NCBI GenBank assembly: GCA_913062955.1
Contig: CAJXZP010000039.1
Span: 1-37,359 of the forward strand
DNA from: an uncultured Flavobacteriales bacterium
Lineage (GTDB): Bacteria > Bacteroidota > Bacteroidia > Flavobacteriales_G > Salibacteraceae
Direction: 5' to 3'
DNA: 37,359 bases
Below, piece after piece: positions 1-37,359 of the stretch. The notes below the pieces were generated by a model. That model was given only the letters and a program-made list of their open reading frames with translations. It searched no databases and was not told the DNA's origin. Numbering within the stretch: the stretch's first letter is position 1; each line of letters begins with the position of its first letter. Position numbers and translations under genes: made by a program.

Positions 1-767
1 GATATAATGTACGCTCACCGCAACGAGTAGTCCAAGAAATGCTTTGGGTTAAGGAACATTTTGGGGTGAGCAAGTACTGGATGTGTGATGACATTTTTGG
101 TTTAAAACCGGGATGGGTACAGACCTTTCACGAGGAATTAAGAAAAAAGGATTTAACCATCCGATATAAAATCCAAAGTAGAGCCGATTTATTATTGAAA
201 GAAAATAATATTGATGCTTTAGTGAGATCTGGACTCGAAGAAGTATGGATTGGGGCGGAAAGTGGTTCGCAAAAAGTACTGGATTCTATGGATAAAGGAA
301 CCACTATTGAACAAATTGAAACGAGTACCGCTTTATTGCAATCTAAAGGGGTACGGGTAGCGTACTTCTTACAATTTGGATATTTGGGAGAAACCAAAGA
401 AGACATTGATGCTACCATGGATATGTTACTTCGGAATATGCCGGATAATATTGGGGTAAGTGTGTCGTACCCTTTACCAGGCACCCCCTTTTATGAAACG
501 GTAAAAACCCAATTAAACGCCAAAGCGAATTGGACCGATTCGGACGATTTAGCCATGCTATTTCAAAACACTTTTAATCAGGAGTATTATAAATTACTAC
601 ATCGATACGTACATAAGGTATATCGAAATGAACAAGCCAAAAAATGGCTGCAAACAGAAAAAATATTTTCTCCAACAGGGTTGAAAATGGTGGCTAAACG
701 AATGGCATACACCCCGTTAATACCTCTTATGAAAACCCGATTGAAACAATTAAGTAACGTCAACTAA
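1..767 (+). CDS. B12-binding-type radical SAM protein, C-terminal part (5' truncated)
   Basis: The reading frame is open from base 3, with no stop before the first internal ATG at 39, so the gene starts outside the window and only its C-terminal ~255 residues are visible. The part seen covers the later radical SAM barrel, including a WIGAESGSQ segment and a GYLGETKEDI segment. Both align by eye with the C-terminal half of the 458-residue radical SAM protein at 1552-2928 (IGAESGSQ, GYPTETKEDI), so the two are paralogues. The Cys cluster and any B12-binding domain would lie upstream. The stop overlaps the next start as TAATG, which suggests translational coupling in one operon. The substrate is unknown; related proteins methylate or rearrange unactivated carbons in lipid and natural-product pathways. 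Confidence 0.85.
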   Translation, partial: YNVRSPQRVVQEMLWVKEHFGVSKYWMCDDIFGLKPGWVQTFHEELRKKDLTIRYKIQSRADLLLKENNIDALVRSGLEEVWIGAESGSQKVLDSMDKGTTIEQIETSTALLQSKGVRVAYFLQFGYLGETKEDIDATMDMLLRNMPDNIGVSVSYPLPGTPFYETVKTQLNAKANWTDSDDLAMLFQNTFNQEYYKLLHRYVHKVYRNEQAKKWLQTEKIFSPTGLKMVAKRMAYTPLIPLMKTRLKQLSNVN

Positions 768-1552
768 TGAGCGCTGATTTTGATCATATCGCATCCGATT
801 ACGATGCCAGTTTTACGCACACTCCTATTGGAAAGGCCCAACGTAATGTGGTTTTTGCACAATTAGACCAAATGGGACTAAATTGGGAAGGACTAAAAGT
901 TTTAGAGCTGAATTGTGGTACGGGGGAAGATGCCCATCAATTGGGTGAAAAAGGAGCCCATGTTTATGCGACAGATATTTCACCAGAAATGATCCGTCAA
1001 GCGACTGAAAAAAACAGCCATCACTCCAATGTTCAGTGCGAAGCTCTGGATATTACACATTTGGAAACCTACCGCCCCACAGAAAAGTTTGATCTCATCT
1101 TCTCCAATTTTGGAGGTTTAAACTGCTTAGATCGATCGCAATTGAAAGCATTTTTGGATACGGCATCTACAAGACTCGCAAAGAACGGCAAGCTGGTGCT
1201 CGTAATTATGCCCGAGTTTTGTGCGTGGGAATCTCTTTATTTTTTAGCTAAGTTTAAATTCCCGCAGGTTTTTAGACGTAAAAACAAGAAGGGTATTCTT
1301 GCGAATGTAGCGGGTAAAGAGGTGAAAACATATTACTATTCTCCGCTTAAAATGGTGCAGTGGGCACATACTTTAAAACTGCATTGGATTGCCCCTGTGG
1401 GATTTTTTCTTCCTCCTTCTTATTTGAATCCATTTTTTGCCAATCGTCTAAAAACGATTGATTTTCTTCAAAAAAGAGACGAAAAAGCATCCAATTCTTT
1501 TCATTTATCCGGTCTATCGGATCATTACCTAATTAGTTTAATTGCACGATAA
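767..1552 (+). CDS. class I SAM-dependent methyltransferase
   Basis: A 261-residue protein with a typical Rossmann-type methyltransferase N-terminal half. Motif I (LELNCGTGEDA, about residues 46-56) binds SAM, and an acidic residue at the end of strand 2 (D70 in ATDIS) would bind the ribose. Its C-terminal third has no motif I can name. It begins inside the stop codon of the upstream radical SAM gene (TAATG) and ends in the same way on the next gene (TAATG), so it is firmly embedded in the operon. Placement between two radical SAM genes suggests methylation of the same product those enzymes act on, on O or N or as a tailoring step. That substrate assignment is inference. Confidence 0.85.
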   Translation: MSADFDHIASDYDASFTHTPIGKAQRNVVFAQLDQMGLNWEGLKVLELNCGTGEDAHQLGEKGAHVYATDISPEMIRQATEKNSHHSNVQCEALDITHLETYRPTEKFDLIFSNFGGLNCLDRSQLKAFLDTASTRLAKNGKLVLVIMPEFCAWESLYFLAKFKFPQVFRRKNKKGILANVAGKEVKTYYYSPLKMVQWAHTLKLHWIAPVGFFLPPSYLNPFFANRLKTIDFLQKRDEKASNSFHLSGLSDHYLISLIAR

Positions 1553-2928
1553 TGGATGTATTTTTAACACACGGATACTTTATCAAGGAAGATGCAATTG
1601 AGCAAAAAATCATGCGTCCTTATCCCCCATTGGGATTGTTATATTTATCCGCCTATTTAAAAACAGAACACCTTAAGGTAAAGGTATTTGATTCCACTTT
1701 TTCAGATTACCGATTATTACAGAAGTCCTTAATAGAGGAACAACCTAAAGTCATCGCTATTTATGCCAATTTGATGACCAAGGTGAATAATATTCGCTTG
1801 ATGCAATGGATCAAATCCCAACCCGCACTCACCCAATCTAAAGTGGTTATGGGAGGTCCAGATGTAACCTATAATTGCGATAACTATTTACAAAACGGAG
1901 CCGATTTCTTGGTTATTGGAGAAGGAGAGCAAACGTTGTCGGAATTAGCATTAGCGCTTATTTCAGAATCCGGTTTTACCGAAATTACAGGCATCGCCTA
2001 CCTTCACAAGAACCAACTTGTACAAACCGAAGCCCGCATAAAAATCAAAGATGTAAATCAATTACCCGAACCCGATAGAGAGGCTATTGATTTAAGTTTA
2101 TACTTAAATGCCTGGAAAGATTTTCACGGCACCAACACATTAAACATCTCCACACAAAGAGGTTGTCCTTATACGTGTAAATGGTGTAGTACGGCTGTAT
2201 ACGGAAAGAGCTATCGTAGACGTTCCGCTCCATTGGTAGTCAAAGAAATTCAAGGGTTAATAAAAAATTACAATCCCGACTCATTATGGTTTGTAGACGA
2301 TGTTTTTACGGTGAACCACAAATGGTTAGGCGAACTCCATCAAGAATTTAAAACCCATTCCATTTTTATTCCATTCGAGATCATTACCCGAGCGGAACGG
2401 TTGAATGATACGGTTTTACAACAACTCAAAGAAATGGGTTGCAGCAAAATTTGGATTGGTGCCGAAAGTGGCTCTCAGCGAATTATTAACGAAATGGATC
2501 GTAGAGTGGATATCAATCTCGTTCGGGATATGATTATCCGAACCAAAGAATTTGGAATTCAAACCGGGACTTTCATTATGGTAGGATATCCTACCGAAAC
2601 TAAGGAAGACATTGATTTAACGGTAAAGTATCTAAAAAAAGCCGATCCGGATAGTTTTACAATTACGGTCGCTTATCCGATTAAAGGAACGGGGCTTTAC
2701 AACCAAATTGAGGACCAAATCACCACCCATCTCGACTGGAGCAAATCTACCGATAGGGACATTGATTTCTCTCGTACTTATTCCCGTAGGTTTTACAATT
2801 ACGCAGTAAACCATGTGGTAAACGAAGTAAATTCAGCGAAAGAATTCCGTAAGGGAAATACTTTTAAGGCCCTCAAATTCAAAGGAAAATCTTTAGCCGC
2901 TACAGCCCTAATGAAGGTATTATCATGA
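1552..2928 (+). CDS. B12-binding domain-containing radical SAM protein
   Basis: A complete 458-residue protein. Residues about 1-150 look like a cobalamin-binding Rossmann domain (PPLGLLYLSAYL near the start, then GGPDVTY and IGEGEQTL). The radical SAM barrel follows, with the CxxxCxxC [4Fe-4S] motif at C205, C209 and C212 (RGCPYTCKWC). Further landmarks are WFVDDVF, IGAESGSQ and GYPTETKEDI. This is the architecture of class B radical SAM methyltransferases and their relatives. It is paralogous to the truncated protein at the window start. It shares TAATG with the upstream methyltransferase and ATGA with the lipoprotein gene downstream. Substrate unknown. Confidence 0.92.
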   Translation: MDVFLTHGYFIKEDAIEQKIMRPYPPLGLLYLSAYLKTEHLKVKVFDSTFSDYRLLQKSLIEEQPKVIAIYANLMTKVNNIRLMQWIKSQPALTQSKVVMGGPDVTYNCDNYLQNGADFLVIGEGEQTLSELALALISESGFTEITGIAYLHKNQLVQTEARIKIKDVNQLPEPDREAIDLSLYLNAWKDFHGTNTLNISTQRGCPYTCKWCSTAVYGKSYRRRSAPLVVKEIQGLIKNYNPDSLWFVDDVFTVNHKWLGELHQEFKTHSIFIPFEIITRAERLNDTVLQQLKEMGCSKIWIGAESGSQRIINEMDRRVDINLVRDMIIRTKEFGIQTGTFIMVGYPTETKEDIDLTVKYLKKADPDSFTITVAYPIKGTGLYNQIEDQITTHLDWSKSTDRDIDFSRTYSRRFYNYAVNHVVNEVNSAKEFRKGNTFKALKFKGKSLAATALMKVLS

Positions 2929-4046
2929 AATGGTTAGTAATAACCATACTATTTTGTTCGATGATTTCGTGTATTCACGATCCCATTTCGCCCATTCCAG
3001 ATTCACCAGATGAAATTCAATTAAAATGGAATGCTTCGTACGAAAATGATAAAATAGACGATGCCATTCTAGGCTTGAATTGGGCTTTGTCGCAGGTGGG
3101 AGGAAAGAATACCCGTAATTCCACCAATGGATTTGAAATTAATGAGCAGACGATCACTCTTAATTTGAATCAAATTCAATTCTCCGAAAAAGGGTATTTG
3201 GCGATGTTCTCGTTGCATCAATCCCTAAAAAATTCGGAAACGTATTATAAAAATGGAAGTATAGATGTAGGTCGGTATATTACCCTACTTATAGGGTCCT
3301 CCATTCATTATTACCGATTTGTGAACATGCCTGCACATTTGAGCGAAGTGATTTCTAAATACAAGCTTCAACCTCAAAAAGGATTTCTCAATAATTCTGC
3401 CATTTCGCCCAATCATCGAACCCTTGCTTTTTCTGCTCCCGAGCATCTAAACCAGCTTTTCCTTTCCTCCGAAATAGATTCAGTCACAGGACGTACCATC
3501 GAATTTGAGACCATGGAATTGGGTTCGAATGGACAAATAATTTTTGGCATTTTTGATGCCGATAGCCATCTGGTAAATTCAGCAGACCCATCCATCTCGG
3601 CTTCTGGAAAACCGGCCAAATGTATGTGGTGTCATGAAAGTAAAATCAACCCCCTGTTCCGTACACAAAGCGATTCATTAGGTTTCTTAACCGCAAATCA
3701 GTTACGGGATTCCTTAGTCAGCTTTCGACAAATTCACATCGAGTCGCAATCACATTTAAGTTCTGGAATATACTATTCCAAATTGGAAGCCCATGTGCAA
3801 ATGGAATTGCAATACATCCTGTTTAAACAACCCAGCCCAATGCGCTTAGCTAACGAATGGAATATGACCCAAAATAAGGTAGAAACACTATTGGCAAATC
3901 AGCCTCGGTTTACGTATCCGGAGTTTCCATTTTTACCAGCAGGATACATCCGAAACAACATCGAATCCTACGCTCCCTTTATTGGATTACTCACCTCGAA
4001 AAGTGTTCGAGAACCTTCACCTTACGAAGTCAATTACATTGATTAA
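2925..4046 (+). CDS. predicted lipoprotein with one CXXCH haem-binding motif
   Basis: A 373-residue protein with a hydrophobic N-terminus ending in a probable lipobox (MISC, Cys16), so it is expected to be a membrane-anchored, exported lipoprotein. Residues 233-237 read CMWCH, a c-type haem attachment signature, so it could be a mono-haem cytochrome-like protein, although the rest does not resemble a standard cytochrome c domain I recognise. The start overlaps the upstream radical SAM stop by four bases (ATGA). Its operon place, among cytoplasmic radical SAM enzymes and a membrane glycosyltransferase, is unexpected. It might be an envelope redox or binding partner, but the role is unknown. 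Confidence 0.8.
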   Translation: MKWLVITILFCSMISCIHDPISPIPDSPDEIQLKWNASYENDKIDDAILGLNWALSQVGGKNTRNSTNGFEINEQTITLNLNQIQFSEKGYLAMFSLHQSLKNSETYYKNGSIDVGRYITLLIGSSIHYYRFVNMPAHLSEVISKYKLQPQKGFLNNSAISPNHRTLAFSAPEHLNQLFLSSEIDSVTGRTIEFETMELGSNGQIIFGIFDADSHLVNSADPSISASGKPAKCMWCHESKINPLFRTQSDSLGFLTANQLRDSLVSFRQIHIESQSHLSSGIYYSKLEAHVQMELQYILFKQPSPMRLANEWNMTQNKVETLLANQPRFTYPEFPFLPAGYIRNNIESYAPFIGLLTSKSVREPSPYEVNYID

Positions 4047-5613
4047 TTCCAAATCCATAACGTCACTTATATTGCGTACATGGTATTTCCTACCCTTACT
4101 TCTTTTATGTGCCATCTATACATGGAAATCCACTTTCGCACCTATAGGCGATTTCGGAAACTATTATTATGCTGGTCAATTTTTACAGCAGGGTATTTTT
4201 GATTCAAACATCTATTTCCCAGAATATTTCAATACCAAAATTTTCGACCTTAATCAACAGTATTCCTTTTTGAGTTTTGCTCCCAACTCTCCTTTTATTG
4301 CGCTTCTTTTTGCCCCACTTTCTTTCTTTTCGGTTCCCATAGCTAAACTTGTATTTTCACTATTCAGCGTATTTCTATTCCTCTATAGTTTAGTTCAGCT
4401 TAACAAGTCCTACCCCCTTTCAAAATGGACCATCGCCCTTCTACCTATTTTGATTTTTGTTCCCCTAAAGAATCAAATTTTATTCGGGCAGCTCTATTTT
4501 GTTTTGTTTTTTCTATTGACCATGGGATTCTTGGCCTACAAAAAGGAACGTTGGACCTTCCTTTCCATCTGGTGGGGACTGGCAATTATGCTGAAGATTT
4601 TCCCGGTCATTCTTATCCTATTCCTACTTCTAAATGGAAAAATAAAAGGACTCGTTTACCTAATAATCAGTAGCACGATTCTTCTTTTCATAACCCTACC
4701 ATTTACAGGATGGCATCCGTGGGTCTATTTACTAACAGAGGTACTTCCTAGAGCGAATGCGGGTGAAATTGCGGGAGAATATGTAGATCACTACCAGTCC
4801 GTTTTCATGTTCTTAAAACGCCTTTTGGTATTTCATCCCGTAGAAAACAATTCCATTGGATTTAACGCACCTTTCCTATTTAAGCCTATTATTTTAGCCT
4901 TCAAATTAATGGGAATAGCGACCCTTAGTTTTTTAACCTGGAAAGAAAAAAATAACCTCATCACCTTTTCTTTATGGTTAATACTTAGCTTGTTATTAAC
5001 TGCTTATGGAAGTACGTATTCATTTCTTCTATTCCTTCCATTCGTTTGGGCCGTGCCCCAACTTCGGATTCCGTTTAATGCCCAAAGTGCCCTGCTCCTA
5101 CTTCTGGGAATAGCCTTTAACAGCTCCCTTTTTCCGCTAATGCATTTTCCTTTCCAATACCTTCGGATGTTTATTTTTATGGCACTATTTGTTGGAATAA
5201 TTCTTCGGTACAGAAATTCAATCCCCTTAAAGAAAATAGCTTTCGCAGTTACCTTAGGATCCTTCGTTTGCATCCCATTCTTTAAAATAACAACGAACGA
5301 ACCCTATGCAACATCCTTCTCCATGCCCATTCTTACCTATAATTACCGAATAAAAAATAATCTACTCACCTATTTTTATTGGAATAAAAATGGACCACAG
5401 AAAGAAACTATTTCATATCCAATAACGTCTGTATCCACTTCTGGTATTGAAATTATTGAAAATCAAATACTTTATAATAATCAGCCATTAACAAATTCGT
5501 CTTCTACTAAAAAAGAAGCCCGATTAATTAATGGCCATCATATCTTATATTTATCCGATGCAGGGAGAGGTATCGGATTTTATCAACTGAGAATAATCGA
5601 CATTGAAAAATAA
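4039..5613 (+). CDS. GT87-like (DUF2029) integral-membrane glycosyltransferase
   Basis: A polytopic membrane protein of about 525 residues with roughly ten hydrophobic segments. An early periplasmic GDFGNYYYAG segment and the motif order resemble GT87/DUF2029 enzymes, which use polyprenyl-phosphate-linked sugars as donors. The last ~100 residues are more polar and could form a small outer domain. There is no in-frame ATG near the N-terminus; possible starts are TTG at 3982, 4039 or 4072. I chose 4039 because it overlaps the lipoprotein gene by only eight bases and precedes the first membrane helix. It overlaps the next radical SAM gene by 11 bases. Sugar addition to the operon product is inferred. 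Confidence 0.75.
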   Translation: MINSKSITSLILRTWYFLPLLLLCAIYTWKSTFAPIGDFGNYYYAGQFLQQGIFDSNIYFPEYFNTKIFDLNQQYSFLSFAPNSPFIALLFAPLSFFSVPIAKLVFSLFSVFLFLYSLVQLNKSYPLSKWTIALLPILIFVPLKNQILFGQLYFVLFFLLTMGFLAYKKERWTFLSIWWGLAIMLKIFPVILILFLLLNGKIKGLVYLIISSTILLFITLPFTGWHPWVYLLTEVLPRANAGEIAGEYVDHYQSVFMFLKRLLVFHPVENNSIGFNAPFLFKPIILAFKLMGIATLSFLTWKEKNNLITFSLWLILSLLLTAYGSTYSFLLFLPFVWAVPQLRIPFNAQSALLLLLGIAFNSSLFPLMHFPFQYLRMFIFMALFVGIILRYRNSIPLKKIAFAVTLGSFVCIPFFKITTNEPYATSFSMPILTYNYRIKNNLLTYFYWNKNGPQKETISYPITSVSTSGIEIIENQILYNNQPLTNSSSTKKEARLINGHHILYLSDAGRGIGFYQLRIIDIEK

Positions 5614-7123
5614 AATCATCATATTCAATCCACAGAGTGCCAATTCAAAGCATAGAATTCCAAATTCTATTCTTCAAATTGGAGCGTCTGTTCATGGCCA
5701 TCACGACTACATTTTAGTGGATGGAAACTTAGAAAAAGATCCGCTAGAAAAAATCATTAATTTGGTAAAATCAGGAGAATACGGATATTTCTGTTCTTCC
5801 GTAATGCCTGGACCTCAACTGCGACAGGCTATTCCGTTTACCAAAAAGATCAAGGAGGATTTCCCCGAAATAACCACCATTTGGGGTGGTTATTTTGCCT
5901 CCAACCAATACCAAGTTTGTATGGACTCCGGAGTGGTTGATTACATCATTAATGGCCCTGGTGACGTGGCTTTCCCTACCTTGATTAAGGAACTGGAGAA
6001 AGGCAATACCACCGAATTATCTAACATAAAGAATGTGATTTATAGAGATGCTACCGGAACGGTTCAAAAAACAGCGAAGGAACCTCTTTTAGATCAAGAT
6101 GCCTTGGCTCCATTACCATACCAGCACCTGGACAAATTCTATTCCGTAAAGAATTATTTGGCCAAAACATTTATGGGCGGAACCACACTTTCCTACCATT
6201 CGAGTATGGGATGTCCGTTTTCATGCTCGTTTTGTGGCATTGTTCCCATTTTTAATGCTTCTTGGAAAGGAAAATCGGCTGAAGGGATGTATTCGGATAT
6301 TAAATACTTTAAAGATCACTATGGGATTGACGCCATTGAGTTTCACGACAATAATTTCTTCACCTCTAAAAAACGGGTGGTGGAATTTTCGAAACTTATT
6401 TTAAATGATAACATCAAATTTTGGGGAGAAGGCAGAATTGATACCATCAATAAATACTCGGACGAAGATCTAATCCTGATGAAAAATGCGGGCTGCACCA
6501 TGATTTTCTTAGGTGCCGAAACGGGTAACGATGAAGTTCTAAAACAAATGAACAAAGGCGGAACACAATCGGGTCAAATGATCCGGGATTTTGCGGCACG
6601 AATGAAAAAAGTAGGTATCATACCGGAAATGTCTTTTGTACTTGGAATGCCTGCAGATACGGAAGAACAAGTGTACAAGCAGATTTTATGGGATATCAAT
6701 TTCATTAAAGAAATCAAGGAAATCAATCCAGATACCGAAATCATCATTTACTTGTACAGTCCAACACCGACAGAAGGATCGGACTTATACCAACAAATAT
6801 TGGATGCAGGTTTTAGCTTTCCGTCTACATTAGAGGAATGGATTTCTCCGAGTTGGGAAAACTTTGATTTACGAAAAAACCCATTAACACCTTGGTTAAA
6901 GCCATATATGATTGATATTATCAAAGATTTTGAAACCGTACTTAATGGGAAATACCCAACGGTATCGGACTTTAGAATTAAGGGATATAAAAAATCGCTT
7001 TTACAATTGGCATCCAACTGGCGTTACAAAACAGGTTTCTATAAACTTCCATATGAAATCAAGGTATTACACAAAATTTGGAAATACAGACAACCCGAAA
7101 TTGAAGGGTTTTACTCGGAATAA
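5603..7123 (+). CDS. B12-binding domain-containing radical SAM protein
   Basis: A 506-residue protein with an N-terminal cobalamin-binding-like domain (IIIFNPQS start, then WGGYFAS and NGPGDVAFP at about 90-130). The radical SAM barrel follows, with Cys204, Cys208 and Cys211 (GCPFSCSFC). LGAETGNDEVL and LGMPADTEEQV match the later barrel strands. The start must be TTG at 5603, because the first strand of the N-terminal domain begins immediately and no ATG is available. It overlaps the glycosyltransferase gene by 11 bases and abuts the next methyltransferase (stop at 7121-7123, ATG at 7124). It is more divergent than the other two radical SAM proteins of the operon. Substrate unknown. Confidence 0.92.
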   Translation: MKNKIIIFNPQSANSKHRIPNSILQIGASVHGHHDYILVDGNLEKDPLEKIINLVKSGEYGYFCSSVMPGPQLRQAIPFTKKIKEDFPEITTIWGGYFASNQYQVCMDSGVVDYIINGPGDVAFPTLIKELEKGNTTELSNIKNVIYRDATGTVQKTAKEPLLDQDALAPLPYQHLDKFYSVKNYLAKTFMGGTTLSYHSSMGCPFSCSFCGIVPIFNASWKGKSAEGMYSDIKYFKDHYGIDAIEFHDNNFFTSKKRVVEFSKLILNDNIKFWGEGRIDTINKYSDEDLILMKNAGCTMIFLGAETGNDEVLKQMNKGGTQSGQMIRDFAARMKKVGIIPEMSFVLGMPADTEEQVYKQILWDINFIKEIKEINPDTEIIIYLYSPTPTEGSDLYQQILDAGFSFPSTLEEWISPSWENFDLRKNPLTPWLKPYMIDIIKDFETVLNGKYPTVSDFRIKGYKKSLLQLASNWRYKTGFYKLPYEIKVLHKIWKYRQPEIEGFYSE

Positions 7124-7780
7124 ATGAAAAAATTCGTCCAGAAATTAATTCACCCATTTTATAAACGTTACCATTTTTGGTATCACAGGAAACCTCGTAA
7201 GTACCGTTTTAAAAAGGTGTATACGATGGTGCAACCGGGAGTATTCTCTCCTAAAAACACCATCAGTACCAAAGTATTTCTGGACTATATCACCTCCTTA
7301 GATTTACACCAAAAATCCGTTTTAGAACTGGGATGTGGAAGTGGTATCCTTTCTATTCAAAGCGCTTTTCAAGGAGCTCGTGTTACCGCATCAGATATAA
7401 ACCCAAAGGCAATTGATTCTGTAGAAATAATCGCAAAGAAACAAGGCCTTCACGTTTTGGGAGTTTTAAGCGATCTATTGGAAAAACTGCAGGGGCACGA
7501 ATTCGACTATATTTTCATTAATCCACCGTATTATCCAAAAAAACCGCATAATCTTGAAGAAAACGCCTGGTTTTGTGGAGAAAACTTTGAGTTTTTTCAA
7601 AAAATGTTTTTGCATTTTTCAGGAATAGATACCCAAAAAGTAAAGCTGTTAATGATTTTATCGGATGCCTGCGATTTGGATGCCATCACTAAAATTGCCA
7701 AAGCCAACCAACTTCAATTAAAAGAAGTTCATCGCGTCCAATTAACGTTTGAGGTCAACTCCATTTATCGGATTGCGTAA
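7124..7780 (+). CDS. class I methyltransferase with NPPY motif
   Basis: A 218-residue SAM-dependent methyltransferase. Motif I is VLELGCGSG (about 66-74), the acidic post-II residue is D91 (SDINP), and motif IV is NPPY at 133-136. NPPY is characteristic of enzymes that methylate planar nitrogens, such as PrmC, TrmN6 and RsmC relatives, although some small-molecule enzymes carry it too. A basic N-terminal stretch of about 30 residues precedes the fold. It starts directly after the stop of the upstream radical SAM gene and is the last gene of the operon; 93 non-coding bases separate it from ruvB. It could act in the operon pathway or be a housekeeping RNA/protein methylase; I cannot decide. Confidence 0.8.
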   Translation: MKKFVQKLIHPFYKRYHFWYHRKPRKYRFKKVYTMVQPGVFSPKNTISTKVFLDYITSLDLHQKSVLELGCGSGILSIQSAFQGARVTASDINPKAIDSVEIIAKKQGLHVLGVLSDLLEKLQGHEFDYIFINPPYYPKKPHNLEENAWFCGENFEFFQKMFLHFSGIDTQKVKLLMILSDACDLDAITKIAKANQLQLKEVHRVQLTFEVNSIYRIA

Positions 7781-7860
7781 TTAAAGTCCCAATTGGTGAA
7801 TATTTTACCAAAAAATCGGAATTACTAATTAAACCATAGAAACGCACGCAGCCACTTTGT

Positions 7861-7868
7861 TACATTTG
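7861..7868 (+). promoter_or_regulatory. candidate -7 element upstream of ruvB
   Basis: TACATTTG matches the Bacteroidota -7 consensus TAnnTTTG and ends five bases before the ruvB ATG. With the usual distance to the transcription start, the mRNA would begin at or very near the start codon, so it may be leaderless. I found no clear -33 TTTG at the expected distance. Confidence 0.45.
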
Positions 7869-7873
7869 TAAAT

Positions 7874-8896
7874 ATGAACGAATACTTGGATGCGGATCCT
7901 GAACATCTATCGGGTTCAGATAGAGATTTGGAAAAGGTTTTAAGACCTAAATCATTTGATGACTTTACAGGTCAAGATCATGTGGTGGAAAATCTAAAAG
8001 TATTTGTAGAGGCCGCCAAATTACGGGAGGAAGCATTGGATCATGTATTGCTTCATGGACCTCCAGGATTAGGGAAAACTACCCTTTCCAATATCATTGC
8101 CAATGAATTAGGGGTAGGTATAAAAATCACTTCCGGACCTGTTTTGGATAAACCAGGCGATTTAGCCGGCTTACTTACCAATTTAGAAGCCAACGATGTT
8201 TTATTTATTGATGAGATCCATCGATTAAAGCCTATTGTAGAAGAGTTTTTATACTCGGCTATGGAAGACTATAAAATCGATATTATGATCGATACAGGAC
8301 CCAATGCGCGTACCGTTCAAATTGAACTAGAACCCTTCACTTTAATTGGAGCCACTACACGTTCGGGTTCATTAACAGCACCTTTACGTGCCCGTTTTGG
8401 AATCAATTCTAGATTAGCCTATTACAATTCCGATTTACTAGCGACCATTGTGACTCGTTCAGCCGATATTTTAAGTGTACGTATCGATGTTGAAGCGGCT
8501 CAGGAAATTGCATCTCGTAGTAGAGGGACTCCTCGTATTACCAATTCATTATTAAGAAGAGTACGTGATTTTGCGCAGATTAAAGGGAATGGCACCGTAG
8601 ATTTAAAAATCACGCATTTCTCTTTGGATGCGTTGAATGTAGACAAACATGGGCTCGATGAAATGGATAATAAAATCTTGTCTACCATTATTGACAAATT
8701 TAGTGGCGGCCCAGTTGGTTTAACCACGATATCTACCGCAGTGGGCGAAGATGCCGGAACCATCGAAGAAGTATATGAACCCTTTTTAATTCAAGAAGGA
8801 TTTTTAAAACGTACTTCCAGAGGTCGGGAGGTAACCGGATTAGCGTACAAACATTTAGGTAGAAATCGTCCATACGATCAATCCCGATTATTTTGA
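7874..8896 (+). CDS. ruvB: Holliday junction branch migration ATPase RuvB
   Basis: A 340-residue protein of normal RuvB length. It is the hexameric motor that, with RuvA, migrates Holliday junctions during recombinational repair. Walker A is [10 protein letters not shown] (61-70) and Walker B is FIDEIHR (111-117, D113/E114). The sensor/arginine-finger region reads [18 protein letters not shown], and the C-terminal winged helix ends in a conserved RxRGREVT-type segment followed by LGRNRPYDQ. The ATG at 7874 follows a TAnnTTTG element by five bases. It overlaps queG downstream by four bases (TTGA). ruvA and ruvC are not in the window. Confidence 0.98.
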
Positions 8897-9816
8897 AAAT
8901 AAATGCGCACCAGGGATTTGCCATTCAACAAAAATCAGAAGAATTAGGGTTTTCGTTATTTGGCGTTTCTAAAGCTGGTTTTTTAGAAGAAGAAGCTCCC
9001 AGATTAGAATCCTTTCTAAAAAATAACAGCCATGGCGAAATGGATTGGTTAGCCAATAATTTTGACAAACGTACCGACCCCACTTTATTGGTAGATGGTG
9101 CAAAAACGGTTATTTCACTCGGTTTAGAATACCTACCCGCATTACCTTTACCCCAAGACGACACCTACAAAATTTCCAAATATGCCTATGGTAAAGACTA
9201 CCATAAGGTCATCAAAAAAAAGCTCATTGAATTACTACATTTCATTCAAGAAGAAGTGGGAGAGGTAAACGGCAGAGCCTTTGTAGATTCCGCTCCGGTT
9301 ATGGAAAAAGCTTGGGCACAAAGAAGTGGCCTAGGTTGGATGGGCAAAAACACCCTGATTCTAAATCGAAAAAAAGGATCCCAGTTCTTTATAGCAGAGC
9401 TTATCGTGGATCTAGAACTGGAAGAAACGGGCCCGGTCAAAGATTTATGTCGGACCTGTAATTTATGCGTAGAAGCGTGCCCTACCGATGCACTCAGTAC
9501 TCCATACCAAATAGAGGCTACTAAATGTATTTCTTACCTCACTATCGAGCTAAAAAACGAAATTCCAATGGAGTTTAAAGGCAAAATGGCGGATTGGATT
9601 TTCGGGTGCGATATTTGCCAAGATGTGTGTCCATGGACTAAGAATTCCCAACCTACCTTAGAGCCTTCGTTTAACAGATATGTGGGCTGGAAGGACTACT
9701 CCAAAAGAGATTGGCAAGAAATTACCGAAGATGTGTTTTTGAAGGTATTTGCTGGAACTCCGGTTATGCGTGCAAAGGTTGCGGGATTGAAGAAGAATAT
9801 TGCATTTTTGGGGTGA
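8893..9816 (+). CDS. queG: epoxyqueuosine reductase QueG
   Basis: A 307-residue cytoplasmic B12- and Fe-S-dependent enzyme that reduces epoxyqueuosine to queuosine in tRNA wobble position 34. The first ferredoxin-like cluster is C186, C189, C192 and C196 ([12 protein letters not shown]); the second is around C239, C242 and C246 ([10 protein letters not shown]). The catalytic-region landmark [16 protein letters not shown] is present. It is at the short end for the family, lacking the long C-terminal extension of some homologues. The start is TTG within the ruvB stop; no in-frame ATG lies nearby. The cobalamin dependence parallels the B12-type enzymes upstream but probably reflects general metabolism. 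Confidence 0.96.
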
Positions 9817-9949
9817 AACCTATTGCTAGATTTTTCTAGACCTATTCTGGTTTTATAGTTCAGGCAACAGACCCCGAAACCTTATTGTTATTGCATTTTA
9901 TTAAACAAGACAACCCGTGTCGAAAAATAGCATTACCCGGGCATTCTTT

Positions 9950-9990
9950 AAAACGAAAAAGGCCTGAAACGATTTCTCCTTTCAGGCCTG
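9950..9990 (-). terminator. intrinsic terminator after the 62-residue gene
   Basis: A perfect 10-bp inverted repeat, AGGCCTGAAA (9960-9969) and TTTCAGGCCT (9980-9989), encloses a 10-base loop. Read on the minus strand it is followed by a T-rich run (TTTTCGTTTT), so it terminates transcription coming from the gene ending at 10013. There is no T-tract on the plus side, so it is a weak candidate for queG. Confidence 0.75.
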
Positions 9991-10012
9991 GTTAAACATG
10001 TATCAATGACGG

Positions 10013-10201
10013 TTAAATCATTGGTGATATAATTTCCTTAAGCATTTCCTGATGTTCGGATGCAAATTGCACGATACCCCAGGTATATAATAGCATTAAA
10101 TCTTCCTTTTTCAAGGCTTTACTTGCTTTGATTAATTCCTTTTTGAACAAGCCTTTATCAAAGCTTACTTTTTCTAAAACGTATTTTGTCAAGTTTAACA
10201 T
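10013..10201 (-). CDS. small conserved-looking protein of unknown function (62 aa)
   Basis: A 62-residue soluble, probably all-helical protein rich in Lys, Leu and Glu, with no signal peptide or known motif. It begins MLNLTKYVLEKVSFDKGLFK. I accept it as real because it has an ATG start, a strong terminator directly after its stop, a promoter-like TACTTTGG about 21 bases upstream, and a separate repeat-bearing leader. It lies 145 bases downstream of lspA in the same direction and could be co-transcribed or independent. Similar tiny helical proteins are frequent in Bacteroidota and are unstudied. Function unknown. Confidence 0.7.
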   Translation of the reverse strand: MLNLTKYVLEKVSFDKGLFKKELIKASKALKKEDLMLLYTWGIVQFASEHQEMLKEIISPMI

Positions 10202-10222
10202 TTTCTCTTAATTAAGTCCGAA

Positions 10223-10230
10223 CCAAAGTA
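10223..10230 (-). promoter_or_regulatory. weak -7-like element upstream of the 62-residue gene
   Basis: TACTTTGG on the minus strand resembles TAnnTTTG with one base missing from the spacer. It lies 21 bases before the ATG at 10201. A TTG at 10248-10246 could be a -33-like element with a short spacing. This is a low-confidence call, made mainly because a direct repeat lies just upstream. Confidence 0.3.
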
Positions 10231-10255
10231 CGAATAACTTGAATACAACCCGAAG

Positions 10256-10289
10256 AAGAAATGTTAAGATTTCATTTAAGAAATGTTAA
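10256..10289 (-). repeat. exact 12-bp direct repeat with 22-bp period
   Basis: AAGAAATGTTAA occurs at 10256-10267 and again at 10278-10289 on the plus strand, which reads TTAACATTTCTT on the minus strand. The 22-base spacing is two helical turns, so both copies face the same side of the DNA. They lie upstream of the candidate promoter of the 62-residue gene, as expected for a paired operator or activator site. Confidence 0.55.
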
Positions 10290-10346
10290 ACCTACACAAC
10301 CTACTAAACATAAGATACTTGATAAGAACCGCGACTTCAGAGTTAC

Positions 10347-11033
10347 CTATTTTGATTCGTTTTCTTCGGCAAAATAAGATTTCTGAAAAATGATAATTAA
10401 CGCAACCCCCACGGTAATAGCGGAGTCGGCAATATTGAATACGGGTCTAAAAAACATAAAATGCTCACTCCCCCAAATTGGAACCCAATCGGGAAAGAAT
10501 CCATCAAAAAGTGGGAAATACAGCATATCCACCACTCTTCCATATAACATTGGGGCATACCCTTGACCGAAAGCAACGTTCTGCGCTATATGAGCGGATG
10601 ATTCGGTAAATATTTGTCCGTAAAAAACGGAGTCCAGTATATTACCTACCGCACCCGCTAAAATAAGTCCCATGGAAACGAGAAACCCTTTATGCGCTCC
10701 TTCTTTACTTAGTTTTAGGATATACCAAGCAATTCCAATAACGGCTACAATTCTAAAAACGGATAATATAATTTTCCCGTAATCACCGCCTAGCTCCATC
10801 CCAAAAGCCATTCCTGGGTTTTCGGTAAAATGGATAATAAACCAATCGGCCACACGAAATTCTTGACCCAAATACATATTGGTCTTGACCCAGATTTTAC
10901 TCCATTGGTCGATCACCAAAACGGCTAACGCGACAAGCGCGGGTACCGTAAGGCGATTTATATAATTCTGTGAATTGATGACTCTAATATTTAAAATTCG
11001 GATAAAATTATCCCATTTTATTTTTAGCTTCAA
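10347..11033 (-). CDS. lspA: lipoprotein signal peptidase LspA
   Basis: A 228-residue inner-membrane aspartyl protease that cleaves the signal peptide of prolipoproteins at the lipobox. Motifs are IDQWSK (41-46), ENPGMAFG (71-78), GAVGNILDS (127-135), the first catalytic Asp in GRVVDM (D169), and the second in NIADSAI (D203). Four or so membrane segments fit the family. The length is above the usual ~165 residues because of a basic N-terminal extension and a long loop near 140-165. The start appears to be TTG at 11033: an in-frame TAA lies two codons upstream and no ATG follows before the first helix. It overlaps the DksA-like gene by 26 bases, in the typical ileS-traR-lspA order of Bacteroidota. 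Confidence 0.95.
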   Translation of the reverse strand: MKLKIKWDNFIRILNIRVINSQNYINRLTVPALVALAVLVIDQWSKIWVKTNMYLGQEFRVADWFIIHFTENPGMAFGMELGGDYGKIILSVFRIVAVIGIAWYILKLSKEGAHKGFLVSMGLILAGAVGNILDSVFYGQIFTESSAHIAQNVAFGQGYAPMLYGRVVDMLYFPLFDGFFPDWVPIWGSEHFMFFRPVFNIADSAITVGVALIIIFQKSYFAEENESK

Positions 11034-11382
11034 TGCTTAAAGTAGCATGAGGCACCACACGTAAACGCTCTTTAGAGATCAAGTTTCCAGTTTCTCTACA
11101 AATACCGTATGTTTTGTTCTTGATACGGATTAGAGCGTTGTTTAGGCTAATGATAAACTTTTCTTGACGAACGGCCAATTGAGAAGTCTCTTCACGACTT
11201 AAGGTTTCTGATCCATCTTCCATCATTTTAAAGGAAGGAGAAGTATCATCTGTACCGTTATTGTCGTTAGAAATAGCTGCTGCCAATAACTCCAAATCGT
11301 TGCGAGCTTCAGATAATTTCCCTTCTATTAATGTTTTAAACTCTTCTAAATCTGCGTCTGAATATTTATTCTTTTCTGACAT
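11008..11382 (-). CDS. TraR/DksA-family protein with degenerate zinc finger
   Basis: A 124-residue DksA/TraR-like protein. It has an N-terminal coiled-coil-like helical region (about 8-90) and the typical C-terminal motif TYGICRETGNLISKERL followed by PHATLSIEAK. Family members normally coordinate zinc with four Cys; here only C95 remains, and the other positions read T98, S116 and A119, so zinc binding is unlikely. Zinc-independent DksA-like proteins are known. By family it may bind the RNA polymerase secondary channel and affect stringent control. It lies 21 bases after ileS and overlaps lspA, so the three are one operon. Confidence 0.88.
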   Translation of the reverse strand: MSEKNKYSDADLEEFKTLIEGKLSEARNDLELLAAAISNDNNGTDDTSPSFKMMEDGSETLSREETSQLAVRQEKFIISLNNALIRIKNKTYGICRETGNLISKERLRVVPHATLSIEAKNKMG

Positions 11383-11403
11383 AATTCTACTATTTTAATT
11401 CCT

Positions 11404-14400
11404 TTATATTTTTGCGACCACAATTTGAGTCGTCAATCCTTCTTCTAATTCAATTGCATGAGCATTTGGCTCTGAAATGGTATCAATAAAGGTAAGATTT
11501 TCTGTTAACGTTTCCGAACAAATATAGTCGAAATTGGCCTCCACACTCGCCTTTAACACATCTTGTTTCATTATCGAAATGTTAATTCTATCCGTCACCT
11601 CGTATCCTTGGTCTTTACGGATATTTTGGATCCGATTAACCAACTCTCTAGCAATCCCTTCGAATCTTAACTCCTCACTAATAGTGATATCTAATGCAAT
11701 GGTCAATTTATCCTCATTCATAACCAACCAGCCTTCAATATCTTGGGTGCTGATTTCTACATCTTCTAAAGTAAGTGTAATCGTTTCAGTAGGTAATGCT
11801 AATTCCATTTCACCGGCACTTTCTAATGCGGTTATTTGTTCTTTCGAAAACCCATTCACCTCTTTCGAAATGGCTTTCATCTGTTTCCCAAACTTAGGCC
11901 CTAAGGTTTTGAAATTGGGTTTGATATTTTTCACTAAAATATCTGAATCCTCCTCCATAAAAGCGACTTCCTTCAAATTGGTCTCCGTTTTTATCAAATC
12001 CGATACCGCTTCAATTTGTACTTTTTGGTGTTCATTCTGTACTGGAATCATCACTTTTTGAAGAGGTTGACGTACCCGTAAATTTTCTCTTTTACGTAAC
12101 GATAAAATCATAGAACATGCTTTTTGAGCCAATTCCATTCTTTCTTCTAAATCGGTATCAATTAACGATTCGTTTACTTCTGCAAACTTGGCTAAGTGAA
12201 CCGACAATGTAGTATCCTTACCGGTAACAGCATTTAAATCTTTAAACAAACGATCGCTATAAAAAGGCGCCAAAGGAGCCGAAATACGCGCTACCGTTTC
12301 CAAACAAGTATATACCGTTTGGTAAGCAGATATTTTATCCGTCCCGTAATCACCTCTCCAAAAACGCTTACGTGACAAACGGATGTGCCAGTTTGATAAA
12401 TGATCTACCACAAACTCTTGAATAAAACGCCCCACTTTAGTTGGTTCGTAATCGGCATACGCTGCATCTACATTTTTAACCAAAGTATTTAGTTTACTCA
12501 ACACCCAACGGTCAATTTCCGGACGGTTTTGTACCTCATCTTCTGCATATGTAAACCCATCTACATTGGCATACAACGTAAAGAAAGAGTAGGTGTTTTG
12601 TAGTGCACGGAAAAATTTACGTTGTACTTCTGTAATCCCAGCCACATCAAACTTTAAGTTATCCCAAGGCTGTGCATTGGTAATCATATACCAACGAGTC
12701 GCATCTGGACCGTATGTTTCCAAGGTTTCAAATGGATCCACAGTATTGCCTAAACGCTTAGACATTTTCACGCCATTTTTATCCAATACCAATCCGTTAG
12801 AGATTACATTTTTGTAAGCTACCGAATCAAATACAATGGTACCAATTGCATGTAAGGTATAAAACCAACCACGCGTTTGATCTACTCCTTCCGCAATAAA
12901 ATCGGCAGGGAAAGCTACGTTACCATCAATTTTTTCTTTATTCTCAAATGGGTAATGCCATTGAGCATACGGCATGGAACCTGAATCAAACCAAACATCA
13001 ATCAAGTCTGCTTCACGCTTCATGGGTTGCCCCTTACTGGATACCAATACAATACTATCGGCAACTGGACGGTGTAAATCAATGGCATCGTAATTTTCGT
13101 CCATCATGTTCCCCGGCTCAAATGAAGCATACGGGTTTTCACTCATAATTCCAGCAGCTACCGATTTATCAATTTCTGCTTTCAACTCTTCTACCGAACC
13201 AATACATATAGTTTCATCTCCCTCTTCGGTTTGCCAAAGGGGTAATGGGATTCCCCAATAACGAGAACGAGATAAATTCCAATCATTTAAGTTTTTCAAC
13301 CAGTTTCCAAAACGCCCAGTACCGGTTGATTTTGGTTTCCAATTAATGGTATCGTTCAACTCGCTCATGCGTTCTTTTTTCGCAGTCGCTTTCACAAACC
13401 ACGAATCCAGTGGGTAATACAAAATGGGTTTATCCGTTCTCCAACAATGTGGGTAACTGTGTTCGTATTTCTCCACCTTAAACGCACGGTTTTCGGTTTT
13501 CAACTTAATGGCAATTTCTACATCCACACTTTGCTTTGGTGCTTCGCCATCGTTGTAATATTCATTCTTTACGTACTTCCCGGCAAACTCACCCATCGAA
13601 GAAACAAATCTTCCTTGTAAATCTACCAACGGAACTGGATTTCCATTTTCATCTTCGATCAACATTGGAGGAACCCCTGCTGCCTTCGCAACCAAAGCAT
13701 CATCGGCTCCAAAAGTAGGCGCTATATGTACAATTCCAGTACCATCCTCGGTCGTTACAAAATCACCAGCGATAATACGGAATGCTTGATCTGCGGCTTC
13801 CATAGGTAACGTATAGGGTAATAATTGCTCAAAACGAACATCGACCAAATCCGTACCTAGCAATTCTTTTACGATTTGATACGGAATCTTTTTATTTTCA
13901 GAGGTATAGGTTTCAAAATCCTCTTGGGCACCTTCAAAATATTTACCACTAAATGCTTTCCCTACCAATGCTTTTGCTAATACCACATGCATAGCGGCAA
14001 AAGTGTATTGATTGAAAGTTTTCACTACAACATAGTCAATTTTCGGGCCTACAGCAAGTGCCGTATTAGACGGTAAAGTCCAAGGAGTAGTGGTCCAAGC
14101 TAAAGCAAACACCTCATCTAATCCTGCGAACAAAGACTCGAACTTGGCATCTTTTACCAAATTAAACTGAGCGACAACGGTGGTATCCTTTACATCTTTA
14201 TACGTTCCTGGCAAATTCAACTCATGCGAACTTAATCCGGTACCTGCTTTGGGAGAATACGGCTGAATGGTGTACCCTTTGTACAACATTTCTTTGTTGT
14301 AAATCTGTTTCAACAACCACCAAACCGACTCAATATACTTGGTTTTGTAGGTTACATATGGATCTTCCATATCTACCCAATACCCCATTTTATCGGTTAA

Positions 14401-14802
14401 ATCATCCCAGATTTCAGTGTATTGCATGACGGTTTTACGACATTCAGCGTTGTAATCTTCTACCGAAATTTTCTTACCGATGTCTTCTTTGGTAATCCCT
14501 AAAACCTTCTCTACCTTTAATTCAACCGGAAGACCATGGGTATCCCAACCCGCTTTACGAATAACCTGCTTGCCTTTTTGGGTATGGTAACGACAGAACA
14601 AATCTTTCAACGTACGAGAAATTACGTGATGAATACCTGGTTTACCGTTTGCAGATGGAGGACCATCATAAAATACGTATGCGGGAGCCCCTTCGCGCTC
14701 ATCCATACTTTTTTGGAACACATTATTTGCTTTCCAAAATTCGTTTTCTTCGTTGGCTACGTCAGTTAAATTTAACTGCTTGTATTCTTTGTATTTAGAC
14801 AT
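11404..14802 (-). CDS. ileS: isoleucyl-tRNA synthetase (IleRS2-like, GXHH motif)
   Basis: An 1132-residue class I aminoacyl-tRNA synthetase that charges tRNA-Ile, with an editing domain (about 200-410). The catalytic signature normally written HxGH is replaced by GIHH at residues 56-59 (bases 14626-14637), within PSANGKPGIHHVISRTLKD. The second signature is KMSKRLGN. Length and motif fit the eukaryote-like type 2 IleRS found in many Bacteroidota. Swapping the first and third motif residues (GXHH) has been linked in IleRS2 to very high mupirocin resistance. It is the first gene of the ileS, DksA-like, lspA operon. It seems to be the only ileS in view, so this is presumably the housekeeping enzyme. 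Confidence 0.98.
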   Translation of the reverse strand: MSKYKEYKQLNLTDVANEENEFWKANNVFQKSMDEREGAPAYVFYDGPPSANGKPGIHHVISRTLKDLFCRYHTQKGKQVIRKAGWDTHGLPVELKVEKVLGITKEDIGKKISVEDYNAECRKTVMQYTEIWDDLTDKMGYWVDMEDPYVTYKTKYIESVWWLLKQIYNKEMLYKGYTIQPYSPKAGTGLSSHELNLPGTYKDVKDTTVVAQFNLVKDAKFESLFAGLDEVFALAWTTTPWTLPSNTALAVGPKIDYVVVKTFNQYTFAAMHVVLAKALVGKAFSGKYFEGAQEDFETYTSENKKIPYQIVKELLGTDLVDVRFEQLLPYTLPMEAADQAFRIIAGDFVTTEDGTGIVHIAPTFGADDALVAKAAGVPPMLIEDENGNPVPLVDLQGRFVSSMGEFAGKYVKNEYYNDGEAPKQSVDVEIAIKLKTENRAFKVEKYEHSYPHCWRTDKPILYYPLDSWFVKATAKKERMSELNDTINWKPKSTGTGRFGNWLKNLNDWNLSRSRYWGIPLPLWQTEEGDETICIGSVEELKAEIDKSVAAGIMSENPYASFEPGNMMDENYDAIDLHRPVADSIVLVSSKGQPMKREADLIDVWFDSGSMPYAQWHYPFENKEKIDGNVAFPADFIAEGVDQTRGWFYTLHAIGTIVFDSVAYKNVISNGLVLDKNGVKMSKRLGNTVDPFETLETYGPDATRWYMITNAQPWDNLKFDVAGITEVQRKFFRALQNTYSFFTLYANVDGFTYAEDEVQNRPEIDRWVLSKLNTLVKNVDAAYADYEPTKVGRFIQEFVVDHLSNWHIRLSRKRFWRGDYGTDKISAYQTVYTCLETVARISAPLAPFYSDRLFKDLNAVTGKDTTLSVHLAKFAEVNESLIDTDLEERMELAQKACSMILSLRKRENLRVRQPLQKVMIPVQNEHQKVQIEAVSDLIKTETNLKEVAFMEEDSDILVKNIKPNFKTLGPKFGKQMKAISKEVNGFSKEQITALESAGEMELALPTETITLTLEDVEISTQDIEGWLVMNEDKLTIALDITISEELRFEGIARELVNRIQNIRKDQGYEVTDRINISIMKQDVLKASVEANFDYICSETLTENLTFIDTISEPNAHAIELEEGLTTQIVVAKI

Positions 14803-14851
14803 TGTTTTTGACTGAAGTTATAAGGCAAAATGCCCTAGGTTTCAAAGAATG

Positions 14852-14859
14852 CGAAAGTA
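14852..14859 (-). promoter_or_regulatory. weak -7-like element upstream of ileS
   Basis: TACTTTCG on the minus strand matches TAnnTTTG at all but one fixed position and lies 49 bases before the ileS ATG. It is the best promoter candidate in the 212-base spacer 14803-15014, which also holds CCCTAGG at 14833-14839 and CCCTAGGG at 14948-14955. I see no RNA gene or convincing riboswitch or T-box fold there. Confidence 0.3.
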
Positions 14860-15014
14860 ATAATTTAACTCGTGCGATAGAAGCCCTATGACAAGGAGTT
14901 TTTTTGGGTCGAAAATGGATTACTAAAGACCATACATCCGTATTTGACCCTAGGGAGAAACAACTATCACCGTCTTTTTTGCTATTTTCGGTATCGTATT
15001 TAAAGTAGCTAGAC

Positions 15015-16067
15015 TTGAAAAAAAACGGACTAAAATTGATTCTTATCATATGCATAACTTCACTAGAGGTTATGAAACCTAGTCATGTAAAATCACAGAA
15101 TGTTGATACTTTGGTAAATGCCATGGAACATTTATCGGATTACTTTTTGAATCGTCACCAAGACACCAATTACATTGGCAATTACAGTAACGAACTGGCT
15201 ATAAAAATTCAATCTTTAGGGAAATTCAATTCCATCTCCTTAATGGATCGCTCTTCCAAATCACGTTTAAAGTATATTCCGGTACGTGATCTAAGAATTG
15301 GAATAGGAGTGGCTTACAAGTTCTTCGCATTTGACCTAAATATAGGATTAGGATTAGATAAAAACTCCATTATTGAAGACTCCCGTACATTTGACTTTCG
15401 GGCCCGGTTATATACCAGTAAGCAATACATGAACGTTTTTTTACAATATTACCAAGGATACCGAATTTCCAATTTCGACCATTTTGTGGTTCGTTCAGAT
15501 CATCCTCAAAGTATCCGAAATGATGTTCGCTCCATTCATTTGGGGTTCCAATACTTATACGCTCTCAACTACACAAAATTTTCAATTAAGGCACCTTTTG
15601 TATTCAATGAACTGCAACGAAAAACAGCTGGGAGTTTTTTATTCGGAGCGAATTTCAACCTCCTTGTTTTAGATGGGGATAGCTCTTTGATACCCACGCG
15701 TATTCAATCTGAATTTGGGAATCAACTTTCTATTCAGGATTTAAATAATTTGAGTCTTGGAATCAGTGTTGGTTATATGTTTACCTACGTTTTTAAGGAA
15801 AACTTTTTTGCAACGGCCAGCCTAATCCCCGGTTTGTTGTATAATAATGGTGACTATTCCGTTACCACCAGAAAACCCATTCCCAAACAATTAAACGGGC
15901 GAATAAAAACCATGAACTCCATCGGCTATAATGCTCGGAGGTTCTTTACGGGAGTCACTTTTGAAGCCGAGGGCTTCTGGATCAAAATTGCCGACAATCA
16001 AACAGCTAAAATTAGCCACGGTTCGGCTTCTGTTTTTGTAGGATACCGGTTTAAGAAAAAAAATTAA
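15015..16067 (+). CDS. DUF4421-like exported barrel-type protein
   Basis: A 350-residue protein with an N-terminal signal-like segment ending near residue 28 (HVKSQ). The DTNYI start of the mature part and the alternating hydrophobic strands ([34 protein letters not shown] near the C-terminus) resemble the DUF4421 family of Bacteroidota, probably outer-membrane beta-barrels. The start is TTG at 15015, because an in-frame TAG lies three codons upstream. It is divergent from ileS. Its stop shares the palindrome TTAA with the stop of the convergent VF530 gene. Function unknown. Confidence 0.8.
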
Positions 16068-16300
16068 ACGGTATCCAAATACAAACGTTCAACTTTATTT
16101 CTAGCCCAAGCAGTTCTTCGTAAGAATTTTAAACTCGATTTTACAGACGGATTGGTTTTAAAGCAATTAATATCTATTCGGTAACTTAATTCTTCCCAAC
16201 CGTATTCATCTACTAGAAACTCCACAATAGTCGCCAATTTGACTCCATGTAATGCATTGTTTGGTTGACTTTCCGGTTCTTTATCTTTGTTTTTTTCCAT
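16064..16300 (-). CDS. VF530 (DUF2132) family DNA-binding-like protein
   Basis: A 78-residue protein. It has a charged, probably disordered N-terminal ~18 residues, then the compact family core: [47 protein letters not shown] and a final KVERLYL. The family is named after Vibrio fischeri VF530, whose fold resembles DNA-binding proteins, but no regulon is established. The ATG at 16300 is preceded five bases upstream by a perfect TAnnTTTG element. It is a single-gene unit, convergent with the DUF4421 gene by four bases. Confidence 0.9.
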
Positions 16301-16305
16301 TATTG

Positions 16306-16313
16306 CAAACTTA
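16306..16313 (-). promoter_or_regulatory. candidate -7 element of the VF530 gene
   Basis: TAAGTTTG on the minus strand matches TAnnTTTG and ends five bases before the ATG at 16300. This is the same spacing as at ruvB and again predicts a leaderless or nearly leaderless mRNA. Confidence 0.5.
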
Positions 16314-16379
16314 AACTATTCGACTTATACTGTTAGTAAGTTTGATTTTAGGATCCATTAATCTTAGCTACAAAATTTC

Positions 16380-16387
16380 TACTTTTG
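16380..16387 (+). promoter_or_regulatory. candidate -7 element of the bestrophin-like gene
   Basis: TACTTTTG matches TAnnTTTG and ends 16 bases before the ATG at 16404, which predicts a leader of about ten bases. No clear -33 element is visible. Confidence 0.45.
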
Positions 16388-16403
16388 ATAGCAAAATTTA
16401 CTC

Positions 16404-17453
16404 ATGTATATACAAAGACGTTTTCCATTCCGGAGTTTAATTTATTGGACAAAAAGAGAACTCATTTTTTTCACCATCTTATCCATAGTCATCACCATTT
16501 TATTTGAGTATTTCAATATAAAGTGGCTTCAAATTCCATTTACCCCAGTGGGGCTTGTTGGTACGGCAGTGGCCTTTATGATTGGATTTCAAAACAACGC
16601 AGCGTATGATCGGATTTGGGAAGCTCGTAAAATTTGGGGCGGTATTGTAAATACCTCTCGGTCATTAATTATTACGGTAAAAGACAGTTTTTACATTCAT
16701 AATCCAGACGTAAGAGAAGATGAAAAAGAAGTCTTAAGAACCATCACAAGAAGACATATAGCTTGGCTCAATGCTTTACGATACGCTATGCGAACTAGAA
16801 AAAGCTGGGAGACAGATTACCATAGTGAAGATTCGAACGAAAAACAATATTGGGTCATCCCTGAATATATAACCCCATTAGGCGAGGAGCTTAAATGTTA
16901 TTTATCGGAAAAGGAGTTTGATTATGTCATGTCGAAAGAAAACAAGCCCAATGCGATTATGAGTTTACAATCCGAACATTTTAGGAAGTTAACGAACGAA
17001 AAGAAATTTTGGGACTTCACCCTGTTACGCTTGCAAGAAATGTTACAAGAATTAACGGTTCTTCAGGGTAAATCGGAACGAATAAAAAACTTCCCTTACC
17101 CGAAACAGTATGGAAGTATAGGGTATCATTTTGTTCATATTTTCATGTGGATAGTTCCATTAGCAATTATCCCTGCGTTTTCTAAAATGGGAGTAGGATT
17201 AGCGGAAACAAATCCATTTATCAGCTCCTATTTTGTTTGGTTTAATATTCCATTTACAGTTATTGTAATTTGGGTATTTAATACCATGTTACGTATTGGA
17301 TTAGCGGGTGAAAATCCATTTGAAGGTTCTCCAAACGATGTTCCAATCTCTACCATATCCAGAGGAATAACAAGAGACATACTTCAAATTATTGATGAAG
17401 ATGAAAGCAAAATCCCGGAACAATACAAACCGGTAAATCACATACAGATGTAA
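16404..17453 (+). CDS. bestrophin-family (UPF0187) membrane channel
   Basis: A 349-residue inner-membrane protein of the bestrophin/YneE family, which form pentameric ion channels. It has hydrophobic helices at about 22-45, 50-65, 235-255 and 270-292. The characteristic stretch GFQNNAAYDRIWEARKIWGG follows the second helix, and NPFEGSPNDVP lies near the C-terminus. Bacterial homologues conduct cations in the one case studied (KpBest); the ion here is unknown. It is a single-gene unit between its own promoter and the shared terminator at 17457-17484. Confidence 0.93.
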   Translation: MYIQRRFPFRSLIYWTKRELIFFTILSIVITILFEYFNIKWLQIPFTPVGLVGTAVAFMIGFQNNAAYDRIWEARKIWGGIVNTSRSLIITVKDSFYIHNPDVREDEKEVLRTITRRHIAWLNALRYAMRTRKSWETDYHSEDSNEKQYWVIPEYITPLGEELKCYLSEKEFDYVMSKENKPNAIMSLQSEHFRKLTNEKKFWDFTLLRLQEMLQELTVLQGKSERIKNFPYPKQYGSIGYHFVHIFMWIVPLAIIPAFSKMGVGLAETNPFISSYFVWFNIPFTVIVIWVFNTMLRIGLAGENPFEGSPNDVPISTISRGITRDILQIIDEDESKIPEQYKPVNHIQM

Positions 17454-17456
17454 AAG

Positions 17457-17484
17457 AAAGGGAGGCAAGATTGCCTCCCTTTTT
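17457..17484. terminator. bidirectional intrinsic terminator
   Basis: AAAGGGAGGCAA (17457-17468) pairs perfectly with TTGCCTCCCTTT (17471-17482) and is followed by a T run to 17484. The opposite strand ends in CTTTCTTTT. The site lies exactly between the convergent bestrophin-like and PhoH genes and should serve both. Confidence 0.85.
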
Positions 17485-17487
17485 AGG

Positions 17488-18825
17488 TTATAATAATTCG
17501 CCTGCCAGATTGGCTAGTTCACTTCGTTCTCCTTTTTCTAACGTCACATGGGCAAAAATTTCGTTGCCTTGCAAACGGTCAATCAAATAGGATAAGCCAT
17601 TGGAATGTTCATCTAAATAGGGGGTGTCAATTTGATAAATATCGCCCGAAAAAATCATTTTGGTATTTTCGCCTGCTCGAGTTATGATGGTTTTTATTTC
17701 ATGAGGAGTCAGGTTTTGTGCTTCATCCACAATAAAAATCACATTACTCAAACTCCGACCTCTAATATAGGCCAGAGGGGTTACCAGAATTTTTTCGGAG
17801 CTAACCATCTCGTCCAACCGATGATAATTGGGATCGTTTTCGCGCCATTGATTTTTAATGAATTTCAAATTATCCCAAAGCGGCTCCATATATGGATTGA
17901 TCTTAGATTTGATGTCTCCCGGTAAAAAACCAATATCCTTGTTACTCAGGGGAACGATAGGGCGAGCCAAATATATTTGCTTGTATTGTTGACGACTCTC
18001 TAAGGCACTCGCGAGCGACAATAAGGTTTTTCCAGTACCTGCAACTCCTTGTAAACTTACCAATTTCACATTAGGGTTTAACATAGCGTGGATGGCAAAA
18101 GCTTGTTCTGCATTTCGAGGAGATATCCCATAACAACTCTGTTTATCCACTCGTTCCAAGACCAATTCTATGGGATTATAAACCGCCAAAACAGATTTAT
18201 TCCCCCCTTGTAGAATATAATATTCATTACTTACTAATTCCATAAACTCCAGATCGGAAGCAGGCACTTTCCCGACCTGAAACAAACGATCAATAATCTC
18301 TTCCGGAACATCATTCACCTGATTTTTACCTGTTTTAAAACGATGTAAATCTTGAATTTTACCCGTTTCATAATCCGCTGCATTTATTCCAACCGCTTTC
18401 GCTTTTAAACGAAGATTAATATCTTTAGAGACCATGGTTACCAGCACATCCGGGTTTTCCTCGGCCAACTTGATGGCGGCATTCAAAATTTTATGATCGT
18501 TCTTTTCCGAACCAAAAATAATATCTGCCTCTGTCTGACCTCTCTGGTCTTCCATAATCACTTTGATACGGCCTTTATTCGTGCCATTCAAATCATTCCA
18601 TTCCTGCAAAAGATGATTCTCTGAAAGACGATCTAACATGCGGATAAATTCCCGGGCTTCAAAATTTTTGGTATCACTCCCTTTTTTGAAGTTATCGAGT
18701 TCTTCGAGTACCGTAATGGGAATGGCTACATCGTTTTCTTCGAAATTATTAATTGAATTATGATCAAATAAAATGACGGAGGTATCCAATACAAAGACTT
18801 TATTTTGCTTTTTCTTTCGTGTCAT
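17488..18825 (-). CDS. PIN domain-PhoH ATPase fusion (PhoH2/YlaK type)
   Basis: A 445-residue cytoplasmic protein. The N-terminal PIN nuclease-like domain (about 8-155) carries the acidic residues D14, E41/E42 and D135 (FVLDTSVILFD, SKDINLRLKA). The C-terminal PhoH-type P-loop ATPase has Walker A GVAGTGKT (260-267) and Walker B IFIVDEAQ (D367/E368), followed by the family motif FSGDIYQID. PhoH2 proteins are RNA helicase/ribonucleases in other bacteria. Its stop is four bases from the shared terminator. The upstream neighbour rnd, also RNA-processing, is divergent. Confidence 0.95.
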   Translation of the reverse strand: MTRKKKQNKVFVLDTSVILFDHNSINNFEENDVAIPITVLEELDNFKKGSDTKNFEAREFIRMLDRLSENHLLQEWNDLNGTNKGRIKVIMEDQRGQTEADIIFGSEKNDHKILNAAIKLAEENPDVLVTMVSKDINLRLKAKAVGINAADYETGKIQDLHRFKTGKNQVNDVPEEIIDRLFQVGKVPASDLEFMELVSNEYYILQGGNKSVLAVYNPIELVLERVDKQSCYGISPRNAEQAFAIHAMLNPNVKLVSLQGVAGTGKTLLSLASALESRQQYKQIYLARPIVPLSNKDIGFLPGDIKSKINPYMEPLWDNLKFIKNQWRENDPNYHRLDEMVSSEKILVTPLAYIRGRSLSNVIFIVDEAQNLTPHEIKTIITRAGENTKMIFSGDIYQIDTPYLDEHSNGLSYLIDRLQGNEIFAHVTLEKGERSELANLAGELL

Positions 18826-18992
18826 ATATACATGAGTTTATTCGGTTATGAATTGCATCTAAAGGTCGGGAATTATTATGAATTAAAGAATTGAAAATTC
18901 GTTAATTAATTGGCAATTAAAAGGCGATTTCACACCTATCGATTAAGAAATTGTTGTTGATGTCAACCCATTCAAAAAACGTACCTTGCGCC

Positions 18993-20171
18993 ATGAATAA
19001 TTCGGAAACAACTACACATACTTATATAGATACTCTTCAAGGTTTACAAGGGTTTCACGCCCAAAACAAAGAGGTATCTTGGTTGGGTTTTGACACGGAA
19101 TTTGTGGGTGAGCGTACCTACTATCCGTTATTGTGCTTAATTCAAGTAGCCACCGAACATGGGAACTACTTAATTGACCCCATTGCGATTAAGGATTTGA
19201 GTTTGTTTTTGGATTTAATTACCGACCCCAAAATTGTTAAACTTACCCATGCGGGTGAAAACGATTACCGCTTGTTGTATCAAGAATTTGGAGTTTTACC
19301 TGTCAATGTGTACGACACTCAGATGGCTGCTGGATTTATTGGTTACAACTATCCCGTTTCATTTGCGAGTTTACTCCAAGGGGAACTACGAGTTACCTTA
19401 GATAAAGGACCTGCAGTATCTGATTGGGAATCTCGACCGATTTCAAAAAAGCAACTACAGTATGCTTTAAATGACGTGATTTATTTAGAGCAGTTATGGA
19501 ATGGTATCAACCTGAAATTAGCGGAAAAGGATCGTGAGAATTGGGTGACGGAAGAATTCAATAAACTTCAGAATGCCAAAAGCTATCAATCCGACCCAAA
19601 CAAAGAATTTTTAGCCAATAGCATTCTACCTAAAATCAATGTAAGAGATAAATTATTCTTAATGCGTTTGTACAAATGGCGTATTGAAATGGCGGAAAAG
19701 AAAAACAAGCCGAAGGAACGTATTTTACAGAAAAAGTTAATCAATCATATCACTACTGGAATAAAAGGGGGGAAAAGGAACTTACAAAATAACCGACTTA
19801 TTCCACCTCATATAATTGACAAAGATGGCAGCACATTTTTAGCCTTATACGACCAACCAGAAAGTCCGGAAGAGAGAGAAATATTAAACCAAATTGCAAA
19901 ACATGTGCCTATCAAACCACGTATTGATGCGGTAATGGATATCTTGTACTTAGGAATTAAGATTATTTGTAGTCAGAACAAGATTGCTCCCGAGCTGGTG
20001 ATTGACCGTCCGAGATACAAAACCATGAAATGGGATTTGAACTATTTTGATGAGTCTTTAGATACCGGTTGGCGTAAGGAGTTATTAGGCGAAAACGTAC
20101 TCCATAGTATCCGTAACCGAAACCAACTTAAAGTAGATACCAAGAGTGAGTTTTTTGGGTTGAAAATGTAA
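18993..20171 (+). CDS. rnd: ribonuclease D-like 3'-5' exonuclease
   Basis: About 392 residues. It has an N-terminal DEDD exonuclease domain with motif I FDTEFVGERTYYP, motif II LTHAGENDYRLL, and motif III around the Tyr/Asp of LQYALNDVIYLEQLW. An HRDC-like C-terminal region follows. It trims tRNA and other RNA 3' ends in E. coli; that role is assumed here. The frame stays open upstream through ATG 18960 to TTG 18951. I prefer ATG 18993 because the motif alignment starts just after it and a promoter-like TACCTTGC (18983-18990) sits directly upstream. The extra N-terminal 11 residues would be unlike the family. Confidence 0.9.
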   Translation: MNNSETTTHTYIDTLQGLQGFHAQNKEVSWLGFDTEFVGERTYYPLLCLIQVATEHGNYLIDPIAIKDLSLFLDLITDPKIVKLTHAGENDYRLLYQEFGVLPVNVYDTQMAAGFIGYNYPVSFASLLQGELRVTLDKGPAVSDWESRPISKKQLQYALNDVIYLEQLWNGINLKLAEKDRENWVTEEFNKLQNAKSYQSDPNKEFLANSILPKINVRDKLFLMRLYKWRIEMAEKKNKPKERILQKKLINHITTGIKGGKRNLQNNRLIPPHIIDKDGSTFLALYDQPESPEEREILNQIAKHVPIKPRIDAVMDILYLGIKIICSQNKIAPELVIDRPRYKTMKWDLNYFDESLDTGWRKELLGENVLHSIRNRNQLKVDTKSEFFGLKM

Positions 20172-20227
20172 TGCCACTATAAAAATCAAAAACTCGGCAA
20201 ATGAAAGCGTAAATAAACCACGTTTCC

Positions 20228-20235
20228 TACATTTG
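20228..20235 (+). promoter_or_regulatory. candidate -7 element for the membrane protein/hflX pair
   Basis: TACATTTG matches TAnnTTTG and lies 26 bases upstream of the ATG at 20262, which predicts a leader of about 20 bases. It is probably the promoter of the two-gene unit 20262-21894. Confidence 0.5.
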
Positions 20236-20261
20236 CCCACAATAACATCAAACAAACAAAA

Positions 20262-20705
20262 ATGGAATCATTATTCTTAATTTTCAGAACAACGCACTAC
20301 TTTTTAATGGTAGCCCTTTTGGTATTTTTAATCTTTACGATTGGGAAATTTGCCTTTAAAAAATCGGATAACGCTCCGTTTGGGGATATGGAAGACAAAA
20401 CCACTTTGTTGGTTTTAATCTTAGCTCATATTCAATTATTGATTGGTTTATTCTTGCTTTTTGTAGGTCCAATGAGTAACAATTTTAGTCATATGGGAGA
20501 TATCATGAAAGATTCATATTTACGAATGATGACCGTAGAGCACCCATTAACAATGATTATTGGGGTAGTTTTAATCACTATGGGCAGAGTAAAAATGAAA
20601 AAGAAACCAGAAGCAGCTGCGAAGTATAAAACAATCATCATTTTTTTCGCCCTCGCTTTAGTCTTGTTTTTAAGTAGAATTCCTTGGAGTCATTTAAATG
20701 GGTAA
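20262..20705 (+). CDS. four-helix membrane protein, cytochrome b-like
   Basis: A 147-residue inner-membrane protein with four predicted helices (about 8-29, 47-69, 90-107 and 123-140). It has His residues at positions 12, 56, 77, 94 and 144, several of them within or at the ends of helices (LAHIQ, VEHPL), so it could bind haem. The C-terminal SRIPW is typical of a conserved Bacteroidota family often labelled cytochrome b. That label rests on similarity, not experiment. It overlaps hflX by eight bases and so is probably co-transcribed with it. Confidence 0.85.
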   Translation: MESLFLIFRTTHYFLMVALLVFLIFTIGKFAFKKSDNAPFGDMEDKTTLLVLILAHIQLLIGLFLLFVGPMSNNFSHMGDIMKDSYLRMMTVEHPLTMIIGVVLITMGRVKMKKKPEAAAKYKTIIIFFALALVLFLSRIPWSHLNG

Positions 20706-21894
20706 AATGTTTGACACCGCTGCCGTTCGTGAAACCGCAGTTTTAGTAGGTTTAGTCACCCCGCATCAAAATGCGGAAAAGGTGAAAGAATATCTGGATG
20801 AACTAGATTTCTTAGCTAAAACCATACATATTGATACCGTAAAATCTTTTACTCAGGGAATGCAAAAACCTGATTTAAAAACTTTTGTAGGTAAAGGAAA
20901 ACTAGAAGAAATAAATATCTACATCAAAGCTAACGATATAGATGTGGTGATCTTTGACGATGATTTAAGTCCCTCTCAATTACGTAATATTGAGAAAGAA
21001 CTAAACATCAAGATCTATGATCGAAGTTTATTAATTCTCGATATTTTTCAATTTAGAGCACAAACGGCCCAGGCTAAAACCCAGGTGGAATTGGCGCGAT
21101 CAAAATATTTGTTGCCCCGATTAACCAATTTATGGACCCACTTGGAACGCCAACGAGGAGGGACTTCTACTCGGGGTGGATCAGGTGAAAAAGAAATTGA
21201 AACGGATAGACGGGATATTCGTAAAAAAATCACTCTGCTAGAATCCAAACTCAAGCAAATTGATAAACAGATGTATACCCAACGTCAAAACCGAGGTAAA
21301 TTGGTTCGAATTGCAGTAGTTGGCTATACCAACGTGGGGAAATCTACCTTGATGAACTTGCTTACTAAATCGAATGTTTTTGCAGAGGACAAACTTTTTG
21401 CTACTTTGGACACTACCGTTCGTAAATTGGTAATTAACAATTTACCTACGCTTATTACCGATACGGTTGGATTTATCAGAAAGCTACCTACCCAATTGGT
21501 AGAGTCCTTTAAATCCACCTTAGACGAGGTTCGGGAGGCAGATGTTTTATTACATGTGGTAGATATTTCACACCCTTCGTTTGAAGACCATTACCATACG
21601 GTAAACCGTGTTTTAGCGGAGATTGAAAGCGCAGACAAACCCACCATTGTGGTATTCAATAAAATTGATACCTATACTCCAATTGCGGAAGGTGAATTTG
21701 ATTATACCGAGGAAGAGGAACACCATGTGAGTTTAGCCGATTTAAAAACCACGTGGATGGCCGAATTGAATGAGCGTTGTATCTTCATTTCTGCCAAAGA
21801 AAGGGATAATATTCCTCAGTTACGGGACGACATTTATGTCTTAGCAAAAGAGATTCATTCCACCCGTTTTCCATACCACGATTTCTTATATTAA
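20698..21894 (+). CDS. hflX: ribosome-associated GTPase HflX
   Basis: A 398-residue GTPase that in other bacteria splits stalled or heat-damaged ribosomes. The N-terminal HflX domain contains KSFTQGMQKPDLKTFVGKGK and FDDDLSPSQLRNIE. A basic coiled linker with RGGTSTRGGSGEKEIETDRR comes next. The G domain has G1 GYTNVGKST (about 208-217), G3 DTVGFIRKLP, and G4 NKID. The start at ATG 20698 lies inside the upstream membrane-protein gene; ATG 20707 is the alternative. It is convergent with the barrel-protein gene ending at 21906, separated by 11 bases, with no obvious terminator. Confidence 0.97.
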   Translation: MGKMFDTAAVRETAVLVGLVTPHQNAEKVKEYLDELDFLAKTIHIDTVKSFTQGMQKPDLKTFVGKGKLEEINIYIKANDIDVVIFDDDLSPSQLRNIEKELNIKIYDRSLLILDIFQFRAQTAQAKTQVELARSKYLLPRLTNLWTHLERQRGGTSTRGGSGEKEIETDRRDIRKKITLLESKLKQIDKQMYTQRQNRGKLVRIAVVGYTNVGKSTLMNLLTKSNVFAEDKLFATLDTTVRKLVINNLPTLITDTVGFIRKLPTQLVESFKSTLDEVREADVLLHVVDISHPSFEDHYHTVNRVLAEIESADKPTIVVFNKIDTYTPIAEGEFDYTEEEEHHVSLADLKTTWMAELNERCIFISAKERDNIPQLRDDIYVLAKEIHSTRFPYHDFLY

Positions 21895-21905
21895 TTAGCT
21901 TGTAC

Positions 21906-24581
21906 TTACAAGTCGTATTTTACACTAAGTAAGGTATAGCTAGGTTGAACATAGTATTGATAGGTACTTATCACGTTATCATTAAATTGGTCTTTACGGA
22001 TGTATTCGGTGTTTAAGATGTTTTTGCTAGACAACTTAAACTCCCAAACGCTTCCTTTTTTACGGTAATATATAGCGGCATTTAAAAAGTCGTATTTACT
22101 TTTAGAATTGTTGGTGGTACTCCTATAGTCCGTATAAATATATTCTACCGAAACCAGAAACCCTTGGGGTAAAACAACCTCGAGATTAGCGAAAGGAGCA
22201 TTATTAAGAAATAACTGACGGGTACCAGAACTGGAGTAATCTGACCACTTACTTTCCATACCCAACTCTAAGTTCGGTAAAGAATTAAAATTGGTTTCAG
22301 CAGATATCTTATAGGTTTGGGTGAACGTGGTATTTCTATTGGTGACAAATTCAATGGAGTTTTGAAAATTAGAATAATTCAACTCCAAACCTAGTCTATA
22401 TTTCCATTTCTGGTATTTCTTCTCGAACGACCCCATGGCCATTAGCATTTCGTTTGACAAACGCGCATTGGTAGGAATGGACAACCTATTAATATCCTGA
22501 TATATCACGGATTGGTTTATGTCATCGTACCTTTTTTGGTAATTAATAATAAAGAAAAGATTCGTATGGTGAAACATACTAAAGCTCATATAACTCAAAC
22601 TTAAATTATGGTACCACATGTTTTTCAAGCCACTATTCCCGGTGAACAAACTGGTGTAATTTCGTATTCTAGCACCCTCTGATAGGTTTAAAATATCGGT
22701 GAAATTCGCATTGATGTTATAATTAAACACGAGGTTTTTTGTTTTACTGAATGCATATCTCGTATATAAATCAGGTAAAACTAGTTTCTTATTAATGACG
22801 TCATTCGTATGCAACTGTGAAATGGTATTTTGGTAAACGTGCAAATTTAACCCTGGACTAATCGTTAATTTCCCAAATCGCCCACGGTATTGCATTCCAA
22901 AATAGGAGTCCAAAAAAGAATAACGAGTATCGTTAGCAAACCCCTGTGGTAAGTCCTCCACAGTTCCTGTATTTAATTGTTGGGTAATTTTCGAATTAAA
23001 ACTTTGTGAAACTTTATTTAAACCCAACGTAAATTTGAGGTGATTTCTTGGGTTCACCAAAAAGTAATAATCTATTTCAGAAGCCATATTGTTTGAAATA
23101 ATCTCTTGATTTTGATGAATAGAATAGTGCAAATCCGGAACAAGGGGTAATATGCCATCCAAAGGTTTATTTTCGGTTAAAAGGGCGTAAAAAGGGTGTT
23201 GTTTTTTGTACAACCAATTTATTTTTCCTGAAATAATGGTACGTGTTCCAATGGTCTTATAAATATCCAATTTTTGATCCAAGGAAAATGGACTCCGGGC
23301 ATTGTTTTCTAAAATGTTATTTGGAACACCCCCAAAGGTAGAGTACCGATTATCCTTATCCTCCATTTCACTTGCCTTAAGTAATCCATTGTATCCAATT
23401 TGAAGGGTACTACTCGGTTTGTATTTAGCGGTTACCTTAGCCAAAACCGATTTGAGATTTTGCTTAACATCCGACTCATTGATTTCTGTCTGGTTCGTAT
23501 ATTGTCTCAGGTAACTACGAATGCTCCATGAATTGATATCCGTATTAGATGCGTTTACAATTCCAAACCCCGAAAACTGCCACTTTTTATTTGGGTTATG
23601 GTTAATATTGAAAGCCGCTAATGAAGATGTCGATTGGAATGCCCTATCGTTTTGCATCATGGTCAATCCTTCATCGTCTGATACCATAGTTAAGGAAGAC
23701 CCACCATTACTCAATCCATCTAAGCCGCCACTAAACCGTAAATAGTCTTGCAACGAGAATGCTTGTTGTCCAATATTATTGAGATCTCCAATAAAATTAA
23801 TGTTAGTTTTAGGAGAGAAATGAAATACATTTGGATGGGTCAAATATTTATTTTCAACTCCTGCACCCATTTCCACATCACCAAACCAAATATTTTTTTT
23901 ACCTTCTTTTAATTGGATGTTTATGGCCATTTTATCCCCGTTATCTAATCCTTTAAGGAGCTCATTCTCGTTGTAATTTGTCACCAAATCAATTCTATCC
24001 ACTACATCAGCCGGAATATTTTGAACCGCTAATTTAGTATCACCCCCAAAGAACTCCTTACCATCAATGAGTATGGTTTCAACGGCCTTCCCATGTACCG
24101 TTACTTGTCCATTTTTATCGACATCGAAACCTGGCAAATTATTGATTACCTCCCCTAATTTTCGTTCTTGACCATTGCTAAAGGCATCCGATTTATAACT
24201 AATGGTATCTCCTGAAATGGTGACTGGAAAATCTTCCACTATTTCGACTCCTTTTAACGTAAAACTTGATTCGTAAAGACTAACATCCACCCCAATGGAA
24301 TCTGTACTTACCGTAAATTGTTTTTTAAAGGTTTTAAATCCTAAATAACTACATTTCAACAAATACACCTGATTAACATTTAATTCAAATACATAATCCC
24401 CGTTATTATCCGCAAAAGCAAAGCCAGTAACGCTGCTATCGGCAGGATTAAAAACCATAATATTAGCCTGTTGCATAGCCACACCTAATGAATCCCTAAC
24501 GGTTCCATACAGAATCGTTTTTTGCGCTTGTAATTCTTGAAATCCCAAGAATACCCACAGAAGTAATAATAGCTTTTTCAT
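21906..24581 (-). CDS. outer-membrane beta-barrel protein with CarboxypepD-regulatory-like domain (TonB-receptor-like)
   Basis: An 891-residue protein. The signal peptide covers about 1-20 (ends LQAQ) and a carboxypeptidase-regulatory-like Ig fold covers 20-105 (YGTVRDSLGVAMQQANI). A plug-like region follows at about 125-230 (NNLPGFDVDKNGQVTVHGK, then LIDGKEFFGG). The long beta-barrel extends to an aromatic-rich C-terminus. This is the outer-membrane-protein beta-barrel family related to TonB-dependent receptors; I do not see a clear SusD partner. It lies 23 bases after the GLPGLI gene in the same direction, a frequent Bacteroidota pairing. The ligand is unknown; candidates are peptides or metals. 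Control by the divergent two-component system is likely. Confidence 0.9.
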   Translation of the reverse strand: MKKLLLLLWVFLGFQELQAQKTILYGTVRDSLGVAMQQANIMVFNPADSSVTGFAFADNNGDYVFELNVNQVYLLKCSYLGFKTFKKQFTVSTDSIGVDVSLYESSFTLKGVEIVEDFPVTISGDTISYKSDAFSNGQERKLGEVINNLPGFDVDKNGQVTVHGKAVETILIDGKEFFGGDTKLAVQNIPADVVDRIDLVTNYNENELLKGLDNGDKMAINIQLKEGKKNIWFGDVEMGAGVENKYLTHPNVFHFSPKTNINFIGDLNNIGQQAFSLQDYLRFSGGLDGLSNGGSSLTMVSDDEGLTMMQNDRAFQSTSSLAAFNINHNPNKKWQFSGFGIVNASNTDINSWSIRSYLRQYTNQTEINESDVKQNLKSVLAKVTAKYKPSSTLQIGYNGLLKASEMEDKDNRYSTFGGVPNNILENNARSPFSLDQKLDIYKTIGTRTIISGKINWLYKKQHPFYALLTENKPLDGILPLVPDLHYSIHQNQEIISNNMASEIDYYFLVNPRNHLKFTLGLNKVSQSFNSKITQQLNTGTVEDLPQGFANDTRYSFLDSYFGMQYRGRFGKLTISPGLNLHVYQNTISQLHTNDVINKKLVLPDLYTRYAFSKTKNLVFNYNINANFTDILNLSEGARIRNYTSLFTGNSGLKNMWYHNLSLSYMSFSMFHHTNLFFIINYQKRYDDINQSVIYQDINRLSIPTNARLSNEMLMAMGSFEKKYQKWKYRLGLELNYSNFQNSIEFVTNRNTTFTQTYKISAETNFNSLPNLELGMESKWSDYSSSGTRQLFLNNAPFANLEVVLPQGFLVSVEYIYTDYRSTTNNSKSKYDFLNAAIYYRKKGSVWEFKLSSKNILNTEYIRKDQFNDNVISTYQYYVQPSYTLLSVKYDL

Positions 24582-24604
24582 GGAAATGAAGTCCAGATGG
24601 AGGG

Positions 24605-25435
24605 TTAACGTTGGATAGAAATTTCCATGGTTTGTTTCCTTCCTTTTTTCTTACCTCCATGGTTCATTTTTTGCATTTCCATTAATTTCTCCTCCATTAA
24701 AGCATCAAACTCAATGGCCGAAATCACTTTCCCTTTAGTAGGTTCGTTAATGGACAAAGACTCGGATGAATTAAGTTCAATACGTACGCAAATCAGAGTT
24801 CTATCCTCTTCCGTTACTTCCAATATCAATCCGGGTAACCCCCAATATTGTCCCGGTCCATTTGACACAGGAATTTGTGGCGCATACCAAACAGTCGTCA
24901 GTACTTTCACAGGCTCTCCAACGGTTTTATTACCCTCATTATCAAAAGCCAAACTCCCCTCCGTCATTCTGGACCGGGTCGCTTTATAGCAGGTATATTG
25001 TCCAATTTGCTTTGTTTCGCTACTCAATTTCCATTCGTAATTTTGGAGCGAATCTTTCACCAAAAATAATTTCCCAAACAAATCTTGTTCACTCGTATAG
25101 CGTTGTTGCGTAATGTTTTTATATAGTTTCTCCCCACCACTCATCATGACCATTACCTGAACACCACTTCCTTGAGATGGCTTTTCCAGTTTTTCTAGTT
25201 TCTTATAGTAAGATTGATATTGATCGAACGTAAGTTCAAAATCATTGTTCAATTGATCCGCCAACATTTGTTGAATCATAGCTTGTGTGCTGGTTGACAT
25301 CGTGCTATCCAGAGCGAATTCTACTTTTTGATGTGATTTATAATAGGCGGTTCCTTGAAACTCTTGACTTACCCCACATAGGGTAATAAACATACAGAAT
25401 AACGTGGCCGAAATGGAAGTGAATTGCGTTTTCAT
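24605..25435 (-). CDS. GLPGLI family protein
   Basis: About 276 residues with a signal peptide ending near GVSQEFQG. It carries the family-naming motif GLPGLILEV, preceded by a WYAPQIPVSNGPGQYW segment, and a Lys/Arg-rich tail. The family is exported and unstudied, and is often encoded next to outer-membrane beta-barrel proteins, as here (23-base gap to the barrel gene). The frame stays open to ATG 25474, but I take ATG 25435 because a normal signal peptide (MKTQFTSISATLF) begins there. CAGATTTG 24 bases upstream is one base off the -7 consensus. It is divergent from the sensor kinase at 25552. Confidence 0.9.
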   Translation of the reverse strand: MKTQFTSISATLFCMFITLCGVSQEFQGTAYYKSHQKVEFALDSTMSTSTQAMIQQMLADQLNNDFELTFDQYQSYYKKLEKLEKPSQGSGVQVMVMMSGGEKLYKNITQQRYTSEQDLFGKLFLVKDSLQNYEWKLSSETKQIGQYTCYKATRSRMTEGSLAFDNEGNKTVGEPVKVLTTVWYAPQIPVSNGPGQYWGLPGLILEVTEEDRTLICVRIELNSSESLSINEPTKGKVISAIEFDALMEEKLMEMQKMNHGGKKKGRKQTMEISIQR

Positions 25436-25487
25436 AAAGTAAATTTTTGTTGCCATGCAAATCTGATACTCCAAGCATTTTTTTAGG

Positions 25488-25517
25488 GTTAATGAGTGTT
25501 AACGAGTGTTAATGGCT
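25488..25517. repeat. three tandem 10-bp repeats, likely response-regulator operator
   Basis: GTTAATGAGT (25488-25497), GTTAACGAGT (25498-25507) and GTTAATGGCT (25508-25517) form three head-to-tail copies with an exact 10-base period. OmpR-type regulators typically bind direct repeats spaced by about one helical turn. The array sits between the divergent GLPGLI/barrel operon and the two-component operon, so it could control both. Confidence 0.6.
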
Positions 25518-25551
25518 TGGGCCATTCCAAAATAATGGTAACTTTTGAATC

Positions 25552-26991
25552 GTGAAATGGAATTATAACACCACAGTTTATCTAATAATAACGGTCATAT
25601 TGATCACGTTAAGTATTCAGGTATACTTGAATATAATGTACTATAAATCCAATAAAATGGAATTGATAAGTACGGTTCAATCTAGTTTAGACAATGCACT
25701 AGAAGAATATAACGTACGTAAAGCCAAACCTAATATGCCTGGTTTTAATCCGCTTGATACTACTATTCAGAATGCGCTAATCGGGACGAGAAAAATGATA
25801 CTGAGTACGCATTTTGAAACCAACTCTAAGGATCTGTTGGATAACGAATTACATCTTTTGTTTTCCGACAGTGTGAGTTCCTCCGAGATAATGATACTCG
25901 AAAGTGACTCCATACAATTTGATCATGTAAAAGAATTAGCCATGAAGATCATGGTATCTATTGATCGGGACTCATTGGATTTGCAGACGATACATAAAAT
26001 TTTAACAGACGACTTTAGCCATAAAGATTGGGACTTCCCATTTAAGCTTGTTCTACATAGTAACGATTCTTTATTTGCAGATGAGCTCACTACTTCTTCC
26101 ATACACTACGGGGCTCAAGAGTTATCTGCCGATTTCTTAACGGTTAGCGCACATTCCCCATTTATATCCGGACACACGGAGTTAATTATCCAATTTTCGA
26201 ATACGAGTAAACTATTATTTAGAAAAACTATCCTAGGCATTTCCTTATCTCTAATCCTATCGGTAACCATGATGTGTGCTTTGGTATTTTTACTCCGAAT
26301 AATTAAGAAGCAAAAACAACTAGCAGAAATAAAAAACGATCTAATTAGTAATCTAACACACGAATTTAAAACCCCCATCACAACCATTTCAACGGCACTT
26401 CAAGCCTTGGAGAATTTTAAGGTACAAAAGCATTCTGAAAAGAATCAGAAATATATAAATATCTCCAAGGTTCAATTGAAAAAATTGGATGTTATGGTGG
26501 AGAAAATATTGGAAACGGCCACCTTAGATAGCGATTTGATCACCATTCATTATGAATCAATATCTATTAAAGAATTGTTGGAGCAATTGGTAAGCAAATA
26601 CAAATTAGGGAATAATAATCATCTCATTTCTTTAAACATTAACCCTGGTATATCCCTAATTAAGGTGGATCCATTTCATTTTGAAAATGTCGTGAGTAAT
26701 TTAATAGACAATGCCATAAAGTATGGCGGAAACGAAATTGATATCTCTGTGAGCAAGGCTCAAAACAAAATTGAAATCAATATTCACGATAATGGAGTTG
26801 GAATAAGCACCACCAACCAATCGCATGTATTTGATCGATTTTATAGGATCTCTCAGGGTAATATACATGATGTGAAGGGTTTTGGAATAGGCTTATATTA
26901 TTGTAAGAAAATTATTGAAAAACATAATGGCCAGATTCAATTAAGCAGTTCTCCAGGAAGTACCACATTTAAAATTTTGATCGATGCATAA
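25552..26991 (+). CDS. membrane sensor histidine kinase (HisKA type)
   Basis: A 479-residue kinase. One membrane helix covers about 8-29, a periplasmic sensor region about 30-222 has no domain I recognise, and the second helix covers about 226-249. A short linker then leads to the HisKA domain with phosphoacceptor H270 in SNLTHEFKTP. The HATPase has N-box NLIDNAIKYG, G1 DNGVGI and G2 GFGIGLYY. All catalytic motifs are intact. The start is GTG at 25552, as an in-frame TGA lies two codons upstream. It overlaps the response regulator gene by eight bases. It probably senses an envelope cue and drives the divergent GLPGLI/barrel genes; that link is inference. Confidence 0.95.
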   Translation: MKWNYNTTVYLIITVILITLSIQVYLNIMYYKSNKMELISTVQSSLDNALEEYNVRKAKPNMPGFNPLDTTIQNALIGTRKMILSTHFETNSKDLLDNELHLLFSDSVSSSEIMILESDSIQFDHVKELAMKIMVSIDRDSLDLQTIHKILTDDFSHKDWDFPFKLVLHSNDSLFADELTTSSIHYGAQELSADFLTVSAHSPFISGHTELIIQFSNTSKLLFRKTILGISLSLILSVTMMCALVFLLRIIKKQKQLAEIKNDLISNLTHEFKTPITTISTALQALENFKVQKHSEKNQKYINISKVQLKKLDVMVEKILETATLDSDLITIHYESISIKELLEQLVSKYKLGNNNHLISLNINPGISLIKVDPFHFENVVSNLIDNAIKYGGNEIDISVSKAQNKIEINIHDNGVGISTTNQSHVFDRFYRISQGNIHDVKGFGIGLYYCKKIIEKHNGQIQLSSSPGSTTFKILIDA

Positions 26992-27661
26992 ACCAAAGGT
27001 AATATTAGCGGAGGATGAAGAATCATTAGGACTCATAATAAAGGAGTATTTGGAGTCCCGGAATTTTGAAGTTATTTATTGCAAAAATGGCGAAATAGCC
27101 TATCACCAATTTATTAAGAACCAACCAAATTTATTGGTTTTGGATGTGATGATGCCTGTAATGGATGGATATACTCTCGCCAAAAAAATCAGAGTAACCG
27201 ATAGCCGAACACCCATCATATTTTTAACATCCAAATCGCAAGCAAAAGACGTAATAGATGGTTTTGCTTATGGAGGGAATGATTACATAAAAAAGCCATT
27301 TAGCATGGAAGAGCTCATTGTCAGGATGAATGCATTATTACAACGAGTCTTGTTACAACAGGATGAAGAGAACATAATGATAGGACAGTACTCATTCAAT
27401 AAAACCAACCAAACATTAAGTATCAACGATACGGTGGTACAGCTTACCCATAAAGAAACAACTCTATTGTATCATTTAAGTGAAAAGCGAAACCAAATTC
27501 TTGATCGAAGTGCGATTCTTATTAAGCTATGGGGTAATGATGATTTTTTTAATGCCCGAAGCATGGATGTTTTTATTACTAAATTGCGAAAAAAATTAAA
27601 GGCAGACTCCGAAATTCAAATCATCAACATTAGAGGTTACGGGTATAAATTAATTTGTTGA
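26984..27661 (+). CDS. OmpR-family response regulator
   Basis: A 225-residue DNA-binding response regulator. The receiver domain (1-120) has acidic pocket E10/D11, phosphoacceptor D54 in LVLDVMMP, the Thr of FLTSK, and Lys in the KKPFSMEEL segment. The C-terminal winged helix (about 130-225) has LTHKETTLLYHL and a final IINIRGYGYKLI. It overlaps the sensor kinase gene by eight bases and is its obvious partner. The three 10-bp direct repeats at 25488-25517 are the likely binding site, which would make the system self-regulating. Confidence 0.96.
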   Translation: MHKPKVILAEDEESLGLIIKEYLESRNFEVIYCKNGEIAYHQFIKNQPNLLVLDVMMPVMDGYTLAKKIRVTDSRTPIIFLTSKSQAKDVIDGFAYGGNDYIKKPFSMEELIVRMNALLQRVLLQQDEENIMIGQYSFNKTNQTLSINDTVVQLTHKETTLLYHLSEKRNQILDRSAILIKLWGNDDFFNARSMDVFITKLRKKLKADSEIQIINIRGYGYKLIC

Positions 27662-27704
27662 AATTTGTCCATCTACCCTAGTGAATAGACATTTCAAATT
27701 CCAT

Positions 27705-27712
27705 TACTTTTG
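27705..27712 (+). promoter_or_regulatory. candidate -7 element of the peroxiredoxin gene
   Basis: TACTTTTG matches TAnnTTTG and ends 19 bases before the GTG at 27732, which predicts a leader of about 13 bases. It lies in the 70-base spacer after the OmpR-type regulator. Confidence 0.45.
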
Positions 27713-27731
27713 CGAATATAATTTTTAAGAC

Positions 27732-28268
27732 GTGAAAAAAGGCATCCTCCTATTTGTAATTATTGCCGTTGTATTTGCAATTTATGCATTTAAACAAAGA
27801 AACCCTACCCACACGTTGGTAAAAGGGCAAAGCGTTGTTCCCTTTACATTAAAGGATCAAAACGATTCTCTTTTTACTATTTCTGATTTTATTGGGAAAA
27901 AGAATCTGGTCATCTATTTTTATCCAAAAGACGACACCCCTGGTTGTACCAAAGAAGCCTGTAAATTTAGAGATGAATTTGAAATCTTCACGGAACTTGA
28001 TGCCATTGTTATTGGTATTAGTGCGGATTCCCCTGAGTCGCACCAAAAATTTGCAAAGAAGTACAACTTACCGTTTACGCTTTTAAGTGATCCCGAAAAT
28101 CAAGTTAGAAATAGTTTTGGGGTAAAACCCGAGTTTTTAGGAATTATACCCGGCCGTGTTACGTTCATTGTGGATAGAACCGGAACTATTCAATATGTGT
28201 TCAATTCCTTAAGTAAAGCAGAACAACACGTAGAAGAAGCTAAAAAAATATTGATCTCGCTTAAGTAA
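27732..28268 (+). CDS. membrane-anchored Bcp-type thiol peroxidase
   Basis: A 178-residue peroxiredoxin. An N-terminal hydrophobic helix (about 4-20) is followed by the AhpC/TSA fold. Peroxidatic C72 lies in PKDDTPGCTKEAC, and C77 sits five residues later, the spacing of the peroxidatic/resolving pair in E. coli Bcp. FTLLSDPE and GRVTFIVD are later fold landmarks. The added helix means it works in the periplasm, or tethered to the membrane, rather than in the cytoplasm like classical Bcp. The start is GTG at 27732; an in-frame TAA lies two codons upstream. The DUF6495-like gene follows after one base. Confidence 0.93.
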   Translation: MKKGILLFVIIAVVFAIYAFKQRNPTHTLVKGQSVVPFTLKDQNDSLFTISDFIGKKNLVIYFYPKDDTPGCTKEACKFRDEFEIFTELDAIVIGISADSPESHQKFAKKYNLPFTLLSDPENQVRNSFGVKPEFLGIIPGRVTFIVDRTGTIQYVFNSLSKAEQHVEEAKKILISLK

Positions 28269-28269
28269 A

Positions 28270-28752
28270 ATGAAATACCAACGATTATCCAACGCTGAAT
28301 TAGAAAACCTAAAAGAGGATTTTATTCGATTTATTGCTTCTCAAGGCATAGACGCACCCGCATGGACAAAAATGAAAACGGACAACAATGCAGAAGCCGA
28401 GAAACTCATTCACATTTACAGTGATTTAGTATACGACCAAGCCCTAGCTAAAGCCCAATACATGGAGCATGTGAGTGCTAAGGAGTTTAAATCCATTCAA
28501 TTTAAAGATACTGAAACTCTGATTCATGGAATTAAAGTAACCCACAATTCTGCCATCAATTTAAATACGGATGAATTCCAACAATCTGTCGAAAGAGGAT
28601 TGGAAAATAAGGAGATCGAAGTATTTACGGCTACCAAGAAACATAACAAACTACGAGAACAAGAAATGTTTGAGTGGATTCAAAAAGGGGCTTATTTAGC
28701 GGATGAAAAATGGTTTAACGAAATTACCCGTCTTATCCATCATTTGAAATAG
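28270..28752 (+). CDS. DUF6495-like conserved protein
   Basis: A 160-residue soluble, acidic protein. It opens MKYQRLSNAELENLKEDFIR with FIASQGIDAPAW soon after, which looks like the Bacteroidota DUF6495 family. It also has FSDLVYDQ-like (YSDLVYDQAL) and a C-terminal WIQKGAYLADEKWFNEI segment. No enzyme motif or signal peptide is seen. It starts one base after the peroxiredoxin stop, so the two are co-transcribed. It ends 20 bases inside the convergent histidine-kinase gene. Function unknown; the family call is from memory of its sequence pattern. Confidence 0.8.
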   Translation: MKYQRLSNAELENLKEDFIRFIASQGIDAPAWTKMKTDNNAEAEKLIHIYSDLVYDQALAKAQYMEHVSAKEFKSIQFKDTETLIHGIKVTHNSAINLNTDEFQQSVERGLENKEIEVFTATKKHNKLREQEMFEWIQKGAYLADEKWFNEITRLIHHLK

Positions 28753-30601
28753 GAACGTTTATCATCACAGAGGTTCCATACTTTTTAGAGGAGGATATTT
28801 CAATAACCCCCTGAATCAATTCAACCCGGCTCAAAACATCTTTCAGGGTTAAACCTGGGTTGTTTTTGTTATACGCAAATCCAACCCCATTGTCTTCTAT
28901 GGCCAAAACAAGCTCATCCTTATGATAAAAGAATTGGACATCCACCTGACTGGCACGGGCATGCCTTTCAATACTGGATAGTTGACTTTGAATTATTCGG
29001 TATAATTGCGTAGAGATTTCCCGTTCAATTTTCATAGGTAGATCAAACAATTGTAAATTTATCTCGGTAGCATCCGTTTGATGGGTGAAAATCAAATGTC
29101 GAAGAGATATTAAAAAATCACTATCATCAAAAACGGGAGGGGATAACTTATGCGACAATTTACGTACCTTTTTTGTCACTTTAGAAATCTGTTTAGCCAA
29201 ATCTACATCCTCCGGATCCGAATTTTCCACTACTCTTTTAATATGACTTAACCGACTACCAATATCATCATGCAAATCGGCTGCAATTAAAGTTTTTTCC
29301 TTCTCAATCCCTGTAATATATGAATTGACTTGTTGCTTTTTTGCATTTTCAACCATGAAAATTAGCTTTACTCTTTCCGCGTCATTTACTTTAACCCAAT
29401 ATGCCAAACCAATCGCAAAAACTATAGCTTCAATCATCGAACCAATAAAAAGGGGATTAACAGCCATAAAACTCTCATTAATCAACCCTGATTCCACCAA
29501 AATAATAGAAATTCCAGCACAAAGTACTGCGGCAAAGGCTACCAAAAAAAAAGCCACTACTACCCGTTGTTTGTTAAAAGTGAGGAGCGAAGAAATAAGA
29601 ACCGTTATTAGCGAAAGTAGCAATAAAAAATTTTGAATATTTAGATATAAAATAGTTTGTTGATTGTGCCACCAGGGGGTCGCCACCCAATAAACAACAG
29701 TTATTAATAGGGCTCCTATTAATAACTGATACACTTTATTCCATTTGGGTAGCAACATCGGAATATTAAGAAGTAACCGTATAAAATGAATCAATGCACA
29801 CGAACTCAAGGTAATAAACACGGGGCGAGAATAATCATTCATCCAAAAGACAATGGGATACACTATTTGAAACAAAACCCCAACATGTGCGAGTAAGTAC
29901 AAGGCCAAAAAAATGAGGTAGAAAGCATACCAAAAAAAGATCCTTTGTTTCACTAACAAAAAGACAAATAACGCAAACAAAATAATCACCAACATCGATC
30001 CAAAATAGAGCCCAAAAGCAAACAGACTAATGTTTTCCGTTTTCTCAAATTCTGCCGCAGACCACAAAGAAATGGGTACACTTACCGAAGCATTTCGTTT
30101 ATCTACTTGTATAATAAATGAGCGAATTTCCTTCTTTGTAAGCACTAAGGGAATCACCATATTCCTATTATGTACGGTTCGGTTATAAAACGGCATTCCA
30201 TCTCCTCCTAAATAAATCAAGCTTAAATCCCCATTGGGATTTATTTCCCAAACCTTCACAAAATCGAGATGCGGATTTTTAATACTGACTACCAGATCAA
30301 AGGAGTTTAATGTTTGATTACTCAAATCAAATTTCAACCAGAAATAGTGTTTTGAAAACCCAAAATTCGTGGAGCTAAGAACAGGAACGTTTTTTACGCT
30401 GTTCATCTCCTTTAATACCATTTCTGGAGGTAGGTCCAGTGAATCATGAAAAACCTGCACATAGGGAGCCAAATTTATTTCTGTAATTGAATCCTCAATC
30501 CACACCTCCTTTGCATGTATGCTCAAAGCGCAAAAAACTAGCCATATCCCCAATAGGGGGCTGATTTTATTCCAATGATTATGTGGCCTTTTCTGGGTCA
30601 T
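28733..30601 (-). CDS. 7TM-DISM histidine kinase homologue: H-box intact, ATP-binding motifs degenerate
   Basis: A 622-residue protein. The signal segment covers about 1-30, a 7TMR-DISMED2-like extracellular domain about 35-180, and seven membrane helices about 190-403. A coiled linker then leads to a HisKA_3-type H-box, IAADLHDDIGSRL, with H444. The HATPase region keeps G1 (EDNGVGF, 569-575). The N-box reads RIIQSQLSSIERHA (535-548), where the family has QE at the second position and Asn where S543 sits. G2 reads NPGLTLKDVLSRV and lacks the GxG glycines. ATP binding or catalysis is therefore doubtful, while phosphoacceptance should work. It starts at the base after the stop of the kinase-like gene at 30602, in an operon with a LuxR-type regulator. 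Confidence 0.9.
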   Translation of the reverse strand: MTQKRPHNHWNKISPLLGIWLVFCALSIHAKEVWIEDSITEINLAPYVQVFHDSLDLPPEMVLKEMNSVKNVPVLSSTNFGFSKHYFWLKFDLSNQTLNSFDLVVSIKNPHLDFVKVWEINPNGDLSLIYLGGDGMPFYNRTVHNRNMVIPLVLTKKEIRSFIIQVDKRNASVSVPISLWSAAEFEKTENISLFAFGLYFGSMLVIILFALFVFLLVKQRIFFWYAFYLIFLALYLLAHVGVLFQIVYPIVFWMNDYSRPVFITLSSCALIHFIRLLLNIPMLLPKWNKVYQLLIGALLITVVYWVATPWWHNQQTILYLNIQNFLLLLSLITVLISSLLTFNKQRVVVAFFLVAFAAVLCAGISIILVESGLINESFMAVNPLFIGSMIEAIVFAIGLAYWVKVNDAERVKLIFMVENAKKQQVNSYITGIEKEKTLIAADLHDDIGSRLSHIKRVVENSDPEDVDLAKQISKVTKKVRKLSHKLSPPVFDDSDFLISLRHLIFTHQTDATEINLQLFDLPMKIEREISTQLYRIIQSQLSSIERHARASQVDVQFFYHKDELVLAIEDNGVGFAYNKNNPGLTLKDVLSRVELIQGVIEISSSKKYGTSVMINVPISNDG

Positions 30602-32020
30602 TTAAAGTTCAAGGTTAATAATTATGGAGGTGCCCTTTCCTCTTGCGCTAAGAATATGGAATGTACCATCAATGGCCAACACCCTATTTCGCATGTTCAC
30701 TATTCCAATTCCGCCCCTGTTTTTCTTAACGTCAAAACCTACTCCATTATCTTCAATAGAAAGGATTAAACTTTCTCCATTGAGTAAAACTTGAATTTCG
30801 ACTTGCGTTGCATTCGCATATTTTTCAATATTGTTGACAGCCTCCTGAATAATTCGGTATAAATGCTCTTCTACCTTGGTAGATAAATTAACATCCTGAT
30901 TAAAATGCACTACCTGATACTCCAGTCCATCGGTTTCATGCGACTTCACTAATTCAACCACCTTATGAACAAATTTTTCCGTGTAATTTCCTTTGTATGG
31001 ATTTAACTCTCTACTTACCAAAAGCAGATCATTTCTAACCGAATACAAAGCGCCTACAATGGCTTTCTCCTTATCCCTACAGTTTTCAACCAACAGATCA
31101 AGATCTACTAACACTGTGGATTGAATTTCATTCATAATCCGTATCTGTTCCTCCTTTATTCCTGTAAAATGAGACTCCAATAATTGATTCTTCGTTTGAC
31201 GAATATCTTGCCACAAAGAATCATTTGTATCATTCAATTTTTTAATTCGATACAACATAACCATCGAATAGCTAATAATATGTAGCACGAGTAGTAGAAC
31301 TCCAATTAACAACAAGTTTATAGGCCCCTCTATTCCAACCTTATTTAGGGTCAGACTAATTCCCGATAAAACCAAGGCTATGATCGAGATATGGAGCAAT
31401 TTGAATTGAACAGAAGTTATTTCTGGATTATTGAAAATACAGTAATATAGCAATCCAATAACCACTAAAAATACCAATCTAGATAAAACAACAAGAACCA
31501 TTGAAGAGGGGAAAGCCAATTGTAAAGCCACTGTTCCTACGGCTAATAACAAAAGGTAATCCATCCATCTATGGATTACCTTATACCTGAGTTTGGTATT
31601 TAAAACCCGTTGAAAAAAGGACTTAAAAGCAAATAGAATAAATAATGAATTCAAAATATTGAAATAAGTCAACCACGATTCATTCCACAAAACCAAGCCG
31701 CGTTCCGAAAAGGCCAAATACACACTTACCAAAAAAGTATAGGTGAAAAACCATAAGAATATTGGCTGTTTTAAATTCACGAAAATCAAAAAGGAGTACA
31801 GCAACAAAATCAAAACAAACCCTCCAAATAACCCAATATCGAAAAAGTAAGTGGAAGGATCTTGGGTCAAAAACTCCATCTTCAAAAGGGGTTCATTTAT
31901 CACGACTGATGAAGCGTTAGCATCCTCATTTTCAGCATATTTAATTCCCATTTGTGCCATAGAAACTCCGTGACCAAAAAATGTATTGTACAGCAAGATT
32001 AGAATTCTTAAAAAACCCAT
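30602..32020 (-). CDS. 7TM histidine kinase homologue: ATPase intact, phosphoacceptor His replaced by Gln
   Basis: A 472-residue protein. The signal segment (about 1-23, ends MAQ) is followed by a short extracellular part (24-57), seven membrane helices (about 60-257), a linker, then the place of the H-box. There it reads IRIMNEIQSTVLVDL: aligned with its neighbour's LIAADLHDDIGSRL, Q300 (CAA) replaces the His, and the following Asp and Gly are gone too. The HATPase is canonical: N-box RIIQEAVNNIEKYA (E393, N397), G1 EDNGVGF (423-429) and G2 GGIGIVNMRNRV (436-447). It could hydrolyse ATP but not phosphorylate itself. It lies 66 bases after the regulator and abuts the next kinase-like gene (stop and ATG adjacent). 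Confidence 0.9.
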   Translation of the reverse strand: MGFLRILILLYNTFFGHGVSMAQMGIKYAENEDANASSVVINEPLLKMEFLTQDPSTYFFDIGLFGGFVLILLLYSFLIFVNLKQPIFLWFFTYTFLVSVYLAFSERGLVLWNESWLTYFNILNSLFILFAFKSFFQRVLNTKLRYKVIHRWMDYLLLLAVGTVALQLAFPSSMVLVVLSRLVFLVVIGLLYYCIFNNPEITSVQFKLLHISIIALVLSGISLTLNKVGIEGPINLLLIGVLLLVLHIISYSMVMLYRIKKLNDTNDSLWQDIRQTKNQLLESHFTGIKEEQIRIMNEIQSTVLVDLDLLVENCRDKEKAIVGALYSVRNDLLLVSRELNPYKGNYTEKFVHKVVELVKSHETDGLEYQVVHFNQDVNLSTKVEEHLYRIIQEAVNNIEKYANATQVEIQVLLNGESLILSIEDNGVGFDVKKNRGGIGIVNMRNRVLAIDGTFHILSARGKGTSIIINLEL

Positions 32021-32052
32021 TTAACTATTCACTCACAAAAAAATCGAATTAA

Positions 32053-32073
32053 GATTAGGGTCAACCCTGAATC
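32053..32073. repeat. imperfect palindrome between regulator and kinase genes
   Basis: GATTAGGGT and ACCCT(G)AATC form a nine-pair inverted repeat around a two-base centre, with one extra G. It lies in the 66-base gap between the LuxR-type regulator and the first kinase-like gene. It could be an operator or a weak hairpin; there is no T-run after it on the minus strand. Confidence 0.35.
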
Positions 32074-32086
32074 ACAAAACGTCCAT

Positions 32087-32722
32087 TTAATTCATCAAAT
32101 CGTACTTATTGGCAAACCCAATAAGTTCCGTTAGATTTTTTATTTCTAACTTCCGATATATATTTCGCCTATGCGTTTCTATAGTATTCACAGAAAGAAA
32201 CAGAATATCGGCAATTTTTTGAGTCGTATTCCCCTTAACCACCAGTTGTACGACCTCTTTTTCTCTTAATGTTAATTTCACCACATTTGAGAAGGACTCT
32301 TTAAACAAGGAATGATCCGGATTACTTAGCCCCTCCTGAATAAAAAACTTATCGTTATCTGGATGTCGTAGAACCTCCAGTAAAGTTTCATCCGAGACAT
32401 CTTTCAGTAAATAGGCATTAGCTCCTGCATCTTTTGCCTTTTTTATCATGGTCGGATCGTCATACATAGTAATCACGATAATCTTAATCGGCAACTTCTG
32501 CTCTCGAAGGAACTGGATGACCTCAAACCCATTTAATCCAGGGATATTTAAATCTAATAATAAAATATCAATATCTAAAAACGGAATTTTTTTAGCCGTA
32601 TAGGTGCCATTTTTAGACGTTTCTATTAATTCGAATTCATCCGAATGTGAAGAAATAATACTGGAAAGACCGTCAATAAAAATTTGATGATCTTCGCAAA
32701 TGAAAACCTTTTTTACCCCCAA
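32087..32722 (-). CDS. NarL/FixJ-family LuxR-type response regulator
   Basis: A 211-residue regulator. The receiver domain has acidic pocket E10/D11, phosphoacceptor D57 (LLLDLNIPG), T85 and K107. The C-terminal LuxR helix-turn-helix has LTLREKEVVQLVVKG and SVNTIETHRRNIYRKL. The start is TTG at 32722: an in-frame TAG lies four codons upstream and no other start codon fits. It heads the minus-strand operon with two half-defective kinase homologues and would receive phosphate from the one that keeps His444. It is divergent from the TPR kinase gene at 32874. Confidence 0.95.
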   Translation of the reverse strand: MGVKKVFICEDHQIFIDGLSSIISSHSDEFELIETSKNGTYTAKKIPFLDIDILLLDLNIPGLNGFEVIQFLREQKLPIKIIVITMYDDPTMIKKAKDAGANAYLLKDVSDETLLEVLRHPDNDKFFIQEGLSNPDHSLFKESFSNVVKLTLREKEVVQLVVKGNTTQKIADILFLSVNTIETHRRNIYRKLEIKNLTELIGFANKYDLMN

Positions 32723-32873
32723 ACCGAAAAACTATTTAAACCCTTGAATATCTTATTTGTGTATACAAAATACGTTTATTATTAATGTTTTATACATTTT
32801 GACGTTATTCTTTTTACTAAAGTTTCAGTCACACCATTTTAAACTTTATTATTGTGAATACAAAAAAATAAGA

Positions 32874-34595
32874 GTGCTACGTATTTTATCCACGACATTT
32901 TTCCTACTCATTACCATTTTGGGTATGGCGAATCAATCGAAAATTGATTCGTTAATAAATGCGGACGATTCTTTAAAAATCACAAATAATTCAAGAGAAC
33001 GTTTTTTAGTCCATTCCCAGTTAGCCAAACAATACAAAGCAATCCATGATACCGACAGATACATCGGTTCGATTCTTACCATGGCTAATATGAGCCGGGC
33101 TTCGGGGAGTCATTTAATTTCGCTAAACATTTTACAAGAATTAGAAAACTCCATTTATACCTTAACTCCCAAAGAGGTTATTCAAGTTTGTTTAATTAAA
33201 GGATCCACATTATACGAAATAGATGATAAAGACAGCGCCATCTACTGGGCACATAGTGGATTGCTTTTATCCAAAAAATTTGGAATTCAAAAATTCGCAC
33301 CATTACTGAATAATTTACTAGGAGCGAGCTTCATGTTTACCAAACCCGATTCGGCTATTAGCTACATAGAGACCTCTATTGCTGGCTTTTTGTCGGTAAA
33401 CGACTCCAATGGCGTGGTCCTACCTTACTTAAATCTAGCATTGCTTTACGGTAATCAAAACAGATATTCTAAGGCCATTGAAACCATTGCAAATTCACTT
33501 GTTATTTTGGACCAGGAGGATGTTCCCATTTATAGAAAAATGGCCTATGCAAATCTTGCCATGATCTACCGAGATATTGAGGATTACAAGAATAGTACGC
33601 TCTTTTTAAACCTTCGAGATAGCGTGAATTATGAAATTAACAACAATCAATTAATATTTCAGTTTTCTCAATTTCAAGATCGTTTAGAAGACGAAAAGAA
33701 TACACGAGAACTAATGAAACTAAAAGCAAAAGTTGAAATTGCGGAAGTAGAAAATAGAAATCAAGATATTCTAATTACTCTTGGGTTAGTTCTTTTAGTG
33801 GCACTGGGTATGAGTTTGTTTTTCGCTATTAAAAGTAGTCGAGACCGAAAGAAGATGACACAAATCATGCACAATAAAGCCCAAGAATTAGAACAGATTA
33901 ACCGTTTCAAAAATCAAATCCTTTCGGTTATTAGTCATGATATGCGTTCTCCATTGGCACAGGTTATCACCTTTCAACATGCCAAAAATTCGGGTATTAA
34001 TTTCAGTCCTGACGAGATTAGAGAAATGGATAAAACCATTATGGCTAGTGCCAAGAATGGCCTTTTGATACTGGATAATTTACTGAAGTGGGCGAATAAT
34101 CAATTTAGTAGTGAAGAATTAAAATTAGAAACTTTCGATTCCTATTTCGTCATCACCCAAATTATTCAGCAAGTAGATGAGCTGGCTAATGAAAAAGATA
34201 TTGTCATCCACTCAGATGTGACCACATTGGATCTATTTACCAATGAAAGTTTATACCAAATTATTTTACGAAATTTGTTGAGTAACGCCATTAAATTTAG
34301 TCCGATGAACTCTGAAATTCGGGTGAACGCTCGCCTCGAAGAAAACAATTTCATTATTACGGTAACCGATCAAGGGCCAGGTATTCCAAAACGAATTTTG
34401 GACGCCTTAGATAAGGGGGATCGCATTAAACCAAAAACAGGAAGTTACGGTGAAAAGGGTGCTGGTATAGGATTAACTTTCTCGAAAGAATTTGCCCAAC
34501 GGATAGGAGCTACACTTACATTTAACACAGAAATTCTTGTAGGAACAGAAGCTACATTTACTCTTCCTATTGCAAAAGAGGCCCCTCAAGAATAA
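32874..34595 (+). CDS. TPR-containing sensor histidine kinase
   Basis: About 573 residues. The signal segment is followed by roughly 250 periplasmic residues of TPR-like helical repeats (for example LLNNLLGASF, YLNLALLYGNQNRYSKAIE, AYANLAMIYRDIEDYKNS). Next come a coiled coil, one membrane helix at about 298-318, and a second coiled linker. HisKA has H355 in ISHDMRSPLAQV, and the HATPase has LRNLLSNAIKFS (N471), DQGPGIP and GAGIGLTFS. All motifs are intact. The frame stays open to TTG 32757; I prefer GTG 32874 because a normal signal peptide (LRILSTTFFLLITILG) begins there. No response regulator follows, so it is an orphan or may act on the divergent LuxR-type regulator. Confidence 0.9.
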   Translation: MLRILSTTFFLLITILGMANQSKIDSLINADDSLKITNNSRERFLVHSQLAKQYKAIHDTDRYIGSILTMANMSRASGSHLISLNILQELENSIYTLTPKEVIQVCLIKGSTLYEIDDKDSAIYWAHSGLLLSKKFGIQKFAPLLNNLLGASFMFTKPDSAISYIETSIAGFLSVNDSNGVVLPYLNLALLYGNQNRYSKAIETIANSLVILDQEDVPIYRKMAYANLAMIYRDIEDYKNSTLFLNLRDSVNYEINNNQLIFQFSQFQDRLEDEKNTRELMKLKAKVEIAEVENRNQDILITLGLVLLVALGMSLFFAIKSSRDRKKMTQIMHNKAQELEQINRFKNQILSVISHDMRSPLAQVITFQHAKNSGINFSPDEIREMDKTIMASAKNGLLILDNLLKWANNQFSSEELKLETFDSYFVITQIIQQVDELANEKDIVIHSDVTTLDLFTNESLYQIILRNLLSNAIKFSPMNSEIRVNARLEENNFIITVTDQGPGIPKRILDALDKGDRIKPKTGSYGEKGAGIGLTFSKEFAQRIGATLTFNTEILVGTEATFTLPIAKEAPQE

Positions 34596-34642
34596 TTGTT
34601 TGTGACGAACATAGTGTACCTTGCTTTAATAATTTGATACGC

Positions 34643-35689
34643 ATGGACCATCTAAATATTATTTCCAAAAAGAAACCAAATTATCCCGTTAATTCGAAAC
34701 TTCGAAACTACTTATTTGAATTTCTACGGGAAGAACAGCTCCCTTTAGAATATGAAGATTTAGCTCGATTTCAAAACTCATTTCCTTTGCTCGATCCAGA
34801 TGGAAACGATACCCTTTGGCATTCGGTGGGATATGCCCCCCAAGACAATTTGGAGGTGTATCGGGGACTTTTAGAAATTTACGTTAAGCTCACTTCCTCC
34901 GGTACTTTAGCAGCCATGGACCACCTTTCTGTAGATCGGATAGATTATTGTTTATTTGGTAATTCGAATCCATTCCGTATAAAAATCATTAACCTAGTTA
35001 ATGATAACTACGATTATTATTACATCAAAAAGGCAGATGCCTCTCGCGTATACGGCTTGGAGTTAGAACATATACTTTCGCCCAATAAAATCAACTACCT
35101 CATCCATGGCCACACATTGGTAGAAGAGCACATTTTTGGAATTCCTGGAGATGTTTTTATTAATCATACTATCCATACCGAAAAACACAATTTGGTACGC
35201 CTCTCGAAGGAGTTTGTTAAGTTTAATGAACGTTCGTTTGTCCGGTTATTAGGGGATATGCGCGATTATAACTATGTGATTGATATGACCCCTGATTTTG
35301 ATCAGATTCAGTATAGAATTCGAGCAATTGACTTTGATCAAGAATCCTATGAAGGCAATATAAAGATGTATCGCTTACAGTATTTTAAAGAAAACGCCAA
35401 ATTTGTCACCCTATCTTTAAAATACATTAGTCCCGAATCTGTAAATCAATACCGAATAGAAGAAAGATCATTAATGGCCAAAAGATTATTGCTTTCCCAG
35501 TATCAGTACAAAAAATTGATTCGAATAATGGCGGATGACACCCTCTCTACCCCTGTAAAAACCAATGAATTACGGGAAGGCCTCAATGGATACCATAAAA
35601 CCACTAAATTTTCGAAATGCCAATCGATGGGAGCCCTGGTCAACATGAACATTTCTATAAGCCTAAACATCCCACTCAGCCAGTTATAA
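34643..35689 (+). CDS. uncharacterised protein, possibly a degenerate kinase-like fold
   Basis: A 348-residue soluble protein with no signal peptide. I do not recognise a named family with confidence. The middle shows a strand pattern with IHGHTLVEEHIFGIPGDVFI. Further on, FVRLLGDMRDYNYVID and RIRAIDFDQESYEG vaguely recall the catalytic HGD and metal-binding IDFD segments of aminoglycoside-phosphotransferase-like kinases. The likely start is ATG 34643; TTG 34634 is an alternative. A TACCTTGC sequence 19 bases upstream resembles that before rnd. It stands alone between the TPR kinase and a convergent barrel-protein gene one base away. Confidence 0.75.
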   Translation: MDHLNIISKKKPNYPVNSKLRNYLFEFLREEQLPLEYEDLARFQNSFPLLDPDGNDTLWHSVGYAPQDNLEVYRGLLEIYVKLTSSGTLAAMDHLSVDRIDYCLFGNSNPFRIKIINLVNDNYDYYYIKKADASRVYGLELEHILSPNKINYLIHGHTLVEEHIFGIPGDVFINHTIHTEKHNLVRLSKEFVKFNERSFVRLLGDMRDYNYVIDMTPDFDQIQYRIRAIDFDQESYEGNIKMYRLQYFKENAKFVTLSLKYISPESVNQYRIEERSLMAKRLLLSQYQYKKLIRIMADDTLSTPVKTNELREGLNGYHKTTKFSKCQSMGALVNMNISISLNIPLSQL

Positions 35690-35690
35690 T

Positions 35691-36383
35691 CTAGAAGTTA
35701 TACTGTGCTCCAAAAAGGACATCAATCCCTGTACTACTAATTTTCTGAAAATTTGGATTTAAAGATTCAAAATCATCCGGTAATTGCTGATGAGGCTTGA
35801 TACTAAATCCTTCGAAACGGTAACGCAAACCGCCCGAAAAACTAACGACCCCAACTCTATAGTTACCAGAAAAACCAAACTGTAAACCATTGGTCCCAGC
35901 ATACTTAATTGATTCTGTGTATCCGCTCATTTTCACAATCAGATCTTCGGGTAACGAATAAGAAAACCCGCCATTAAAATCCATCACAAACTTCTCACTT
36001 ACGGGAACATAGTATTTCCCACCAATCAAGATTGCGTACCTATGGAAGGAATACCCTTGTTCGAAAATTTCATTCCCTGAACCGCTCTTATAAAAATCTT
36101 GGGTAAAGGAATAAGAAACAGACGCTTCCACATAAACCGCTTCCGTAATTTTCAAACCAATTCCGATCTCTGGGATACTCCCGGTTCCCAGCTCTATTTG
36201 AATAGATCTAGGCAAGTCCATAGACGTACCATTTAGATTGGAGTTGTACGTATAACTATTCATCCCCATACCAAAGCCAAACTTACCCACAGCATAAAAT
36301 TCACTATGACCAAATTGCGCAAAATTCTCGAAAGAAACCAGTACGAATATCAGTAATAAATATTTATGCTTAAATGTTGACAT
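35691..36383 (-). CDS. outer-membrane beta-barrel (porin-like) protein
   Basis: A 230-residue exported protein with a signal peptide ending at ENFAQ (about residue 23). Alternating amphipathic strands follow (AVGKFGFGMGMNSY, VYVEASVSYSF, LQFGFSGNYRVG, VSFSGGLRYRF), ending in an aromatic residue (GAQYNF), as outer-membrane barrels do. The frame is open to ATG 36416, but a perfect TAnnTTTG element at 36397-36390 would then lie inside the gene. ATG 36383 starts six bases after that element and gives a clean signal peptide. Ligand unknown. It ends one base from the convergent gene at 35689. Confidence 0.88.
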   Translation of the reverse strand: MSTFKHKYLLLIFVLVSFENFAQFGHSEFYAVGKFGFGMGMNSYTYNSNLNGTSMDLPRSIQIELGTGSIPEIGIGLKITEAVYVEASVSYSFTQDFYKSGSGNEIFEQGYSFHRYAILIGGKYYVPVSEKFVMDFNGGFSYSLPEDLIVKMSGYTESIKYAGTNGLQFGFSGNYRVGVVSFSGGLRYRFEGFSIKPHQQLPDDFESLNPNFQKISSTGIDVLFGAQYNF

Positions 36384-36389
36384 AAGATG

Positions 36390-36397
36390 CAAAGTTA
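36390..36397 (-). promoter_or_regulatory. candidate -7 element of the barrel-protein gene
   Basis: TAACTTTG on the minus strand matches TAnnTTTG and ends six bases before ATG 36383. It decides the start against ATG 36416 and again suggests a leaderless or nearly leaderless mRNA. Confidence 0.5.
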
Positions 36398-36478
36398 GCA
36401 TTGATGCGATGATCAAGGAATAAATAACCTATACTTTTAAACACCCAAAAGTGGGCAAACATCACAAATTTATAGCCC

Positions 36479-36925
36479 TTACTTCTTCCCTGTACTTCCA
36501 AATCCACCAACGCCACGATCACTTTCTTCTAAAGAACTTACATTCTCCCAGGTAATCTGTTCGTGCTTCGCAATAACTAATTGTGCAATACGCTCTCCGT
36601 CTTCTATCACAAATGGCTCCTTGGATAAGTTCACCAAAATAACCCCCACTTCCCCTCGGTAATCGGCATCAATAGTTCCAGGAGAATTTAGTACCGTCAC
36701 CCCTTTTTTATAAGCCAATCCCGAACGGGGACGAACTTGGGCTTCATATCCTACTGGGAGCTCCATGAATATTCCGGTTTTTACTAAAGTCCGTTCTAAG
36801 GAATTAAGGGTAATGGGCGCATCAATATTTGCACGAATATCCAATCCTGCAGCCGCTGTAGTGGCATATTCTGGTAAAGCATGTTTCGATTTATTGATCA
36901 CTTTTACATGTAGCATATTCCCCAT
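36479..36925 (-). CDS. dut: deoxyuridine 5'-triphosphate nucleotidohydrolase (dUTPase)
   Basis: A 148-residue trimeric dUTPase that hydrolyses dUTP to dUMP and keeps uracil out of DNA. All five motifs are present: I AAGLDIRA (25-32), II RPRSGLA (66-72), [15 protein letters not shown] with catalytic D86, [10 protein letters not shown] (110-117) and the glycine-rich [11 protein letters not shown] (137-146), which closes over the neighbouring subunit's active site. It starts one base after the stop of the upstream gene, so it is in an operon with holB. Confidence 0.98.
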
Positions 36926-36926
36926 A

Positions 36927-37359
36927 TCATTTCACTTTTTTACGTACTAACTTCATCATTTTGAGCGATACATCCATAATCAGAATCCTAGGATTAGCAT
37001 TTCTGGAAATATGGTATTCCGCTTCTTCAAAGAGTTTCACCATATCAATGGCATTTAACTCATTTACATAAGGTGCGAATTTGCTAATAAATGCGAGTTC
37101 CGATCCTCCCGTCATTAATATAGACGTATCGGCATAGTTCATTATTAGACTTTCTCTAAATACGTGTAATCCATATTTAAAAAATTGCATCATTCGTTCT
37201 CGACCCACTGCCGATAAGGTTTCAGACCATTGCATAAGCTCTAAGAACTCTTTTTGCCACAAGAAACGCATCCATTTAATAAACATCTCTTGATTAAATG
37301 CACGCACTTCGTTTTCCCCCAATAACCGTTGGGACTCTAAATAATTTCCTTGAGCTATT
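36927..37359 (-). CDS. holB: probable DNA polymerase III delta' subunit, C-terminal part (5' truncated)
   Basis: The frame is open from the window end, with [13 protein letters not shown] preceding the first internal TTG, so only the C-terminal ~143 residues are visible. They are helical and look like the collar domain of Bacteroidota clamp-loader delta' ([53 protein letters not shown]). The AAA+ core with Walker motifs would lie beyond the edge, so the call rests on C-terminal resemblance only. Its stop is one base from the dut start, a plausible replication-linked unit. Confidence 0.8.

Follow-up and report, generated by a model that had tools for sequence, protein, structure and literature searches.

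The locus described here raises the question of whether two adjacent sensor kinases, each lacking a catalytic element that its neighbour retains, could act together as one enzyme. They are encoded in a stretch of 37,359 nucleotides from an uncultured Flavobacteriales bacterium, which is referred to below as the window. Sensor histidine kinases are typically homodimers, and a mixed-pair arrangement is rare among them.

The operon and the catalytic residues of its kinases

The genes of a response regulator, kinase A, and kinase B form a single signalling operon (Table 1), in which the ATG of B directly follows the TAA of A and the two ORFs abut. The regulator matches the Pfam families Response_reg (79.7 bits) and GerE (67.3 bits), and its translation contains both Asp57 and Lys107 of the receiver. 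Promoter-like sites number 6 against a shuffle mean of 19.2, and terminator-like sites number 7 against a shuffle mean of 3.6, several of them lying within A and B.

Table 1. Positions of the operon genes, the altered catalytic sites, and the neighbouring kinase in the window
Feature	Position	Strand	Description
LuxR/NarL-type response regulator, 211 aa	32087..32722	-	First gene of the operon; Response_reg and GerE
Kinase A, 472 aa	30602..32020	-	7TM region, degenerate DHp, CA with intact motifs
Codons of A for Q300 and S301 (His-Asp in the family)	31118..31123	-	Counted from the start at 32020
Kinase B, 622 aa	28733..30601	-	7TMR-DISMED2 ectodomain, 7TM, DHp with His444, CA
Codon of B for the predicted phosphoacceptor His444	29270..29272	-	Counted from the start at 30601
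N-box codons 539-543 of B (SQLSS)	28973..28987	-	Glu and Asn both Ser
TPR histidine kinase, FimS-like, HisKA type	32757..34595	+	Divergent from the operon; conserved neighbour

The segments that start at the glycine of the 'G-x-E-x-E' stretch, GIKEEQIRIMNEIQSTV in A and GIEKEKTLIAADLHDDI in B, align without gaps, thus placing Q300 of A on the column of H444 of B. In A, Gln and Ser occupy the His and Asp positions, and the remaining scored sites are intact, including E393 and N397 of the N-box, as well as G1 and G2. The HATPase_c match of A (41.1 bits) is above the Pfam cut-off of 26.4. In turn, B retains His444 and G1 (D570/G572/G574), but Ser539 and Ser543 take the positions of the N-box Glu and Asn, and G2 reads GLT in place of GxG, with the second Gly alone lost; apart from these S/S/T substitutions, its scored sites are intact. 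Its HATPase_c match (22.5 bits) falls below the same cut-off, and the loss of the N-box makes an autokinase activity of its own unlikely. A preliminary description of the locus had assigned Gln300 and intact ATP-binding motifs to A, and His444, two N-box serines, and a G2 without GxG to B; alignment and motif scoring bear out these assignments, and no shift of the alignment gives A a His or B an N-box Asn. The closest His of A, H284, lies 16 residues upstream of the acceptor site, before the motif, and is considered unlikely to be the acceptor; it is conserved as H270 in A', the counterpart of A described below.

A second species and intact single-gene relatives

The regulator-A-B operon is kept in a second species of the genus (genome G002) with the same kinds of loss. 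A' (L040:3295-4677) has Arg and Thr at the His and Asp sites, whereas B' (L040:4680-6539), with an N-box reading SSLSS, has S/S/T losses identical to those of B. The pair is present in two of the three genomes examined of the genus (G000 and G002); it was not found in the other 33 genomes of the family searched at E 1e-20, and a scan of genome contigs with B found the G002 contig alone. The identity of A and A' amounts to 65% in the 7TM region, 48% in the CA, 33% in the DHp, and 31% in the N-terminus, while B and B' are 57% identical in the DHp and 80% in the CA, so that the kinase-dead CA is the best-conserved part of B. The two regulators are 86.7% identical.

In the Pfam scan, B and B' are above the cut-offs for 7TMR-DISM_7TM and for a DISM ectodomain. 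The 7TMR-DISM_7TM matches of A and A' are below threshold (26.9 and 21.1, respectively, cut-off 29), neither protein has a match to any DISM ectodomain, including 7TMR-DISMED2, and only ~45 residues precede the first membrane helix of A. HisKA_3, with a cut-off of 24 bits, has no match in A or A' and sub-threshold matches in B (14.7 bits) and B' (20.8 bits), whose HATPase_c score (22.0 bits) is also too low; that of A' (43.8 bits) exceeds the cut-off, as does that of A. Five single-gene relatives that were scanned all have 7TMR-DISMED2 and HATPase_c scores of 38.2-49.8 bits, above the cut-off of 26.4, and one of them exceeds the HisKA_3 cut-off (30.8 bits), the other four scoring 21.1-23.6 bits. 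The suggestion that two different 7TM sensors act as an AND gate is unsupported, since A has so short a segment before its first helix and no 7TMR-DISMED2 match, whereas B and the five single relatives do have an ectodomain.

All 40 other related transmitters, a non-random set gathered by similarity, are intact at nine catalytic positions, and the losses in A and B are thus more than chance would give. Among these 40 are the single kinases from the nearest families that are linked to a regulator, 12 of 12 of them intact, in 10 genomes. (Left out of the motif count were L001, a partial sequence at a contig end; L053, a low-scoring partial; L088_3808, of the HisKA type; L089, a weak match without the HATPase end; and repeat copies of genes already represented; the count did not take in the weaker phylum matches G333 and G746 or other unnamed loci.) For nine of the 12, at least 1,280 downstream bases were seen, and no ORF resembling A or B lies there; for the other three (L126, L129, and L132) no more than 450 bases remain before the contig end, and a downstream partner is possible. 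Outside the pair, the two strongest matches of A among 395 genomes of the class are two single kinases of family f11 (E ~2e-54), and the same two are the best matches of B (E ~1e-130, best three candidates per genome). No locus was seen that has the pair with both kinases intact, although absences from the large searches weigh little, since the best 3, 4, or 5 first-look candidates were scored per genome. One receptor-kinase family is found here in two forms, as intact single genes and as a complementary pair of genes.

In a transmitter tree of 34 rows, A, A', B, B', and the two f11 single kinases form one clade (99/98), support for which falls to 62/65 and then to 44/13 with more relatives and the 7TM region included. 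As sisters, A and B receive p-AU values of 0.20, 0.15, and 0.063 in three trees, and A may have arisen from B by direct tandem duplication, which the trees neither support nor reject. The low identity of the DHp and N-terminus of A, its lack of an ectodomain match, and its long branch in the trees could also reflect a pair that is decaying and losing its function, the losses being complementary only by coincidence. This is quite improbable, however, as both kinases have open frames in two species whose A proteins are different at about half of their residues, B carries identical losses in both, the CA of B and the regulator are strongly conserved, and no such loss occurs in any of the 40 other transmitters. 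Synonymous sites are saturated between the species (pS 0.71-0.74 for A and B), which makes dN/dS weak as support for purifying selection.

Proposed phosphotransfer between the two kinases and its alternatives

The acceptor His and the full set of ATP-binding motifs sit on different proteins, B and A, respectively. On the strength of their sequences, we consider it likely, with a probability of roughly 0.7, that within an obligate mixed complex A transfers phosphate to His444 of B and that B in turn phosphorylates the LuxR-type regulator. Both proteins fall within a family whose other members are intact, regulator-linked 7TMR-DISM sensor kinases, and each has lost the opposite catalytic half. 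They would dimerise via their DHp helices, and the CA of A, the sole one with all ATP-binding motifs, would phosphorylate His444 of B across the dimer, followed by transfer to Asp57 of the regulator. B, which kept its ectodomain, is probably the main sensor, A would be a membrane-anchored kinase subunit, and the dead CA of B would keep a structural or regulatory role. The complementary losses, the fact that a second species shares them, and the intact single relatives indicate that A and B probably function solely as a mixed pair. The earlier proposal of complementary halves of one heteromeric kinase is strengthened by the recurrence of the losses and by the 12 intact single kinases, while the mixed complex itself is what we infer from them. 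Phosphorylation inside a histidine kinase dimer can be cis or trans, according to the part of PMC8199190 considered here; the scheme would fail if the geometry were strictly cis.

FimS-type kinases are linked elsewhere to LuxR-type regulators, and a FimS-like TPR kinase (NCBIfam FimS 137.6 bits, cut-off 600) adjoins the regulator in both species that carry the pair. Another kinase, for instance this one, rather than A, might phosphorylate His444 of B, with A a regulatory accessory subunit, or one member of the pair might merely modulate the other or a third kinase. Modulation of that sort is described for RetS, which inhibits GacS through a heterodimer (PMC12189002), and for a kinase-dead ChrS, which needs no His of its own to promote transfer from its paralogue HrrS to ChrA (PMC9491836), so that a partner with a dead CA need not be the acceptor. 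We regard an accessory A as unlikely, given that it kept its CA motifs while losing the acceptor, that no LuxR-type regulator resembling that of the operon occurs in the fetched flanks of the FimS-like kinases of G001, G007, and G026 or of a G002 paralogue, and that in a tree the regulator clusters, at a moderate support of 86/90, with the regulators adjoining the two f11 single 7TM kinases. The case for the FimS-like kinase as the true partner of the regulator is weakened, and it probably belongs to a separate system.

In HisKA_3 phosphatases, a Gln one helical turn past the His is key, and phosphatase activity of NarX, a HisKA_3 protein, without need for the His is cited in the same source (PMC5231405, relevant part). 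With its N-box lost and its autokinase activity doubtful, B could mainly dephosphorylate the regulator, and A could be an ATP-binding modulator of B. That the operon is a phosphatase module of this kind is nevertheless very improbable: the residue in question is Ser449 in B, and A has a complete set of ATP-site motifs. The same position holds Ser, Asn, or Ala in all 12 single relatives and Gln in nine of 28 other transmitters.

Returning to transfer from A to B, we can speculate that an obligately heterodimeric receptor kinase arose from a homodimer by complementary loss, and that the dead CA of B is the most constrained part of the protein because it now regulates the CA of A or the docking of the regulator. 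The dimer would then, just as tentatively, be asymmetric by genetics, with a single ATP site, a single acceptor, and a dedicated regulatory pseudokinase lobe. If the A-to-B scheme is true, phosphate has to pass from one subunit to the other, and the direction of phosphorylation in the family would thereby be settled; the conserved dead ATPase domain of B offers a clean test of the role of a pseudokinase lobe in a bacterial receptor. As one family exists in both intact single-gene and complementary two-gene forms, the change from homodimer to obligate heteromer is directly testable.

Comparison with known split and heteromeric kinases

Term searches of the literature found no paper joining 7TMR-DISM, histidine kinase, and Bacteroidetes, and none under 'heterodimeric histidine kinase'. 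The best sequence and fold matches of both transmitters are the HisKA_3-type kinases DesK and VraS, and single-chain models predict a fold of this kind for each (mean pLDDT ~80). DesK and VraS are homodimeric kinases encoded by single genes. Rv0600c/Rv0601c is another split-kinase precedent, and FasA, the regulator served by FasB/FasC (see below), is of a different DNA-binding family from the LuxR-type regulator.

The systems compared below are taken as the relevant parts of the cited papers describe them. GacS and RetS of Pseudomonas aeruginosa differ from A/B in that one inhibits the other and both also homodimerise (PMC12189002, PMC12675982). ChrS and HrrS of Corynebacterium glutamicum are paralogous sensor kinases that heterodimerise, and a laboratory-evolved kinase-dead ChrS variant, whose His is dispensable, affects signalling; unlike A and B, each native protein is a kinase with a regulator of its own, and each forms homodimers as well (PMC9491836). 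Hik36/Hik43 of Synechocystis, with the one regulator Rre6, is called a split histidine kinase by its authors, but it is of the CheA/PilL type, with an HPt on Hik36, the CA on Hik43, and distant genes (PMC7656254). CheA3/CheA4 of Rhodobacter sphaeroides resembles A/B in having the ATP domain on one protein and the phosphorylatable domain on the other, neither of which autophosphorylates alone; however, entire chemotaxis-kinase domains are absent there and the target is CheY6 (PMC3591291), whereas A and B are full-length receptors with losses at the level of residues.

FasB/FasC-FasA of Streptococcus pyogenes, which the preliminary description does not mention, likewise comprises two sensor-kinase genes and one regulator gene, and operates on a split logic according to its authors (PMC12675982). 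Two-hybrid signals were obtained for hetero-pairs and none for homo-pairs; FasC carries the acceptor His246, its own kinase domain being dispensable, and FasB supplies the kinase domain (PMC12675982). FasB differs from A in that the DHp histidines H241 and H284 are still present, the CA of FasC is removable whereas that of B is its most conserved domain, and no intact single-gene relative is described in the part of PMC12675982 considered here. By analogy, FasB/FasC and CheA3/CheA4 are functional precedents for the A/B pair, FasB/FasC being the closer one.

Catalytic residues of the adjacent kinases

Kinases A (472 residues) and B (622 residues) are encoded on the minus strand behind a LuxR-type regulator, A first, and the ATG of B directly abuts the TAA of A. 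In a gap-free alignment of the two proteins, anchored at the conserved glycine preceding helix 1, His444 of B is aligned with Gln300 of A, whereas the N-box Glu and Asn columns are both Ser in B and the second glycine of G2 is Thr. The residue losses reported for A and B in the preliminary description are thereby confirmed.

Features of the kinase pair and its surroundings
Feature	Coordinates	Strand	Remarks
Regulator	32722-32087	-	Pfam receiver and LuxR-type DNA-binding domains
Kinase A	32020-30602	-	Pfam HATPase_c above cut-off; 7TM match sub-threshold
Kinase B	30601-28733	-	Pfam DISMED2 and 7TM above cut-off; HATPase_c and HisKA_3 sub-threshold
FimS-like TPR histidine kinase	32757-34595	+	Divergent from regulator; conserved neighbour
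DUF6495 gene	28270-28752	+	
B/DUF6495 gene overlap	28733-28752		20 bases, 3' ends, tail-to-tail
Terminator-like hairpin	29728-29698	-	Within B
Terminator-like hairpin	31582-31553	-	Within A
HisKA-type sensor kinase and response regulator	25552-27661	+	Separate kinase with the regulator gene directly behind it; ~1 kb past the end of B
ORF	34634-35689	+	No Pfam match over cut-off
ORF	35691-36416	-	No Pfam match over cut-off; a 54% relative adjoins the FimS-like kinase in G001

Nine catalytic positions were scored in the aligned transmitters of 39 kinases, including four pair members, and all nine are intact in the other 35; five further single-gene relatives are likewise intact (40/40, recounted). 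Losses of the kind seen in A and B are thus rare among relatives, in a comparison set collected by profile and BLAST similarity from this and related genomes rather than at random.

A second species of the genus (G002) carries the regulator together with A' (53% identical to A) and B' (65% identical to B), and both species share as neighbours a DUF6495 protein, a Bcp-like peroxiredoxin, and the FimS-like kinase. B' is identical to B at the lost sites (Ser/Ser/Thr). The Gln-Ser of A is replaced in A' by Arg-Thr, as expected where a site is no longer held after the loss of His, and His284 of A, 16 residues upstream of the lost acceptor site, is kept as His270. In G001, a third genome of this genus that is 97% complete on a single contig, A has no match at E 1e-20, and the best matches to B and to the regulator are 28% and 39% identical. 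The overlap between B and the DUF6495 gene recurs in G002 (20 bases, L040:6520-6539). Terminator-like sites in the region number 7, compared with 3.6 expected.

Intact single-gene relatives and descent

The profile of B retrieved two single kinases from another family of the class (G093 and G049, E about 1e-130), which are also the strongest matches to the profile of A outside the pair (E about 2e-54). Both are intact at all nine positions and have a LuxR-type regulator as neighbour; such a kinase was found in two of nine genomes of that family and order. In larger searches, with the best 3 to 5 candidates per genome scored, it was found in 10/395 genomes drawn from the phylum at E 1e-60, the source genome among them, and in 8/244 genomes of one other class at E 1e-85. 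All 12 single-kinase loci examined, from 10 genomes, have an intact kinase beside a regulator resembling that of the window. No downstream partner was seen at nine of them; at the other three, where little of the contig follows the kinase, a partner may lie beyond its end. Nine weaker class matches to the profile of B comprise eight intact kinases and one (locus L089) without the HATPase end, and no A-like neighbour was seen at these loci. In G599 (L126 and L127) and in G786 (L128 and L132), a regulator with an intact kinase of this family occurs twice, at separate loci.

In a tree of 34 transmitters, the two A, two B, and the G093 and G049 kinases form one clade (99/98). Within it, A joins the single kinases (96/81), but an A-B sister arrangement is not rejected (p-AU 0.20). 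Two trees that add further relatives and the 7TM region place A on a long branch and give the six-member set weak support (62/65 and 44/13); the p-AU of the sister arrangement there is 0.15 and 0.063. The regulators of the G093 and G049 loci group with that of the window (86/90). These comparisons support a family of intact, regulator-linked kinases as the source of A and B, but do not establish a recent local duplication.

Constraint and proposed division of labour

Synonymous sites are saturated between the two species, and constraint was therefore judged on identity rather than dN/dS. A and A' are 31% identical in the short N-terminus, 65% in the 7TM region, 33% in the acceptor-His (DHp) domain, and 48% in the ATP-binding (CA) domain, where 12-residue windows from residue 387 on reach 50-75%. 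The corresponding values for B are 48% (N-terminal part, including the ectodomain), 71%, 57%, and 80%, and the regulator is 87% identical. By this measure, A is a kinase with its ATP-binding core retained and its acceptor region let go, and the CA domain of B does not look like a relic.

AlphaFold models of the transmitters (mean pLDDT 80.8 for B and 80.2 for A; pTM 0.57 and 0.62) are matched by Foldseek to DesK and VraS. Over their whole length the models superpose loosely (rmsd 12 and more); with the CA domain taken by itself, the fit to VraS is good (2.1 and 2.7). The predicted folds of both transmitters, as distinct from that of their dimer, are plausible.

The simplest working kinase would be an A:B complex, in which the CA domain of A would transfer phosphate onto His444 of B, which would in turn pass it to the regulator. 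The proposal of a split kinase is strengthened by the recurrence of the complementary losses in G002 and by the intactness of the relatives. Its extension, an AND gate of two sensors, is not supported, as A has no match to the DISMED2 ectodomain; this domain is present in B and in the five single relatives scanned, so B is likely the sensor and A the kinase donor. A Gln described as a key residue of HisKA_3 phosphatases (PMC5231405) corresponds to Ser449 in B; among the 12 single relatives the position holds Ser in seven, Asn in four, and Ala in one, which makes phosphatase activity in this family uncertain.

The FimS-like kinase is treated as a separate system, although it may provide a second input; no regulator like that of the window was found in the fetched flanks of FimS-like kinases in G001, G007, and G026, or of a G002 paralogue.

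Comparison with known systems

Among the open-licence papers listed on split, heterodimeric, or pseudokinase histidine kinases, judged by title or abstract opening, none concerned a 7TMR-DISM protein. Known cases include Hik36/Hik43 (PMC7656254) and ChrS/HrrS (PMC9491836). CheA3/CheA4 serves as the biochemical model for split kinases. In the work describing it, 1556 of 42417 HisKA proteins are counted as lacking a HATPase domain (PMC3591291), a criterion that would overlook a pair with both domains in both chains. The nearest functional precedent is FasB/FasC of Streptococcus pyogenes, described as a heterodimer in which FasC bears the acceptor and FasB gives the kinase domain (PMC12675982).
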